64,000 bases of DNA, taken from NCBI GenBank assembly GCA_026552955.1, contig JAPMTS010000003.1, forward strand, positions 18,382 to 82,381, given 5' to 3'. A program made the translations under genes and the position numbers. The stretch is from Candidatus Methanoperedens sp. (GTDB taxonomy: Archaea > Halobacteriota > Methanosarcinia > Methanosarcinales > Methanoperedenaceae). Under the pieces are notes generated by a model. That model searched no databases and was not told where the DNA came from. It saw only the letters and a list, made by a program, of their open reading frames with translations. Of the stretch, positions 1 through 64,000 are shown piece after piece; the stretch's first letter is position 1, and every line of letters begins with the position of its first letter.

Positions 1-1
1 C

Positions 2-1417
2 TCAGGCGTCTTCTTATCCAAGTGGGGAGGCCCTGGCATTAATGATGGCCAGTTCAATGATCCGGAAGGGATAGCTGTGGATAGCGCAGGTAATGTCTAT
101 GTTTCTGATTCAAGAAACAACCGCATTCAGAAGTTGAGTTCTTCCGGCGTATTTTTAACCAAGTGGGGAAGCAATGGCAGTAATGACAGCCAGTTCGTGG
201 ATCCACAGGGAATAGCTGTCGATAGTCTGGGTAATGTCTATGTTTCCGAATCGGGAAATAACCGCATCCAGAAATTCAGTTCCTCTGGCATCTTTTTATC
301 TAAATGGGGAATTGGGGGTATTAATGATGGCCAGTTCGCAGATCCATGGGGTTTAGCTGTTGATAGTTTGGATAATGTTTATGTTGCTGACCGCTTGAAT
401 GACCGCATCCAGAAGTTCAATTCCTCCGGCGTTTTTTTAGCTAAGTGGGGGAGCCCGGGCAGTGACAATGCCCAGTTCGAGCATCCACAGGGAGCAGCTG
501 TGGATAGCGCAGGTAATGTCTATGTATCTGATAGGTTCAATCACCGCATCCAGAGTTTCAGTTCTTCCGGGGGTTTTCTATCTAAGTGGGGAAGCTCAGG
601 CATTAATGACGGCCAGTTCTATAGTCCATTTGGAGTATCTGTGGATAGCGGCGGTAATGTCTATGTTTCCGATTCAGGAAATAACCGCATCCAGAAGTTC
701 AGTTCCTCCGGTGTCTTCTTAGACAGGTGGGGAAGTCCGGGCATTAATGATGGCCAGTTTAATTTTCCTGGGGGAATGGCTATTGACAGCGGAGGTAATA
801 TTTATGTTTCTGATAGATTTAACCACCGCATTCAGAAATTCAGTTCCTCCGGCGTCTTTTTAACGAAATGGGGAACCCAGGGCAGCAATGATGGCCAGTT
901 CTATTATCCTGAAGGAATAGCTCTTGACAGTGGAGGAAATGTCTATGTTTCTGACAGATTTAACCACCGCATCCAGAAGTTCAGTTCCTCCGGCGTGTTT
1001 TTATCTCAGTGGGGAAGCTATGGTATTAATGACGGCCAGTTCAAAGATCCCCAGGGATTAGCTGCGGATAGTGTGGGTAATGTGTATGTTTCTGATTCAG
1101 GAAATAGCCGTATCCAGAAGTTCAGTTCTTCCGGCGTGTTTTTATCCAAGTGGGGAAGCCCTGGCACTGGTGATGGCCAATTCAATTTCTCACAGGGAAT
1201 ATCTGTGGATAGCCACGGTAATGTCTATGTTTCGGATTCAGGAAATAACCGCATCCAGAAGTTCAGTTCCTCCGGCGTGTTTTTATCCAAGTGGGGAAGC
1301 CCTGGCACTGGTGATGGCCAATTCAATTTTCCGCAGGGAGTAACGGTTAATGGTAGTGGCGATGTGTATGTTTCTGATTCAGGCAATAACCGTATCCAGA
1401 AGTTCAGGTCAATATGA
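2..1417 (+). CDS. NHL-repeat β-propeller protein (5' end outside window)
   Basis: The frame is open to the left edge, so the N-terminus is missing. It consists of about ten tandem NHL-type repeats of exactly 47 residues (141 bp). Each carries a WGxxGxNDGQF segment, a P-x-GIAVDS segment, a GNVYVSDSGNNRIQKF core and SSSGVFLSK. NHL repeats fold as six-bladed β-propellers used for protein or ligand contact, usually outside the cell in archaea. The last two repeats are almost identical in DNA, which suggests recent unit duplication or gene conversion. The protein ends right after the last repeat core, with no C-terminal anchor. An A-rich tract follows the stop. The partner or ligand cannot be read from the sequence. 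Confidence 0.9.
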   Translation, partial: SGVFLSKWGGPGINDGQFNDPEGIAVDSAGNVYVSDSRNNRIQKLSSSGVFLTKWGSNGSNDSQFVDPQGIAVDSLGNVYVSESGNNRIQKFSSSGIFLSKWGIGGINDGQFADPWGLAVDSLDNVYVADRLNDRIQKFNSSGVFLAKWGSPGSDNAQFEHPQGAAVDSAGNVYVSDRFNHRIQSFSSSGGFLSKWGSSGINDGQFYSPFGVSVDSGGNVYVSDSGNNRIQKFSSSGVFLDRWGSPGINDGQFNFPGGMAIDSGGNIYVSDRFNHRIQKFSSSGVFLTKWGTQGSNDGQFYYPEGIALDSGGNVYVSDRFNHRIQKFSSSGVFLSQWGSYGINDGQFKDPQGLAADSVGNVYVSDSGNSRIQKFSSSGVFLSKWGSPGTGDGQFNFSQGISVDSHGNVYVSDSGNNRIQKFSSSGVFLSKWGSPGTGDGQFNFPQGVTVNGSGDVYVSDSGNNRIQKFRSI

Positions 1418-1544
1418 AAAAAAAATAAAAAAAAGTCAATTTACAGCATTCCTTTTTTAGTGCTGGTTTTGTATTTCTGTGCAGATGTGATCAAGTTTGA
1501 AAAGCGATATTTCATAATCTCTTTTTTTCAATACTAATCCCTGG

Positions 1545-2486
1545 TTAAGAAGTCCGGATAGTTGCCCCTTTGTTTCTTGCCTTTGTCCTGAAAACCTTCC
1601 CTTTTCCTCCAAGGATGTCACTGGCAATTTTCTCAAGGTTTTTCATATCCTCCCCGAAAGCATATACTGTTGGCCCAAATGAGCTCATTCCGGCACCATA
1701 TGCACCGCTATCTCTTAAAACATGCATCAAATCCCTCGAAACCGGCTGCAGTTCTACTTCACGTTTCTTAAAACCCAATTCCTGGATCGCATTGATACTT
1801 CTCCCGAATGTAACGATGTCCTTCTCGAAAAGCGACGGTAGAAGCTGCATAAGGATCAGATGGGATAGCGACTCGATTTCATGTAATGGTATCGGGCATT
1901 TCTCCTGGAATATATTCACTTCATTTTTTTGTGATGCGCCTTTTTGCCCGGGTATAGCAAGTAAAATATCCCAATCCGGGAAATCACTTCTCAGTAAAAC
2001 AGGTGCAGGAGGAAGTTTGCTTGCCGCTGAAGGAAGAAAGGCTTTCTTTTCACTGAACTTATGGCCCCCGTCAAGAATGAAGCCTCCCCTCTCAAAAGCA
2101 GCAACACCAATACCGCTTGTCCCTCCCCGCCCCATTTTTACGGCGATCTCATGAACATCCAGCCCAAGGCCGTATAATTCATTCACAGCCATGCCTGAGG
2201 CAAGAGCTGCCTGGGTGCCTGAACCCAAACCAATATGCGATGGGTAATCTTCCTCGACGCGAATTTGTATCCCCTCGCCATCAGGAAGCAGAGCATTTAC
2301 GCTCTTTACCATGCGGTCAATATGCTCGCTGCGTCCTGTTATCTCAACGATATCATATTTTTTACATTCTATTTTGATAACAGGAGCATCAAGTGTTATA
2401 CCAATACTGCCATCAACACGCCCGATGCTTGCATTCATATCGATAAGGGTTAAATGCAATCGGGAGGGAGTTGTGATTTTGAGCAT
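1545..2486 (-). CDS. mptG: β-ribofuranosylaminobenzene 5'-phosphate synthase
   Basis: This 313-residue protein has the GHMP-kinase-like fold of β-RFAP synthase. That enzyme condenses 4-hydroxy- or 4-aminobenzoate with PRPP, the committed step toward methanopterin. The start MLKITTPSRLHLTLIDMN is typical of the family, and a glycine-rich GLGSGTQAALASGMAV motif lies near residue 90. The length is normal. It starts 7 nt after the hisG stop on the same strand, and both enzymes use PRPP, so co-transcription makes metabolic sense. The gene supports a methanopterin-using archaeon. The family call is confident; the precise substrate is taken from family knowledge. Confidence 0.85.
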   Translation of the reverse strand: MLKITTPSRLHLTLIDMNASIGRVDGSIGITLDAPVIKIECKKYDIVEITGRSEHIDRMVKSVNALLPDGEGIQIRVEEDYPSHIGLGSGTQAALASGMAVNELYGLGLDVHEIAVKMGRGGTSGIGVAAFERGGFILDGGHKFSEKKAFLPSAASKLPPAPVLLRSDFPDWDILLAIPGQKGASQKNEVNIFQEKCPIPLHEIESLSHLILMQLLPSLFEKDIVTFGRSINAIQELGFKKREVELQPVSRDLMHVLRDSGAYGAGMSSFGPTVYAFGEDMKNLEKIASDILGGKGKVFRTKARNKGATIRTS

Positions 2487-2493
2487 ATTCAGG

Positions 2494-3366
2494 TTAATGG
2501 ACTATCTTCATAATGTCCATTTCAAGAATATCCTCGGCGCCAAGAGCCTTGAGTTGAGGTATAAGAATATTGATCTCGCTCTTGCTTACTACGGTCTGGA
2601 CCGCATAATAATCCGATTTATAAAGTTTTGAGACAGTAGGCCTTTTCATTGCGGGAAGACCGCTTACTACAGCGTCAAGTTTGTTTTCAGGGACGTTCAT
2701 TACGATAAATACTTTACCACGCGCTTCAAGTACTGCCTGCAAAAGGATCGTTATCTCTTCTATCTCTTTTCGTTTCACAGGGTCATTCATTGATTTCTTA
2801 TTTGCTATGAGTTTTGTATTGGATTCAAGGATGATATCAACGATTTTCAATCCGTTCTTTCGCAGTGTTGAGCCTGTTTCTGTCAAATCTACAATTATAT
2901 CCACGAGTTCAGGGACTTTTGCCTCGGTTGCGCCGTAGGAATAACGAAGGTCAACAGCTATCCCCAGCTTATCAAAAAATTTCTTTGTCAGATTTGGGTA
3001 TTCGGTCGAAACCCTGCTTCCCGGTTTTATATCCTTTGCGCTTTTAATGTCCTTTTCATTCGGGACTGCGATCACTATCTTTACAATGCCCTCACCCATC
3101 TTACTGTAGAACATATCGGCAATTTCCACAACATCGGAATCGGATTCGATAACCCAGTCTTTTCCGGATATGCCCAGGTCAAAATAGCCTTCTTCAACAT
3201 ATTTGGGAATTTCCTGTGGTCTGAGAATCTTAACTTTTCTTATCCTGGGGTCTTTTACTGTGGGATTATACTCACGGTCTGTCTTCCTTATCTCTAGGTC
3301 TGCCTGTTTAAATAATAGGAGAGTCTGTTCTTCAAGACTTCCCTTTGGGAGAGCGATATCTAACAT
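2494..3366 (-). CDS. hisG: ATP phosphoribosyltransferase (long form)
   Basis: The first enzyme of histidine synthesis joins ATP and PRPP. At 290 residues it is the long form, with a C-terminal regulatory (histidine-binding) domain from about residue 210. The start MLDIALPKGSLEEQT and the central DLTETGSTLRKNGL (PRPP-binding loop) are diagnostic. The long form normally does not need HisZ. It follows hsp20 after 31 nt and precedes mptG by 7 nt, all on the minus strand. No other his genes are in the window, so the gene is unlinked from a his operon here. Confidence 0.93.
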   Translation of the reverse strand: MLDIALPKGSLEEQTLLLFKQADLEIRKTDREYNPTVKDPRIRKVKILRPQEIPKYVEEGYFDLGISGKDWVIESDSDVVEIADMFYSKMGEGIVKIVIAVPNEKDIKSAKDIKPGSRVSTEYPNLTKKFFDKLGIAVDLRYSYGATEAKVPELVDIIVDLTETGSTLRKNGLKIVDIILESNTKLIANKKSMNDPVKRKEIEEITILLQAVLEARGKVFIVMNVPENKLDAVVSGLPAMKRPTVSKLYKSDYYAVQTVVSKSEINILIPQLKALGAEDILEMDIMKIVH

Positions 3367-3397
3367 AATAATTCGTTTTCCTAAATGGATTCACGGA

Positions 3398-3847
3398 TTA
3401 AAAGCTTTGCTGACTATTTTTGCTCTTCCTGGCCAGTTTGGTCTTAGTGAAGATCAATTCAAGAATTCCGTTGTTGTATGTGGTTTTGATCCCTGTTTTA
3501 TTGACTCGTGCCGGTAATTCTATCAATTCATTCAATGTTCTTTCAGGATTATTTGCTGTGATCTCAAGAGCATTTCCCGAACATGCAAGCATTACGTCTT
3601 TGGGTTCGATTCCCGAAAGTCCTATTACAACATGTATGTTTTTATTAGTTTCAAGGATATCTACAGGAGTTTTATCTTTTCTTGTTATAAAAATATCCGC
3701 AGGATTATTGGGATGAACTGGCATAATGTTTACAGATACGGAGATATTTACCGGTTTCTTATCCGGAAAATCTATTTCATCCATAATATTATTCAATGTT
3801 TCTTCCAATTTTCCAAGGAATTCCTCGAAATCATTTCTTTTTTTCAT
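3398..3847 (-). CDS. Small heat-shock protein (Hsp20/α-crystallin family)
   Basis: This 149-residue holdase-type chaperone has an α-crystallin domain over roughly residues 60-135, ending in the family's G-x-L-x-hydrophobic strand (NNGILELIF). The N-terminal arm is short and charged, and there is no clear C-terminal IxI motif. The start lies 10 nt after the cdc48 stop on the same strand, so the two are almost certainly one transcript. That pairs an ATP-independent holdase with an unfoldase. The palindrome ahead of cdc48 probably controls both. It is more divergent than classic archaeal Hsp20, and the client range is unknown. Confidence 0.82.
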   Translation of the reverse strand: MKKRNDFEEFLGKLEETLNNIMDEIDFPDKKPVNISVSVNIMPVHPNNPADIFITRKDKTPVDILETNKNIHVVIGLSGIEPKDVMLACSGNALEITANNPERTLNELIELPARVNKTGIKTTYNNGILELIFTKTKLARKSKNSQQSF

Positions 3848-3857
3848 GTTTTAGTCT

Positions 3858-6059
3858 TCATTTCCTGTCCTTATTGATAGCTTTTGTGATATCAGCCATT
3901 TCTTCATACTCTTTTTGATCCCATTGTGTGGGTCTTACCATGGTGAAAGCTTTCTCAAAGTGCTCTTCCCGGATCCTGACATTTGAAACTTCTTTTTTAA
4001 CTGTTTCCCTGTCCATTCCGGGTTTTATCCAGTCGCGAAGAGCGATTATGGCAGCCTCATGGCATATTGCTTCGATATCAGCCCCAACATACCCCTGTGT
4101 CTTTCTAGCAAGCTCTTTGATATCAATATCGGGGGCAAGTGGTTTTCCTTTAAGATGGATATTGATTATGATCTCCCGCTCTTTTAAGTCCGGCGGCCGG
4201 ATATAGATGAACCTCTCAAGCCTTCCCGGGCGAAGCAGGGCAGGATCCACCATATCGGGACGGTTTGTTGCCGCGACCACGACCACATTCTTGAGTTCTT
4301 CCAGTCCATCGATCTCGGTCAATATCTGGCTCACCATTCTCTCTGTAACCCCTGTATCAAATGCAGTTCCGCGTGTTGGTACCATGGAGTCTATCTCATC
4401 AAAAAATATTATTGTGGGCGCAGCCTGCCTCGCCTTCCTGAATGTTTCCCGGATGGCTTTCTCTGATTCCCCGATATATTTGCTTAAAAGTTCAGGACCT
4501 TTTATACTTATAAAATTTGCTTCGCTTTCTGTAGCTATCGCTTTTGCAAGCATGGTCTTGCCTGTTCCCGGGGGGCCAAAAAGAAGCACGCCCCTTGGGG
4601 GTCTTGTATTAATTGCCTCAAAAGCTTCAGGGAATTTGAGGGGCCATTCAACAGCTTCTATGAGCTCCTGTTTGACAGATTCCAATCCGCCGATATCGCT
4701 CCACCTGACAGCGGGAACTTCGATGAAGACCTCACGAAGGGCAGAAGGTTCGATATTCTGGAGCGCGTTCTGGAAATCCTCCCTTGTCACGAATATTTGT
4801 TCCATTATTCCTGCGGGGATCTCTTCTTCGATATTGATTTTCGGAAGCATCCTCCGGATCGCGTGCATTGCTGCTTCCTTGCACAGCGATGACAGGTCAG
4901 CGCCCACGAAACCATGCGTCATATCGGCTATCTCGCGAAGCCCTTTTTCTTCTGCCATATCCTCGGCAAGCGGCATACCTCTGGTGTGGATCTGGAGTAC
5001 ATCGAAGCGCCCCAGCCTGTCCGGGATGCCTATTTCGATCTCACGGTCAAATCTGCCGCCGCGCCGTAATGCCGCATCAACTGCATTTGGCCTGTTCGTG
5101 GCGGCAATCACTATCACCTGGCCGCGTTTTTTCAGGCCATCCATTAAGGACAAAAGCTGCGCGACCACACGCCGCTCAACTTCCCCTGTAACTTCTTCCC
5201 GTTTTGGGGCGATACTGTCTATCTCGTCTATGAAAATGATAGTAGGAGCGTTCTTTTCCGCTTCTTCGAATATCTCGCGGATGTGCTTCTCGGATTCCCC
5301 GTAGAATTTACTCATTATCTCAGGGCCGCTTATGGAAACAAAATTCGCATCCGTTTCATTGGCCACTGCCTTGGCGATCATGGTCTTGCCGGTCCCCGGC
5401 GGCCCGTGAAGCATAACACCTTTTGGGGGCTCGATACCCAGTTTCTCGAAAAGTTCAGGATGCCGCAGAGGAAGTTCGATCATTTCCCTGATAAGGCCAA
5501 TTTCGCGCCGCAGGCCCCCGATATCTTCGTAGGTAAGATGTGTCTGGCGCACTTCCAGTTCTTCTATGACCTCTTCTTTTATGACAAGACTTGTGGTTCT
5601 TGACACGATAACGGGGCCCTGGGGCTGCGTTGATATGACAATGAAGGACAAAGGATTGCTTACTGTGTCAACGCGCAGACGCTGTCCTTTTGCGACGGGT
5701 CTGCCCTCAAGAAGCCGGATAAGATATGCAGGCCCCCCTACAAGGCGGATCTGCTCGGTCGGGGCAAGAACGACTCTCTTTGCGATCTGCGGTGTGGATT
5801 TCTGGAGATATATTTTATCATCTATCCCAACACGCGCATTTCCCCTGATGTTCCCGTCAATCCTTATTAAATCCATCCCGGTGTCCTCAGGATAACCCGG
5901 TCCTGCGATAGCACAAGCTTTTTCCTTGCCCACGACCAGAATAATATCCCCGCTTAAGATACCCATTTGCTCCATGATGTCGCGATCAATTCGTGCAATA
6001 TCCCTTCCGACGTCCCTGTGATGCGCTTCGGCAACCCGCAGCATAATTCTTTCGTCCAT
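3858..6059 (-). CDS. CDC48/VAT AAA+ ATPase
   Basis: This 733-residue type II AAA+ unfoldase has an N-domain (double-ψ barrel plus four-stranded barrel, about residues 1-175). Two ATPase modules follow, each with GPPGTGKT Walker A (residues 219-226, and again near 495). The Walker B motifs are IIFIDEID and IIFFDEID. Archaeal VAT/CDC48 hexamers pull apart folded or tagged proteins, often feeding the proteasome. The C-terminus ends in INKDRK without an HbYX proteasome-docking motif. The N-domain start [18 protein letters not shown] fits the family. A perfect 11-bp inverted repeat lies 12-47 nt upstream of the start codon, and hsp20 follows at 10 nt. Confidence 0.95.
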
Positions 6060-6070
6060 GGTGATACCTG

Positions 6071-6106
6071 ATTATGTTTTAGTTGTGATAATACTTAAAA
6101 CATAAT
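6071..6106 (-). promoter_or_regulatory. Inverted repeat over the cdc48-hsp20 promoter
   Basis: ATTATGTTTTA at 6071-6081 is repeated as its exact reverse complement at 6096-6106, with a 14-nt spacer. The site lies 12-47 nt before the cdc48 start and includes the TTTTAAGTA stretch that best fits a TATA box. It would therefore overlap the TBP site and the transcription start. This is typical of archaeal repressor operators; control by a heat-shock regulator is inference. Confidence 0.55.
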
Positions 6107-6141
6107 GTGAAGAAAAGGACACGATGGTGTGAATCCCTGTT

Positions 6142-7584
6142 TTAATATCTGGGACATCTTGCTTTTGCGATCAAAACGGAAATTCCCCTGTTTTTCATTT
6201 TTGTTTCCAATAAGCTTTTTATAATAGTTTGGTTTGCTGGATACACAATAGCAGTATCCTTTATATAATAATCCAGAAGCCCGGTCAGGTCCGGAACTTT
6301 CTGCCCCCCGGTCATGGCTGCCACTTCATTTTGCAGAACGACTACAAGGACTTCATGTTCATTGTGGACTGCATTGATAAGAGCAGGGATCCCTGAATGC
6401 GCAAAGCCATAATCACCTATTATCGCGATTCCTTTCCTGTTGAATCCGCAGGCAGTGCTTATGGATGAGCCAAGTGAAAATGCAGCGTCAATTAATGAAA
6501 ATGGCGGCGACGAGGTCATGATGGAGCATCCAAGATCGCCTGCTACCGGAACATCCAGTTCTTTTATTGCCCTATACATTGGCAGATAGGGACAGTCTTC
6601 ACAAATGGGCCGAACACCTCGTTTTTCTATGGTCTGCAGCACGACGTTTGGCTTTATAGCATCAATATTGATATTATCAAGGGCTTTTTGGATATGCCCA
6701 ATTTCTACGATGCCATAAGGCATATGTCCTGTGAGTTTCCCCAATACTCTTTTTGAAAACTGTCTTTCAATTACCGGTTCTGTCTCTTCTACAACAAGTA
6801 CTTTTGAATGATCTTTTATGAAATTGTCAATAATTTCGATGGGCAGTGGATTGACGATCGCAAGACTTAAGTGGGAAACTTCACAGGGCACCAGGGAATC
6901 AACAAGCTGCGATGGAAAACCTGATGAGATTACTCCGATATCACCTCTTTTCTCACAGGTGTTCAATTTCAAGCTCTCGGCGTACCTGCACATATACGGG
7001 TAGGATTCCGCATGGAAGCGCTGGTGTTTTCCCAGCATTGTTAGAAGCCAGACTTTTTTATCAAGTTTTTTTATGGGGATCTTTTCGACTTTCCTTTTGA
7101 TATCGCCAGTGCTTTTTAATAACCTGTCGGTAAGCCTGATTATTACAGGGGTTCTTACTGTTTCTGATAACCGGAAAGCTTCCATCACACAAAGATAGGC
7201 ATTTTCCGGTGTTGCCGGATCAAATACAGGCACCTCTGCGATAGATCCGTAAAAACGCGAATCCTGTTCATTCTGGGATTTTTCGATACCAGGGTCATCC
7301 CCGGCAAAAATCACAACCCCTGCACCGATGGTATGAATTGCACAGGTTACAAGGGGGTCTGAAAGGATATTCATGCCAACATGTTTTGTAATAACGGCAC
7401 TTCGGTCCCCGCATACAGATGAGCCAAGCGCCATTTCAAGTGCGACTTTTTCGTTAATAGACCACTCATGCTTGATATTCCCCATTGAATCCATGAGTTC
7501 TGTTATGGGATAACCCGGGACACCCATGACTTTCTTCACCCCGCTGTCTACAATGCCGCTAACTACTGCATTAAGGCCATTCAT
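6142..7584 (-). CDS. Indolepyruvate oxidoreductase α-like TPP enzyme without ferredoxin domain
   Basis: This 480-residue protein has the IorA/2-oxoacid oxidoreductase layout: an N-terminal pyrimidine-binding domain (VMGVPGYPITELMDSM), a middle domain and a C-terminal TPP-binding region with GDLGCSIM and IIGDYGFAHSG. Classical IorA is over 600 residues and ends in a two-[4Fe-4S] ferredoxin domain. This one stops at ARCPRY without that domain. A cysteine pair (ICEDCPYLP) remains near residue 325. Its start overlaps the mmp11 stop by 4 nt, so translation is probably coupled. No β subunit is present. The oxidoreductase family is clear, but the substrate and electron acceptor are not. Confidence 0.72.
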   Translation of the reverse strand: MNGLNAVVSGIVDSGVKKVMGVPGYPITELMDSMGNIKHEWSINEKVALEMALGSSVCGDRSAVITKHVGMNILSDPLVTCAIHTIGAGVVIFAGDDPGIEKSQNEQDSRFYGSIAEVPVFDPATPENAYLCVMEAFRLSETVRTPVIIRLTDRLLKSTGDIKRKVEKIPIKKLDKKVWLLTMLGKHQRFHAESYPYMCRYAESLKLNTCEKRGDIGVISSGFPSQLVDSLVPCEVSHLSLAIVNPLPIEIIDNFIKDHSKVLVVEETEPVIERQFSKRVLGKLTGHMPYGIVEIGHIQKALDNINIDAIKPNVVLQTIEKRGVRPICEDCPYLPMYRAIKELDVPVAGDLGCSIMTSSPPFSLIDAAFSLGSSISTACGFNRKGIAIIGDYGFAHSGIPALINAVHNEHEVLVVVLQNEVAAMTGGQKVPDLTGLLDYYIKDTAIVYPANQTIIKSLLETKMKNRGISVLIAKARCPRY

Positions 7585-8471
7585 AAAAACACCGATTCCT
7601 CATTTCGTGAAAACCATGGAAGGGCTGCAAGGGCGCCAATAATTCCTTTCCCGTCAATGCAAATTTCAACCTGATTTTGGGCGGCCGTCTTCATGGTTAA
7701 TTCTTTTGTTATCATTTTACTTCTGCAAAGCCTGCTGTACTCCAGGAGGGCAGATGCGTCAAAATCAGATAAAGCGACCATCCCGGTCTCGGAGGATACG
7801 CTGTATTCAAGAAGTCCTTCTTTTATTATTGAAAGTAATTCTTCCCTGGCCCCTTTTATGCATGCAAATTCAAGCACAGTCGCCACGCAGTTCTGGGTTT
7901 TATCAGGAACAGGAAAAAGCTGGACAAGCGTATGGGAAATATATTTATGTTCAAGGGAATCGGCAGCAACTGCGATATTATGGGCAAGCGTCCAGGTCGC
8001 TCCCACTTCTTTTGAATCTGTATTATCGATGCCCACCAGGACTCTTTCCCTGCGAGGGACAACGATTTTTCCACTTGCGCGTTTTCCCCCTCCCGACTCT
8101 GAAATATCACAGCGAAGAACGCCGCTTGAATATGCCCTGCAGGTTGTGGCCCCGACGCCTCCACCTCCCAGACCGCTGTAGGTTATCTCTATCTCATCAC
8201 CATTCACGATTACTGATTCAATGCCCGCGGCGGCTGTTGATGACTGCAGGGTGAGGTTTGAACTTCCTACTTTTATAAGGTAGCGCATCATGTCCCCCAC
8301 TGCACGGCTCTTAATAACAAGAGGACTTTTGGAATAATGATACAGCGCCCAGGCCGAGCCGCCATAGCAATTGGAATGTTCCATCAGTTCTACAAATTCA
8401 TTTTTACGGTCGGCAACTGCGTAAATGCCTTTATATGGGATATTATAGGGGTCTTGAAGATGCATAATCAT
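7581..8471 (-). CDS. Methanogenesis marker protein 11
   Basis: This 296-residue protein is recognised by its overall sequence. It has an N-terminal segment around residue 35 (HSNCYGGSAWALYHY), a glycine-rich GLGGGGVGATTCRA stretch, and a TiaS-like domain with VGIDNTDSKEVGATWTLAHN. The family is almost restricted to methanogens and anaerobic methanotrophs, and its function is not settled. It is the first gene of a pair with the IorA-like gene (4-nt overlap). It is divergent from the secreted S16 protease, whose start is 46 nt away. A related domain occurs in the tRNA(Ile2) agmatidine synthetase family, but the sequence does not show that activity here. Confidence 0.85.
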   Translation of the reverse strand: MIMHLQDPYNIPYKGIYAVADRKNEFVELMEHSNCYGGSAWALYHYSKSPLVIKSRAVGDMMRYLIKVGSSNLTLQSSTAAAGIESVIVNGDEIEITYSGLGGGGVGATTCRAYSSGVLRCDISESGGGKRASGKIVVPRRERVLVGIDNTDSKEVGATWTLAHNIAVAADSLEHKYISHTLVQLFPVPDKTQNCVATVLEFACIKGAREELLSIIKEGLLEYSVSSETGMVALSDFDASALLEYSRLCRSKMITKELTMKTAAQNQVEICIDGKGIIGALAALPWFSRNEESVFL

Positions 8472-8517
8472 TGGTTTTAAGTATTTTATGTGATATATGA
8501 GTTATGGGTATAATTAA

Positions 8518-10371
8518 ATGACATCGAGAATCCTTTGTATTTTTTCACTGCTCCTGACTATAACCAGCGTGTATGCACTCGAAGATGGCGTTTCTGTCCC
8601 TCTTGTTGCCGATAGAAGCACAGGGGACGGGGAAGAAGGGGTACTCCTTGGGGCACAGGTGATAGTCACAAACGGCACAGGACATGTATTCGTGGATACG
8701 AATCCCTATACCCAGGTTGATCTTCAGGGCTCGGCAAGACTTGCAGCAATGGTGGCTTCTGATGTACTGGGGATCGATGAAAAAGTATATGATTTCTATT
8801 ATATTATCGATATAAGTTCACCAATAATTGGAGGGCCATCAGCAGGAGGAGCCCTGACAGTTGGCACGATCGCTGCCATAAATAAATGGCCCCTGAAACC
8901 CGATGTTGTTATGACAGGAACGATAAATCCTGACGGGTCAATAGGACCCGTTGGTGGGATACCATTCAAGCTTGAGGCGGCAGCAGAAAAAAATGCAACT
9001 TTATTCCTTATACCTGAAGGCCAGAGTAACGTAACGGTGATAAATACCTCCATCCGTTCAAGGGGAACCCTTATAATCACGGGTGAAAAGGAGAAAATAG
9101 TTGATGTTGTTGCGCTTGGTAAGAAACTGAATGTTACTGTGAAAGAAGTAAATACGATTCAGGATGTTGTCCTGGAATTTACAGGCCACCAGATAACAAA
9201 ACCCGCATATGAGGGTGATATTCTGACCACCCAGTACATGGACCTTCTCAAACCCCTTGCCCAGAACCTGAAAAGCGAATCGGAAAATATGTATCGGGAA
9301 ATGGAATCAACAATAGACGAAAACCAGTTCACAAAGACGGCAAAAGACATGCTGGATAGGGCTGATAAGATGTATGAGGATAATAAATATTATGCGGCGA
9401 CCTCCTTATATTTTAATTCAATGTACACGATGCGATTTGCACTGTGGAAGGACGGATATGATAAAGCTTCAGATAAAGAACAATTTCTTACCGAACTTGA
9501 AAAAAGGGTTGATAATCAGATCAATGTTTCTGAAGACCAGCTACAAAACTTTACGTTGTACGGTGTAAGCGATGTGGAAGCAGTAGGAGCAGCCGAATCA
9601 AGGATCACCACGGCAAGAATAAGACTGGATGAGGCAAAAAAACAGAATGATACGCAGGACAAAATATCCTCACTCGCCTTTGCCAATGAGAGGGCGCGCA
9701 CAGCACAATGGTGGCTCACGCTTTCAACCCATGACGGGAAGATCGTACCTGAAAAAATACTGAAAGACCGCGCAGGCTGGTACCTGAGCCAGGCCCAATC
9801 TATCAATACCTATATGGTAACGCTTATTACAGAAAGCGGTTCCCATCCGGAGATCATAGGCGGTGCTAGCGAGGACATAGATCATGCCCAGAAGGAAATG
9901 GAACGCGGTTACTATTCAGGGGCAATATTTGATTCTCTCCAGGCAACGATAAAATCCAGCACTTCAATAGGATCAATGGGTAATACAGATGTGCAAAAGA
10001 AAGTTGATGAGAGTTATAAAGCCGCAAAAGTAGCGATCAATGAAGCCCGAAACCTTGGAATCGAACCCACTCTTGCAGTCAGCGCATTTGAGTACGGAGA
10101 AACCATGACCAGTCCTTTTGAGAAGATATCCCAATATTCTTATTCGAAAATGATAGCAAAGACATCAATCGTTCTCAAGTCCCATTCTGTCCCCTCGGAT
10201 CATATACCTGTTAAACCTGTCATTACTCCCTATATATCAGAACCTTTCAAGACGCCTGAAAGTAATGCCACGTCAAAGAAAACCGGGACAAAAGTTGAAA
10301 TACCGGGCTTTGAAGCTATAATGGCTATATCGATGTTATTGATCGGAAGAAGGCTGCAAAAACTCCATTAA
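8518..10371 (+). CDS. Secreted S16 (Lon-type) serine protease with PGF-CTERM-like tail
   Basis: This 617-residue protein starts with a signal peptide (about residues 1-20, cleavage after VYA). It continues with a Lon-type proteolytic domain. The Ser-Lys dyad is visible as Ser108 in IIGGPSAGG and Lys151 in GGIPFKLEAA, the same 43-residue spacing as in Lon. There is no ATPase domain. Residues about 230-560 are helical and probably form coiled coils. The C-terminus has a short polar stretch, then PGFEAIMAISMLLI and a basic end, which matches a PGF-CTERM signal for archaeosortase-mediated anchoring. It is therefore probably a cell-surface protease. Targets are unknown. Confidence 0.85.
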   Translation: MTSRILCIFSLLLTITSVYALEDGVSVPLVADRSTGDGEEGVLLGAQVIVTNGTGHVFVDTNPYTQVDLQGSARLAAMVASDVLGIDEKVYDFYYIIDISSPIIGGPSAGGALTVGTIAAINKWPLKPDVVMTGTINPDGSIGPVGGIPFKLEAAAEKNATLFLIPEGQSNVTVINTSIRSRGTLIITGEKEKIVDVVALGKKLNVTVKEVNTIQDVVLEFTGHQITKPAYEGDILTTQYMDLLKPLAQNLKSESENMYREMESTIDENQFTKTAKDMLDRADKMYEDNKYYAATSLYFNSMYTMRFALWKDGYDKASDKEQFLTELEKRVDNQINVSEDQLQNFTLYGVSDVEAVGAAESRITTARIRLDEAKKQNDTQDKISSLAFANERARTAQWWLTLSTHDGKIVPEKILKDRAGWYLSQAQSINTYMVTLITESGSHPEIIGGASEDIDHAQKEMERGYYSGAIFDSLQATIKSSTSIGSMGNTDVQKKVDESYKAAKVAINEARNLGIEPTLAVSAFEYGETMTSPFEKISQYSYSKMIAKTSIVLKSHSVPSDHIPVKPVITPYISEPFKTPESNATSKKTGTKVEIPGFEAIMAISMLLIGRRLQKLH

Positions 10372-10403
10372 TTATATCCATTATGCTATCCTAAAAAGTG
10401 GTC

Positions 10404-11981
10404 ATGAAGTATATCATAGTCACCGGCGGTGTGATGAGCGGGCTTGGAAAAGGAATAACTGCAGCTTCAATAGGGCGCATCCTGAAAAATAAAGGTTTTA
10501 ATGTAACAGCTATCAAGATCGACCCTTACATCAATATCGATGCCGGGACCATGAGCCCATACCAGCACGGCGAGGTCTTTGTCCTCAAGGACGGCGGGGA
10601 AGTTGACCTTGATCTTGGCAATTACGAACGTTTTCTTGACATAGAACTCACACGCGAACACAATATCACCACCGGTCAGGTGTACCAGACGGTCATTGAG
10701 AAAGAAAGACGCGGCGATTATCTCGGAAAAACAGTACAGATCATTCCCCATGTCACAAATGAGATCAAAGAGCGGATAAGGAAAGTTTCAAAAAAAAGCG
10801 GCGCAGAAATTTGTATAATTGAAGTGGGCGGCACGGTGGGTGACATCGAAAGCATGCCTTTCCTTGAATCTGTGAGGCAGATGCACAGCGAAGAAAAGGA
10901 AGAGGACATCATTTTTGTCCATGTGACACTTGTTCCCCTTGATACTCAGGGTGAACAGAAAACCAAACCCACGCAGCACTCTGTAAAGGAACTCAGGAGT
11001 CTTGGCCTCCAGCCTGATGCCATAGTGGCACGGTGCAAGGAACCCGTGCTTCTTGACACGAAATCAAAAATCGCGCTCTTTTGCGACGTGCCCGCAAGAG
11101 CAGTCGTGAGCGCCCATGATTCCAGTGATATCTATTATGTTCCCACCCTTATGGAAAAGGAGGGCCTTTCTGATTATTTAATGCAGAAACTCAAGATCAA
11201 GGAAAAAGAGGTTTCGTATGTATGGGATACATTGATGAAAAAAATGGCTTCCATCGACAGGGAGATCCGCATTGCCGTGGTGGGGAAATATGCCCATCTT
11301 GGCGACTCTTACATCAGCATAAACGAAGCGCTAAAACATGCCGGAATAGAATGCGGCTGCCGTGTTAAGGCGGACTGGCTTGATGCTGAGGAATTTGAGA
11401 GAAATCCCCCTGATATCGACATGCTCCGGAAATATAACGGCATCCTTGTCCCCGGAGGTTTTGGTGTGCGGGGGACTGAAGGCAAGATATCGGCTATAAA
11501 ATTTGCCCGCGAGAACAATATCCCGTATCTTGGATTATGTCTTGGCATGCAGCTTGCAGTCATCGAGTTTGCCCGGAATGTACTGGGAATAACGGATGCG
11601 AACAGCTCCGAGCTTGCAGAGACGAAGCATCCTGTTATCGACCTTTTGCCCGAGCAGGGGAACGTGAAGAATATGGGGGGTACAATGCGTCTGGGGAATT
11701 GTGAGGCAGAACTTGTGGAAGGTTCCCTTGCAAGCAAATTATACGGATGCACTACACTTATGGAGCGCCACCGTCACAGGTATGAGGTAAATCCCAGATA
11801 CATAAAACAGATAGAAGCAAAAGGAATGAAATTCACAGGAAAGAACGACCACAGGATGGAGATAGCAGAGATACCGGGCCATAAGTTCTTCTTCAGCTCA
11901 CAGTTCCATCCCGAATTCAAGTCGCGTCCGGGGAAGCCGTCACCGCCGTTTTTGGCATTTGTTAAAGCGGCGATACAGTGA
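10404..11981 (+). CDS. pyrG: CTP synthase
   Basis: This enzyme makes CTP from UTP, ATP and glutamine. I chose the ATG at 10404 because the family starts [18 protein letters not shown]; a GTG two codons upstream is also possible. The amidoligase domain covers about residues 1-265. The class I glutamine amidotransferase domain has its nucleophile in [11 protein letters not shown] and a histidine/glutamate pair in FHPEF. At 525 residues it is full length and intact. Part of its 3' half is repeated, damaged, about 1.4 kb downstream. An eight-T run (12016-12023) after the stop could end transcription. Confidence 0.96.
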
Positions 11982-12388
11982 TGTTTTTGGGGATGAATAT
12001 GGGGATTTGATAGGCTTTTTTTTGACTATTTCCAGAAATATCAGGCTTTATTTTTCTGGAATCTTACTACCGGAAGGATGTCAAGCACTAACATCAGTTA
12101 ATTCCTATGATTTTAGCAACAACCCAGATTACCAACAGTGCGATACCCAGCCATATTAGAACATCTGCATGAATCGTATTTGCTGACTTTTTTTATGTTG
12201 CTCATGCTTTTGTCCTCTTATATTATAGGACGATTACGTTTTTATATTTAACTATATTTTTGTTCAATTTTTTCTTCCAATCCATAACGGTCACGACCAC
12301 GACATTTGACAGGATTAACAGGATTGACAGGATACGATTTTAGCGACTTATACTGATAATCCGTTCTAAATAAATGAAATTATTTATA
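11982..12388. other. Intergenic stretch after pyrG
   Basis: I see no credible gene in these 407 bases. A T-run at 12016-12023 is the likely pyrG terminator. The left arm of the inverted repeat that surrounds the GxxExxY gene lies at 12308-12333. Confidence 0.5.
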
Positions 12389-12828
12389 TTATAACACTCT
12401 CACTTTCCTTTTTATCTCAACTTTATCCTCTCCAAAATTTTTTAACAATCCAACATTCGTTCCAGTTGCTACAAGATAATTTACCAATTGAACTTCATGA
12501 GCTTTGGCTAGATTTCTTACAGATTTTAGCTCAAGAATAATCAATTCTTCAACAAATATGTCTGCAATAAAATTCCCTACGACTTCACCTTCATAGTTTA
12601 CGATAATCTGTTTTTGGTATTCTGATTTCAAACCTGCCTTCCTTAATTCAATAAGTAAACATTTTTCGTAAACTGATTCAAGAAAACCATATCCCATCTT
12701 ATTATATACTTTATAAGCACATCCAATGATTTTTTCTGTAATCTCTTTAAATTCCATTATATTTTCTCCTGATGAAATAGATTAGAAAAACCGGATGACT
12801 AAATCCTGTCGATCCTGTTAATCCTGTC
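12308..12828. repeat. Inverted repeats flanking the GxxExxY gene
   Basis: The left arm (12308-12333) contains GACAGGATTAACAGGAT followed by a further GACAGGAT. The right arm (12803-12828) is its reverse complement with one mismatch in 26. Each arm is itself made of CAGGAT steps of 8-9 bp. The arms enclose exactly one gene, 12389-12757, as a simple mobile or repeat-exchanged cassette would. No transposase is visible. Confidence 0.75.
12389..12757 (-). CDS. GxxExxY family protein
   Basis: This 122-residue protein carries the name-giving motif in GFLESVYEKCL (about residues 24-34) and the PD-(D/E)XK-like pattern IADIFVEELIILELKSV. The family has a nuclease-like fold but no agreed function. It is scattered widely among environmental bacteria and archaea, usually as single genes beside short repeats. 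Here it lies between 26-bp inverted repeats, which fits transfer as a cassette. The start MEFKEITEKIIG follows a weak purine-rich stretch. It is intact. Confidence 0.85.
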   Translation of the reverse strand: MEFKEITEKIIGCAYKVYNKMGYGFLESVYEKCLLIELRKAGLKSEYQKQIIVNYEGEVVGNFIADIFVEELIILELKSVRNLAKAHEVQLVNYLVATGTNVGLLKNFGEDKVEIKRKVRVL

Positions 12829-12928
12829 TGAATAAATGCAATTTTCCTAACAAATCCAGATAGTAACTTTGTCAGGCTTCATATTTCATAGATAAATCAT
12901 ATATTTATCTTATCAAGTGCGAAATACG

Positions 12929-13124
12929 TGATATCGACATGCTCCGGAAATATAACGGCATCCTTGTCCCCGGAGGTTTTGGCGTGCGGGGGACTGAAGG
13001 CAAGATCCTGGCTATAAGTTCTTTTCTTTAGCTCCCAGTTCCATCCCGAATTCAGGTCGCGTTCGGGGAAGCCCTCACCGCCGTTTTTTGGCTTTTGTCA
13101 GGGCGGCGATAGAGTGATATTTTT
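12929..13124 (+). pseudogene. Deleted second copy of the pyrG 3' region
   Basis: Bases 12929-13018 repeat pyrG 11411-11500 with few changes. Bases from about 13015 repeat pyrG 11881 to beyond its stop. About 380 bp between the two parts are missing, and the junction falls at a shared ATAA. The second part carries small indels and substitutions, so nothing is translatable. The similarity continues a little past the pyrG stop, so genomic DNA was copied rather than a coding domain captured. Confidence 0.85.
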
Positions 13125-13362
13125 AAGTGTGAATATAAATAAAGGGAACCGCAGATGGCTGAGGGTGAGTCTTGCCATTGACCGGGGGTAGGAGGTGTGC
13201 CCCTGATCCTTGCTGAGCTTTCATTGATACAGGATCAACCGCGCGCTTGCAAGCTGTTCGTTCCGTTGTGTTTGTTTATTATTAAGCTAAGAACCACACA
13301 CAAAATTAAATATAATAGGCAATGTAATCACTAGGTAAAATAATTTTATCAGGAGTAGGAAT
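13125..13362. other. Non-coding stretch before the AbiGi-like gene
   Basis: No open frame or recognisable gene is visible. The stretch changes from moderate GC near 13200 to strongly AT-rich after 13290, marking the left border of the AT-rich AbiGi-like insert. An AGGAG ribosome-binding site is at 13351-13355. Confidence 0.4.
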
Positions 13363-14088
13363 ATTATTTCTCAAAATTATATTTCAAAAATTTTATTTCA
13401 TTTTGTTGCACGAAAAATTGAAACAGAAGATGAACAATATACAATATTGAAAAAAATTTTAAAGGAAGGATGGTTATCATTTCCACCTCACGACCATTCA
13501 ATATCCCCTGGACAAATTACAATTAATTCCCATAAAGACCGCAAAATAAAAGAAATGTTTGAGCCAAACTGTGTTCATTTTGCGGACATTCCAGAAGGAG
13601 AATTAGAAATACATATTAGCAAATATAGTAAATTTGGATTAGCCTTTTACAAATCTTTTCTGATAAAGAAGGGGGTAAACCCTGTTTTTTATATTGAAGA
13701 AAATTCAACAATATATAAAAAGGATTTTTCATCTCTTGACAAATATGAATTAACTAATAGGGAGAAATATTATCAAGAGTATTGTAGCAAAACGATTTTT
13801 TATTTTATGCAAAAATATTTGCATTGTTGTAAAAACAACAAAGTTGAACTTCAAGACACATGGGAAATTTATTATTTTCTATTCAATCTTTTTAGTCATT
13901 TTAAGGTCTTTAATAATAATTTAGAGGATAATGACCCTGATAATTATTATTTTGAAAGGGAATGGAGGGCGACTAACAATATTAATTTCAAATTGTTAGA
14001 TGTTGTTAAGGTAATACTTCCCGAAAATAAGAAAAAGCAATTTGAATTCGATTTTCCAGAATTAAAAGATAAATTAAAAACTTTATGA
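13363..14088 (+). CDS. AbiGi-like abortive-infection antitoxin family protein, non-standard start
   Basis: The protein resembles the AbiGi family of phage-defence proteins. It has YISKILFHFVARK at the N-terminus, then HFADIPEGELEIHISKYSKF, FGLAFYKSFLIKKG, NPVFYIEE and FEREWRA near the end. The first ATG/GTG/TTG-type codon in frame is the TTG at 13447, but conserved sequence is encoded upstream of it. The frame is open back to a stop at 13336. AGGAG at 13351-13355 is correctly spaced for ATT at 13363 (or 13366). Either ATT is used or the start has mutated. It is much richer in A+T than its neighbours, suggesting transfer. No AbiGii-like toxin follows. The family call is from motif memory. Confidence 0.6.
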   Translation: MISQNYISKILFHFVARKIETEDEQYTILKKILKEGWLSFPPHDHSISPGQITINSHKDRKIKEMFEPNCVHFADIPEGELEIHISKYSKFGLAFYKSFLIKKGVNPVFYIEENSTIYKKDFSSLDKYELTNREKYYQEYCSKTIFYFMQKYLHCCKNNKVELQDTWEIYYFLFNLFSHFKVFNNNLEDNDPDNYYFEREWRATNNINFKLLDVVKVILPENKKKQFEFDFPELKDKLKTL

Positions 14089-14175
14089 GATCAGAGATAA
14101 AAAACCTTATTGTAACTACGGACCGATTTCCATGAGCTTTCGTTTCATATCGGTCAAGAGAGAATCCATGATATG

Positions 14176-14293
14176 GAACGCGGATTGCGCGGATTGGATT
14201 ATTCGTGTCACAAAAGGAGATACCCAATGTTGTATTCAGAAATAGAAACCTCAAATCCGTGTTTATCCGCGCAATCCGCGGCATCCGCGTTCT
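14176..14293. repeat. Imperfect inverted repeat of GCGGATT-type steps
   Basis: GAACGCGGATTGCGCGG near 14176 is mirrored by CCGCGCAATCCGCGG and ATCCGCGTTC at 14266-14293. The unit resembles the GCGGATT short repeats common in environmental genomes and is analogous to the CAGGAT repeats around the GxxExxY gene. It lies between the AbiGi-like gene and elp3, at the right edge of the accessory island. Confidence 0.5.
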
Positions 14294-14356
14294 ATTTGTC
14301 TGGATGAATATTATTTTCTAAACCCGGACAACCACACAAATAACCAAACCCCTTTC

Positions 14357-15967
14357 CTACCTCAATCTCTTCGTCATATAAGCCCCTTCCTGCTCATACC
14401 CGAATTTCCTGTAATAATCCCTGACCCCAATCCCGCTTGTCACCGCGATCTTCTCATACCCCGCATCCCTCGCTCTTTCTTCCGCATAGCCAAGAAGCTC
14501 CTCCCCATACCCTTTGTGCTGCCACTGCGATTCACCCGCATCCTCACCCGGCGCCACCATCGAACCATAAACGTGCAGTTCACGCACAAGAGCTGCGCCC
14601 ACAAGTTCCTTCCTGTGAGGCGCCATCGGGAAGCGCAGCCTCAGAAAGCCGATCAATATATCCCTCTTTGAATCCTCAAACGAAATGAAGTGTTCAATGC
14701 CGCCGCATGCCCTGTATTTTTCAGTCATCAGTTGAATATTCCCAGGTTTTATACCGGAAAGTTCCCTGTGCCCCACCTCGCGGCACCTGATACACCTGCA
14801 TTTTCCTCCCATTTCCGAAAGGCGCGATTTTGCAAGCTGCCTGATATTGCTTTTCCTTATCCCGGCAAGCACCTGGTAAGCGGGAATGTCACGTTGTATC
14901 CTTTGCAGGCGCACCCATTTGGGGAGGAGGGCTTTGATCTTTGCAAGAAGCTCAATCCCTTCTTCCACTTCAAGGGGCGCGAAATTGCCCAGTTCCCACA
15001 TCCCGTGAAGCCGTGTTCCTTCGGTGACCAGCGTGGGATATATCTTGAGATAATCCGGCATGAAGCGTTCATCTTCGAATAACCTGCCAAACATTGCAAG
15101 ATCGGATTCCAAACTTGATCCCGGCAGTCCCGGCATCATATGGAATCCCACTTTCAGTCCGCTGTCGCGAAGCCTCATATTGGCATCGGCGCTGTCAGCC
15201 ACTGTATGTCCGCGCTGTATGCCTGCAAGGATGAAATCATAAGTGCTCTGCACCCCGATCTCCACTTTTGTGGCCCCAAGCCCAAGAATGGTATCAATAT
15301 GCTCCTGTTTTGTCCAGTCGGGTCTTGTCTCTATTGTTATGCCCACATTCCTGACACCAGCAACCTGGTTTGCGGATTGGACTTCTTCCAGTGTAACATA
15401 ATCCCTGTTCTTTCGCCATTCTGTCCCGGAAAAATCATTCATAGCCTCTATGCAGCGTTTAACGAACCATTCCTGGTAGCATAAAGCACGGGATGTATAT
15501 GTCCCGCCCATTATGATAAGTTCAGCCTTCTCTATGGGATGGCCAATCTGGAAGAGCTGTTTGAGGCGCGATGATACCTGCAAATAAGGATCAAAATCAT
15601 TCTCAAAAGCACGTTTTGCAGCGGGTTCTGCTCCCATGTAGCTCTGCGGTGAGTGGAATTTTGATTCAATACCGCCGGGACAGGGAACACATAAGCCGTG
15701 CGGGCATGGCGCAGGGGATGTCATAGCCGCTATCACTGCTACACCTGAAATGGTTCTCACGGGTTTTAACTGGAGGTGTAGGAGGACATATTGTTTCTCT
15801 TCATCGTTGCGCGCAGCGGCAAGTATCTGGGAATTGCCAAGAAGGGATGAAAGCTTATAGCTGATGCTTGCAGCTTTTTTTGCTGCGTTCAGGGCCTTTT
15901 CGTCCGTGATCTCGTTTCGAAGAAGCTGTTCTATGATTTCCCTGGCTGCTGATTCGATGTCGGTCAT
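14357..15967 (-). CDS. Elp3-family tRNA uridine(34) acetyltransferase
   Basis: This 536-residue protein joins a radical-SAM domain and a C-terminal GNAT acetyltransferase domain. Archaeal Elp3 makes 5-carboxymethyluridine-type changes at tRNA position 34. The cluster motif is CPHGLCVPCPGG (C-x4-C-x2-C), near residue 90. Other landmarks are GGTYTSRALCYQEWFVKR, ETRPDW, a zinc-binding CRCIRCREVGH, and a GNAT-like QHKGYGEELLGYAEE near the end. The length is normal and the gene appears intact. It stands alone on the minus strand and is divergent from asnB. Confidence 0.92.
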   Translation of the reverse strand: MTDIESAAREIIEQLLRNEITDEKALNAAKKAASISYKLSSLLGNSQILAAARNDEEKQYVLLHLQLKPVRTISGVAVIAAMTSPAPCPHGLCVPCPGGIESKFHSPQSYMGAEPAAKRAFENDFDPYLQVSSRLKQLFQIGHPIEKAELIIMGGTYTSRALCYQEWFVKRCIEAMNDFSGTEWRKNRDYVTLEEVQSANQVAGVRNVGITIETRPDWTKQEHIDTILGLGATKVEIGVQSTYDFILAGIQRGHTVADSADANMRLRDSGLKVGFHMMPGLPGSSLESDLAMFGRLFEDERFMPDYLKIYPTLVTEGTRLHGMWELGNFAPLEVEEGIELLAKIKALLPKWVRLQRIQRDIPAYQVLAGIRKSNIRQLAKSRLSEMGGKCRCIRCREVGHRELSGIKPGNIQLMTEKYRACGGIEHFISFEDSKRDILIGFLRLRFPMAPHRKELVGAALVRELHVYGSMVAPGEDAGESQWQHKGYGEELLGYAEERARDAGYEKIAVTSGIGVRDYYRKFGYEQEGAYMTKRLR

Positions 15968-16126
15968 ATGTTATCTGATATTGATCCGCTGAATCATTAA
16001 GGTTCGTGATATTATTTAAGAAATTTTTTAACGAATCGAAGAGTATAAAAATCAAGAAATGAAATTAGAAGTGAAACGATTGACATAGTACATGAAAATC
16101 TGTTTCTAAAACAGGAGAAATTTAAG

Positions 16127-18007
16127 ATGTGCGGGATAAACGGCAGAATAAACCTTTATGGAAAGCAAATTTTCGATGATGAAATCACTTTGATGAACGA
16201 TGCTTTGGTTCACCGTGGACCGGATGATAGCGGGATATGGATAGAGAACAATGTCGGATTGGGGCATCGAAGATTATCAATAATAGATCTTTCTTATTCC
16301 GGTCATCAGCCAATGAAATATAATGATAAAGTTATTGTTCATAATGGAGAAATTTTTAATTTTTTAGAATTGAAAACAGAACTGGAAAGTAAAGGATATG
16401 AATTTAAATCAAAAACAGATACTGAAGTAATTCTGGCAAGTTATAATGAATGGGGAATTGAATGTTTGGATAAACTCAGAGGGATGTTTGCTTTTGTAAT
16501 CTATGATAAATCAAGGAATATATTATTTGGAGCAAGAGATAGATTTGGAAAAAAACCTCTTAAATATTTTTTTGATGGTTCAGTGTTTATTTTTGCCTCG
16601 GAACTTAAGGCAATTTTAACACAGAAAGAAGTAAAAAAAGAAGTGGATTGGGAAGCAATAGATGATTATTTGACTCTTCAATACGTTCCCCACCCCAAAA
16701 CTGGATTTCAAAATATTTTCAAGCTTCCTCAAGCTCATTATTTTACCCTTGACTTGAATACGAAAAAATTTGAAATTAAAAGATATTGGGTCTTGGATTA
16801 TTCACAAAAATTAGATCTATCTGAGAAAGAATGGGTGAAACTATTAGAAGAGGCTCTAAAAGAAAGCGTACGATTGCGAATGATTTCCGATGTCCCTCTT
16901 GGCGCCTTTTTATCAGGGGGCATCGATAGCGGTGCAGTTGTTGCTTTCATGAGTCAGTTCACAAAAGTGAAAACATTTTCGATCGGTTTTGAGGAAAAGG
17001 ATTTCGATGAAACCTATTACGCAAGAATGGTTGCAAACAGATACAATACAGATCATCATGAATTGATTGTAAAATCTACAGATATGACAAAATATATTGA
17101 ACAACTCATTTATCAATATGAAGAACCCTATGCTGACAGTTCACAGCTACCCACATTTATTTTATCCAAATTTGCAAGAGAATATGTTACGGTCATTCTT
17201 AATGGGGATGGAGGTGATGAGAATTTCGGTGGTTATGATAAGTATATGTTTCATCTTTTTGCTAAATATATTAAAAAACTTCCATTCAGAAATGTATTAA
17301 TGTATCTTCTAAAGATTTCAGGTCAGGAAAAAGCTGCTCTTTTTATAAAAATACTAGATCAAGAAAATTGGGAACAACATGTGAATTATACTAATTATTT
17401 TGATACCTATACAAAAAACAAGTTTTATACTGAACAATTTATAGAAAAAATAAAAAATCATAGCACTTTTGATTTTTTTGAATATGTTATGAAAAATTCC
17501 AAAAGTCTGGAGTATATGGATAGGATTTTCTACCTTGATTTCAATAGTTATGTTCCGGATGATTTGATGGTAAAAGTGGACATTGCAACTATGGCAAATA
17601 GTCTAGAGTCCAGAAGTCCGCTGCTTGATCATAAATTCGTGGAATTAGTGGCACAAATTCCCAGTAATTTTAAGGTGGGATTCAATAAAAGAAAATACAT
17701 CTTCAAAAAAATGCTTGAAAAACATTTAGATAAAAATATTTTAAATAGAAAAAAGAAGGGATTTGCTATACCTTTAGACTATTTATTTAGGAATGAATTG
17801 AAAGAATACGTGAAAAATGTTATTCTGGATGACGATGGATTAGTTTTGAACATTATGAAGAAGGAGATGGTTCAAACGTTACTTCAAGAACAATATAATG
17901 GAAAAAACAATGGTAAAAAGCTGTGGGCATTAATGGTTTTGAATTTGTGGTATAATCAGTTCTTCAAAAATGGTGAAAATATTGAAAAAGGAGAATGGCT
18001 CCTCTGA
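16127..18007 (+). CDS. asnB: Glutamine-hydrolysing asparagine synthetase-like enzyme
   Basis: This 626-residue protein starts MCGINGRINLYG, giving the N-terminal nucleophile Cys2 of the glutaminase domain (with LVHRGPDDSG). The C-terminal AMP-forming synthetase domain has the pyrophosphate loop FLSGGIDSGA. AGGAG precedes the ATG. The gene is clearly AT-richer than elp3 and tpiA beside it, and the closest family features are those of AsnB copies in surface-polysaccharide clusters. Recent transfer is therefore likely. About 230 bases after it hold no clear gene. Amidation of a sugar or peptide instead of free aspartate cannot be excluded. Confidence 0.88.
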   Translation: MCGINGRINLYGKQIFDDEITLMNDALVHRGPDDSGIWIENNVGLGHRRLSIIDLSYSGHQPMKYNDKVIVHNGEIFNFLELKTELESKGYEFKSKTDTEVILASYNEWGIECLDKLRGMFAFVIYDKSRNILFGARDRFGKKPLKYFFDGSVFIFASELKAILTQKEVKKEVDWEAIDDYLTLQYVPHPKTGFQNIFKLPQAHYFTLDLNTKKFEIKRYWVLDYSQKLDLSEKEWVKLLEEALKESVRLRMISDVPLGAFLSGGIDSGAVVAFMSQFTKVKTFSIGFEEKDFDETYYARMVANRYNTDHHELIVKSTDMTKYIEQLIYQYEEPYADSSQLPTFILSKFAREYVTVILNGDGGDENFGGYDKYMFHLFAKYIKKLPFRNVLMYLLKISGQEKAALFIKILDQENWEQHVNYTNYFDTYTKNKFYTEQFIEKIKNHSTFDFFEYVMKNSKSLEYMDRIFYLDFNSYVPDDLMVKVDIATMANSLESRSPLLDHKFVELVAQIPSNFKVGFNKRKYIFKKMLEKHLDKNILNRKKKGFAIPLDYLFRNELKEYVKNVILDDDGLVLNIMKKEMVQTLLQEQYNGKNNGKKLWALMVLNLWYNQFFKNGENIEKGEWLL

Positions 18008-18236
18008 CCTGATCGTCATAAGCTTCCTGCAGCAGTTCTAAGAAAGACCGATCCATGTTTTCGGTGGGCTGGGGAGAACCATTTTACGTTCTGCAGGTGC
18101 AGGATAGCATGTTCAAGGTGGGTATTTTGAAATATCTATTCAATGATTCCATAATCAGATCTATCTATACTCGGATTCCCCTAATAAGAGACCTGTTCCG
18201 AAAAATAATGTTCTGGCGAAAGTTATCTGAGGTTGT

Positions 18237-18908
18237 CTATATCTTCTTCACCAGGTCAAACAGCGCCGCTTTAGGGTCTTTTGCCTTGATCACACCTGAT
18301 GCAAGAAGCACACCGACTGTCCCAAGTTCAATTGCTGATGCCACATCATCTCCTGTGGAAATACCGGCGCCACAAAGGACTTTAACCTTCGGATTTATTT
18401 TTTTCACTGCTTCCACCGAACCGCTAACGATCTCGGGATTTGCTTTTGAAACAGGAATTCCCGAGCCGATGAGTTCGGGGGGCTCAACAGCCACAAAATC
18501 AGGGGACAACGCCGCAGCAGCCGATGTCACTGCAATATTATTGGTGCATGCAATCGTTTTTAATCCTGCTTTTCTTGCAGCCTGGATCGCTGAATCAATT
18601 TCAGATAACAGGAGACGGCGCTCAGAATGATTGATAAGTGTTCCGCCTGCACCATTTGATCGGACACAATCCGCAGTGATATGACCTGTATAACTCCCTG
18701 CGCCCGCACTGTCGATATGCTGTGCGAACACGGGTATTTTTACGGCGCTTGCAACCCTGAAAATATCAGGTGTTTGCGGGCAGGAAATAATATTGACTCC
18801 TGATTCGGTACTGACCTCCTGGCAATATGTAGCCATCAGTACAGCTTTCTCACCCATGCTTTCGGAATAGGTTTTGAAATTCAACACTATCAATGGTTTC
18901 TTATCCAT
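18237..18908 (-). CDS. tpiA: Triosephosphate isomerase (archaeal short form)
   Basis: This 223-residue glycolytic/gluconeogenic isomerase interconverts dihydroxyacetone phosphate and glyceraldehyde 3-phosphate. It is the short archaeal TIM, which lacks helices found in bacterial forms. Visible features are VLNFKTYSES at the N-terminus (catalytic Lys), INHSERR (catalytic His region), AVEPPELIGSG (catalytic Glu) and the phosphate-binding GAGISTGDD. It begins 17 nt after the KaiC-like gene on the same strand, suggesting one transcript. Confidence 0.94.
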   Translation of the reverse strand: MDKKPLIVLNFKTYSESMGEKAVLMATYCQEVSTESGVNIISCPQTPDIFRVASAVKIPVFAQHIDSAGAGSYTGHITADCVRSNGAGGTLINHSERRLLLSEIDSAIQAARKAGLKTIACTNNIAVTSAAAALSPDFVAVEPPELIGSGIPVSKANPEIVSGSVEAVKKINPKVKVLCGAGISTGDDVASAIELGTVGVLLASGVIKAKDPKAALFDLVKKI

Positions 18909-18925
18909 GGAATTCCGAAAAAAAA

Positions 18926-19705
18926 TTAAGACATATAAACTTCTTCGCCCGGATGAACAACGATGCCCTGCGGGGTAATTTCATATGGATGGATGTTCTT
19001 GCTGTGGTCCGAACCTCTCATCTTGAAAACCTCTATACTCCTGATCCTCACACTGTCCACACGTTTGTTATACATTAATATCGTACCTTCAGTTACGAAG
19101 GTTTCAACTCCGAACCTGCTTGTGGAATTATCATCAATTATTTCACAGGTCATGAGGGAAGTCAATCCCAGTACTTCAAGAGTTGTGCTTAATTTTAAAA
19201 GCTCCACTCTTATCTTGGAAGGGTCCTGCAGGTAAAAACCGATAGATGTCGTTCCATCAACAAGAGCTCTCTTGGCATCGATCGTATCCTGTATCGCAAT
19301 TATCTGGTCCATCATGGAACGCAAATCAAACGGTCTCACATCAACGTATTTTTCATGAGACGGTATTCCGATCTTTGTGGAACATGCATCAATTATGGCA
19401 AGCTTTCCTTCATCCTCAAGGGTTTCAAAATCCCATCCGAATTTCCGGACATTTTCCCTGACCTGGTCAGGACGCTCCTCTGTTGCTATATAGATACCAT
19501 TTTCTCCATATTTTGTAATGCCATTATAAAGATACTGAAGCCCAAATATGGTCTTGCCACATCCTGCCGCTCCCGATAACAGATATGATCTGTTTCTTAA
19601 TAATCCACCGCCACACAAATCGTCAAAACCTTCTATTCCTGTAGGAACACGCTTTGAGTCACCTTTTTCGATCTTGATTTTTTTCTTATCAACCATGAAA
19701 TTCAA
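18926..19705 (-). CDS. KaiC-domain RecA-fold ATPase
   Basis: This 259-residue single-domain KaiC-like protein has an intact Walker A (SGAAGCGKTIFG), the paired catalytic glutamates of KaiC in ATEERPDQ, and a Walker B-like strand at RALVDGTTS. Single-domain archaeal KaiC proteins are thought to act in signalling rather than in a clock. The PTGIEGFDDLCGGGL start motif is typical. It lies directly upstream of tpiA and opposite the acyl-CoA synthetase. It is the only one of three KaiC-like proteins here with a complete P-loop, which makes it a useful contrast to the 24-26 kb pair. Confidence 0.85.
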   Translation of the reverse strand: MNFMVDKKKIKIEKGDSKRVPTGIEGFDDLCGGGLLRNRSYLLSGAAGCGKTIFGLQYLYNGITKYGENGIYIATEERPDQVRENVRKFGWDFETLEDEGKLAIIDACSTKIGIPSHEKYVDVRPFDLRSMMDQIIAIQDTIDAKRALVDGTTSIGFYLQDPSKIRVELLKLSTTLEVLGLTSLMTCEIIDDNSTSRFGVETFVTEGTILMYNKRVDSVRIRSIEVFKMRGSDHSKNIHPYEITPQGIVVHPGEEVYMS

Positions 19706-19870
19706 CCTGTATATAATATTCTTTCACTATATAAATACTTATTCGTCTTATACTTATAATTATGAGCCTTTGGCCAATGTTTTGCAAATAGCGGGGAACA
19801 AATTTTATGCAAAATAATGCAAAGATTTATTTGACCTTATTCCTATTAATAATTTTCAGGGGGGCGTATT

Positions 19871-22558
19871 TTGGTCTCAGTAAATCTGGATAATATTTTC
19901 AATCCGAAAAGTATCGCATTAATAGGAGCAAGTGATGAAAAAGGCTCAGTCGGAAATATCTTAATGAAAAACCTCACGGAAATGGATTATGGGGGACTTG
20001 TTTATCCGGTAAACATCCGCAAACAGGAGATCATGGGAAAAAAAGCATACAAAGCAGTTTCTCAACTTCCCCAAACCGTTGACCTTGCAATAATCGCCAC
20101 TCCGGCAGCAACCGTCCCCGGCCTGGTAGAAGAGTGCGGGAATGCAGGGATCAAAGGAATAATCATTATATCCGCCGGATTCAAAGAGGTAGGAGCATCC
20201 GGAAAGATACTTGAAGAAAGAATCCTTGAAATAAAGAAAAAATATAACATGAGGATATTAGGTCCGAATTGCCTGGGAATAATACATCCTGATATTGGTC
20301 TGAATGCAACTTTTATTTCAAGAAGACAGGAAACAGGGAACATTACATTCTTATCCCAGAGCGGAGCCCTTGGTTCGGCAATTCTTGACCTGGCCATCCA
20401 TGAGAACATAAAATTCAGTAATTTCGTGTCAGTGGGTTCGATGATCGATGTGAATTTTGGCGACATGATAGATTATTTTGGTACTGATCCCAAAACAAGG
20501 AGTATTCTGATGTATATCGAAGGGATAACAGATGCCAGGAAATTCATGAGTGCAGCAAGGCACTTTTCAAGGACCAAACCGATAATTGTCGTGAAATCAG
20601 GAAGGTCCGCTGAGAGTGCAAAGGCAGCCGCTTCGCACACGGGAGCTATTACAGGCGAAGACATGGTGTATGATGCTGCATTCAAACGGGCAGGAATCGT
20701 GCGTGTAAAGGATATTGCTGATCTATTCAACTGCGCCGAAGCGATAGGAAAGCACCCGCTTCCCCAAGGGCCAAACATTGCCATAATTACTAATGCCGGA
20801 GGCCCTGGTGTTATGGCCTCCGATGCGGTCATACTCCTGGGCGGGAAACTTGCCCAATTGAGTAACACAACGATAGAGAAGTTAAATGGTATCCTTCCGC
20901 CGCACTGGAGTAAGAGCAACCCGATAGATATACTTGGGGATGCAAAAGCCCCAAGGTATGAAGCTGCAGCAGAAGCATGCTTCATTGATGAAAATGTTGA
21001 TTGCATATTGATAATCTATACTCCACAGGGAAGTTCGGATCCGGCTGAAATTGCGGAAAAAATGTTGTCTCTTTACAAAAATAAAAAGTTCTCAAAACCA
21101 TTTTTTGCTTCTTTTATGGGTTATGAAGAAGTGGAAAAAGCAAACCACATTCTTACCGATAATGGGGTACCCACTTATTCCACACCTGAACAGGCAGTTG
21201 CGACATACATGTATATGTATGAATATAAACGCAATCTGGAATTGCTGTATGAAACCCCGGTAGAGTTACCGGTGGACAGCACTCCGCCCAAACAGCCTCT
21301 TGTTTCCATTATTCGAAATGCTGCAAAGGAGGATCGAAACATCCTGACTGAAACCGAATCAAAACGCTTCCTTGAATATTATAATATTCCAATTGTTAAA
21401 ACCATGGTGGCAAAAACCGTAGATGAAGCCGAAATCTGTGCGTCCCGGACAGGTTATCCTGTAGCGCTTAAGATATTATCGCCGGAAATATCTCATAAAA
21501 CAGATGTGGGAGGCGTCAGACTTGATATCAATTCTGAAACTGAACTTCGAGGGGCTTTTGAGGATATCATGACAAAAGTAAAAGAACACAAACCCGATGC
21601 ACTTATTCAAGGGGTCACGGTCCAGCAGATGGTCAAGAAAAAAGGCATTGAAATAATCCTCGGCGCAAAGACGGATTCTCTTTTTGGCCCGATAATTATG
21701 TTCGGAAGAGGTGGGATTGATGTGGAGATATACAAAGATGTTGCTATCGGGCTTTTGCCGCTAAACCAGACTCTTGCAAGAAGGATGATGGAAGAAACAA
21801 AAGTCTATCAGCTTCTCAAAGGTTACAGGAATCTTCCACCTGCCGATATCAAACTCCTGGAAGAAATAATTGTTCGCTTTTCCAGGATGATGGTGGATTT
21901 CCCGCAGTTGAAGGAATTTGAGATCAATCCGCTATTGGTTAATGAAAATGAGGCTTTTGCCCTTGATGCACGCGCAGTGATAAATTCCAAACGGGGATTT
22001 TCTGCATCTCATGAACACCTTGTAATTAGCCCCTACCCGGAAAAATATAAATCCTTATGGAAACTTCGGAATGGCCGGACAGTGATCCTGAGACCAATAA
22101 AACCGGAGGATGAACCCCTGTGGCTTGAGATGTTCCATAATTTCTCGCAGGAATCCTTGCATTTCAGGTTGTTTCAAACAATAATAGAGCCAGTGGCACA
22201 TGAATTCAGTGCCAGGTACTGTAATATCGACTATGACAGGGAACTTGCAATAGTAGCGGAGATGGAAGATAACGGGCAGCGGAAAATGCTGGGCGTTGTC
22301 AGGCTTTCCATAGATCCTTCTGAAAATTCAGGGGAGATATCTTTTATTGTGGCAGATCCATGGCAGGGCCAGGGTCTTGGTTCAAAAATGGTGGATTACG
22401 TGATCGAGATATGCAAGGATAAGAAACTTGAGAAGATCGATGCTGTTATGTTGCCGGATAATTTCCGGGCAATAAAACTATTCCGGGAAATGGGATTTTC
22501 GATTGAATCACTGGATGATGGCATACAAAAAGCAACTCTTAACCTGAATGAAGAGTGA
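19871..22558 (+). CDS. ADP-forming acyl-CoA synthetase fused to GNAT acetyltransferase
   Basis: This 895-residue protein contains, in order, a CoA-binding Rossmann domain (about 1-130), succinyl-CoA-ligase-like domains with SHTGAITG near residue 256, an ATP-grasp domain (about 475-700) and a C-terminal GNAT domain (about 725-890) with the acetyl-CoA loop QGQGLGSKM. The layout is that of Pat/PatZ protein-lysine acetyltransferases. The active-site histidine used by ADP-forming acetyl-CoA synthetases (SHTG) is kept, so the synthetase half may still work. The start is a TTG after a G-rich ribosome-binding site. Either acetate/ATP metabolism or protein acetylation is possible. Confidence 0.85.
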   Translation: MVSVNLDNIFNPKSIALIGASDEKGSVGNILMKNLTEMDYGGLVYPVNIRKQEIMGKKAYKAVSQLPQTVDLAIIATPAATVPGLVEECGNAGIKGIIIISAGFKEVGASGKILEERILEIKKKYNMRILGPNCLGIIHPDIGLNATFISRRQETGNITFLSQSGALGSAILDLAIHENIKFSNFVSVGSMIDVNFGDMIDYFGTDPKTRSILMYIEGITDARKFMSAARHFSRTKPIIVVKSGRSAESAKAAASHTGAITGEDMVYDAAFKRAGIVRVKDIADLFNCAEAIGKHPLPQGPNIAIITNAGGPGVMASDAVILLGGKLAQLSNTTIEKLNGILPPHWSKSNPIDILGDAKAPRYEAAAEACFIDENVDCILIIYTPQGSSDPAEIAEKMLSLYKNKKFSKPFFASFMGYEEVEKANHILTDNGVPTYSTPEQAVATYMYMYEYKRNLELLYETPVELPVDSTPPKQPLVSIIRNAAKEDRNILTETESKRFLEYYNIPIVKTMVAKTVDEAEICASRTGYPVALKILSPEISHKTDVGGVRLDINSETELRGAFEDIMTKVKEHKPDALIQGVTVQQMVKKKGIEIILGAKTDSLFGPIIMFGRGGIDVEIYKDVAIGLLPLNQTLARRMMEETKVYQLLKGYRNLPPADIKLLEEIIVRFSRMMVDFPQLKEFEINPLLVNENEAFALDARAVINSKRGFSASHEHLVISPYPEKYKSLWKLRNGRTVILRPIKPEDEPLWLEMFHNFSQESLHFRLFQTIIEPVAHEFSARYCNIDYDRELAIVAEMEDNGQRKMLGVVRLSIDPSENSGEISFIVADPWQGQGLGSKMVDYVIEICKDKKLEKIDAVMLPDNFRAIKLFREMGFSIESLDDGIQKATLNLNEE

Positions 22559-22664
22559 ACTTCAATGGTGGAAAAGAAAAGGCTTTGTGGAGCGGGAGTT
22601 GCAAATGGTAGATCTCAAAAAGCAGATAGCTAACCTGGAAAAAAGCAGCTCAACAGTCGAATAA
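22548..22664 (+). CDS. Small charged protein of 38 residues
   Basis: An ATG inside the last codons of the synthetase gene opens a 38-residue frame (MKSELQWWKRKGF, then a short heptad-like helix, ending KSSSTVE). The 11-base overlap suggests translational coupling. I do not recognise it. It could be a genuine small coiled-coil protein or a chance frame in the 148-bp gap before the convergent flavoprotein gene. Confidence 0.35.
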   Translation: MKSELQWWKRKGFVERELQMVDLKKQIANLEKSSSTVE

Positions 22665-22705
22665 CGTGCATGCTCCGATAATCCAGAGACACTATTTCGA
22701 GGTCT

Positions 22706-24055
22706 TTACTTCTCTTTTTGTGCCTTCTCAAGCTTTCTCGTAGCGAAATCCGCCGCCTTATTCAGCACATTATAATTCTCACCCACCATTGGGCAATAAG
22801 CCATTTCGGTCCTGGCTATGGAAAAAACATCAATATTACATCTTATTCCAAGAGCTATCACATTGATTAATGCTCCGGCACCCTCTCCTACTGCCTGGCC
22901 TCCAAGCACTTTGCCGGTCCTTGCATCTGCGATTATCTTTATTGTTATATCTTTTGCGCCGGGATAATATTCAGGCTTACTTTTTCCGTGCCCTTTCCCC
23001 GAAACTATCTTATATCCGGCCGATTCTGCAATGAATTCGTTAAAACCTGTGGCTGCAATCTCAAGATTTCCAAGGACAGTAACAAAAGTGCCAAGCGCTC
23101 CTTCATATGTATCATAACCACCTGCAGCGTTAGTCCCGGCGACCATTCCCTGCCTGTAAGCCGTTGATGATAACTGCATCATTGTGGGCCTGTGATTGAT
23201 GAGGCTCACGGTCTCAATGCAGTCACCTACTGCATAAATCCCTCTGATATTTGTTTCCATCCCTGCATTCGTTCGAATGCCCCAGTTCCCCTGTTCTATT
23301 CCCGCATTTCTGGCGATTTCAATGTTTGCCCTGACCCCGGATGCCAGGATTACCATATCTGTTTCAATTGTTTCATTGTCTACTGAAATGGAATTCACAG
23401 GCGAACCATTTATGCTCTTTACGCTTTGATCAAATATCAATTTTATACCGCTTGCCTCAAGCGGTCGTTCTACCAGCTTTGCCATATCCCTGTCAAGTGC
23501 GCGGGGCATGGCGTAGGAAAGCATCTCGACTACAACAACTCCAAGACCTTTTGTTCGCAAAGCGACGGCAATCTCAAGACCAATGGGTCCTGCCCCTACA
23601 ACTGCCACTTTTTTTCCCTTCCCGGCATGGTCTGAAATTATATAGGCGCTTTCAATATCATGGAGCACATAAACGCCATTACCTAAATTCTCACGTGCGC
23701 CTTTTATGGGTGGAATGAAAGGCACAGCTCCCTGTGCAATGATCAAGAAATCATAGGGAATAGACAGAATTTCACCGGTTCCCAGGTTCTTCGCCATGAC
23801 ATTTTTCACAATCGGATCAATTGATGTTGCTTCATGCATCAGGAGCTTAGTTGAATGGTTATCTTCCGGAAGTGAGAAACTGAGTTTATCCAGATCAATA
23901 ATACCTTCTATTGCATAGGGCATGCCGCAAGGTGAAAACATTTGATATGATCTCTTCTCTATGATCGTTATGAAAGCATCCGGGTCATTCCTGCGGATAG
24001 CAAGAAAAGCTGCAAATCCCCCGCTTCCAAGGCCGATTATTACTATATTTGCCAT
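22706..24055 (-). CDS. CoA-disulfide reductase / NADH oxidase family flavoprotein
   Basis: This 449-residue pyridine-nucleotide-disulfide oxidoreductase has an N-terminal FAD dinucleotide fold (IIGLGSGGFAA) and the single redox cysteine Cys43 in FSPCGMPYAIEG. A NAD(P) fold (VAVVGAGPIGLEIA) and a second FAD motif (GIYAVGDC) follow. A C-terminal dimerisation domain ends the protein. The single active cysteine marks the CoA-disulfide/polysulfide/NADH oxidase subgroup rather than glutathione reductase. It may maintain thiol balance or reduce sulfur or O2. It is monocistronic and convergent with the synthetase gene. Confidence 0.88.
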   Translation of the reverse strand: MANIVIIGLGSGGFAAFLAIRRNDPDAFITIIEKRSYQMFSPCGMPYAIEGIIDLDKLSFSLPEDNHSTKLLMHEATSIDPIVKNVMAKNLGTGEILSIPYDFLIIAQGAVPFIPPIKGARENLGNGVYVLHDIESAYIISDHAGKGKKVAVVGAGPIGLEIAVALRTKGLGVVVVEMLSYAMPRALDRDMAKLVERPLEASGIKLIFDQSVKSINGSPVNSISVDNETIETDMVILASGVRANIEIARNAGIEQGNWGIRTNAGMETNIRGIYAVGDCIETVSLINHRPTMMQLSSTAYRQGMVAGTNAAGGYDTYEGALGTFVTVLGNLEIAATGFNEFIAESAGYKIVSGKGHGKSKPEYYPGAKDITIKIIADARTGKVLGGQAVGEGAGALINVIALGIRCNIDVFSIARTEMAYCPMVGENYNVLNKAADFATRKLEKAQKEK

Positions 24056-24207
24056 GTTTGATATTGAGGTATCAAATGATTATATAGTTTGTTAAGTCAA
24101 AAGCTTTATTATGTTACAAACATACAAACATGAAATTACATTATATTTACTATCTTTCAATAGACTTATTTATTGGAATAAAATATCATATATGGGCCTG
24201 TCAGAGT

Positions 24208-24217
24208 TTATATATAT
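24208..24217 (+). promoter_or_regulatory. TATA box of the KaiC/GTPase/Roadblock cassette
   Basis: TTTATATATA lies 36-45 nt before the ATG at 24253, in an AT-rich 200-bp intergenic region. The distance allows a transcript start about 25 nt downstream and a short leader. A BRE-like purine stretch (CAGAG) lies immediately upstream. Confidence 0.5.
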
Positions 24218-24252
24218 AGGAATATCTTAATAGTATCATAAGCACAATAATC

Positions 24253-24957
24253 ATGAGCGACTATGCAATAGGTATTAAGGAACTGGATGATGCGATCGGA
24301 GGCATAAGAAAAGGGTCAAATATTATGCTTATTGGACCTCCCATGAGTGGAAAAGAGGCCATCCTGAATTATATTATGTATCATGGGGCTGTAGAAAATG
24401 AAAATGCTGTCATTACTGTTACCACACGCGAATCAGCAGCCCATATCCTTGATTGGTTCAAAGAAAATATGTTAAACCTTCCCATGGAAAGGATAGGGAT
24501 AATTGACTGCGTTACAAAAACTCTTGGGGGCGCTGCCATTGAAAATGAAAACATTAAGATTGCAAGCAGTCCAGTGGATCTGACAGGGATCGGCGTTAAG
24601 ATCAGCCAATTTTTTGAGGAATTCTTTATGAAAAAGAATACACAGAAAATACAGCTGCATATTAATTCACTATCAACAATATTGATGTATTCTAATATAC
24701 AGACTGTTTTCAGGTTCCTTCATGTTTTTACCGGGCGTATCAAAGCAGCAAGTGCTCTGGGAATCTATGTAATAGAGAGCGGTATGCATGACGAACAGGC
24801 AGTGGCTACTTTAAAACAGTTATTTGACGGTATGATCGAAATTAAATCCGAGGAGGATAAAAACTTTATAAGAGTGGTCGGCATATCTCAAAAACCAACT
24901 CCCTGGTTTGAATATGAGATCCAGGGATATAATATAAAGATCATAAGGGGAAATTAG
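24253..24957 (+). CDS. KaiC/RecA-like signalling ATPase with altered P-loop
   Basis: This 234-residue RecA-fold protein has the KaiC-type start IGIKELDDAIGG and a changed Walker A, GPPMSGKEA, in which the usual Thr/Ser after Lys is Glu. The Walker B strand is also weak (QLHINSLSTIL). ATP may bind poorly or not be hydrolysed. One nucleotide separates its stop from the next start. It resembles the stand-alone RecA-like proteins that accompany archaeal signal-transduction genes. It is probably a partner or paralogue of the next protein's N-terminal half. Confidence 0.75.
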   Translation: MSDYAIGIKELDDAIGGIRKGSNIMLIGPPMSGKEAILNYIMYHGAVENENAVITVTTRESAAHILDWFKENMLNLPMERIGIIDCVTKTLGGAAIENENIKIASSPVDLTGIGVKISQFFEEFFMKKNTQKIQLHINSLSTILMYSNIQTVFRFLHVFTGRIKAASALGIYVIESGMHDEQAVATLKQLFDGMIEIKSEEDKNFIRVVGISQKPTPWFEYEIQGYNIKIIRGN

Positions 24958-24958
24958 A

Positions 24959-26128
24959 ATGGTGGAAACAGGTATCCCCAAGCTTGACGAATTTCTTGGT
25001 GGGGGGATCCCAAAAGGGAAGAGTCTTGTTTTTTACAGCCAGCCGGGTGTGGAAGGTGAGATATTCGGGTTGCAGACCGTACACCAAACCCTTAAGAAAG
25101 GCGGGATCTGCGTTTTTGTTGTATCGAGCACTATACCCGATATTGTAAAAGGCCAATTCAAAGAGTTTGGCTGGGATATTAACCTGTACAAAGACAAATT
25201 ATTCTTTGTAGATTCCTACAATCCTTTGATAGGGGCCCCATCGAACGAGAAATATGTTATCTTAAATCCTGATAACATAGAAGATTTCAATAAGACAATA
25301 ATTGATATCATCAAAGAATTACCGCCAAGCACTATTGTTTTTGGTTCACTTTCCACAATTATGGACCTGTGCGGTGAAAAGGAAACCATTGAAACTGTCA
25401 GGACATGGAATAAAATGGCCATGTTGTATGATCATGTACTTGTTTATAATTTCACCGCCTGGCCATATTCTGAGGAAACATTAAATCTGATTAAGGGAGA
25501 CCTTTTTAATTCAGTCATATCTATTGGCGGAATAGCTGAACGTGTTATCTTTGGCCAGTATTTCGGAATTTTGAAATCCGATTGGGCGCAGATAACCAGG
25601 AAATCTATGCTTTTCAGGGTTTTAAGACCGGGCGGGGTAAAGATATTCATACCGAAAATACTTGTAACAGGTCCTTTTGATGCCGGAAAGAGCACGTTTG
25701 TCCACGCGCTTTCTACCCGTGCGATATCAGTTGACAGGCTCGGTACAACTATTGCCATGGACCATGGTCATGTGGATTATAAAGGTTTTAGTGCAGATAT
25801 ATTCGGGACACCGGGCCAGGAACGGTTTGACCCGATCATAAAATTACTCAGCAGCGAGTCCATGGGTGTTTTTCTCGTTGTGGATTCAACAAACCCTTCT
25901 GATTTTATTCGAGCAAAACAAATGTTAGATATCACAAAGTCCTATGGCCTGCCCTATGTTGTGGTCGCAAATAAACAGGATTTGCCAGGGGCTTTAACTC
26001 CCGAAGAAATTAGGGAACAATTCCATCTGCCGGATGACGTTCCCATCGTTCCTGCAGTAGCTAAAGATAAGATCGGGGTATATGAAGCATTTGAAGTGTT
26101 GATAGACAGGATCACGGGTGGGATTTGA
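24959..26128 (+). CDS. KaiC-like domain fused to small Ras/Arf-like GTPase
   Basis: Residues 1-225 form a KaiC/RecA-like domain (GIPKLDEFLGGGIPKGKSL) whose P-loop has decayed to SQPGVEGE. Residues 230-389 form a complete small GTPase: G1 GPFDAGKST (238-246), switch-I Thr near 263, G3 DIFGTPGQERF (280-290), NKQD (338-341) and a G5-like VAKD. The fusion suggests that an inactive RecA domain senses or scaffolds while the GTPase switches. The Roadblock gene begins inside its stop codon (ATGA overlap). MglA/MglB-type pairs use Roadblock proteins as GTPase activators, so the same relation is likely here. No membrane anchor is visible. Confidence 0.85.
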   Translation: MVETGIPKLDEFLGGGIPKGKSLVFYSQPGVEGEIFGLQTVHQTLKKGGICVFVVSSTIPDIVKGQFKEFGWDINLYKDKLFFVDSYNPLIGAPSNEKYVILNPDNIEDFNKTIIDIIKELPPSTIVFGSLSTIMDLCGEKETIETVRTWNKMAMLYDHVLVYNFTAWPYSEETLNLIKGDLFNSVISIGGIAERVIFGQYFGILKSDWAQITRKSMLFRVLRPGGVKIFIPKILVTGPFDAGKSTFVHALSTRAISVDRLGTTIAMDHGHVDYKGFSADIFGTPGQERFDPIIKLLSSESMGVFLVVDSTNPSDFIRAKQMLDITKSYGLPYVVVANKQDLPGALTPEEIREQFHLPDDVPIVPAVAKDKIGVYEAFEVLIDRITGGI

Positions 26129-26496
26129 TGGCTGATACAATAGACATGGTAGATAAACTATTAGCAGACCTGAAAAATGTGGGCGGTGTGATAGCATGTG
26201 CGGCTGTAAGCCGTGATGGTCTGCTCATACGGGCCAATATGCACAAGGAACAATATGTGGAATCCCTGGCCGCAATGTCGGCTACAATCCTCGGGGCTTC
26301 AGAGACTGCGACCACGCATGTTGAAATGGGCATTCCAACAAGGGTCATTGTTGAAACTGATTATGGAAAATTAATAGTTATCGGAGCAGGACCCAAGGCT
26401 TTGCTGATTCTTCTTGCAGGTCAGAATATCGGATTGGGCCTGATACTTCTGGAACTTGACAAATCGGCAATCAAACTAAAAGAGATATTGACATGA
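26128..26496 (+). CDS. Roadblock/LC7 domain protein
   Basis: This protein of about 122 residues has the Roadblock/LC7 fold: helix DMVDKLLADLKNVGGVIA, a strand pair around AAVSRDGLLI, and a C-terminal strand-helix with VIGAGPKALLILL. Roadblock proteins dimerise and regulate Ras-like GTPases (MglB, Ragulator, dynein light chains). It overlaps the upstream GTPase stop by 1 nt and the downstream yhbY start by 4 nt. The context makes it the probable GTPase-activating or localising partner of the KaiC-GTPase fusion. Confidence 0.85.
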   Translation: MADTIDMVDKLLADLKNVGGVIACAAVSRDGLLIRANMHKEQYVESLAAMSATILGASETATTHVEMGIPTRVIVETDYGKLIVIGAGPKALLILLAGQNIGLGLILLELDKSAIKLKEILT

Positions 26497-26747
26497 ACAA
26501 ACAGGAAAAAAAGGCAGAAGCAACTAATATTGAGCCTACGCTCCATGTGGGGAAATCAGGTATTGATGTTGTAGTGGAAGAGTTAAAAATCCAGTTGAAG
26601 AACAGAAATATGATAAAAGTTAAAATGCTCAAATCTGCTTTTATTGAAACCGGAAAAAAAGAACTGGCTGAAAAACTGGCTGACCTTTCAAATTCAGAAC
26701 TTATTGAGGTGAGGGGTAATACTGCAGTTTTTTGCCGAAAAAGGTAA
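26493..26747 (+). CDS. CRS1-YhbY domain RNA-binding protein
   Basis: This 84-residue single CRM/YhbY domain has TLHVGKSGID near the start and NRNMIKVKMLKSA, matching the family's IF3-C-like RNA-binding fold. YhbY homologues bind pre-50S particles and help ribosome assembly. The start overlaps the Roadblock stop (ATGA), so it is probably translated with the signalling cassette. A perfect 8-bp stem hairpin follows 24 nt after the stop. Confidence 0.8.
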   Translation: MNKQEKKAEATNIEPTLHVGKSGIDVVVEELKIQLKNRNMIKVKMLKSAFIETGKKELAEKLADLSNSELIEVRGNTAVFCRKR

Positions 26748-26771
26748 ATACTATACGATAATTAAATAAGA

Positions 26772-26790
26772 CCCTTGAATCATTCAAGGG
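26772..26790 (+). other. Perfect hairpin between yhbY and rps19e
   Basis: CCCTTGAA-TCA-TTCAAGGG forms an 8-bp stem with a 3-nt loop. It is not followed by a T-run, so it is not a standard terminator. It may be a processing or attenuation site in the leader of rps19e, whose start is 43 nt downstream, or an operator. Confidence 0.4.
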
Positions 26791-26833
26791 ACTATCTTCA
26801 TTACATATAAAGATAATTTTACGGAGGACTAAC

Positions 26834-27283
26834 TTGACAACAATATATGATGTGCCTGCAGAAATGCTCATAAACAATGTGGCGCAGAAACTGAAAACAG
26901 ACGAAAAAGCTAAACCGCCCGAGTGGGCAGGTTTTGTGAAAACAGGTGCTTATAAAGAGCTTTCACCGGATAATGCTGATTGGTGGTATGTAAGATGCGC
27001 TTCAATTTTAAGACGTGTCTATATCGACGGACCGGTAGGGGTTTCAAGACTTCGAAGTTTCTATGGCGGACGCCACAGAAATGGAAATAAACCTATCCAC
27101 CACGCCAAAGGAAGCGGCTCCATTGCAAGAGAAGCATTGCAGCAGCTTGAAAAAGCGGGATTTGTGAAAAACCAGAAGACAGGCAGGGTTATCTCACCGA
27201 CAGGCCAGGCCTTCATGGATAATTCGGCTAATGACGTAAAAGCCGAACTTGTAAAAACCAACGCAGCGCTTGCTAAATATTAA
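26834..27283 (+). CDS. rps19e: Ribosomal protein S19e
   Basis: This 149-residue archaeal/eukaryotic S19 protein is needed for late 30S/40S maturation. Characteristic segments are VPAEMLINNVAQKL, PPEWAGFVKTGAYKEL, WWYVRCASILRRVY, and GSGSIAREALQQLEKAGFV. The start is a TTG chosen because GGAGG lies 7-8 nt upstream and the family begins here. The PDCD5-like gene follows within about 30 nt, an archaeal arrangement seen commonly. Confidence 0.95.
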   Translation: MTTIYDVPAEMLINNVAQKLKTDEKAKPPEWAGFVKTGAYKELSPDNADWWYVRCASILRRVYIDGPVGVSRLRSFYGGRHRNGNKPIHHAKGSGSIAREALQQLEKAGFVKNQKTGRVISPTGQAFMDNSANDVKAELVKTNAALAKY

Positions 27284-27315
27284 GGAATACATATTGAAAA
27301 TGGAAATTGATCAGA

Positions 27316-27654
27316 ATGGATGAGGATCTAGAAGAAATAAAAAGACGACGGCTTGAGCAATTACAGCAGCAACAGTACGCCAGTCAGGGACAGGCTGCAC
27401 AACAGGAGCAGGCCCGCGCTGAGTATGAAGCAAAAAAGCAGGCCATCATGCGCCAGATCCTCACACCTGAAGCAAGAGAGAGATTGAACACTCTTAAGAT
27501 GACAAAGCCTGAGCTTGTGGCAAACGTAGAAGCACAGCTTGTGTCACTTGCCCAGAGCGGAAGACTTGCCTCAAAGATCGATGATGCAAAACTTAAGGCA
27601 CTTTTGATGCAGCTTCAGCCCAAGAAGCATGAGATGCAGATTCGGCGGATGTGA
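27316..27654 (+). CDS. PDCD5-like DNA-binding protein
   Basis: This 112-residue protein starts [17 protein letters not shown], continues with a Gln-rich helix, and has the family core [15 protein letters not shown]. Archaeal PDCD5 homologues are small three-helix proteins. They are annotated as DNA-binding, and their cell role is unclear. The end reads [16 protein letters not shown]. The last 62 nt overlap the 3' end of the convergent cysS frame. The ATG at 27316 fits the family better than the upstream TTG at 27307. Confidence 0.9.
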
Positions 27655-28858
27655 AAAGCCCAAGTCCGAATACAGAATCAAAAATTTTTAATAATCCCAG
27701 GATTTTTTTCACTGATCCCTTTTCAGGATTCATCTTTTTGACTTCCCTTATGAATTCTTCCATGTCTTTCAGGGCTTTTCCAGTGTTTAAATTGTCGTCC
27801 ATTGCGTATTCAAATTTATTTCTTGCTTTGTTTACGATCTTTTCAGCATCATCTTTACCATCCGGTAAATTCAGTTGTTTTATCGCTTCATAAATACGGC
27901 GGATTTTTTCCTGGGCTTCTTCAATTCCTTCAAAAGTGAAATTAAGTCTTCTCCTGTAATTCATCGACAACAAGAGGTATTTTATTGCGATGGGGCTGTA
28001 TCCTTTCCCAAGAAGGTCGCCAAGGGTATAGAAATTACCTGCGGATTTTGACATCTTCCTGCCATCTACGATAAGATGCCTGCAGTGAAGCCAGTATTTT
28101 GAGGGATTTATACCGAATGCCCCGAAATTCTGGGCTATCACATTCTCATGATGGGGGAAAATATTGTCCACTCCCCCCACATGAATATCAAAACGTTTGC
28201 CAAGATGTTTAGAACCCATTGCCGAGCATTCAATATGCCAGCCTGGGCGGCCTTTTCCGAGTTCAGTTTCCCAGAAAACATCCCTATCTTTTTTTTCATA
28301 GGATTTCCATAGGGCAAAATCCGAGATTATCGATGTATCTTCACCCCATTCATCCCTTTTTATTTTTTTCTTTCCTTTCTTAAGCATCAGGTGAGAGAGT
28401 TTTCCATAATCTTTGAACATGGAAACATCATAATATATTGAACCATCCTGTCCCCGATAAGCATAACCATTTTTCCGTATCTTCTTTATTAAATCGATTA
28501 TTTCAGGTACATGGTTTGTAGCTCTTGGGAAAACATCGGCAGGCAATAGTTCAAACGTTTTCATATCTTCAAAGAATATTCTTGAGTAATAGTGGGTCAA
28601 TTCAGTAAGCGTCTTTCCCTCTTTCCAGGCAGTATCTATTGCCTTATCTTCAATATCCGTAAGATTCATCACTCTTTTTACATTATAGCCCTTAAATCTC
28701 AAGTATCTCACCAGTACATCTTCAAATATGAACGTCCTGAAATTGCCAATATGTGCATTCCTGTAAACCGATGGACCACAGGTGTATATTCCAACTACAT
28801 CCCCTTCAGGCTGAAATATTTCTTTTTGTCTGGTAAGAGTATTAAAAAGTTTCAGCAT
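27593..28858 (-). CDS. cysS: Cysteinyl-tRNA synthetase, C-terminally shortened
   Basis: The catalytic domain is intact: zinc-binding CGPSVY, HIGH-type HIGNFRTF, zinc ligands around WHIECSAMG and HHENVIAQ, and KMSKS in [12 protein letters not shown]. The helical anticodon-recognition region follows to about residue 400 ([14 protein letters not shown]). The protein then ends in a tail of about 18 residues ([16 protein letters not shown]) read from the antisense of the PDCD5-like gene. The usual final ~45 residues, with the ERxxARxxKDWxxAD helix and a tryptophan-containing end, are missing. The enzyme may still charge tRNA less specifically. Whether SepRS/SepCysS provides a second route is not visible here. 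Confidence 0.9.
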
Positions 28859-29007
28859 TTTACACCTTTAGTATTTGTTTATCCTGAAAGATATTAAAAC
28901 ATGACCTCTTATTATAATCCCAAAAATATCCAGACTCTTATCGAAAGCTTAATATGATATTGATTCTTAGGAGAATGAAAGCCGTCAGGCTATAATAGGA
29001 GGATAAT

Positions 29008-29799
29008 ATGTCGACAGAAGGCCTTACAATATTAGGCAAAACAGTATTTGATACACTATTCATAGACTGGAGAATAATGGCTATTACAGCGATAATATCC
29101 ATAATCCTGTTCATTGTGGGAATGTACATACAATTGGAAAAATGGGGACGAGGCATCCCCGAAGGCGCAACAAAATCATATGGAGCATGGGGCGCCCTCA
29201 AATTTATTATAAGCAAAATATTTGAAAAAGGTATTGGGCATGCCCTTGAGATCTTGATCCTTGATGTGGCATTCCAGCGCAGGACATACAGGCGCAGGAA
29301 ACTTGAATGGTTCATGCATATTCTTATATTCTGGGGTTGGATCGGACTATTAATATTGACTATTGTCGCAGCAGCCGCTGAGTTTGCAGGGCCGTTCCTG
29401 TTGAACCAGGACTATACCTACTTTGTGGGTGTATGGAAATCCCTTGAACTGCCAAACGATATCTTTGGTTATATGCTTGTACTGGGCATTGTTATAGCTA
29501 TAGCAAGACGACTCTTCTCAACAGGCAAAGATGTCCAGGCACGAAACGCCGATATTGACTGGATATTGATATTTGGCTTACTAATTGTTGTTATTACGGG
29601 ATTTTATGCACAGATCCTCAGAGGAGATGTTACCAGAGAATTAATCGAAGCATATCCGCCTACATTCTTCAATAACATCACCGTTATGTTCCATGAGGTC
29701 TTCACATTGTTATTCTGTGTGGCTTACGTTCCATTCAGCAAGTATTTCCATATGATAACAGCACCTTTGACTATACTTGTGAATCATGGAGGCGAATAA
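29008..29799 (+). CDS. HdrE/NarI-like membrane cytochrome b subunit
   Basis: This 263-residue integral membrane protein has about five transmembrane helices. Histidines suited to b-haem ligation are visible in [23 protein letters not shown] and SKYFHMIT. HdrE-type subunits pass electrons between a membrane quinone or methanophenazine and the HdrD catalytic subunit. An AGGAGG site precedes the ATG. Its stop overlaps the next gene's start by 14 nt. An N-terminal extension of about 75 residues with one extra helix precedes the core. Confidence 0.83.
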
Positions 29800-31210
29800 A
29801 TTGGCTAAGGAAAAACCTTCAATAAACACAGTAAATTTTACAGCTGCTCAGTTAATGGAATTCGATGCTTGTACGAGGTGCGGGGAGTGCGTAAAGTATT
29901 GCCCCACTTATGATGCAAGGGATAAGAGCCAGGATATCGAGCCAAGGGATAAGATTCTGAGATGGCGGGATTATATGACCAAGAGTTACGGTCTGAAGGC
30001 AAGGCTTTTCGGTCCCGAAAAGATCCCGCCCGAGGAGATCAAGAAGTTCACGGATGACCTTTACAACTGCACAACCTGCGGAATGTGCGGAACGGTGTGC
30101 CCTGCAGGTATCAACACCATTGAACTCTGGGAATCAACAAGAGCGAACCTTGTCAAGTACGGAACAGGCCCATATGGCAAGCAGAGCCTTTTTCCCAAAT
30201 TGATCGAAGAAGGACACAACCCATACATGAAGCAGCAAAAAGACCGTCTTGCATGGATGACACCCGATATCAAGATAGCTGAAAAATCCGATATTGCATA
30301 TTTCATAGGATGCACTGCGGGATACAACCAGCAGGTACTTGGCGTCAGCACTGCAAGGATATTGAATAAACTTAATGTTCCATTTATGGCACTTGGTGAA
30401 GAGGAATGGTGCTGTGGTTCTGCTCTCATAAGAACCGGTCAGCAGCATATAAACGATACTCCCAAAAAAGCTGCAATTCATAATGTTGAAGCCTTAAAGG
30501 CACGAGGCGCAAAGAGAGTAATCTTTGCTTGCGCCGGATGTTTCAGGGCTGCAAAGATAGACTGGCCGCGTGCATATGGAAAAGAGCTGCCCTTTGAAGC
30601 GATCCACATGTCCCAGTTCCTCGCCGAACAGCTTGAAGCAGGGAAAATAAAGTGGGAAAAGAGCCTTGATAAGACTGTCACTTATCATGATCCATGCCAC
30701 CTTGGAAGACACGTCGGTGTATTCGAAGAGCCCAGGAAGGTCATAAAGAGCATGCCAGGAGTTAAACTTGTAGAAATGAAACGAAACCGCAAGGAACAGA
30801 GATGTTGCGGCGCTGGCGGCGGCGTAAAAGCTGGTATTCCCGACCTGGCGATGGGCGTAGCCAAGGGAAGAGTGAACGATGCAAAAGAAACAGGTGCGCA
30901 GGCTTTGATAAGCACATGTCCTTTCTGCAGGCGAAACCTTCTTGACGGCAGGGATGAACTCAAACTGGACATGAGCGTGGACGACCTTGTAGTTCTCACG
31001 GCTCATTTGATGGGCCTGAGCACGGATGTCCAACCTCCTGCACCAGGCGCTCCAAAGGAATCCATAAGCGACCTGTTCAGGACGCAGACTATTCCGCCCA
31101 AACCCCCGGCTGAACCAAAGAAGGAAGAGCCAAAAGCTGCCCCCAAGACAGAAGCGCCAAAAGCGCAAGCTCCGGCAAAAGAAGCTCCAAAATCTTCAGC
31201 GGCTAAGTAG
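29786..31210 (+). CDS. HdrD-like heterodisulfide reductase catalytic subunit
   Basis: This 474-residue protein has two [4Fe-4S] motifs ([13 protein letters not shown] and [14 protein letters not shown]). Two CCG domains follow, with [13 protein letters not shown] and [12 protein letters not shown], the sites of the non-cubane clusters that reduce heterodisulfides. The C-terminal ~45 residues form a Pro/Ala/Lys-rich tail ([14 protein letters not shown]), unusual for HdrD. The ATG used overlaps hdrE; a TTG five codons later is possible. With HdrE it would reduce CoM-S-S-CoB or a related disulfide at the membrane. Several HdrD paralogues with other substrates exist in these archaea. Confidence 0.88.
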
Positions 31211-31229
31211 GTATCCCCTGCTTTCCCCC

Positions 31230-31237
31230 TTTTTTTT
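31230..31237 (+). terminator. T-run after hdrD
   Basis: An eight-T run after a C-rich tract, 20 nt past the hdrD stop, fits an archaeal intrinsic terminator. It is immediately followed by the TATA-like box of the chaperone operon, which suggests separate transcription units. Confidence 0.5.
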
Positions 31238-31270
31238 ATATAAATTACCAATCGGAAAATATATCCGATT
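31235..31270 (+). promoter_or_regulatory. Promoter and palindromic operator of the chaperone operon
   Basis: TTTATATAAA at 31235-31244 is a good TATA box, 46-55 nt before the grpE ATG. AATCGGA at 31250-31256 and its exact reverse complement TCCGATT at 31264-31270 form a 7-7-7 palindrome. It lies between the TATA box and the expected transcription start, so a bound protein would block RNA polymerase. The half-sites differ from the cdc48 inverted repeat, so a different regulator is likely. Confidence 0.55.
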
Positions 31271-31290
31271 ATGTACAAAATAGGATTTGA

Positions 31291-32055
31291 ATGGTGCAAG
31301 AGAATATAGAAGAAGTCAAAAAAAAAGCAGAGAAGTTCGAGACTCAATATAATAAGATAAAACAGGAATTTAAAGATTATATTGAGACCAGCAAGAAAAA
31401 TGAAGAGAAAAAAAGACTTGATATCAGATCAGATATTTCAAAACGATTGCTGGTGGTTGCTGACTCGCTTGATCGCATAACCGGTTCCGGAAATGCAAGT
31501 TCATGTGAATTGATGAAAGGTCATACGGAAAATATAATAAAGAATATTGATGCTGTCTATAGCCAGATGCTCTCTGCTTCGGGATTAACTGCTATTGAAC
31601 CCATTGCTGGTGAAAAATTCGATGAGCAGAAGCATATAGCTATAGGACTTGAATTTGGTGTAAAATATCCCGAGAACACGGTCTTCAAGGTTGTAAGAAA
31701 AGGATACCTAATGGAGAATAACGTGGTTCGTCCGGCAGAAGTAATAATCTCAAAGAACCCAATTTTACAGCACATTGCGAAACCGGGATTATGGGATCGT
31801 CTGCTAAGGATCATAAAACCCGATGGTGTGAATTTGTCAGTAATAAAGCTGGACTTGGATGAACTTGATCGAAATAATAATGAAAAGTTCGACAAATTAG
31901 CACTTGATATTAAATCACAGAATGAAAGAATAGATATAATTATTAAGGAAATAGAGTCTCTCAGAACTGCGTTGCATGAAAATATCGCAAAACCTGAAAA
32001 AGCAAAAGAGCCACAGCAAAATCAAATAATTGATGAGGTAGATGAGATTGGATAA
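31291..32055 (+). CDS. GrpE-like nucleotide-exchange factor with C-terminal coiled coil
   Basis: Residues 1-155 match GrpE: a long charged helix, then the β-domain signature FDEQKHIAIGLEFG and NNVVRPAEVIIS. GrpE releases ADP from DnaK. A further ~100 residues follow that ordinary GrpE lacks. They include a helical stretch with heptad-like spacing (about 185-230) and a Lys/Glu/Gln-rich tail. The dnaK start lies 14 nt before its stop. The extension may tether this GrpE to the unusual DnaK or J-like proteins encoded next to it. Confidence 0.85.
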   Translation: MVQENIEEVKKKAEKFETQYNKIKQEFKDYIETSKKNEEKKRLDIRSDISKRLLVVADSLDRITGSGNASSCELMKGHTENIIKNIDAVYSQMLSASGLTAIEPIAGEKFDEQKHIAIGLEFGVKYPENTVFKVVRKGYLMENNVVRPAEVIISKNPILQHIAKPGLWDRLLRIIKPDGVNLSVIKLDLDELDRNNNEKFDKLALDIKSQNERIDIIIKEIESLRTALHENIAKPEKAKEPQQNQIIDEVDEIG

Positions 32056-33769
32056 AAATATACTTGGCATTGACTTTGGTACCACTAACTCAAAAATGGC
32101 ATACATCCTGCTTGATGAGCCTGTGATGATCGAGAACGCCGAAGGAAAGAAGATCACACCTTCGATTGTTTATTTCAGGAATGAAGAGGAAGTCGTTGTT
32201 GGTGAAATAGCCAAGCGCAACCTGATCGTAAACCCTGAAAATACCATATCATCGATCAAAAGGGAAATGGGAACAGATTTTAAGAAAAAGATCGGACGTC
32301 ATAAATTTCCTCCTGAATACATCGGAGCTCATATCTTTAAAAAACTGGTAGACGATGCTGAAAAACAGCTTGGTAAGAAATTCACTGAAGCAGTAGTATC
32401 TGTTCCGGCCAATTATTCAGACGGACAGAGACAGGCTATTAAGGATGCGGCTGAAATTGCTGGCATAAATATCCGAAGATTAATCAATGAACCCACTGCT
32501 GCGGCCCTTGCATACGGCATAAGGGAGGACAGGGACAAAAGGGTGCTTGTATATGATTTCGGAGGTGGGACATTCGATGTATCGATACTTTCTGTTTCAT
32601 CGGGTTTCTTTGATGTGGATTCAAGCGTGGGAGAACACAAATTGGGTGGAGATGACATTGATGCACGAATTGTTGAGCATGTGAGCAAGAAATTATACGA
32701 ACAAACGGGTATCGATATTAAAAAAGACGTTGCTCTTCAAGCGACCCTGCGCGAAGCGGCTGAGGAAGCAAAAATCACCCTATCATCTCTGGAATGCGCA
32801 ACTATCAACATTCCTTTTGTGGCTGCGAACAAACCTCCATTCAACATGGTTTTGACAAGGATCGAATTGAACAGGATGATTACAGATCTTATCGAGCGTA
32901 CAGAAAAACCAATAGAACAGGCTCTTGATGATGCTTCTCTTGATAAGAACGAGATCGACGATGTATTGCTCGTGGGAGGTACGACACTCATACCGGCGGT
33001 CCGTGAATTTGTAACGCACTATTTTGGAAAAGAACCCCTGAAGGGAGATCCTTACGAGGCTGTGGCGCTTGGTGCTGCCGTTGCATCCATGGAATATGGG
33101 AAAGAAAAATCGAATAAAGCGAAAAATATCGAGATAAGTGATGTGATATCAAGCTCCCTGGGGGTTTATACTGCCGACGGCACCATATCAAAAATATTGG
33201 AACGAAACACAAAAATACCGATAGCGCGAACCCGCAACTATACTAATGCCGGGGATTTTACAGATGAAGTTATAATACCAGTGTACCAGGGTGAAGGTGA
33301 GACCGCAGAAGAATGTGAACATCTGGGTGATTTTTGGATTTCGGTAGAACCTTTGCCTGCAAACCAGGATAGGGTGGATGTGACCTTTGAGGTTGGAAAA
33401 GAATTCGGGATACTGCATGTGACAGCAGTAGAAAAGATATCAGGCAGCCAGAGAACCGTAAAAATGGAAGCAAGAAGCAGGCTTTCTAAAAAAGAAAAAA
33501 GCAAATGGATGAAAAAAATGCTGAATATGGAAAGTATCGAAGTAAATGTAGAAAACATCACAACAAGAGATACTCTTACACTTTACCTGAATCCAACCAG
33601 GACAATCCTGGACATAAAGAAAGAATTGAAGGAAATAGGCTTAATGGCTGACAATGAAATCATCTTTTATGATGATATCGAACTTCAGGATGATGATAAA
33701 GTATCAAAAACAAAAATCACCAGGGGCTGCACATTGCAAATAAGACGAAAAGATGAGCAAGAAGAATAA
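32042..33769 (+). CDS. DnaK/Hsp70 with C-terminal ubiquitin-like domain instead of the lid
   Basis: The Hsp70 ATPase domain (about 1-365) is complete: GIDFGTTNSKMAY, VPANYSDGQRQA, INEPTAAALAYGI, DFGGGTFDVS and LVGGTTLIP. A substrate-binding β-domain follows (about 370-475; LERNTKIPIARTRNY, VTFEVGKEFGILHVTAVEK). The hydrophobic linker is not the usual VLLLD but NIEISDV. Past residue 495 the helical lid is absent. Residues 498-570 instead read as a β-grasp, ubiquitin-like domain with TLTLYLNPTRTILDIKKEL, FYDDIELQDDDKV and CTLQIRRK. These align with the T-L-E-V, T-I-x-x-V-K and L-x-D-x-x-x-L-x-x-Y blocks of ubiquitin. It ends in DEQEE without diglycine, so it is a fused interaction domain, not a conjugated tag. 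The total is 575 residues. Confidence 0.88.
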   Translation: MRLDKNILGIDFGTTNSKMAYILLDEPVMIENAEGKKITPSIVYFRNEEEVVVGEIAKRNLIVNPENTISSIKREMGTDFKKKIGRHKFPPEYIGAHIFKKLVDDAEKQLGKKFTEAVVSVPANYSDGQRQAIKDAAEIAGINIRRLINEPTAAALAYGIREDRDKRVLVYDFGGGTFDVSILSVSSGFFDVDSSVGEHKLGGDDIDARIVEHVSKKLYEQTGIDIKKDVALQATLREAAEEAKITLSSLECATINIPFVAANKPPFNMVLTRIELNRMITDLIERTEKPIEQALDDASLDKNEIDDVLLVGGTTLIPAVREFVTHYFGKEPLKGDPYEAVALGAAVASMEYGKEKSNKAKNIEISDVISSSLGVYTADGTISKILERNTKIPIARTRNYTNAGDFTDEVIIPVYQGEGETAEECEHLGDFWISVEPLPANQDRVDVTFEVGKEFGILHVTAVEKISGSQRTVKMEARSRLSKKEKSKWMKKMLNMESIEVNVENITTRDTLTLYLNPTRTILDIKKELKEIGLMADNEIIFYDDIELQDDDKVSKTKITRGCTLQIRRKDEQEE

Positions 33770-35006
33770 GCTAAAAGAATCCAATAAACATGTATTGAAA
33801 CAGGAAATACCCATTCAGGATGACCCTTACTGGAAGGTATCACATCTTTTCCTGGATCACCACAGGGTGGGCAGGTTCCTGATCAAATTTGAACGATTTG
33901 ATGACGAGTATCCTACGTGGACGCAGATGCTGCTTGATGGGATTCCCACATTATATTGTGTATTGGGTGTTGCAAGGGGAGCTTCTGAAGAAGAGATAGA
34001 AAAAGCTTACGCGAAAAAATTGCGCTTTTCATATTATACAAGGGATATTATAGAAGAAGCTTATGATACCCTGAAAGATAAATCCATGCAAAAGGAATAT
34101 GATGAGCTGCTTTTTGTATTCGAACAAACAACAAAATGCATGACTCTGCCAGAGAAAAAAGAATTGATAGAGAATCACACTGAAAATATTAAAAATGAAA
34201 AAGATTTCATAAGGATGGGAGAAATACAACCGCAATTTGCGCAATTCCTGAATATTCACCTGTTTGGAGCCCCGGATCTATATGATATAATCGGACTTGA
34301 TCCAAAATCCTCATTTGAAGATATCAAAGAACAGTGTAAGAATGGATCTGATTTATTTAAAAAAATATTTGCTATTCTGGGCGATTCCTCTAAAAGGGAT
34401 GATTATGATTTTTTGATGTATTTTGTGAGTAGATTTGGATCAATAGAAAATCATGAACAGATGAACAGGAAGGCGAAAAAATGGGAGAAAATTGACAGAA
34501 AGACTTTTGAAAAGATCATGATTAATTCTATTGACAACTCGGATGCAAATGAAAATTCCAGGAAACGAATATCTGAAATATTCTCAACAAACCAGGATTG
34601 GAATCTATACCTGCCGCCAGGTAATGAAACCTTTTTTTCAATTCTTGGAATTGATAAGAATTCGCTATCTGGGGATAAAAAAGAGATTGAAAAGATATTA
34701 AGGGAAAAATACAGGTATCTTGAGAAGACGCCCCAGGTGAACCTAGCTTATTCTGTGCTCAAGAATGAATCGCAAAGAGCGGATTATCTTTGGCTCAATG
34801 AAAACATCGATATATTCAATGCGATAGAACAAATCTGTTCTGAAGATGAAGAAGAGGAAATTGTCGCCATTAAAAATCAGAAAAAGAGAAATAAAAAGAA
34901 AAAGCAGGGAGTAAAGAGGAAATCACCATCCCAGGTAACATTTGATGATATTGGGAGAATGATGGAAAAAATTTTTGAAATGGGGAAAAAGAGGCAAAAC
35001 CGTTGA
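33753..35006 (+). CDS. Protein with three HPD-less J-like domains
   Basis: This 417-residue protein begins 17 nt inside dnaK. Three segments have the J-domain rhythm Y-x-x-L/I-G-hydrophobic, helix, then AY-x-x-L-x-D-x-x-x-R/K-x-x-Y: residues 67-120 (LYCVLGVARGASEEEIEKAY), 175-222 (LYDIIGLDPKSSFEDIKEQC) and 293-347 (FFSILGIDKNSLSGDKKEI). None has the HPD tripeptide that triggers Hsp70 ATP hydrolysis. A strongly basic, Lys-rich region (375-391) and a final helix follow. It may bind the neighbouring DnaK as a scaffold or inhibitor. An atypical activation mode is also possible. J-like assignment is by pattern only. Confidence 0.7.
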   Translation: MSKKNKLKESNKHVLKQEIPIQDDPYWKVSHLFLDHHRVGRFLIKFERFDDEYPTWTQMLLDGIPTLYCVLGVARGASEEEIEKAYAKKLRFSYYTRDIIEEAYDTLKDKSMQKEYDELLFVFEQTTKCMTLPEKKELIENHTENIKNEKDFIRMGEIQPQFAQFLNIHLFGAPDLYDIIGLDPKSSFEDIKEQCKNGSDLFKKIFAILGDSSKRDDYDFLMYFVSRFGSIENHEQMNRKAKKWEKIDRKTFEKIMINSIDNSDANENSRKRISEIFSTNQDWNLYLPPGNETFFSILGIDKNSLSGDKKEIEKILREKYRYLEKTPQVNLAYSVLKNESQRADYLWLNENIDIFNAIEQICSEDEEEEIVAIKNQKKRNKKKKQGVKRKSPSQVTFDDIGRMMEKIFEMGKKRQNR

Positions 35007-35021
35007 TTGCAGGAGGACATT

Positions 35022-35534
35022 TTGAACCTGACACAACTTCTCATGAATCACAAGGAATCTTTCAAAGAAAAATTCATAGGAGCTCTGGCCAAAAAGAATT
35101 CAATGGCAGTTGAGGATGTAAAGGCGGATCTCAAGGATTTTATTGAGCAATATGTGGATGAAAAATACCATCCGATATCGCAAGTAGTCCAGAGGATAAA
35201 TGAAATAGAAATCCCGGTTTTCCTGAATATCAGGCGTGACAGGATGCGCGAGGATAAATGCAAGATATGTGAAAGCAACGAACCTAATATCAGGGTGATC
35301 GAGGAAAAGTATGGGGACAGGATAGAAATATTTGAAGTCATCGAGGATAGGCCGGAAGGTGCGCTCTACCAGATAATCTTCCACGAAGAGTCGGAAGAAA
35401 AGAAACTACCCCTCACGAGTATAATAGACAGGGGTGATCTCATAAAATTCTGGGCAGGTAAAACCGTTGATGCGCAAGTATATGAGCGATTTTTCAACAA
35501 AATCTTGCACAAGGTTAATATAAGAACAGGATAA
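35022..35534 (+). CDS. Thioredoxin-fold-like CxxC protein of chaperone operon
   Basis: The start is TTG at 35022, chosen because AGGAGG sits 5 nt upstream; a TTG at 35007 lies before that site. The ~170-residue protein has a helical N-terminal half (LTQLLMNHKESFKEKFIGAL). The C-terminal half shows a CKIC motif, then EEKYGDRIEIFEV and LPLTSIIDRGDLIKFWAG. The CxxC, β-strand, cis-Pro-like LP and FWAG order resembles a divergent thioredoxin fold. No family is recognised with certainty. It may handle thiols of clients or of the adjacent zinc ribbon. Confidence 0.6.
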   Translation: MNLTQLLMNHKESFKEKFIGALAKKNSMAVEDVKADLKDFIEQYVDEKYHPISQVVQRINEIEIPVFLNIRRDRMREDKCKICESNEPNIRVIEEKYGDRIEIFEVIEDRPEGALYQIIFHEESEEKKLPLTSIIDRGDLIKFWAGKTVDAQVYERFFNKILHKVNIRTG

Positions 35535-35566
35535 AACATGTATAATCAAAATGGAGGTGAAAAAGC

Positions 35567-35728
35567 ATGTGCAGTGTCGGTGATGCATTCAATATTGAAA
35601 TACAGCAGTTAAATGCGAAATTCTATAAATGCAGTGATTGCAGGAACGAATTCAGAGGTGTCGGGAACAAAGTGATGTGCCCTTCATGCCAGTCAACCAA
35701 AGTGAGCCTGATGTTCAAGGAAGAATGA
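35567..35728 (+). CDS. Small zinc-ribbon protein (53 residues)
   Basis: A GGAGGTG ribosome-binding site lies about 7 nt before the ATG. The product starts MCSVGDAFNIEIQQLNAK and carries a two-knuckle zinc ribbon, YKCSDCRNEF and VMCPSCQSTKV. Its stop overlaps the next start (ATGA). The small size, good ribosome-binding site and overlap make it a real gene. It may be a zinc-dependent adaptor or a redox-sensitive switch for the chaperones encoded upstream. Confidence 0.75.
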   Translation: MCSVGDAFNIEIQQLNAKFYKCSDCRNEFRGVGNKVMCPSCQSTKVSLMFKEE

Positions 35729-36186
35729 TTCCTCTTCATGCTGGCGAAATGCTTCTGGTGCGGGGAAACGAAGGAACTCTTGGAATAGTCAAAGTAGGAG
35801 ATAATAAACAATTCTTCCTGGAAACTGACACAGAGGAGATAATACTTGCCCTTGAACCTGAGGATTTGCTCGTAGCATCGGGTTTCGGGACCGATGAAAC
35901 CATAATAAAAGGTTTGAGATGCATTCTTTTCATGATACGTGAAGTTGGATCACCTTTTATAGCCCTTTCGAAAAAGCATCCTGCTTCAAAGCGCCTAAAA
36001 ATCGTTGTTTCTGCAGGTGACCGCACAAGGGTAAGCTGCAGCATAACGCCGGGAACGCATCCCGAACAGGATGTCTTATGCGGCTCAGGAGAATTTGACG
36101 GCGTTGAGATATCAGGTGTTAAAGACGGGGTAGAGGTTAAGAACTTAAAAAAGGGGAATTTTATGAAAATCCCTTTTGATATTTAA
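35725..36186 (+). CDS. Unknown 153-residue protein, last gene of chaperone operon
   Basis: I start it at the ATG at 35725, which overlaps the zinc-ribbon stop; the longer open frame upstream only shadows the zinc-ribbon gene. It reads MIPLHAGEMLLVRGNEGTL, then a central LALEPEDLLVASGFGTDETI, and ends MKIPFDI. Glycine-turn and hydrophobic-strand spacing suggests a mainly β protein, possibly two small barrels. I do not recognise the family. It converges with, and overlaps by 4 nt, the thioredoxin gene on the other strand. Confidence 0.7.
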   Translation: MIPLHAGEMLLVRGNEGTLGIVKVGDNKQFFLETDTEEIILALEPEDLLVASGFGTDETIIKGLRCILFMIREVGSPFIALSKKHPASKRLKIVVSAGDRTRVSCSITPGTHPEQDVLCGSGEFDGVEISGVKDGVEVKNLKKGNFMKIPFDI

Positions 36187-36518
36187 CTTTTCAATGCCTG
36201 TCGCAATGCTTCGATAGATGGCGGCGCTCCGACAAAAGCGCGTTTTCGATTAATGTATACTGTTGGAACGGCCTTAACACCATATAACGCAGCCTTGGCA
36301 AAGCCCTGTGGAGTAGCTGTTGAAACCTCAAATGCCTGTACACCTGGCATCTGTGAAGCAAGTTCTTGTGCCATCATTAGCGCTCTTGGGCAGTGAGGAC
36401 ATGTTGGGGAAGTAAATACTTCTATTACCACCTGGGGTTTTGGAGTTACAGACTCATGCTGGCGTTTCATTAATTCTTCAAGTTTCTTCTTTTTTATCTG
36501 TGCAAGTTCATCATCCAT
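36183..36518 (-). CDS. Thioredoxin/glutaredoxin-like protein with CPHC site
   Basis: This 111-residue protein has a charged N-terminal helix (MDDELAQIKKKKLEELMKRQ), then a thioredoxin fold with the active site TSPTCPHCPRA (cysteines 40 and 43) and the cis-proline in KAVPTVYIN. The CPHC motif is as in some glutaredoxin-like archaeal redoxins and DsbA. It could reduce or isomerise disulfides in the cytosol; no signal peptide is present. It follows a small membrane protein gene by 11 nt and converges on the chaperone operon. Confidence 0.85.
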   Translation of the reverse strand: MDDELAQIKKKKLEELMKRQHESVTPKPQVVIEVFTSPTCPHCPRALMMAQELASQMPGVQAFEVSTATPQGFAKAALYGVKAVPTVYINRKRAFVGAPPSIEALRQALKS

Positions 36519-36529
36519 GGTATTCCTCG

Positions 36530-36943
36530 TTATTTTCTTTTAATCAATGAAATTCCCATTACGATACTCATTAATCCCGCTGATAACCCGAAAATCAAAG
36601 AAAGCATCACAAGAGATACTCCAATGATCATGCTGATTGCCGATGAAAAATTAAAGATATAGATCAATAGCATGAACGGAAATATGATAAATTCCGCCCC
36701 AAGTCCGATAAATGTCCAGCCGAGTATTTGTTTCTCATTTGGAAGCCGGTCCAGTTTTCGTAAAATAACAGGCACTAAGATAATTATTGAGAAAACGAAA
36801 ATCAAGATCATGATAAGCTTTTGAACCATAATTGAAAAATAGGATAATGGCAGAGCTGTTAGAAGAACGAGAAGAATAATAAGTCCGAATGCCAGTACCA
36901 GTGCGCATCCTCCGGAAAGTAATGTTTTTCGTGCTAATTTCAT
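36530..36943 (-). CDS. Small integral membrane protein (four helices)
   Basis: This 137-residue protein has about four hydrophobic segments (ALVLAFGLIILLVLLTALPL near the start; three more at about 37-60, 75-97 and 104-130). It has short charged loops and a KRK end. I do not recognise the family. It is directly upstream of the thioredoxin gene (11 nt), so the two are probably co-transcribed. A 215-bp region without a gene lies upstream. Confidence 0.7.
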   Translation of the reverse strand: MKLARKTLLSGGCALVLAFGLIILLVLLTALPLSYFSIMVQKLIMILIFVFSIIILVPVILRKLDRLPNEKQILGWTFIGLGAEFIIFPFMLLIYIFNFSSAISMIIGVSLVMLSLIFGLSAGLMSIVMGISLIKRK

Positions 36944-37158
36944 TTTAATTTTTCATTAGATTTTACTCACATTTTTTACTGTTATTTTTGATTATGATAA
37001 AAAGCCCTGATTCATGAATTTTGTTACTTCTATCATACCAATCTCGCCACCTCTATTGTTTTAATACCATTTATTATTATGCATGTCCATATAATCCATT
37101 CTCGTCATCTGTTTTTTGAGATTCTAAGTAACTCCAATCCTGCAAAAGAAAAATTGAT

Positions 37159-37647
37159 TTGAGATTGATATCACTTATCGGGATTTTTATCTCAAACACA
37201 ATTTTGAGCCATCATGTTTATGCAGAAGCAAAACAACATCAATTTAAGATGCAGCAAGAAAAGCCCGCTACGAAACCAATATCTATTGTTAAAGCTCTTA
37301 AAGTAGACTGGTTACGCCTGACCAAAATCGGGCTATATGTGTGCCTGTCCAATATAATCGCTCTTGTGTTGCTCTCATTAATAGGTATCGTCAGCCAATA
37401 TTATTACACTTTTATAGAAGGAATAGGTGAGACAGAAATCTATACTCATGTTACTATATACCGTGCATATGTTGCCATTGTCCTTTATTTGATGCTTATT
37501 CCCAAGCCATTGCGATATCCGGATTTGAAAGATCAATCTTTAACATGGACATCCATCTGGTTAAATGGTATCTCGATGCCTTCATTCTTAAACTTAATAA
37601 ACATCTCCCTTAATACCATGTCAATAACAGGATGTCTTTCATCATAA
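37159..37647 (+). CDS. Uncertain small membrane protein or fragment
   Basis: The 162-residue frame contains three hydrophobic stretches (VCLSNIIALVLLSLIGIV, YRAYVAIVLYLMLIP and the N-terminus). Its last 115 nt overlap the 3' end of mscS on the other strand. The codon pattern up to about 37530 is plausible and the rest looks like chance extension. It may be a truncated gene. No family is recognised. Confidence 0.35.
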   Translation: MRLISLIGIFISNTILSHHVYAEAKQHQFKMQQEKPATKPISIVKALKVDWLRLTKIGLYVCLSNIIALVLLSLIGIVSQYYYTFIEGIGETEIYTHVTIYRAYVAIVLYLMLIPKPLRYPDLKDQSLTWTSIWLNGISMPSFLNLINISLNTMSITGCLSS

Positions 37648-38594
37648 TGCCTCACCCAGACGATCAGTTCCAGGTTCTGTGAGGAAGAAGCAAATTCTGT
37701 AAAACGCACAGTTGCTTGAGGTTCTTTCAGGATAAGGGATATCTTATCTGCGATCTCAAGCATGATTTTCTCCACGTGTTTCGGATCTGTGCCATATGCC
37801 ACATTTACAGGTATCTTTACTCTTATCGTGTCATCAGGCACTGCATAATTTATTATCTGCTCATTAATTACTTTGGAATTGGGAATTGTGACAATGGTAT
37901 TATTTAATGTTTTTATCATTGTATATCTGGGTTTTATTTCATATACATCCCCATAGACTCCCCCCATTTCCACCCTGTCCCCAACTTTATAAAGCTGGTC
38001 AAGGGTAATGGTAACGCCGCCAAAAACATTTGAAAGCAGGTTCTGGGCAGCCAGTGCGATCGCAAGACCCAGTATTCCCATTCCGGTGATAAGAGGTGTT
38101 ATTTCAATTCCTACACCGGATAATGCAAGCATTAAGCCAAATGCCCAGATAATATACGTTACCGACATATCGGCAAGAGCCACAAGCCTGTCATCCATTT
38201 CTCCTTCTGTCTTTGCGGCAATTTCATACCCGTATTCCTTGATAATTCTCTTTGCCAGCGATGCAACGATCCATGTCAGGAAAATTGTGACAATGAAGTG
38301 CCTGTACCCATATCCCCGATCGTATCTATTTATTAGTTCTGCAAGGAACGCGGTCTGGTGTATGGCATAATAAATCCCTGCTACTATCACAAGAATATAG
38401 AGGGGTCTTCCGATCGCGTGCAGAATAATGTCATCGATTTTTGTATTTGTTTTTTCCGCCTTTTTTTGCAGGATCTTGATAATGAAACTTATAGCCACAG
38501 CTATGATCAAACTAATACTCAATGTGATTAATGGCAGGAGCATTGTGGGAATTTCCATGTCTGGTTTCAGATAAATAAATGGTACAAAATACAT
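37533..38594 (-). CDS. MscS-family mechanosensitive channel
   Basis: This 353-residue protein has four or five transmembrane helices in the first 200 residues. The pore helix and β-domain follow, with ALAAQNLLSNVFGGVTITLDQLYKVGDRVEM typical of MscS split over the membrane exit. The C-terminal αβ domain ends IPFNQMDVHV. Such channels release ions during osmotic downshock. The gene is monocistronic and divergent from the FKBP gene. The start is the ATG preceding YFVPFIYLKPDMEIP; an in-frame ATG at EIPTMLL is possible. Confidence 0.92.
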   Translation of the reverse strand: MYFVPFIYLKPDMEIPTMLLPLITLSISLIIAVAISFIIKILQKKAEKTNTKIDDIILHAIGRPLYILVIVAGIYYAIHQTAFLAELINRYDRGYGYRHFIVTIFLTWIVASLAKRIIKEYGYEIAAKTEGEMDDRLVALADMSVTYIIWAFGLMLALSGVGIEITPLITGMGILGLAIALAAQNLLSNVFGGVTITLDQLYKVGDRVEMGGVYGDVYEIKPRYTMIKTLNNTIVTIPNSKVINEQIINYAVPDDTIRVKIPVNVAYGTDPKHVEKIMLEIADKISLILKEPQATVRFTEFASSSQNLELIVWVRHYDERHPVIDMVLREMFIKFKNEGIEIPFNQMDVHVKD

Positions 38595-38652
38595 TCCTTA
38601 AATAATCACAAATTACTTATATCTTATCATCACTCTGAGTGAAAGTGATATC

Positions 38653-39534
38653 ATGAGAAAATTATTTATTCTTATACTAGCAGCTGTAATTTTATTTAGT
38701 GGCTGTGTGGAAAAAACTGTAAAGAAAGGAGATAATATTTCAGTAAATTATATCGGCAGTTTCGAGGGCGGGAAAGTTTTTGACACTTCTATTGAAAGTG
38801 TGGCTAAAGCTAATGATTTGTTCACTCCGGGCGCCACTTATGAGCCTTTTAATTTCAGTGTTGGGAAAACGCCAAGTCAAGCTATCGAAGGATTTGATGA
38901 GGGAGTTATCGGGATGAAAGTGGGAGAAACTAAGAAATTAATCATACCTCCGGAAAAAGCTTATCCCATAAATCCTAACAAGATCCAGGTCATACCGATA
39001 AAAGATATAATTCCCACCATTACAGTAATTCCAAGGGAAATAAAAGTACCTGTCGGTCAGTTTGAACAGGTCTTCGGTCCAAATCATTCTGTGGGAAATA
39101 CTGTCCAAATCCCGAATTCAAATATCAATATTACTATAACAAATATTACTATAACAAATATTACCTCAGAGATAACATTGAAATATGATCTTAATGTGGG
39201 ATCTATAATCTGGAGTGCAAATGCGCCATGGAACGAGACTGTTATAAAAATTGATGATAAGAACATTTCAATCAAGCCCATTGTGAAAATAAATGATACA
39301 ATCCGGTTACCGAATTCTCCATATAATACAACCGTAGTTGATATGAATGATGAGAATATCACTTTAAGGCATAACCCGATCCCTGAAACAACAGCTGAAC
39401 TTCCTGATATGTTCGGACAGATGGTTCCTACCAAAATCAGATTCAATGAGACATCAATAATTATGGACCAGAACTCAGAAGTTGCTGGAAAGACCCTGCT
39501 CTTCAATATAACTTTGGTCTCTATAAATAAATGA
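38653..39534 (+). CDS. FKBP-type peptidyl-prolyl isomerase lipoprotein
   Basis: This 293-residue protein begins with a lipoprotein signal (ILAAVILFSGC, Cys at 18). It then has an FKBP domain in which an insert-in-flap lies between NISVNYIGSFEGGKVFDTSI and VIGMKVGETKKLIIPPEKAYP. The remaining ~160 residues form repeated β modules with DKNISIK / DENITLR-like strands. They include a 15-bp tandem DNA repeat coding ITITN units (about residues 157-167). It would act outside the membrane on proline isomerisation. The next gene starts 1 nt after its stop. Confidence 0.85.
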   Translation: MRKLFILILAAVILFSGCVEKTVKKGDNISVNYIGSFEGGKVFDTSIESVAKANDLFTPGATYEPFNFSVGKTPSQAIEGFDEGVIGMKVGETKKLIIPPEKAYPINPNKIQVIPIKDIIPTITVIPREIKVPVGQFEQVFGPNHSVGNTVQIPNSNINITITNITITNITSEITLKYDLNVGSIIWSANAPWNETVIKIDDKNISIKPIVKINDTIRLPNSPYNTTVVDMNDENITLRHNPIPETTAELPDMFGQMVPTKIRFNETSIIMDQNSEVAGKTLLFNITLVSINK

Positions 39535-39535
39535 G

Positions 39536-39904
39536 ATGATCCAAAAAGAAGAAAAGATAGTTGCGGTACTGCTGGTAATGGCAGTACTTTCACTTATCAT
39601 CGGCTATTTTGGTTTTGTTCCACAGGTTGCTGCTTATTCAGAAGATTCAAAGATCGGGGAGAGAATCCAGGCGGATGGTACTATACTCTCCAAACAGATG
39701 ACGGCCAGGGGGGATAACCTGATTCTCTCGATTTCGAATCTCAATGTCAAAGTATTCATTTCCAGAGATAATGGTGCAAAAGAAGTTTATGATATCCTGA
39801 ACATTGGCGACAAGGTACATATTAGTGGCAAGGTAGCAGAATACAGGAGTGCAAGAGAGATAGTGATTGAAAGGGTAACAGATATAAAAAGGATGTATAG
39901 ATGA
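39536..39904 (+). CDS. Membrane-anchored OB-fold (tRNA_anti-like) protein
   Basis: This 122-residue protein has an N-terminal signal anchor (IVAVLLVMAVLSLIIGYFGF) and an extracytoplasmic OB-fold. The OB segment shows ERIQADGTILS, LNVKVFISRDNGA and IGDKVHISGKVAEYR. Such domains bind nucleic acid, haem or proteins; the ligand is unknown here. It is tightly linked to the FKBP lipoprotein. Its stop is fused directly to the truncated ABC ATPase coding sequence. Confidence 0.75.
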   Translation: MIQKEEKIVAVLLVMAVLSLIIGYFGFVPQVAAYSEDSKIGERIQADGTILSKQMTARGDNLILSISNLNVKVFISRDNGAKEVYDILNIGDKVHISGKVAEYRSAREIVIERVTDIKRMYR

Positions 39905-40511
39905 AGTCCTGGCTATCGTGAACCTTGAGAAACGGGCAGATGACTTTGTAAATACATATTCAGGCGGGATGCGCAGGCGCCTGGAGCTTGCCAGGGGGAT
40001 AATGCACCATCCGAAAATACTTTTCCTTGATGAGCCAACGCTTGGTCTTGATCCCCAGACAAGAGAGCACATCTGGGATTACATAAAAGAGCTTGCACAA
40101 AAGGAATGCATGACCGTTTTGCTTACCACGCATTATATGGAAGAAGCCGAACAGCTATGTGACAGGGTTGCCATTATTGATTATGGAAAGATCGTAGCGC
40201 TTGATTCACCCGGCGTCTTAAAGAGCAGGATAGCCGGAGATGTTGTTACGATCAAACAAAGAATCCCTGATATCAAAAGCATCGTAGGGCTTGATTATGT
40301 CATGAAAGCGGAAGACAAAGACGGGCTTCTTTATATATCGATAAAAGATGCCGGTAAACATCTCCAGGATCTGCTTTCAAATACAGGTCCTATTGATTTT
40401 GTGGAGGTAAGAAGAGGGACTCTCAATGACGTATTCCTTCATTACACAGGCAGGGAAATACGTGAATCAGAGGCAGAGGGAGGTTTCTGGGAAAGGATGA
40501 TGAAAAGATGA
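39903..40511 (+). pseudogene. ABC transporter ATPase lacking its N-terminal half
   Basis: The frame gives EVLAIVNLEKRADDFVNTYSGG and then the signature SGGMRRRLELA, Walker B ILFLDEPT, D-loop and H-loop LLTTHYMEE, plus the C-terminal DrrA-type tail. The first ~110 residues, with Walker A and the Q-loop, are absent. Homology begins exactly at the stop of the OB-fold gene. The first usable start is GTG at 39918. The product cannot bind ATP normally. The permease gene after it is intact and overlaps by 4 nt. A deletion in the genome, or an assembly join, is indicated. Confidence 0.85.
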
Positions 40512-41254
40512 GCGAAATAGAAGGAATCTATGCAATATGGCTTCGAGAAGCCAAGATATATATCCGCGAGAAAGAGAGGCTTGTCTCTGCTGTAATCTCG
40601 CCGCTTCTGTGGATTTTCGGATTCGGGGGAGGCCTGGGTTCAAGTGTCCAGAGTATGAGCGGTTATCCATACCAGACATTCATATATCCCGGAATAATGG
40701 TCATGACGGTATTGTTCACCTCACTTTTTTTTGGGGTTTATATCATCTGGGACAGGAAACTTGACTTCTTAAAAGAAGTACTTGTGGCGCCGATATCAAG
40801 AGCGAGTGTATTTGCCGGAAAGATGCTGGGAGGGGCAACCGATGCCATGGTTCAGGTCGTTTATCTGATAATTATAGGGTTTTTCATAAGTATCCCGTTC
40901 ACTCCTCTGGTGATAATAGAAGCGTTCCTGATGCTTCTCCTTATCTCAATAGCGATGGTGAGTATCGGACTTGTCATTGGTGCGAACCTCACGAGTCCCG
41001 AAGGGTTCAGCCTTATAATAAATTTTGTAATGTGGCCAATGTTTTTCTTCAGCGGCGCGCTTTTCCCTGTCAGTAATCTTGGACCATGGTTCTCTGCGGT
41101 CACATTTATAAACCCCCTGACATATGGTGTTGACGCAATGCGCGGTATCATTCTGGGCATAAACCATTTTTCGATACTGTTTGATGTGGCTGCGCTGATG
41201 CTTTTCGCTGCTATCATGATAGGTATAGGTGTTGCGAGCTTTCAGCGAATGTGA
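40508..41254 (+). CDS. ABC-2 type transporter permease
   Basis: This 248-residue protein has six transmembrane helices and the DrrB/ABC-2 features WGLREAKIYIREKER-like start (here IWLREAKIYIREKE), FIYPGIMVMTVLF and the late ALFPVSNLGPW with INPLTYGVDAMRG. It would form the membrane half of a drug, lipid or polysaccharide exporter. Its ATPase partner, coded just upstream with a 4-nt overlap, lacks Walker A. Function thus depends on another ATPase or is lost. Confidence 0.88.
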   Translation: MSEIEGIYAIWLREAKIYIREKERLVSAVISPLLWIFGFGGGLGSSVQSMSGYPYQTFIYPGIMVMTVLFTSLFFGVYIIWDRKLDFLKEVLVAPISRASVFAGKMLGGATDAMVQVVYLIIIGFFISIPFTPLVIIEAFLMLLLISIAMVSIGLVIGANLTSPEGFSLIINFVMWPMFFFSGALFPVSNLGPWFSAVTFINPLTYGVDAMRGIILGINHFSILFDVAALMLFAAIMIGIGVASFQRM

Positions 41255-41281
41255 AAAAAAATTGAAATTTTTTTACGTTTT

Positions 41282-42259
41282 CTACACGGTGATGCCCAGG
41301 GGCGTAAGAATATTACCAGCTTTATTTACAATCGTAGTAGTAGAAGAACCTGCAAATAGGAGTCCAATAAATTTTCCATCTTTATCTACTACTGAACCAC
41401 TGTCCCCTCCTTTGGAGAAGTTGGTGACAAGTATCTGGTCCTTGAATATTGCCCATTTCCCGCCATATGAAACTTTTACTGATGCTGTAATGTCTGTAAC
41501 CATGCCTGTGGTAACACCTGTCGTTCTTCCGCTTTTCCTGACTATATCATTTTTTGAAACAGTATCAGTTCCAATTATTTTGTAGAACCCATCATTATTC
41601 TGGTTCAGGATATCACCGATATTTCCGGGAATTGATAACGTAGCGATTGCCGCATCAGCTTTGTTGTTTGACTTTTTGCTATTGAATGTAATAGGTATAT
41701 ACCTGGAAAGCACAGCTATTGTATTAAGGCTATTTCCTCCATCATATGTTCCGGGTTGATATATTGATGTTCCTGATGGGAGGAAATTATTTTGACTATT
41801 CAATGCAAGGACATGTGCATTGCTCAGAATGACAGATTTTCCTGAACTATCGGTTGCAACCAATCCAAGGGTTCCGGCAGTAATATATGGATTTCCCACA
41901 CTTAATCCGCCAAAAACAGGGTTATAGCTTCCGATTCTTAAATATGGGGCCGTTTGGTACGCCATAAAGGGGGTCTCGATTGCAGATGTAGTTTGAAGAG
42001 CCTCTATTTTTCCTATAACCTGATTCCTGACCTTGAAACCTTCCAGCACTTTCGGAACTTTCTTGCTTATTTCCTGCTTTTCGATATAGACAATGATTTC
42101 ATTGTTTGCCTCATCTACAGAAACTCCGGAAACACCTTCTATTGCAAATAACTCAGATTCATATTTTTCCCGAATTTCTTTCACTTTTGCTGGCATTGCA
42201 CCATTTACCATAGATATCAGAATTATTGCAACAGCAAGAGTGATAATAATCTTTTTCAT
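41282..42259 (-). CDS. Secreted chymotrypsin-fold (S1-like) serine protease
   Basis: This 325-residue protein starts with a signal peptide (MKKIIITLAVAIILISMVNG). The catalytic triad of a trypsin-like fold is visible as His in VILSNAHVLAL, Asp in NKADAAIATL and Ser in SKGGDSGSVV. An ~85-residue N-terminal region (VSGVSVDEANNEIIVYIE) resembles a propeptide. A basic pair or chaperone is not visible. Chymotrypsin-fold proteases are uncommon in archaea. It is convergent with the ABC permease and alone on its strand. Confidence 0.85.
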   Translation of the reverse strand: MKKIIITLAVAIILISMVNGAMPAKVKEIREKYESELFAIEGVSGVSVDEANNEIIVYIEKQEISKKVPKVLEGFKVRNQVIGKIEALQTTSAIETPFMAYQTAPYLRIGSYNPVFGGLSVGNPYITAGTLGLVATDSSGKSVILSNAHVLALNSQNNFLPSGTSIYQPGTYDGGNSLNTIAVLSRYIPITFNSKKSNNKADAAIATLSIPGNIGDILNQNNDGFYKIIGTDTVSKNDIVRKSGRTTGVTTGMVTDITASVKVSYGGKWAIFKDQILVTNFSKGGDSGSVVDKDGKFIGLLFAGSSTTTIVNKAGNILTPLGITV

Positions 42260-42388
42260 TTTTCCACCTCATAACGAATTTATCCAATGTTTAAGAAATA
42301 TCGATTCATTAAAGAATTATTTGGAATATTTCTCACAAGATTATGTGACTTAAGATTATATAAATGTTTTATCTTTATAATAAACTGA

Positions 42389-42410
42389 AAATAATAATAA
42401 TAATAATAAT
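42389..42410. repeat. Trinucleotide (AAT) repeat
   Basis: About seven AAT units run uninterrupted in the intergenic region 65-86 nt before the PmbA/TldD start. Such tracts are slippage-prone and may alter promoter spacing. Confidence 0.85.
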
Positions 42411-42474
42411 TGTTATGTATTTTTTCAAACCCCTTATCTATATAAGATATAGAACCATAATTACATGAGTTTCT

Positions 42475-43797
42475 ATGACTGATATTTTTAATAATGCGCA
42501 TAAAGCTCTTGAGTTTGCAGAAAAAGAAGGAGCTGATGAAGTTGAGATATATTGTGTAAAAGGCAGGTCTATTTCAATAGATATTCACAGGGATGTCATC
42601 GATCTTGCAAAAGAAAGTCTTATTTCGGGGATAGGTATAAGGGCGATCGTTAAAGGGGCGGTGGGTTTTTCCAGCACCAACGATGTTTTTCGCATTAAAG
42701 AAGCTTCTCTACTTGCCGTAAAATCAGCAAGGGTGAGAGGTAGTGATCCTGAATGGTCCGGTCTTCCTGGAAATAAGAAACAACCCGCAGTTAAAGGTAT
42801 TTTTGATAAGAAAATTGCGGATATCGAGATCGAATCATGCATAGATTATACTTGCGAATTGATCAATGGAGCAAAGTCTATCCCTGCCATTCTTCCCACA
42901 TCGGGACATTTTGCATGCGGTAATTCAACAAAACTCATCTTAAATTCAAACGGCATCGAGATAGAGGAAGAAGATACTATCGTTTCGGCCTCAATAGATG
43001 CCATTACAGAGGATGCGCCTCTTTCAACCGCTTCTGAATTTGATATGTCCAGAAAGCTGGATGTGGATTTCTATAAGCTGGGGGAGAAGGCCTCCTCCCT
43101 TGCCAGGCGGTCCCAGCACGGTATAAATACGCAAACGCGGGATTGCACAGTGCTGCTTGAGCCAATGGCCATTGCAGATCTTCTTGAAAATACGATCGTG
43201 ACCTCGGTAAATGCGGATAATGTCCAGAAAGGCAGATCATCTTTGATAAATAAAATGGGTACTTCGATAGCTTCAGATCAACTTTCAATCATCGATGATG
43301 GAATTTTTACCGGGGGTATTGGTACCTCCTCATGTGATGAAGAAGGAACGCCGTCAAAAAGAACACCCATTATTAAAGACGGTATCTTATCATCTTACAT
43401 TTATGACTGCTACGCTGCGGGGAAAGAAAAACGGGAAAGCACAGGTAATGCCATCAGGGCGTCTTATACTTCCACGCCTTCAATTAGTATTCGTAACATG
43501 ATAATTGAACATCCTTCATCGGATATCATTGGAGAGACAAAGGACGGGGTTATTGTTAATACGGTTATTGGCGCGCATACTGCCAATCCTATTTCAGGGG
43601 ATTTTTCAGTGGAAGCCAGGAATTCTTTTGAGATAAAGAGCGGCCAGATCGCCTCTCCCATCAAATCGATGATGATATCCGGAAACATCTTTGAACTCTT
43701 GAAGAATATCGATGGCATTGGAAAGGATGTGAGGAAAGTCGGAAATGTAATTACACCAACGGTAAAAGTTGCAAAGATGAAGGTAGTGGGGAGTTAA
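42475..43797 (+). CDS. TldD/PmbA-family metalloprotease subunit
   Basis: This 440-residue protein has the TldE/PmbA layout, with an N-terminal domain (ALEFAEKEGADEVEIY) and a core around GIGIRAIVKGAVGFSST. The C-terminal half has RASYTSTPSISIRNM and the ISGDFSVEARNSFEI block. It lacks the HExxxH zinc site that TldD carries, which marks it as the PmbA partner. TldD/PmbA heterodimers degrade unfolded peptides or process modified peptides. No tldD copy is in the window. Confidence 0.85.
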   Translation: MTDIFNNAHKALEFAEKEGADEVEIYCVKGRSISIDIHRDVIDLAKESLISGIGIRAIVKGAVGFSSTNDVFRIKEASLLAVKSARVRGSDPEWSGLPGNKKQPAVKGIFDKKIADIEIESCIDYTCELINGAKSIPAILPTSGHFACGNSTKLILNSNGIEIEEEDTIVSASIDAITEDAPLSTASEFDMSRKLDVDFYKLGEKASSLARRSQHGINTQTRDCTVLLEPMAIADLLENTIVTSVNADNVQKGRSSLINKMGTSIASDQLSIIDDGIFTGGIGTSSCDEEGTPSKRTPIIKDGILSSYIYDCYAAGKEKRESTGNAIRASYTSTPSISIRNMIIEHPSSDIIGETKDGVIVNTVIGAHTANPISGDFSVEARNSFEIKSGQIASPIKSMMISGNIFELLKNIDGIGKDVRKVGNVITPTVKVAKMKVVGS

Positions 43798-43855
43798 ACA
43801 TTTAACCTGCTTAATTTATATATATGATAACATCTCCAATACTGCAGGTGGAAAA

Positions 43856-46600
43856 ATGATCATGGAAAAAAGTTACGGATGGCATGCTCTCAGAATAACG
43901 ATCAGAATAGCGATTTTGGGATTATTGTGTGCAGGCAGTGCAAATGCAGCGACCCTTATTGTTTGCCCCGGAGGATGCGTATACTCCAGCATACAGGATG
44001 CGGTAGATGCTGCAGTCAGCGGGGATACAATCCTGGTGAAAAACGGTATTTATTTTGAGAATGTAAACGTGAACAAGAAGCTGATCATGCGAGGAATTGG
44101 CTCTCCAGTGGTGGATGCAGGCGGAAGCGGAAGCACGATCACGCTTTCTGCAAATGGTATTGATCTTGAAGGATTCAATCCTATCAAGGGTGGCTCTTAT
44201 CCGGAAGCAGGGATAAAGGTCACTTCAAGCGGCAACATCCTGATCAACAACAATGTATCGAACAATGGTTACTACGGTATCTTTCTGGACAAGTCTGGCA
44301 GCAACACAGTAAGAGGCAACAATGCATCGAACAACAGCGCCTTTGGAATAAATCTTTTATCTTCCGACAACAACACTATAAACGGCAACAATGTCAGTGC
44401 CAACTATCCGGGAGGCATGTTTCTGGACCAGTCCAGTAGAAACACTTTGAGCGACAATAATATTTTAGACAACTATGATATCGGCATCCGTTTGTCCTCA
44501 AGTGATAACAACATATTAAGCGGCAATAATGTCATGTTCACCAATCCGATTTATTGGAATTCAGGTTATGGTATCAATCTGGTTGGCAGTAACAATACGC
44601 TAAGCAGCAATAATGTATCGCACAATAGGTACGGCATCTTTCTAACATCTTCCGGCAAGAACATACTTATAAACAATATTATGAAAGATAACAGGTACAA
44701 TTTTGGATTATGGACAGGTACTGATTCAGTTTTTGACAATCAGGTGGACATAACTAATCTTGTGGATGGAAAACCCGTATATTACCTGGAAGGTGCAAAG
44801 GACACAGTTTATGATTTCTATACCAATGCAGGAACTTTCTACTGCATAAGCTGTGTGAATGTAACTTTAACAAATCTTGACTTAAAAAATAATGAGTTTG
44901 GAATATTTTTCTGGAATACTACCAGATCAAAAATACAAAATGTAAATGCTTCGAATAACTGGCACGGCATCTCCCTCTATTTTTCCGATAAAAACACCCT
45001 TAAAAGCAACTATGTTGGTTCCAATTGCGGTGATCACGGTTATGGATATGGGATTTTTCTGTTCTTATCCGGAAATAATATCTTGAGCAGCAACAATGTA
45101 CCAGACAACTGCTATGGTATTCGTCTTGAGTCTTCAAGTGACGATAATTCATTAATTAATAACAATGCCAACTCGAACAGGGGAAGGTTGATGGCCGCTG
45201 GCATCGGTGTGGGAGAATCCAGCAGGAACATACTACGTAGCAACAATGTATTGGACAACGATTATGGTATTATTCTGGATCTTTCAAATAAAAATACAAT
45301 TAAAGAAAATAAAATATCAAACAATGGTCTTGACGGTATCAATTTAAGAGGTAATACTAATATACTGACAGGTAACCATATCTCGAATAACGGTTATTAT
45401 TATGGTTCAGCTGGTATTTCACTCTCCTCATTCAATAATTTGATATATAACAACATTTTTAATAATATCAACAATATTCAATTTTATGAGTCAAATATTA
45501 ACACCTGGAACACTACCCTTCAATCAGGCACCAACATACTGGGCGGCCAAAACCTTGGCGGCAACTTCTGGGCAAATCCTAATGGCACAGGCTTTGGCCA
45601 GACCTGCTCCGATGCAAATAACGATGGGATTTGCGATGCGACTTATCTGCTGGATCCGGATAATATAGATTCCCTGCCACTTTCCAATCAGCTCGTATCC
45701 ATTTCCTTTACTAATCCCACTCCGGCAAACGGTGCAATTCTGGCTCAAAATTTCGCATATATCAACACAATAGTTTCCGGATCATCAACAGCTTTCATAG
45801 ACTGGGACCGCTCTTTAGCGGGCTGGTGGAGGTTTAACAGTGAAAGTGGTGAAAATATCTCATTTTTCAGGGACTGGAGCAAAAGCAAAAACAACGCAGT
45901 ATGTTCAGGAGAAAACTGTCCATCTGAAACATCCGGAAAGTTTGGAAATGCCCTTGGTTTTGACGGTGTTAATGACTATGTTGATGCAGGGAATAGGAAA
46001 ATCTTGAACATTAAAAGAGCCCTTACAATCGAGGCATGGATAAATCCCGAAGTAGCCCAGGAAAATTGCGATGATGGGGTATCAGGGAACCATGGGGTAA
46101 TGAGCAAGGTGGGTGGTCCGGTAAATAGTGCGAATTGGAGCTGGCAATTGAGATACGGAGCTCCTGGTGGTTGTTACCTGGGATTTAACGTTAATGGCGA
46201 TCCTGAAGGAAGCAGATGGGTAACCGTTAGACAAAACCTGACGCCTGGACAATGGTATCATATCGCAGGAACTTTTAACGGAACTGGCATTTATTCTTAC
46301 TTGAACGGGGATCTTATGGATACCAATACGTTATCGGCAATTAAAGGATACCGTAATAGGCTCATAATTGGAAATGACGGGTGGGGAAATAGTTTCAACG
46401 GAAAGATCGACGAGGTTCGGATTCACAGGAGAGCATTAAGCCCTGAAGAAATAAAAGCCTCTTATGACGCTGGAATTTATGGATTGCATAGAAATTTCAC
46501 TGATCTTGCAGTTGGATCTTATAATTACCGGGCTTATGCTCAAAACTTGCAGGGGAATGTGAATCAAACTGAAAAAAGGACTTTTAGACGGACAAGGTAA
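43856..46600 (+). CDS. Secreted NosD-like β-helix protein with C-terminal LamG domain
   Basis: This 914-residue protein has a signal peptide (about residues 10-33, ending SANA). It then has TLIVCPGGCVYSSIQDAVDAA and a long right-handed β-helix of NosD-type repeats (NNTINGNNVSAN-like ladders, about 80-580). An insert occurs near 280-330 (NLVDGKPVYYLEGAKD). A concanavalin/LamG-like domain (about 655-860) holds WWRFNSESGE and DYVDAGN. The β-helix and LamG together suggest carbohydrate or surface-polymer binding. The start region and first ~100 residues closely match the protein at 53486-54529. Confidence 0.88.
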   Translation: MIMEKSYGWHALRITIRIAILGLLCAGSANAATLIVCPGGCVYSSIQDAVDAAVSGDTILVKNGIYFENVNVNKKLIMRGIGSPVVDAGGSGSTITLSANGIDLEGFNPIKGGSYPEAGIKVTSSGNILINNNVSNNGYYGIFLDKSGSNTVRGNNASNNSAFGINLLSSDNNTINGNNVSANYPGGMFLDQSSRNTLSDNNILDNYDIGIRLSSSDNNILSGNNVMFTNPIYWNSGYGINLVGSNNTLSSNNVSHNRYGIFLTSSGKNILINNIMKDNRYNFGLWTGTDSVFDNQVDITNLVDGKPVYYLEGAKDTVYDFYTNAGTFYCISCVNVTLTNLDLKNNEFGIFFWNTTRSKIQNVNASNNWHGISLYFSDKNTLKSNYVGSNCGDHGYGYGIFLFLSGNNILSSNNVPDNCYGIRLESSSDDNSLINNNANSNRGRLMAAGIGVGESSRNILRSNNVLDNDYGIILDLSNKNTIKENKISNNGLDGINLRGNTNILTGNHISNNGYYYGSAGISLSSFNNLIYNNIFNNINNIQFYESNINTWNTTLQSGTNILGGQNLGGNFWANPNGTGFGQTCSDANNDGICDATYLLDPDNIDSLPLSNQLVSISFTNPTPANGAILAQNFAYINTIVSGSSTAFIDWDRSLAGWWRFNSESGENISFFRDWSKSKNNAVCSGENCPSETSGKFGNALGFDGVNDYVDAGNRKILNIKRALTIEAWINPEVAQENCDDGVSGNHGVMSKVGGPVNSANWSWQLRYGAPGGCYLGFNVNGDPEGSRWVTVRQNLTPGQWYHIAGTFNGTGIYSYLNGDLMDTNTLSAIKGYRNRLIIGNDGWGNSFNGKIDEVRIHRRALSPEEIKASYDAGIYGLHRNFTDLAVGSYNYRAYAQNLQGNVNQTEKRTFRRTR

Positions 46601-46639
46601 CAAAGTCCGAAGTGTTTGATCGGGATATTTTGAAGGCTA

Positions 46640-46806
46640 CAGGCAGTGATGAATCCGGGAATTCTTGTGGATTCGAATAACAATTTGATCAAAAATAACA
46701 ATGTTTCGAACAATAACATGGCATTTATCTGTCCATTCCTTACAATTCATCTTCAGGTTTAAGAAATGGCGGGGATTATTTGCCTCTCTCACAAACACTT
46801 AAATAA
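46640..46806 (+). pseudogene. Fragment of a NosD-like β-helix gene
   Basis: The frame contains GILVDSNNNLIKNNNVSNN, a β-helix ladder, and close by in another frame DYLPLSQTLK followed by a stop, the typical end of this protein family. The two parts are joined by a frameshift and deletion. It is the decayed tail of a second NosD-like gene after 43856-46600. Confidence 0.7.
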
Positions 46807-46838
46807 ATGACTGCTGCAATTGATATTGGTGTTAGTAT

Positions 46839-47366
46839 ATGAATATGGTACTTATCGTTGTTGATATGATCAATGATTTCGTCACCGGGAAATTGGGAAG
46901 CGATTCCGCCCGGAAAATTGTCCCGAATATTGCCGCTCTTATAATGAAAGCGCGAAAAAAGGGAGTTCCTATAATATTCCTTCGTGATTCACATAATGCA
47001 ACTGACAGGGAACTGGGAATCTGGGGGGAACATGCCATGAAAGATACTCCTGCATCCGAGATAATTCCTGAGCTTATGCCTGGAAAAAATGATACTATTA
47101 TCGAAAAAAAATGGTACAGCGCTTTTGTGGATACACAACTTCCCGAAATATTAAGAAAAATGAATGCACGTACTCTTATTTTTACAGGGGTAAGCACTGA
47201 TATTTGTGTCCAGAATAATGTGGCATCGGCATATTTTTCCGGTTATGAGACAATTGTTCCTCGTGATTGCACAGCTTCAATGGATGAAGAGTCTTATGAA
47301 TTCTCACTCAAATATATGAAAAATATTTACGGTACGAAAATTACATTATCTGATAAGGTTTTATAA
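46839..47366 (+). CDS. Isochorismatase-family cysteine hydrolase
   Basis: This 175-residue hydrolase has the family triad: Asp in LIVVDMINDFV, Lys in IEKKWYSAF and Cys in GVSTDICVQNN. These enzymes cleave small amides such as nicotinamide or N-carbamoyl compounds, or isochorismate. The short length and the VSTDICV motif point to a nicotinamidase-like or N-carbamoylsarcosine-type member; the substrate is uncertain. RNase HII follows 5 nt after the stop, so the two are probably cotranscribed. Confidence 0.88.
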   Translation: MNMVLIVVDMINDFVTGKLGSDSARKIVPNIAALIMKARKKGVPIIFLRDSHNATDRELGIWGEHAMKDTPASEIIPELMPGKNDTIIEKKWYSAFVDTQLPEILRKMNARTLIFTGVSTDICVQNNVASAYFSGYETIVPRDCTASMDEESYEFSLKYMKNIYGTKITLSDKVL

Positions 47367-47371
47367 CAATA

Positions 47372-48037
47372 ATGGTTTTAATGATCTCTGGCATCGATGA
47401 GGCAGGAAAAGGTCCGGTACTCGGGCCTATGTGCGTTGCAGGAATTCTGCTTGATGGAACAAGAACAGATGAGCTTTTAAGGATGGGAGTAAAAGATTCG
47501 AAACAATTGACGGGGAAAAAACGGGAAGTACTGGCCAAGGAAATAAAGAAAGTAGCTGAAGATTATTTTATTCTTGAAGTGAGCCCGTCCAGGATAGATG
47601 AGCAGAGGAAGACGATGACAATGAATGAAATAATGGTTGCCTGCTTTACAAAAGTCCTTGAGGAATTAAGGCCTGATCATGCTTTTGTGGATGCAGCGGA
47701 TGTAAATGCTAACCGATTTGGAAAGAATATCAGGGAGAAATATTCAGGGGAAATATTGATCACTTCCGAACATAAAGCCGATGTGAAATACCCGATTGTT
47801 TCGGCTGCTTCTATCCTTGCAAAGGAACAGAGAGATTCACTTATAAAACAACAGGAAGAGGAACTGGGAATGAAAATAGGAAGCGGATATCCATCTGACC
47901 CGAAAACAATCAATTTTCTTGAAAATTGGGTAAAGGATAATGATTCTCTTCCTTCTTTTGCCCGGTATTCCTGGGAGACTTCAAAACGAATATTGGAAAA
48001 ATATGACAGAAACCAGAAAAGGTTGTTCCAATATTGA
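47372..48037 (+). CDS. rnhB: Ribonuclease HII
   Basis: This 221-residue enzyme has the family start GIDEAGKGPVLGPMCVAG with the DEAGKG catalytic motif. AFVDAADVN and HKADVKYPIVSAASI supply the other acidic residues. It nicks RNA in RNA-DNA hybrids, including single embedded ribonucleotides. The length is normal for archaeal RNase HII. The isochorismatase gene is 5 nt upstream, and a DUF362-like fragment begins 4 nt inside its stop. Confidence 0.95.
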   Translation: MVLMISGIDEAGKGPVLGPMCVAGILLDGTRTDELLRMGVKDSKQLTGKKREVLAKEIKKVAEDYFILEVSPSRIDEQRKTMTMNEIMVACFTKVLEELRPDHAFVDAADVNANRFGKNIREKYSGEILITSEHKADVKYPIVSAASILAKEQRDSLIKQQEEELGMKIGSGYPSDPKTINFLENWVKDNDSLPSFARYSWETSKRILEKYDRNQKRLFQY

Positions 48038-48250
48038 ATGAATTATCAACACATATTGATACCCTGGGAATATTAGTCGATGCGCTTCAAGAAAAAGGAG
48101 CGAACATCGTGCTTGCAGAAAGAAGCGGTATGGGAAATACAAGAAAAGCCCTTGAAGAAACGGGCGTATTAGACCTTGCAAAGAATAGAGGGATAAAGGT
48201 CGTTAATCTCGATGAATTAATGAGCAGCGATTGGATAAGAATAAAAAAGG
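48034..48250 (+). pseudogene. DUF362-family fragment
   Basis: The frame gives a helix, then ANIVLAERSGMGNTRKAL and RGIKVVNLDELMSSDWIRI, a region typical of the DUF362 iron-sulfur-associated family (about 300 residues). Only about 70 residues remain. The frame then runs into antisense of the cyclophilin gene. A TTG at 48034 could start it, overlapping the rnhB stop by 4 nt. It looks like the remainder of a deleted gene. Confidence 0.6.
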
Positions 48251-48251
48251 T

Positions 48252-48797
48252 TTATTTTTCCCCGATCGTCACTTTGAGCATTTTATCTCCTATTGTGATT
48301 TTTCCCACAACATCCTGGCCTTCTATGACCTGTCCGAATATTGCATAGCTATTATCAAGTCGCTTTGCGTCTTCAAGACAAATATAAAACTGTGAGCTTG
48401 CGCTGTCAGGATCACTGGATCGGGCCATGGCTACTGCGCCCTTCTTATGGGTCAATATTTGATTTATTTCAAGGGGAATGGTCTTTCCTGAACCTCCCGT
48501 GCCGTCTCCTTTGGGGTCACCGCCCTGTATCACAAATCCTGGCACGACCCTGTGGAATGTCAACCCGTCATAGAATCCAATTTGTGCCAGCTCAATAAAA
48601 TTTTTTGTTGTTATGGGGGCTTCTTTTTCATATAACTCGAATTTGATCGTACCTTTATCGGTAACGATAGTGGCTATCCTTCCTTTCTCAGTTGTGATAG
48701 ATTGGTTTTTCTCAGTATCCACTGCTGTTTCATCACCTATGCATCCCAATATAAATGAGATCAAGATAATGATAGAAATTGCTTTGATATGTCTCAT
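48252..48797 (-). CDS. Cyclophilin-type peptidyl-prolyl isomerase lipoprotein
   Basis: This 181-residue protein starts with a lipoprotein signal ([10 protein letters not shown], Cys at 19). A full cyclophilin domain follows: [48 protein letters not shown] and [14 protein letters not shown]. It would be an extracytoplasmic proline isomerase, a companion in location to the FKBP lipoprotein at 38.6 kb. It is monocistronic and intact. Confidence 0.93.
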
Positions 48798-48877
48798 ATT
48801 TATATAAACAACTAATAATATTAAATATAATCCTTCTTCAATAAAACAATGCTCCCGGCAGTACCGGGAATTATGAA

Positions 48878-49126
48878 TTACTTTTGCTCTTCTGTTGTAG
48901 CTTCCGTTTCCATTTCCCTGTCCATTTTGTAATCGTCATAGCCCATCCATGCTACGATTAAACCTACAAACAGAAGGAAGAGGCCGATAGTTGCTTTCAA
49001 TAGATCGATCAGGTTATTCCAGTATCCGAGATATCCATACATCGAAGGACCTGTATACCACACAATCCCTATTACCAGAACAATAACTCCAATAAACATC
49101 TTTATAATATTATTTACAAGGGACAT
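48878..49126 (-). CDS. Small two-helix membrane protein
   Basis: This 82-residue protein has two hydrophobic segments (about 10-25 and 43-63) and a charged C-terminal tail rich in Glu and Lys ([15 protein letters not shown]). I do not recognise the family. A likely promoter lies in the AT-rich 90 bp between it and the tRNA-Val. Confidence 0.7.
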
Positions 49127-49219
49127 ACTTTCACCAATGATAAATTGTTTTATCTAATATTAAAGTTTTTTTATGAACTAAAAAACTATATACCCCAAAC
49201 AACATCTTAGCCTTCCACA

Positions 49220-49293
49220 GGGCTCGTGGTCTAGTCGGCTATGACATCGCCTTTACACGGCGGGGATCCGGAGTTCGAATCTCCGCGGGCCCA
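49220..49293 (+). tRNA. tRNA-Val (TAC)
   Basis: The acceptor stem GGGCTCG pairs with CGGGCCC (one G-U), and the discriminator base is A. The anticodon loop TTTACAC holds TAC. The T-loop TTCGAAT and T-stem are standard. There is no intron and no encoded CCA. A TnpB-bearing element follows about 150 bp downstream. Confidence 0.95.
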
Positions 49294-49312
49294 TATTTAT
49301 CTTCGTGGGTTC

Positions 49313-49372
49313 AAAGGGTTGAGAATACCCCTTCCGACAGGTGGGGGATGGATCAAACCCTTTGCAATTGTG
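49313..49372 (+). other. Long hairpin between tRNA-Val and tnpB
   Basis: CAAAGGGTT near 49318 pairs with AACCCTTTG ending near 49370. Inside it CCCC pairs with GGGG around a TTCCGACAGGTG loop. A shorter CAAAAC...GTTTTG stem (49415-49434) and two copies of TTGTTAAGGTTCGA (49394-49407, 49432-49445) follow. It may be the left end of the IS605/IS1341-type element or a structured RNA transcribed with tnpB. Confidence 0.5.
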
Positions 49373-49446
49373 ATACCTAACCCAAAAAAAGAATTGTTAA
49401 GGTTCGATTTGTATCAAAACAATATATAGTTTTGTTAAGGTTCGAC

Positions 49447-50628
49447 ATGAGAAAATCATTTCATTTCAGAATATATCCAACTAAAAAACAAGAAGTAGCT
49501 CTTGAGAGAACTCTCACAACATGCAGACACCTCTACAATAATTCTCTTGCAGAACGAAAGCTGCAAGCAGAGCTTAACAAATTGAAACAATCCTTCAATG
49601 TGTTCCCTTGGGGATATCCTGAATGGATTAATTACTATGACCAAGCCAATCAGCTACCATTGACAAAGACAGCATTCCAGAAAGAAGTACATTCTCAGGT
49701 ACTACAGAATACCCTGAAGCGTGTCGAACGAAGTTTCCAGAACTTCTTTAATGGCGCAGGATATCCGAGATTTCAAGGACGAAATAGGTATCATTCATTC
49801 ACATATCCCGGCAGCGGTCTGAAACTCAATCTTAATGAAGGTAGACTCATTCTTTCAAAAATAGGAAACATCAAAATCGTATTGCATCGTGAGATTGAAG
49901 GTAAAATCAAGACATGCACCATTAAGAGAGATGTTGATCAGTGGTATGTTTCATTCTCATGCGAAATCGAAGAACCTATCCCAGTTGAGATCAAGACCAA
50001 AACAGGAATAGATGTTGGTTTAACTTCCCTGATAACAATCAGTAATGGTCAGAAGATTGAACCACCAAAATACCTCAGAGCATCAGAAAAAAGACTTGCA
50101 CGAGAACAGATACACCTATCAAAGAAGAAGAAAGGCTCTAATAACAGGAATAAGCAAAGAATCAAAGTTGCAAGGGTTCATCGAAGAATCAGGTATCAAA
50201 GAAAGGATTTTAATCATAAATTAAGCACGAATCTTGTAAATAACTATGACCATGTAGTATTTGAAAAATTGCAAATACAAAACATGGTTCAAAACCATCA
50301 TCTTGCCAAATCAATCTTAGATGCATCATGGTCACAATTAATCAATGTAACTATCTACAAAGCAGAATACGCTGGTAAAATAGTGGAATTGGTTAATCCT
50401 AACGGAACATCGCAGACCTGTATATGTGGTTTCTCTGTACCAAAAGACCTATCAGTAAGGATACACAGATGTCCTTCCTGTGGTCTTGTCATGGAAAGAG
50501 ACCAAGTATCTGCGATATTAATCAAGAATAGAAGTAGTACGGCAGGTATTGCCGGAATTCAAGCCCAACTAAGCAATCTCAATAGAGAAGCTATGACGTG
50601 GGAAGCCCCTTGTGAGAGCAAGGGGTAG
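49447..50628 (+). CDS. tnpB: TnpB-type RNA-guided nuclease (IS605/IS1341 OrfB)
   Basis: I choose the ATG at 49447 (MRKSFHFRIYPTKKQ), the usual family start. The RuvC acidic residues are visible in GIDVGLTSL, VFEKLQIQN and MERDQVSA. The zinc finger is slightly abnormal, with CIC rather than CxxC in TCICGF, then CPSCGL. The NAA of the third RuvC block has become VSA. No TnpA is present. A CCCCTTG/CAAGGGG hairpin overlaps the 3' end, as in the guide RNA and right end of these elements. TnpB uses such RNA to cut DNA beside a target-adjacent motif. Confidence 0.88.
   Translation: MRKSFHFRIYPTKKQEVALERTLTTCRHLYNNSLAERKLQAELNKLKQSFNVFPWGYPEWINYYDQANQLPLTKTAFQKEVHSQVLQNTLKRVERSFQNFFNGAGYPRFQGRNRYHSFTYPGSGLKLNLNEGRLILSKIGNIKIVLHREIEGKIKTCTIKRDVDQWYVSFSCEIEEPIPVEIKTKTGIDVGLTSLITISNGQKIEPPKYLRASEKRLAREQIHLSKKKKGSNNRNKQRIKVARVHRRIRYQRKDFNHKLSTNLVNNYDHVVFEKLQIQNMVQNHHLAKSILDASWSQLINVTIYKAEYAGKIVELVNPNGTSQTCICGFSVPKDLSVRIHRCPSCGLVMERDQVSAILIKNRSSTAGIAGIQAQLSNLNREAMTWEAPCESKG
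50606..50625 (+). other. 3'-end hairpin of tnpB element (ωRNA/right end)
   Basis: CCCCTTG-TGAGAG-CAAGGGG is a perfect 7-bp stem overlapping the last codons of tnpB, followed by TAGTTCAC. Its position matches the right end, and the scaffold of the TnpB guide RNA, in IS605-type elements. The guide would be the DNA just downstream. Confidence 0.6.
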
Positions 50629-50702
50629 TTCACGATAAGTACCGATTCAATCTAAAAGAGAAACAAGCCCTCTTACAAATGGGAAAGATATTTAATTGGG
50701 AG

Positions 50703-51338
50703 TTATTCCTTCTTTAGCTTCGTAAAATATCGTTTTCGAAACTTTGCTAACTTGGGGGATATCACTACGCTGCAATACATCTGGTCAGGATTCCGTTTGA
50801 AATATTCCTGGTGATACTCCTCAGCCGGGTAGAATACTTTGAATTGTGTGAGCTCGGTTACAATCGGAGCACTCCATATTTTTGCCACTTCTACCTCCTT
50901 TATCACTTCTCTGGCAATCCTTTCTTGTTCTTTTGTGCGATAAAAGATCACTGAACGATATTGAGTGCCAACATCTGCTCCCTGTCGATTGAGTGTCGTT
51001 GGATCATGAATGGTGAAGAATATCTCAAGAAGTTCTTTGAAAGAGATTATATCCGGATCAAAGGTGATCTGAACCACTTCAACATGGCCAGTTGTGCCAG
51101 TACAGATTTGTTCATATGACGGATCGGGCACACTGCCGCCTGAATAGCCAGAAACCACATTCTCCACGCCACGCAATTCACTAAATACAGCTTCCAGACA
51201 CCAGAAGCATCCTCCACCCAGTGTTGTGATTTCCTGGCTTTTATTCATAGACAGAGGTCCTGGGAGTGTTTCTAAACCCACTGCTTCTTTTTTCAGCTTT
51301 TCTTTTGCTTCTACAATCCTTGCATCGTATAGGAACAT
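50703..51338 (-). CDS. msrA: Peptide-methionine (S)-S-oxide reductase
   Basis: This 211-residue protein has the MsrA active site in [12 protein letters not shown] (catalytic Cys in GCFW) plus [13 protein letters not shown] and [11 protein letters not shown]. The C-terminal [10 protein letters not shown] is the substrate-binding block. MsrA repairs S-methionine sulfoxide. About 45 extra N-terminal residues precede the core. The β-lactamase-fold gene lies 25 nt upstream on the same strand. The short N-terminal extension has no signal peptide. Confidence 0.95.
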
Positions 51339-51363
51339 TGTATTGCTCTTTGAATTTGAATAT

Positions 51364-52224
51364 CTAAATCGGCTGCCACTGCCATGCTTTTCCCTTTTCG
51401 ATTACATAACCAAGACAAGGGAAAGGAAAATGAAAAGCAAAAACCATGACCTTCTCAGCAGCAGCCCTGTTGAGAAGTTTATGCTTTGTGACACTGGCTT
51501 GTTCAGGCGCAAAGTCGAAGGCTGGATACCAATCGGGCTGCTCCATATGGATAGGATAGAGAACTGTGTCTGAGATATGTAACAATTGTTCGCCGCCAGA
51601 AGAAATTGCCAGTGCCATATGACCCGGGGTGTGTCCCGGTGCCGCAATAGCAACAATTCCGGGAAGAATTTCGGTTTCATGATCAATAAGAACGAGCTGT
51701 TCCTGAATGGGCGGAAGATTCTTTCGCGCAGACATGAGAATGAACTGTTTGAGGTCGTCCCCTAATTTAAGATGCATAAAATTGGGTTCTGACATCCAGA
51801 AGTCCCATTCGTCCTTCAACATAACATAGCGCGCGTTGGGAAAAGCTGGCTTCCCGCTGGCTTCAAGGTTTCCGCCTATATGGTCTGGATGCCCATGTGT
51901 AAGAATGACAGTGTCAATATCTTTGACCTCGATCCCTTCATTCTTAAGTTTTGCAAGTAGCTTTCCTGCACTTGGAACCGTACCAGCTCCGGCTCCTGTA
52001 TCCACGAGGACTTTGTGTTTCCCGGTATTTATGAATAGACTGGGCCACGGGGTTGTTATTTCTCCCGATTGAATATTGTGTTCTCGAAGTACCTGATCCA
52101 TGCGTTTTTTTGGTGCATTGATGAAAAAGCTTTCATCCGTATAGACAAAAGTACCATCATTTATCGCTATGCATTCAAAATTCCCTATTTGAAACGGAAA
52201 AACTCCATCATTCATTTTTGACAT
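51364..52224 (-). CDS. Metallo-β-lactamase-fold hydrolase
   Basis: This 286-residue protein has the metal site motif [13 protein letters not shown] and later ligands in [14 protein letters not shown] and [12 protein letters not shown]. Domain layout and length resemble quorum-quenching or arylsulfatase-like MBL enzymes, but the substrate is unknown. There is no signal peptide. It lies 25 nt upstream of msrA on the same strand, so it is probably in the same transcript. Confidence 0.88.
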
Positions 52225-52315
52225 CTACACTCCTCTTAATTGTATTAAGCTTATGATGTATATATTCTTTGATTTCATAACCTATTTTCTTTTGAAAACA
52301 GTCGTTTTTTACATC

Positions 52316-53065
52316 TCACATCTCCCAACAAATCAGACCAAGAAGTAATAATGGATCTCTGTACAGGATGTTAGCTTGTTTAAATCCATTCTTGCTGGCT
52401 AAATTATTGAGAGTTTCAATAGTTTCGGGAAAATCTCCTTCAAATATATGTTTTCTGCTATTTTCCAATTCTTTTATGGTCATCTTTTTCCTGTTATTTT
52501 TACAATTATTCCAATATCTCTCAAGATATTCATCTCTATTCTCATCATCCTTTTTTATAAGGTCATAAACTAGAAATATGCCGTTTTTATTAAGGCTCTT
52601 ACGGCAATTTGTGAATAATAGATCTTTCTGCCATAGCGGTAAATGATGTAATGAATAACCGGACATAATAACATCAAATTTTGTTTTTATCTGATTTGTA
52701 ATTTCAAAAAAATCACCATGAGATAAGACTATATCAAATGAAGAGGAAGCAAATTTTTTTTTCGCATCCTCCAGTGCACTTTCTGATAGATCGATTCCAT
52801 GATAACAGGATATTGGGATATATTTTAAGGTCTCTGCTATTAACGATGAATCACCACAACCAAGATCAAGAAGGGAAAAAGGCTCTTGCTGGAAATGCTC
52901 CAATAGTAATTTGTGTATTACTTGATGAATTTCTTTATGAAACATATAATTATTTTGAATTACTTTTTGATAAATATTCCATTGATCAAAAAATCCTTTT
53001 ACTTCTTGTAAATATATATTTTGAGTCTCAAGATCTTCTATTTTAGACATTTTACTCCATTTCAA
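52316..53065 (-). CDS. Class I SAM-dependent methyltransferase
   Basis: This 249-residue protein has SAM-binding motif I in LLDLGCGDSSL and other Rossmann landmarks (YHGIDLSESALEDAKK, DVIMSGYSLHHL). The N-terminal ~40 residues are helical. Two starts are possible, ATG at 53065 or at 53050 (MSKIEDL). The gene is AT-rich like the neighbouring asnB-type insert. The substrate is unknown. Confidence 0.85.
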   Translation of the reverse strand: MKWSKMSKIEDLETQNIYLQEVKGFFDQWNIYQKVIQNNYMFHKEIHQVIHKLLLEHFQQEPFSLLDLGCGDSSLIAETLKYIPISCYHGIDLSESALEDAKKKFASSSFDIVLSHGDFFEITNQIKTKFDVIMSGYSLHHLPLWQKDLLFTNCRKSLNKNGIFLVYDLIKKDDENRDEYLERYWNNCKNNRKKMTIKELENSRKHIFEGDFPETIETLNNLASKNGFKQANILYRDPLLLLGLICWEM

Positions 53066-53485
53066 AAAGAAAATATATTGGTGAATCTTTGAAATTTCTT
53101 TGGTGACCTTCCTTGTGCTAAAGTAAAAGGATTAAAGCATTAAAGTTGTGGTAAAACACAATACTGTTTTTCCCATCTTTTACTTTGTATCCTATAGATT
53201 TGATTTCCATATTTCCTATGTTATTTTTTTTAATAATTCACTATTCATTCGTTTCTTTGTATAGCGTTTAAGGTGGCTTGCCAAGAATGAAAATTGAAAC
53301 ATACTATTACTAAGTTTAGAACCTGTTTAAATGCGTTTTAAGACACTTTTTAAAGTTTGTTGGGGTAAAACTACCCTAAAAATGACATTCAATTAATATC
53401 AACGAATTGAGCTTGGTATACAATAGGGAAACTTAACCTGCTATTTTTATATACATGATAAGTTCTCCAATACATAGGTGGAACT
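53066..53485. other. 420-bp AT-rich stretch without a gene
   Basis: I find no credible coding frame. Near 53360 a small GGGGTA/TACCC hairpin occurs. The last ~45 bp before the NosD-like start closely match the region before 43856, indicating a shared promoter and ribosome-binding site (GGTGG). Confidence 0.4.
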
Positions 53486-54529
53486 ATGATCGTGAAAAAA
53501 TGTTGTGGTGTGCATGCCCTCAGAATAGCGGTGGGAATAACGATGCTGGCATTACTGCTGGCAGGCAGCGCAAATGCAGCGACCCTTACCGTTTGCCCCA
53601 GCGGATGCGCATATTCAAGCATACAGAAAGCGATAAACGCTTCAAGCAATGGGGATATTGTTTTAGTGCAAAGCGGTACTTATTTCGAAAACGTGAACAT
53701 AACAAAGCAGTTGACACTTCGAGGCATTGGCAATCCTGTGGTGGACGCCGGGGGAAGCGGAAGTGCTATAACGCTTGCTGCAAATGGAATTACTCTTGAA
53801 GGATTTACAGCGACTCATTCAAGCTTTGATGGAGGGGCAGGGATCGTGGTCAATTCAAACAACAACACGCTGACCGGCAACAATGCCAGTTCGAACACCG
53901 AAAACGGCATATATCTGAAATATTCCAGCAACAACACGCTTGGTGGAAACAATGTCTTGAACAACCAGAAAGGTATATATCAATACGATTCTAGCAACAA
54001 TAAGATATACAATAACATTTTCAAAAACAATAACAACTTTGATTTTTACGAATCAAATATTAACACATGGAACACCACCAGACAATCAGGCACTAACATC
54101 ATCGGAGGCCAATACCTGGGCGGTAACTTCTGGGCAAATCCAGAAGGAACAGGATTCAGCCAGACCTGCCCGGATGTGAATGGTGATGGAATATGTGATA
54201 AAAGTTATACCCTTGGTGAAAATAATACAGATTATCTGCCCCTTGCGAAAGATAAGATACCTCCAAAAAGTGTTAGAAACCTGAAAAATGTTAGTTTTGC
54301 ATCTTCATATATCAACTGGACATGGAAAGACCCAAAAGATATTGATTTCAAGAAAGTCATGGTGTTCATTGACAGTAAGTTCAAGAAAAACGTATCAAAG
54401 AGTAAGAGGTTTTTTAACGCTACCAATTTAAAAGCAAATACAAGGCATACAATATCCACAAGGACTGTGGATATGAATGGGAACATCAATAAGACATGGA
54501 AGAACAGTTCAGCATGGACGGCTAAATGA
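53486..54529 (+). CDS. Secreted NosD-like β-helix protein, short form
   Basis: This 347-residue protein has a signal peptide ending SANA and the family start TLTVCPSGCAYSSIQKA. A short β-helix ladder (about 100-190, with NNTLTGNNASSNTENGIYL) follows. The SGTNIIGGQYLGGNFW block and a ~95-residue C-terminal fibronectin-type III-like domain (PPKSVRNLKNVSF, WTWKDP) end the protein. It is a paralogue of 43856-46600, sharing even the upstream region. It is probably a surface protein. Confidence 0.87.
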   Translation: MIVKKCCGVHALRIAVGITMLALLLAGSANAATLTVCPSGCAYSSIQKAINASSNGDIVLVQSGTYFENVNITKQLTLRGIGNPVVDAGGSGSAITLAANGITLEGFTATHSSFDGGAGIVVNSNNNTLTGNNASSNTENGIYLKYSSNNTLGGNNVLNNQKGIYQYDSSNNKIYNNIFKNNNNFDFYESNINTWNTTRQSGTNIIGGQYLGGNFWANPEGTGFSQTCPDVNGDGICDKSYTLGENNTDYLPLAKDKIPPKSVRNLKNVSFASSYINWTWKDPKDIDFKKVMVFIDSKFKKNVSKSKRFFNATNLKANTRHTISTRTVDMNGNINKTWKNSSAWTAK

Positions 54530-54536
54530 AACGGTC

Positions 54537-54600
54537 ATCTGTCCTCCGGGGGTGCAGGGGTAGCGGATACCCCGTACTTCGAGTACAAGGAGGAAGCATA
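54537..54600 (+). other. Structured left end of second tnpB element
   Basis: The region can fold as nested stems: CCTCC/GGAGG on the outside and GTACTTCGAGTAC as a perfect inner hairpin. It lies 45 nt ahead of the second tnpB and immediately after the NosD-like stop. It fits the structured left end of an IS605-family element. Confidence 0.45.
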
Positions 54601-54644
54601 CCCTCCTCAAAATATAAACTATTTACGTTCATCCATTGTAATAT

Positions 54645-55817
54645 ATGATTGTGGAAAGAACAATTAAACTCAAACTGGAATTGTCTGATGAAAGCAAAGA
54701 AACGCTTAGACAGACTATGGTTTTGAGTAATCATGTTTTTAATGAGATTGCCAGATATGGTTTTGATAATCACGCTTGCAGCAAAGTATCTGTTCACCAT
54801 GCCACTTATTACGGTATTCGAGAACAGCATCCTGAACTTCCGTGTTCTATTCTTCAAGGAATTAGAGATGTTGCCTGCGAAGCACTTAAAGGACTTGAAC
54901 TGAAAATACTTCCCAGGAGCAAACCATTCTCTGCTATTCGATATAATAAACGTGTGCATAAAATCAACCTTATCAAACAAAATGTTAGTCTTTCTTCGGT
55001 TAAGGGAAGAGTGACCGCTACGTTTTCTATTCCTGAATATTATAAACAATATCTCGAATGGGGATTTAAAACATCTACCTTGAGATATAATAAACAGCAG
55101 AATGTTTTTTATTTGCATGTGGTTATTCATAAACCTTCTCCTGAACCTGTTGGCGATAAGGTTCTTGGAATCGATAGAGGAATTGTCAATATCGCCGTGA
55201 CTTCTAACAATCATTTTTTCAATAGCAAGCCCATCAAGAACGTGAGAGCAAAGTACGCATTTCTTAGAGCGAAACTGCAAAGCAAAGGCACTAAATCTGC
55301 TAAAAAACTTCTCAGGAAGATGAGCAGAAAAGAGCAACGGTTTGTTTCTAAGGTTAATCACTGTATCTCTAAAGAAATTGTGGCTATGCCTTTTGATATT
55401 TTTGCTATTGAGGATTTGACCAGCATAAGAGTTCAGAGCAGGACCAGAGGAATAGATTTTACTCAGAAACTGAATAATTGGGCGTTCTATGAACTTGAAC
55501 AGTTTATCAGGTATAAGGCTGAAGCTGTAAGAAAATCTGTTGTAACTATTGACCCGCGGTACACAAGCCAGAAATGTTCTGTTTGTGGACATATCTACAA
55601 AGGAAACAGAAAAGGTAATTCTTTCCATTGTGTTAAGTGTGGTTTTCAAATACATGCTGACCTCAATGCTGCTCGGAATATTGCCGTTCTCGGTATATCT
55701 GGAAACGGTAGGTTGTCTGTAACTCAGCCACACATTGCGTGTGAGGAAGTTGAAGCCCGTAAGGGAATTGAGACTGAACATAGTGATAATGCTGCGCACT
55801 TTATAGTGCGGAGTTAA
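54645..55817 (+). CDS. tnpB: TnpB-type RNA-guided nuclease, second copy
   Basis: This 390-residue TnpB has the three RuvC residues in GIDRGIVNI, AIEDLTSIR and HADLNAARNI. Its zinc finger is intact (CSVCGHIY, CVKCGF). It is not closely similar to the 49-kb copy, so the two entered separately. There is no TnpA. A 425-residue open frame on the opposite strand is a shadow. The nuclease appears active by residues. The 3' region to about 55880 may hold the guide RNA. Confidence 0.9.
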   Translation: MIVERTIKLKLELSDESKETLRQTMVLSNHVFNEIARYGFDNHACSKVSVHHATYYGIREQHPELPCSILQGIRDVACEALKGLELKILPRSKPFSAIRYNKRVHKINLIKQNVSLSSVKGRVTATFSIPEYYKQYLEWGFKTSTLRYNKQQNVFYLHVVIHKPSPEPVGDKVLGIDRGIVNIAVTSNNHFFNSKPIKNVRAKYAFLRAKLQSKGTKSAKKLLRKMSRKEQRFVSKVNHCISKEIVAMPFDIFAIEDLTSIRVQSRTRGIDFTQKLNNWAFYELEQFIRYKAEAVRKSVVTIDPRYTSQKCSVCGHIYKGNRKGNSFHCVKCGFQIHADLNAARNIAVLGISGNGRLSVTQPHIACEEVEARKGIETEHSDNAAHFIVRS

Positions 55818-56230
55818 GTTACTGTTGGATTAGCCCTTATGATGCGTTTAAACAAACGATCTATGCTGGGTTAGTGGGTAAGTAACCCATATCAATCACC
55901 CGAACATATTTATTTCCCGAAGTTGCTTCTCAAGCTTTTTATCCAGTTCTACGTTAGATATAGCTGGTTTTATAGTGAGGTTTGAATGTGATTCCTCCTG
56001 CAAAACTCTATGATGCTTTCCCGGCAGATTTCCAAAATCATTTTATCTTCCATAATTGCATATAATATCTGTCCGTAATTGCTATATCCATATTATTCAC
56101 AATATACATATTTTTATCCTTGGCTTTTCAAAATATTATCTTCAAAAATGTTCCTATGAAACTTAAGAAAATTGACTTCTAAACGTGCTGGAGAATCAAG
56201 AGAAAAATAGGAGTATCTAAGAAAATTAAG
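55818..56230. other. Region after second tnpB; possible frameshifted small gene
   Basis: The first ~75 bp are the probable right end of the tnpB element (GTTACT...AGTAAC). On the minus strand near 55896-56055, MEDKMILEICRESIIEF in one frame and ISNVELDKKLEKQLREI in another suggest a small protein broken by a frameshift. No family is recognised. The rest is AT-rich with no gene visible. Confidence 0.4.
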
Positions 56231-56338
56231 TGCTCCGATCGGGATTTGAACCCGGGTCTCTGGCTGTCTTTATTTCAGTGCCAAATGGCGCTTAAAACTT
56301 GAAAGGCCAGAATGATTGGCCTGCTACACTATCGGAGC
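56231..56338 (-). tRNA. tRNA-Glu (TTC) with 34-nt intron
   Basis: Read on the minus strand, the acceptor stem GCTCCGA pairs with TCGGAGC and is followed by A. The anticodon is TTC within the loop CTTTCAA. An intron of about 34 nt (56266-56299) follows position 37, the usual archaeal site, and contains a GCCA-TT-TGGC hairpin. T-loop TTCAAAT is standard. One T-stem pair (C-A) is mismatched. CCA is not encoded. Confidence 0.92.
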
Positions 56339-56476
56339 ATAGTACGCCTAATAATACACAACTATATTTAACGGTTTGGTAGGAATATCAATTCATAATT
56401 CCAATTGCAGGTTGTTCTATCATTTCAGTCGATATATTTATATAGGGCAAAGAATGAGTTTTAGGATGGTGTCGAA

Positions 56477-57184
56477 ATGGAAGATAAATGCCCGAAATGC
56501 GGTGAAACACTTTTAACCAGGACTATTAAGAAGAAAATAGGTCTTGGAAGTATTGATTATCCGATTGCCCAAACATGCCCGAAATGCAATTGGAACAAAG
56601 ACCTGACCGGGGCAGGCGATATAAAATCAAAACCTGTAATGCAGGATGCAGGTCAAGCTCAAAATGAAATGAAAAAAACCGAAATAAAAACGCAGATCAA
56701 ACCAGAAGTTCCGGTTTTACCTTCTTCAAAACCAGCGTCAACAAGCATCAATTCCCTGATCCCTATTGTCCTGGCAATACTCGTTGTGGCTGCTATTGCC
56801 TGGGTATTTTTCATGGACCCGACCGAAGAAGGGCAGCTGGATAATTTTCCCATTACTCCTCCAATAATTAGTCAAACACCGGTACAGACTCCAACAACCA
56901 CGATCATTCCGGAAGTTACGGCAACAGGCAGGAAACTACCGATCAGATTGGAAAGTGATCGGGGTTTTTCTCCAAAAAATTCTACGATCAGGCCGGGAGA
57001 TGAGGTTGTCTGGACAAACGATGGAACATATAATCTTATTCTTGTAAGCTCTGAAAACATATTCCAGGAAAAATCAATAAGTAATGGAAAAAGAGAAACA
57101 TATGTTTTTATAAAACCAGGAACATATAATTTCTCTATAAAAGGAAAAGAAAACTTGAAAGGAACAATTATTGTTGAACCTTAG
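56477..57184 (+). CDS. Zinc-ribbon, transmembrane, cupredoxin-fold protein
   Basis: This 235-residue protein has an N-terminal zinc ribbon (KCPKCGETLL and TCPKCNW). A Lys/Gln-rich linker, one transmembrane helix (IPIVLAILVVAAIAWVFF, about 96-113) and an outer plastocyanin-like domain (about 150-235) follow. The outer domain has NSTIRPGDEVVWTND and KPGTYNFSI. The copper-binding His and Cys of cupredoxins are absent, so it has kept the fold but not the metal site. A ribbon on one side and β-domain on the other suggests a sensor or tether. It converges with 57181-57501 by a 4-nt overlap. Confidence 0.82.
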   Translation: MEDKCPKCGETLLTRTIKKKIGLGSIDYPIAQTCPKCNWNKDLTGAGDIKSKPVMQDAGQAQNEMKKTEIKTQIKPEVPVLPSSKPASTSINSLIPIVLAILVVAAIAWVFFMDPTEEGQLDNFPITPPIISQTPVQTPTTTIIPEVTATGRKLPIRLESDRGFSPKNSTIRPGDEVVWTNDGTYNLILVSSENIFQEKSISNGKRETYVFIKPGTYNFSIKGKENLKGTIIVEP

Positions 57185-57501
57185 ACCATAGTCCAATCAA
57201 GCTGGAATCCATCAAGGGTCATGAGGATAATTTTCTGCTTTATTCCCGGCAAATCATAAGGCAGTTCCTCAAAACCTATATACATTTCATCGCCTGGATT
57301 TATTTCGGGCGGTGCATTTGGTGTTTTGCCGAAAAAGTATTTTTTGTTTGCCTTGCTATCCAATACAACTACATTTCTCCAGCCTTTTGCCTGTGCAACC
57401 CGTACAACACTGCATTTCCTTTTGAATTTCTTTAAGGTTTTTTTTTCTCCGCCAATCTCTGTTTCAGTGGTCTGGATCATATCAATATCATTTTCTGCCA
57501 T
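57181..57501 (-). CDS. Unknown 106-residue protein
   Basis: I start it at the ATG at 57501 (MAENDIDMIQTTETEIGG), preceded by GGTG; a GTG three codons upstream is possible. The protein has a basic patch (KKFKRKCSVVRVAQAKGW), an NVVVLDSKANKKYFFG strand pair, and NPGDEMYIGFEELP. It may be a small β-barrel, perhaps nucleic-acid binding because of the basic residues. No family is recognised. Confidence 0.6.
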   Translation of the reverse strand: MAENDIDMIQTTETEIGGEKKTLKKFKRKCSVVRVAQAKGWRNVVVLDSKANKKYFFGKTPNAPPEINPGDEMYIGFEELPYDLPGIKQKIILMTLDGFQLDWTMV

Positions 57502-57571
57502 TTTTATCACACCATAAGAACCTTGATATACCAGCTTATGTATTAAACCATACTATTACAAGGTGATACTT

Positions 57572-57790
57572 ATGGGACTTCCAGCAACTAAACGCTATCT
57601 GATTGAATTACTTCACATGCATAAACTTACATACGAACAAGTAGCCCAATATTCGGAAATACCGGTTGAAAGGGTAAAAGCGATAAAGAAGGGTGAAATA
57701 CCCACAGATATCGAAGTATATAAATTAAAACAGGTGGCTTTTTCCTTATCTGAGCTTCGCTCCAAAGATACGGGCGAGACAATGGATTAA
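57572..57790 (+). CDS. Small helix-turn-helix protein
   Basis: This 72-residue protein (ATG at 57572 after AAGGTG; a GTG three codons earlier is possible) has a lambda-repressor-like helix-turn-helix, LTYEQVAQYSEIPVERVKAI, then an acidic C-terminal region. It is 14 nt before the hef start on the same strand. It may regulate hef or act with it at stalled forks, but nothing shows this directly. Confidence 0.7.
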   Translation: MGLPATKRYLIELLHMHKLTYEQVAQYSEIPVERVKAIKKGEIPTDIEVYKLKQVAFSLSELRSKDTGETMD

Positions 57791-57804
57791 TATGATAGTT
57801 TAGA

Positions 57805-60063
57805 ATGAATGATGTCGAATACATTAAACATCCTTTAATAAAACCTGACACTGTAGAGCAGAGATTATATCAGCTCGCACTTGCAGGGGAAGCGATCAAG
57901 AAATCAAGCCTTATAGTGCTTCCCACAGGTCTTGGGAAAACTGTGGTGGCTCTCCTTGTGATGGTTTCACGCCTTCACAAAGGGAAGGTTTTGCTTCTAT
58001 CCCCGACAAAACCACTTGTAGAACAGCATTCGGCTTTTTTCAAAGATGCTCTTAATATCCCTCCTGAAACAGTGGTATTGTTTACTGGAAATACAGATCC
58101 CGCCAAAAGAGAAAGCATGTGGGAGAAAGCACAGCTTGTTATCTCAACGCCCCAGGTCATAGAGAATGATCTCCTTGGAAAGAAGATCAGCCTTGATAAG
58201 GTTTCATGTATCATTTTTGACGAAGCTCACAGGGCAACCGGGAATTATTCCTACGTTTATATAGCGGAAAAATATATACAACAGAACCCTGACCCGCTTG
58301 TTCTTGGAATTACAGCAAGTCCGGGAAGTAATACTGAAAAAATCCAGGAAGTTTGTGCGAATCTTCATTTAAAGTCGGTTGAGATGAGAACTGATTCTGA
58401 CCCTGACGTTAAACCCTATATTTTTGACAAGGACATCGAGTGGAAATATGTCTCAATACCTATTGAAATGAAGGGTTTGAAAGAATTAATGGATAAAGTC
58501 CTGAACGACAGGCTGGCGAAATTACGTGAACTTGGTCTAATATCGAATCTCCAGAACAGGTTATCGAAAAGAGAAATGCTTGATCTCCAGGCACGTTTGC
58601 AGACGCAGCTTCGTTCATTTCCCGACCAGAAGATCTATCAGGGCATATCCCTTCTTGCTGAGATCTTCAAAGTGAGCCATGCTATCGAGATATCAGAAAC
58701 CCAGGGGGCATCCGCCTTATCAAAATATTTTGACCGGCTTGAAAATGAGGCCAGGTCCAAAAGCGGCAGTAAAGCCGCAAAACGCCTGATGGAAGACCTG
58801 AGCATGCGTCAGGCTGTGCATCATCTTGGCGGCTGTGATGGCAATAACCCCAAATTGAACGCGGTAAAAGAGCTTGTTGAAAAGCAGATCCAGGAGGCTC
58901 CCCAATCGCGTGTTATCGTCTTTACCAATTACAGGGATACGGCGGAACTTGTCGCAAATTCCCTCAAAGAAGTTCCCGGTATAAAACCCATAAGATTCGT
59001 GGGTCAGGCAAGTAAATACAAGGACAAGGGTCTTACGCAAAAACAGCAGGTTGAGATCATCCAAAAATTCAAGGATGGTGAATATAATACTCTTGTGGCA
59101 ACCTCAGTTGCCGAAGAAGGACTGGACATACCCGCCACCGACCTTGTTGTATTTTTCGAACCTATCCCTTCGGAGATAAGGAGCATCCAGCGAAAAGGAA
59201 GGACGGGAAGAAAGCATGCTGGAAGGGTTGTTATCCTGATGGCAAAAGGATCAAAAGATGAAGCATACCACTGGAGCAGCAACCGAAGGGAGCGGCAAAT
59301 GATCACGACCATGAAAAATCTGGATGCAGACCTGGGTTCTCAAAATGACGAGCCGGAAGGGCAAACAAAATTAATGGATTTTTCAGCTGCCCAGGTATCA
59401 GATCCCGAAGTTCCCAGGGTAAAAGTCTATGCAGATAGAAGGGAGATCCGTTCCCATGTTGTGCATTCTCTCGAAAAGCTGGGCGTGGAAGTGATATTAA
59501 GAACACTGCAAGTGGGTGATTACGTTGTAAGTGACCGTGTGGGCATAGAGAGAAAAACTGCTGAAGATTTCCTGAGTACATTCCTTGATGGCAGGGATCT
59601 TTTCAGCCAGATTTCAGATCTTGCACGCGCTTACAGGCGTCCCTTACTCATCATTGAAGGAGAGGGGATCTATTCAAAGAGGCAGATCCACCCCAATGCT
59701 ATCCGGGGCGCGCTTTCAACAGTCGCAATTGATTTCGGGGTACCCGTATTATTCACCAGGGATGAAGAAGATACTGCCGCGTTGATAAGCGTAATAGCAA
59801 AAAGGGAACAGGCAGGCGACTCGAAAAAGGAAATAAACCTTCACGGCAATAAAACAGCCTCAACACTTCCTGAGCAGCAGGAATATCTGGTTTCGGCTAT
59901 TTCTGAAATAGGGCCGGTTGTGGCAAGGAACCTGCTGGTGCACTTTGGCAGTGTGGAACGTATCATGAAAGCATCACGTGAGGAATTGATGGTTGTGGAT
60001 CTTGTGGGGCCAAAGACAGCAGACAGGATAAAGGAAGTTGTGAGCACAGAGTATAAGGGTTGA
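57805..60063 (+). CDS. hef: Hef helicase-nuclease (XPF/FANCM family)
   Basis: This 752-residue archaeal protein acts on stalled or branched replication forks. The SF2 helicase half has Walker A LPTGLGKTVVAL, DEAH box IIFDEAHRATG, SAT-like TASPG and motif VI IQRKGRTGRK. After a linker (about 515-545) the nuclease half has the ERK motif GIERKTAEDFLSTFL and a C-terminal double helix-hairpin-helix (ISEIGPVVARNLLVHFG). All key residues are present. A small HTH gene lies 14 nt upstream. Confidence 0.95.
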   Translation: MNDVEYIKHPLIKPDTVEQRLYQLALAGEAIKKSSLIVLPTGLGKTVVALLVMVSRLHKGKVLLLSPTKPLVEQHSAFFKDALNIPPETVVLFTGNTDPAKRESMWEKAQLVISTPQVIENDLLGKKISLDKVSCIIFDEAHRATGNYSYVYIAEKYIQQNPDPLVLGITASPGSNTEKIQEVCANLHLKSVEMRTDSDPDVKPYIFDKDIEWKYVSIPIEMKGLKELMDKVLNDRLAKLRELGLISNLQNRLSKREMLDLQARLQTQLRSFPDQKIYQGISLLAEIFKVSHAIEISETQGASALSKYFDRLENEARSKSGSKAAKRLMEDLSMRQAVHHLGGCDGNNPKLNAVKELVEKQIQEAPQSRVIVFTNYRDTAELVANSLKEVPGIKPIRFVGQASKYKDKGLTQKQQVEIIQKFKDGEYNTLVATSVAEEGLDIPATDLVVFFEPIPSEIRSIQRKGRTGRKHAGRVVILMAKGSKDEAYHWSSNRRERQMITTMKNLDADLGSQNDEPEGQTKLMDFSAAQVSDPEVPRVKVYADRREIRSHVVHSLEKLGVEVILRTLQVGDYVVSDRVGIERKTAEDFLSTFLDGRDLFSQISDLARAYRRPLLIIEGEGIYSKRQIHPNAIRGALSTVAIDFGVPVLFTRDEEDTAALISVIAKREQAGDSKKEINLHGNKTASTLPEQQEYLVSAISEIGPVVARNLLVHFGSVERIMKASREELMVVDLVGPKTADRIKEVVSTEYKG

Positions 60064-60088
60064 TATTTTGATGTTTCCTTTCCCTATT

Positions 60089-60697
60089 TCAAATTCTTGA
60101 GAGCTTTCGAGCAAACCATTTTACCGGAATGAACATAGGCACTTGCTTCTGGTATTTTCTGTATTCATTCCCGAAAACCAAAAGTAACCTTCTTTCCTCT
60201 ATAAACGCTCCTGCCAGAAAATATCCGATTACAAGCAGTGCTGCGGTTAAATCAAGCATTGTCATTTTCATCTGTGTGAACAAAATGAGAATTCCCGCTG
60301 AATAGAACGGATGCCGGACGATCCCATACGCACCTCCTGTTAAAAGTACCCTTTTTTTCTCCCGCTTTATACCGCTAAATTCAAGGAGATCTATCTGCAA
60401 TATTGCATAACCGAACATACCGAGTGCAACCATGCGAACCAGGATGACAACTGGATACAGATCATGAGGGACCGCATAAACAACCGGAGTGGATTTTGAA
60501 TATGTCATCCAGATCATGAAGGCGGGCGCTAACAATGGAATACTGACCAGGGAATAGATCATCCTGTAATACCGGAATCCATTTCCCAGCACGTTCCTTG
60601 CTATATTTTTGATATAATCCATAGCGAGAATGCTATGAATGATCGCAAAAAACAGGAAATATATAACAAACAAAATTATATTATTCATGTGCATCAT
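60089..60697 (-). CDS. Isoprenylcysteine carboxyl methyltransferase-like membrane protein
   Basis: This 202-residue protein has about five transmembrane helices and the family's C-terminal SAM-binding region, GAYGIVRHPFYSAGILILF then FIEERRLLLVFGNEYRKYQ. Such PEMT/ICMT-like proteins methylate lipids or membrane-bound cysteines. Archaeal targets are unknown. It is convergent with hef, 25 nt apart, and monocistronic. Confidence 0.85.
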   Translation of the reverse strand: MMHMNNIILFVIYFLFFAIIHSILAMDYIKNIARNVLGNGFRYYRMIYSLVSIPLLAPAFMIWMTYSKSTPVVYAVPHDLYPVVILVRMVALGMFGYAILQIDLLEFSGIKREKKRVLLTGGAYGIVRHPFYSAGILILFTQMKMTMLDLTAALLVIGYFLAGAFIEERRLLLVFGNEYRKYQKQVPMFIPVKWFARKLSRI

Positions 60698-60818
60698 TTT
60701 ATTGTGTTTAAACTATTTAATTGCTTTGTGTCATCTTGATTTTATTAAGGGTAAATTGTCCAGAGTAAAAGATTAAATAGCATTTCCATATATAATATAT
60801 TATAAGAAGGTTAAATCA

Positions 60819-60941
60819 ATGGGCGTAAAAAAAACCGGTGAAAAGTATCGATGCAATATTTGCGGAAACGAAGTCGTTGTGACAAAAACAGGTGGAGGAA
60901 CCCTTGTATGCTGTGGCGAGGATATGGAGCTTATTGAATAG
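60819..60941 (+). CDS. Desulforedoxin-like small iron protein
   Basis: This 40-residue protein reads [13 protein letters not shown] then [14 protein letters not shown]. The CxxC and later CC pair match the Fe(Cys)4 site of desulforedoxin and of the N-terminal domain of class I superoxide reductase. A GAAGG ribosome-binding site precedes the ATG. There is no superoxide reductase catalytic domain attached, so it is a stand-alone electron-transfer protein, probably against oxygen stress. Confidence 0.88.
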
Positions 60942-61053
60942 CAACTCTCTCCTCGTTTTCACAACCGCAGATCACAGAGTCTGCTATCACCTTCAGGTTC
61001 ATAAATAACCATATAAAAATATCGAGAAACATCCAGAAAATTACGAACTAGAA

Positions 61054-61078
61054 ACGAACTCCAGCAACGTGAGTTCGT
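61054..61078 (+). other. Hairpin between desulforedoxin and methyltransferase genes
   Basis: ACGAACTC (61054-61061) and GAGTTCGT (61071-61078) form a perfect 8-bp stem, with a further GAGTTCGT at 61081-61088. It lies between convergent genes, 17-41 nt past the methyltransferase stop, and may protect transcript ends. Confidence 0.4.
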
Positions 61079-61094
61079 ACGAGTTCGTTGTTAA

Positions 61095-62066
61095 TTATTC
61101 CCAAAAAGCCGTAATAACCTGATTATTCTTCTGCGCAAGGTCATCAATTTCGATCTCTCTAAATCCGGCATCTGTGAGCCATTCCCTGTATTGGGTTTCG
61201 GTATATGTGCTTCCATTTTCCGTGTTTGCCAGCATATTCACCGCAAACATTTCTGCCATAGGGCTTCGTCCCCGTACCATATCCACGATGGCGATCATCC
61301 CACCGCTTTTCAAAATATTGCCGGCGCGCCTAATGAGCGTCCTGTTCTCTTTTTCTGAATAGATATGGCAGATATTGCCCATAAAAATAATATCAAATGA
61401 TTCCCCTGTGAATTCGTTTGCGAAATCATTCGTAAAATCCCCCTTTTTCAGGGTCAGATTCTTGATATTTCCCAAACCGAACCGGGTTCTAACATAATCG
61501 ACAGTATCAGGCATATCATAGAGAACCGCATTCAAGCCCCTGTTGACAAACGCCTTTGCGTATTTGCCGGGTCCGCCTCCCAGGTCAAGCACGTTCTTTG
61601 CGTTCTTCTTTCTACCAAGGCAGTGATCTACAGTTTCCTCTACGAGTTTATCAGGCCTTGAAGCCATTGCGTTCATAAAAGCTTCCACATCTTGCTGTTC
61701 TCTTTCAGGTTTTGCCCCTTTGATTATCCCGGGAAGTGCAAGCCATGCTTTCATTATATCGAGAAAATGGGGAAGAGACCCTCCAACATTGCCTTCTTCG
61801 ATGAAGTAGACCCGGGCTTTCTCGGTAATAGTATACCTGTCCTGTCTCTTATGAACGAATCCCAGGCTACACAGCGCCTCAAGCACGATGAATAAAGCCC
61901 TCTCATCGGCATTGAGCATAAGCTTCAATGATGGGATATCTTTTTCATCGAGGAGTGCTTCAAATATCCCCGCTCTGTACGCACAGCCAAGCAAAACAAG
62001 TTTACTTGCAAGGTCTCTTGCATTTTCAAAATCAAACTCTTCATTCGATGTCCATATTTTTGCCAT
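61095..62066 (-). CDS. SAM-dependent O-methyltransferase-like protein
   Basis: I start it at ATG 62066 (MAKIWTSNEEFDFENAR), preceded by GAGGT; an upstream extension is translated from the IS3 remnant. This ~323-residue protein has a winged-helix dimerisation domain (about 15-95) and a methyltransferase domain with VLDLGGGPGKYAKAF, a DMPDTVDYV acidic loop and SFDIIFMGNICHIY. It resembles the O-methyltransferase family 2 (hydroxyneurosporene type), which also holds bacteriochlorophyll and quinone-related enzymes. Its substrate is unknown. An IS remnant ends 14 bp from the start codon. Confidence 0.85.
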   Translation of the reverse strand: MAKIWTSNEEFDFENARDLASKLVLLGCAYRAGIFEALLDEKDIPSLKLMLNADERALFIVLEALCSLGFVHKRQDRYTITEKARVYFIEEGNVGGSLPHFLDIMKAWLALPGIIKGAKPEREQQDVEAFMNAMASRPDKLVEETVDHCLGRKKNAKNVLDLGGGPGKYAKAFVNRGLNAVLYDMPDTVDYVRTRFGLGNIKNLTLKKGDFTNDFANEFTGESFDIIFMGNICHIYSEKENRTLIRRAGNILKSGGMIAIVDMVRGRSPMAEMFAVNMLANTENGSTYTETQYREWLTDAGFREIEIDDLAQKNNQVITAFWE

Positions 62067-62079
62067 ATAACCTCTTAAC

Positions 62080-62334
62080 TGGAGTGAACCCCAAAAACTG
62101 TACAACCAGTTAAGAAACTTTCTCTATTTAAGAACTCCCCTGACTTTTCAAATTCCTCAGGAGTGACATACCCGATTGATGAATGAATCCGTTTTGATAG
62201 CATTGTTGGATGGATACCATTTTCACGACTTACTTGTGCTGCATTTTTTTCTTGTTTTCATATTTGCACCCTTTCTATAGATGTTTGTTAAGAATGTTGC
62301 TTAACTATCTGTCCACTTTTTGGGGTGCAGTCCA
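62080..62334 (-). mobile_element. Internally deleted IS3-family element with both ends
   Basis: The ends are imperfect inverted repeats of the IS3 type: TGGAGTGAACCCCAAAAACT at 62080 and, on the other strand from 62334, TGGACTGCACCCCAAAAAGT. About 21 of 25 terminal bases agree. Inside, the minus strand encodes RIHSSIGYVTPEEFEKSGEF, the C-terminus of an IS3 OrfB integrase. The rest of OrfA and OrfB is deleted, leaving about 255 bp. It could still be mobilised by an intact relative. Confidence 0.85.
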
Positions 62335-62426
62335 CAGTGAAAGTATTATTTTATCTTGCAGGAGTTAGGCAACTCCCAGAAAAGAGTTATATCTCATCCT
62401 CACAAATATCGAACAAGGTTTGAACA

Positions 62427-63113
62427 ATGTTTATCGGTCACTATGGTATCGGGTTTGCACTCAAAAAGGTAGAACCAGGATTATCCCTTGGATTACTTAT
62501 TTTCGGTGCGATCATGCTTGACATCCTGTTCGGGCTTTTTTTACTTGTCGGGGTAGAGCACGCAAAGATCGTTCCGGGCGCCACAGTGGTATCACCGTTT
62601 GAATTCTACGATTATCCCCTGAGCCACAGCGCCCTGGGCGCAGTTATTTTGGCAACATCCGGCTTTCTGGCATACTGGCTCTGGCCAACAGCGGATCGCA
62701 CAAAGAGAAAGCGGCCAGCATTCGTTCTTGCAGCGGCGATCTTCTCGCATTTTATCCTGGATGTCATATCACATACTCCTGATATGACTCTATTTGGAAA
62801 TAATTCGCCAGGACTTGGCCTTTCTCTCTGGAATAGCCTTGCAGGAACAATGATAGTAGAACTTGGACTTTTGTTCATAGGGATTACTCTTTACATGAGC
62901 GCGACCCATAGTATTTCATCATCGGGTACATATGGGCTTACATTGCTGGTATTGATGCTCATCGTCTTTTTTATTGCCAACATCTTTGGTCCCCCGCCTC
63001 CGGATATTATTTCAGTCGCCGTCACTATGACAATAGGCCAGTTTGCACTTGTTGCAATTGCTTATTGGGTTGATAAAAATCGGATCGCAAATCGACCTGG
63101 CCGAAGATCATAA
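62427..63113 (+). CDS. YdjM/DUF457-like membrane protein
   Basis: This 228-residue protein has about six transmembrane helices. Conserved histidine sites resemble the metal-dependent hydrolases of the YdjM/DUF457 type: MFIGHYGIGFALKK at the N-terminus, YDYPLSHSALGA, and FSHFILDVISHTPD. The true function is unknown; archaeal members are membrane proteins of uncertain activity. A promoter would lie in the 90 bp after the IS3 remnant. Confidence 0.75.
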   Translation: MFIGHYGIGFALKKVEPGLSLGLLIFGAIMLDILFGLFLLVGVEHAKIVPGATVVSPFEFYDYPLSHSALGAVILATSGFLAYWLWPTADRTKRKRPAFVLAAAIFSHFILDVISHTPDMTLFGNNSPGLGLSLWNSLAGTMIVELGLLFIGITLYMSATHSISSSGTYGLTLLVLMLIVFFIANIFGPPPPDIISVAVTMTIGQFALVAIAYWVDKNRIANRPGRRS

Positions 63114-63153
63114 TTATTTGAACTTGATCAGTTTAAAGATTAATTCCGGGTCT

Positions 63154-63837
63154 TTATTTCATTGCCATATCGAAGAAATATCCTGCCGCCAAGAACATAA
63201 TAATTCCAAGGATACGATCAAGCCAGATGCCTCCGTCTTTGAGCTTTCCACGAATTGTTTTGCCTGTCGCGCCGCCAATGGAACTTATGATGACAAGTGG
63301 CAGCATCATGCCTATCCCGAAAAGGAAAGATACGGTTACACCATATGCGACCGAGCCTGATAATGCTGCAACTGCAAGCACGGCAAACAGCATTGGAGCA
63401 ACTCTCCCTATGGTTATGGCCCCAAATGATATGCCAAGCAGGAATGTTCCCGGCGGAGTCAATGATGTGGGCAGACGTAAACGCATAAAAATATCACGCA
63501 CAGGCAAATGATAAACGCCAAAAAGCTGGAGTGCCATTATTAGCATCACGGCACCGCCGAATGCATAGGCAAAAGATGCATTGAACAGTACTACGGTTTT
63601 CCCAATATACGCAACGATGCCCCCAAGAGGAGCAAGAACAAGCAGCGTGCCGATGCCAAAAGGCAGAGTGAGCATCAGTGAATCCCGTAAGGGGTATCGA
63701 ACCGCACCATCGCCTGCCACCGAACCTATGAGCGCCAGACACAACACGGTATTGCAGGGGCAAAGACCCGCAAGAATGCCGAATACGAAAAAGCCCCAAT
63801 AGGTGGGATCAGGCGTTACCATCAGGATCGTAGACAT
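63154..63837 (-). CDS. CcdA/DsbD-like membrane redox protein
   Basis: This 227-residue protein has six transmembrane helices and a CPC motif in LAGLCPCNTVLCLA on the first helix. Proline/glycine-rich middle and SGSVAYGVTVSFLFGIGMM late helix match the CcdA family, which carries electrons from cytosolic thioredoxin across the membrane. The Fe-S protein gene ending at 63869 lies 31 nt upstream on the same strand, so the two are probably one operon. Cytochrome c maturation or metal handling are both possible. Confidence 0.82.
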   Translation of the reverse strand: MSTILMVTPDPTYWGFFVFGILAGLCPCNTVLCLALIGSVAGDGAVRYPLRDSLMLTLPFGIGTLLVLAPLGGIVAYIGKTVVLFNASFAYAFGGAVMLIMALQLFGVYHLPVRDIFMRLRLPTSLTPPGTFLLGISFGAITIGRVAPMLFAVLAVAALSGSVAYGVTVSFLFGIGMMLPLVIISSIGGATGKTIRGKLKDGGIWLDRILGIIMFLAAGYFFDMAMK

Positions 63838-63868
63838 ATAGCATAAATTCTATTATATCCATTCACTT

Positions 63869-64000
63869 TTAACATGAACTGTCACACCCGCAGGTAACTT
63901 CTTTTTTTCCCTTAACAGCAGCCAGCATCATTGCTGAAGCACATCCAACGCCGTTATCCACTTTTATTGCTTTTGTAGGGCAGTTGAGCTGGCAGGCTCC
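63869..64000 (-). CDS. Iron-sulfur protein, C-terminal part (5' end outside window)
   Basis: The frame is open at the right edge and ends at 63869. It gives ACQLNCPTKAIKV, the second half of a [4Fe-4S] ferredoxin-type motif, then GVGCASAMMLAAVKG and a cysteine-rich end (TCGCDSSC). Only ~43 residues are visible. It precedes the CcdA-like gene by 31 nt on the same strand. The family cannot be given. Confidence 0.65.
   Translation of the reverse strand, partial: GACQLNCPTKAIKVDNGVGCASAMMLAAVKGKKEVTCGCDSSC

Follow-up and report, generated by a model that had tools for sequence, protein, structure and literature searches.

What does a complete small GTPase do at the end of a KaiC-like protein that has no ATP site, and what is the relation of both to the second KaiC-like protein and the Roadblock protein encoded on either side? 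The window analysed here, a stretch of 64,000 nt, belongs to contig 5 of a 2.48-Mb Methanoperedens-like (ANME-2d) genome, the closest named relatives of which are Candidatus Methanoperedenaceae (ANME-2d) genomes with up to 96% identity. The cassette lies on the forward strand and begins with a stand-alone KaiC/RecA-fold protein of the DUF7504/KaiC type with a degraded ATPase site, here called KaiC-A (24253–24957). After a spacing of 1 nt this is followed by a KaiC–GTPase fusion protein of 389 aa (24959–26128) and then by a Roadblock/LC7 protein of 122 aa (26128–26496), the ATG of which at 26128 overlaps the TGA of the fusion by 1 nt (an alternative TTG start at 26125 is possible). A YhbY/CRM RNA-binding protein (26493–26747; CRS1_YhbY, 2.7e-16), which overlaps the Roadblock gene by 4 nt, is probably encoded by the last gene of the transcript; beyond it lie S19e and then PDCD5. 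A perfect inverted repeat, CCCTTGAATCATTCAAGGG (26772–26790, forward strand), identical in the three nearest relatives, stands between yhbY and S19e as a possible transcript boundary. Upstream, a TATA-box-like element, TTTATATATATAG (24207–24219, forward strand), precedes the ATG by approximately 35–45 nt, and a TTTATATATA block occurs at the same distance in nearly all Methanoperedens loci, both being recognized by pattern only. Among the lineages compared below, we take family f10 to be Archaeoglobaceae, f15 Methanocella and f17, f20 and f27 Methanomicrobiales, and genomes G336, G302, G254 and G245 are presumably A. fulgidus, A. veneficus, M. paludicola and M. arvoryzae, respectively.

KaiC-A matches DUF7504 (1.8e-26) and KaiC (6.3e-9) in Pfam, and its score of 36 bits against PF06745, above the cut-off of 26.6, places it in the KaiC family. 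Its AF2 model (mean pLDDT 88) has FlaH/ArlH (4yds; E 3.9e-12) as the best PDB fold match. The Walker A motif reads GPPMSGKE (24334–24357, forward strand), with Glu in place of Ser/Thr, and by motif a functional Walker A/B site is absent from the KaiC-A of the window genome. The P-loop is GKE or GKD in essentially all ANME-2 loci; elsewhere KaiC-A has GKS and the Walker B Asp, and thus an intact site by motif, in Archaeoglobaceae, GKE, GKD, GKN or GKH in several other families and, in alignment, no P-loop in Methanomicrobiales. A second cassette is present in ANME-2 families f3 and f4 (L121, L122 and L126), in the order Roadblock, KaiC–GTPase, KaiC-A, and the KaiC-A of this cassette has an intact GKS.

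The fusion protein was delimited with Pfam and NCBIfam domains and is conserved at full length in the class and the phylum; NCBIfam holds no equivalog for it. Its N-terminal part (24959–25633, forward strand) matches KaiC in Pfam (1.3e-17, residues 2–142), and at 64 bits against PF06745 (cut-off 26.6) it also belongs to the KaiC family. The alignment with PH0284 (2dr3; E 1.3e-14), the closest solved structure, marks this domain, which has a dN/dS of 0.03–0.07, as a pseudo-ATPase: PGTGKT of PH0284 aligns with PGVEGE, and QPGVEGEIF (25040–25066, forward strand) stands where the P-loop would be. Most families have a PG[VI][ED]G-like motif at this position, and GK[ST] was found there in no sampled lineage. 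A regular-expression count had given an intact Walker A in 62/90 fused domains, but this was an artefact of GGIPKGKS (residues 15–22), an accidental match to the Walker A pattern that precedes strand b1 (residues 22–27), and none of these matches falls at the aligned P-loop position.

The C-terminal part, reached via a VLRPGGVKIFIPKI segment, is a small GTPase domain (25634–26125, forward strand) with Pfam matches to Arf (8.8e-13) and Ras (1.7e-11) over residues 233–385 and PDB matches to Arf (E 3.4e-10) and MglA (1e-6) structures. Motifs G1 (GPFDAGKS, 25670–25693), G3 (GTPGQ, 25805–25819; residues 283–287) and G4 (NKQD, 25970–25981) are intact on the forward strand. Arf traits were not found in the fusion, which has FGTPGQ in place of WDxGGQ and begins with a KaiC domain, not an amphipathic helix. 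MglA groups 2–5, on the other hand, are defined by GTPGQ in G3 and Thr in G2 (PMC4316618), and the G2 of ANME-2 loci, GTT at residues 262–264, has the conserved Thr without the group-1 Arg. In 90 distinct fusion ORFs G1 occurs in 90/90, a count that holds partly by construction since G1 belonged to the selection pattern, although alignments show it independently; G4 is present in 89/90 and GTPGQ in 83/90. GTP binding and hydrolysis by the fusion are predicted from these motifs. AF2 gives two recognizable domains, with best matches to PH0284 and Arf proteins, and leaves their arrangement open (pTM 0.53; residues 184–216 below 50). The linker between the domains looks short, because a continuous strand (residues 226–237) runs from the last KaiC strand into strand 1 of the GTPase.

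Two relatives of this protein deserve mention. A paralogue of the fusion in Methanoperedens (L002:949–2160 in the window genome and L156:6720–7940 in a relative) carries, ahead of the GTPase, a tandem duplication of 13 residues (SDWIKESRKSMLKSDWTKESRKSML); the window-genome copy reads GTSGQ in place of GTPGQ and lacks an adjacent Roadblock gene. An unfused version is found in family f11 (L172:479–1717), where a stand-alone small GTPase of the same type, 165 aa long and without a KaiC domain, is flanked by two Roadblock genes.

An earlier sequence-only reading had given the coordinates, order, 1-nt gap and overlap of these genes, which a check of the sequence confirmed, and had described a KaiC-like protein with an altered P-loop followed by a P-loop-less KaiC domain joined to a complete GTPase; both descriptions stand, GPPMSGKE and SQPGVEGE being conserved across approximately 35 ANME-2 loci. 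Its further proposal was a possible sensor in which two inactive RecA domains would form a ring and control the GTPase. That both are inactive is correct for the window genome, where the two folds are degenerate, but not for the family: the Archaeoglobaceae KaiC-A retains GKS and the Walker B Asp, and the second ANME paralogue also has GKS. Judged by the alignments, loss of the P-loop in every sampled lineage applies to the fused domain only.

The third protein scores 50.2 bits against Robl_LC7 (2.1e-13; cut-off 23), which makes it a member of the Roadblock family, and its closest solved structure is 7f8m_A (E 3.2e-14). A pattern scan of species genomes yielded 35 loci, 33 of which have the order KaiC-A, fusion, Roadblock, YhbY; the remaining two are a locus cut by a contig end (L044) and a GTPase-less paralogue (L045). 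The triad recurs in over 70 distinct loci, spread across more than ten families, and is therefore more than a chance association. Among the 90 distinct fusion ORFs, pooled from Halobacteriota, a neighbour within 400 nt on the same strand was KaiC-A in 88, Roadblock in 77 and both in 75. The same domain order, proposed as a search by the sequence-only reading, is thus found in many Halobacteriota, the three genes co-occur as its model supposed, and the Roadblock gene does appear dedicated to the GTPase. In two of the 13 ORFs that have no adjacent Roadblock gene this lies just past KaiC-A (family f29), and in one it is off the contig end; by the same definition Roadblock is truly not adjacent in eight Methanomicrobiales loci and the Methanoperedens paralogue, and it was undetectable in one such genome (G436). 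Greedy gene calling had masked Roadblock behind antisense ORFs in some loci (cluster c3), from which it was recovered by profile searches.

Presence in whole genomes follows a similar pattern. The fusion occurs in 73 of the 238 genomes of the class sample, all 73 of which have a Roadblock gene, and of the 165 genomes without the fusion 160 have no Roadblock and only five do. In the phylum sample (394 genomes) Roadblock accompanies the fusion in 58/59 genomes and occurs without it in 90. Since the sampled genomes are related, these counts are not independent events, but they indicate that the fusion nearly implies Roadblock and not the reverse; a rule that Roadblock implies the fusion is ruled out by its common occurrence alone, for example in an A. 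fulgidus-like genome. Sequences cluster largely by family in the gene tree, which argues for vertical inheritance, several deep nodes being weakly supported. The cassette was dropped as a general marker of methanotrophy, as it is also found in Methanocella, Methanomicrobiales and Archaeoglobaceae. Within family f5 (genomes G077, G181, G183 and G185–G187) it is confined to genera g14 and g27, both without MtaB, while in the other f5 genera tested MtaB is present and the cassette absent, as expected if g14 and g27 are ANME-3.

Our working hypothesis, which we consider likely, is that the cassette encodes a three-protein archaeal signalling module in which an MglA-type GTPase and its Roadblock partner are mounted on a KaiC-fold scaffold or sensor. 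Purifying selection acts on all parts, dN/dS against six close relatives being 0.03–0.08 for the KaiC and GTPase parts and 0.08–0.12 for Roadblock, with several dS values near saturation. Because the GTPase motifs are intact while the KaiC ATP sites are eroded and dN/dS is low, ATP hydrolysis seems dispensable and the GTPase would be the retained activity. The fused KaiC domain is kept under low dN/dS although Walker A is missing from it, and KaiC-A is degraded outside Archaeoglobaceae; from this, with G1 and G4 intact, we infer that the switch that has been retained is the GTPase with Roadblock, the KaiC folds being its scaffold or sensor. At the core, the nucleotide state of the GTPase (G3 GTPGQ) would be set by the co-encoded Roadblock dimer, which may serve as a GAP, an exchange factor or a scaffold factor; the GTPase, unlike MglA, would act as one domain within a protein of KaiC fold that lacks an ATP site. 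The fused domain and KaiC-A would oligomerize and present the GTPase domains in a physical complex. Evidence for a physical unit comes from the genes themselves, which stay together in the rearranged orders Roadblock–fusion–KaiC-A (the second ANME paralogue) and Roadblock–KaiC-A–fusion (family f29), and from the Methanocella paludicola-like genome (G254), where KaiC, GTPase and Roadblock form a single ORF of 568 aa. The lack of an adjacent Roadblock gene at the eight Methanomicrobiales loci and the Methanoperedens paralogue, the many Roadblock genes without a fusion and the low pTM of the fusion model count against the module.

Genes adjoining the cassette differ between lineages, and no single output follows from them. 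Outside Methanosarcinales the cassette adjoins V4R genes and genes of the siroheme type, or else a phosphate transporter or genes of the diphthine synthase type. One flank in Methanomicrobiales holds DtxR/FeoA-type and FeoB-type genes, and the opposite flank holds DUF357 genes as well as diphthine synthase-type ones; FeoB and diphthine synthase were named by eye from the sequence. A further KaiC-like gene lies approximately 5 kb upstream of the cassette in the window (18929–19723, reverse strand), near an acyl-CoA synthetase-type gene, and is kept in several Methanoperedens loci. All 15 Archaeoglobaceae genomes that have the fusion carry a V4R gene (cluster c25; Pfam), of the family ancestral to TRAPP Bet3, shortly downstream of Roadblock and in the same orientation; V4R is also found in family f33, and none is present at the window locus. 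One Archaeoglobaceae genus (L140, on contig 79 of G441) has a protoglobin gene (Pfam 4.8e-10) between Roadblock and V4R, which is a possible gas or redox input. These Archaeoglobaceae neighbours are the sole hint of sensing, and ligand input through V4R and protoglobin would fit the module there. We know of no exchange activity for the V4R-containing cassette. V4R is homologous to TRAPP Bet3 (PMC2253512), and a bolder proposal, which we regard as unlikely, is that the cassette is a small-GTPase platform outside Asgard archaea, a counterpart of TRAPP/Ragulator-type control with GTPases mounted on a dead KaiC/RecA assembly, Roadblock as their regulator and V4R or haem-type sensors providing the input.

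Two further explanations appear improbable. The first is a polarity or pilus/archaellum switch of the MglA/MglB type, in which the cassette directs the localization of type IV pili or archaella, or toggles them, and KaiC-A is ArlH/FlaH-like. The FlaH fold match of KaiC-A and a weak match to ArlH models agree with this, as does the finding that many type IV pilus loci contain KaiC-like genes and Roadblock arCOG02603 (Makarova, 2016); however, those conserved neighbours of the cassette that were identified, which are not all, include no pilus or archaellum genes. The second, which we rate no higher, is that the cassette and YhbY act together on ribosome assembly or translation status. The four genes up to yhbY overlap or nearly abut, yhbY directly follows Roadblock in those ANME-2 (ANME-2a–d), g14 and g27 loci that extend that far, and S19e and PDCD5 are next in line in most Methanoperedens and ANME-2 loci. 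This link is limited to Methanosarcinales, other lineages having different neighbours, and the adjoining translation genes may be incidental.

An Elongator-like scaffold, with KaiC-A and the fused domain forming a pseudo-RecA ring similar to Elp4/5/6 that binds RNA or tRNA, is very improbable: both RecA folds are diverged and lack ATP sites, and KaiC-A has weak Elp4 (PAXNEB) matches (1.4e-4), but at 21.5 bits these fall below the curated cut-off of 28, KaiC-family matches are stronger, and the GTPase and Roadblock have, to our knowledge, no Elongator counterpart. That the KaiC genes are decaying relics alongside an ordinary MglA/MglB pair, as the unequal loss of Walker motifs between lineages might suggest, is hardly credible given the strong purifying selection on the KaiC domains, the conserved replacement motif at the fused P-loop position and the retention of the KaiC genes across the phylum.

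The module of GTPase, Roadblock and KaiC folds would set an MglA/Roadblock switch within KaiC-based signalling, which has been proposed as archaea's own network. Pairs of a small GTPase with Roadblock are a known kind, as are the KaiC hubs of archaea, inactivated KaiC domains among them. The searchable literature gave no example of the two combined in one conserved cassette, nor any description of the fusion, which the sequence-only reading had also held to be uncharacterized; an earlier mention is possible. A survey of MglA proteins dropped sequences of more than 240 aa and found archaeal group 4 to be without conserved neighbours (Wuichet survey; PMC4316618). Like MglA/MglB of Myxococcus and Thermus and MglA groups 2–5, the cassette has a Roadblock gene beside the GTPase, and it shares GTPGQ in G3 and Thr in G2 with groups 2–5, but its GTPase forms the C-terminal end of a KaiC fusion of 389 aa with a KaiC-like partner and is not a single-domain protein of 150–240 aa. 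The actinobacterial conservon (CvnA-B-C-D) is likewise a compact cassette, which combines Roadblock and a small GTPase with a larger protein serving as sensor or scaffold; at the window locus, however, no histidine kinase CvnA or CvnC gene is directly adjacent and KaiC folds are found instead.

Archaeoglobaceae cassettes resemble the TRAPP/Bet3 (V4R) and Roadblock/longin platforms for Rab and Rag GTPases, Asgard homologues included, in lining up small GTPase, Roadblock and V4R genes; they differ in that the GTPase is MglA-type and KaiC-fused, with no longin gene seen, and V4R is absent at the window locus. This adjacency is in contrast to Asgard archaea, in which such regulator genes are generally not in operons (PMC10933270), and an ancestral link between these regulators therefore becomes testable. 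If the platform proposal is true, a TRAPP/Ragulator-type counterpart would be open to study in culturable Archaeoglobaceae and Methanocella. Finally, archaeal KaiC-like proteins (ArlH/FlaH, PH0284 and 'iKaiC') share the KaiC/RecA fold, and inactivated archaeal KaiC domains with fused partner domains have been reported (PMC5847659). What sets the cassette apart from these is that a small GTPase with its own Roadblock gene is the fused partner and that the fused domain is P-loop-less in every sampled lineage; it also provides a comparative series, with ATPase sites being eroded and the GTPase remaining intact.
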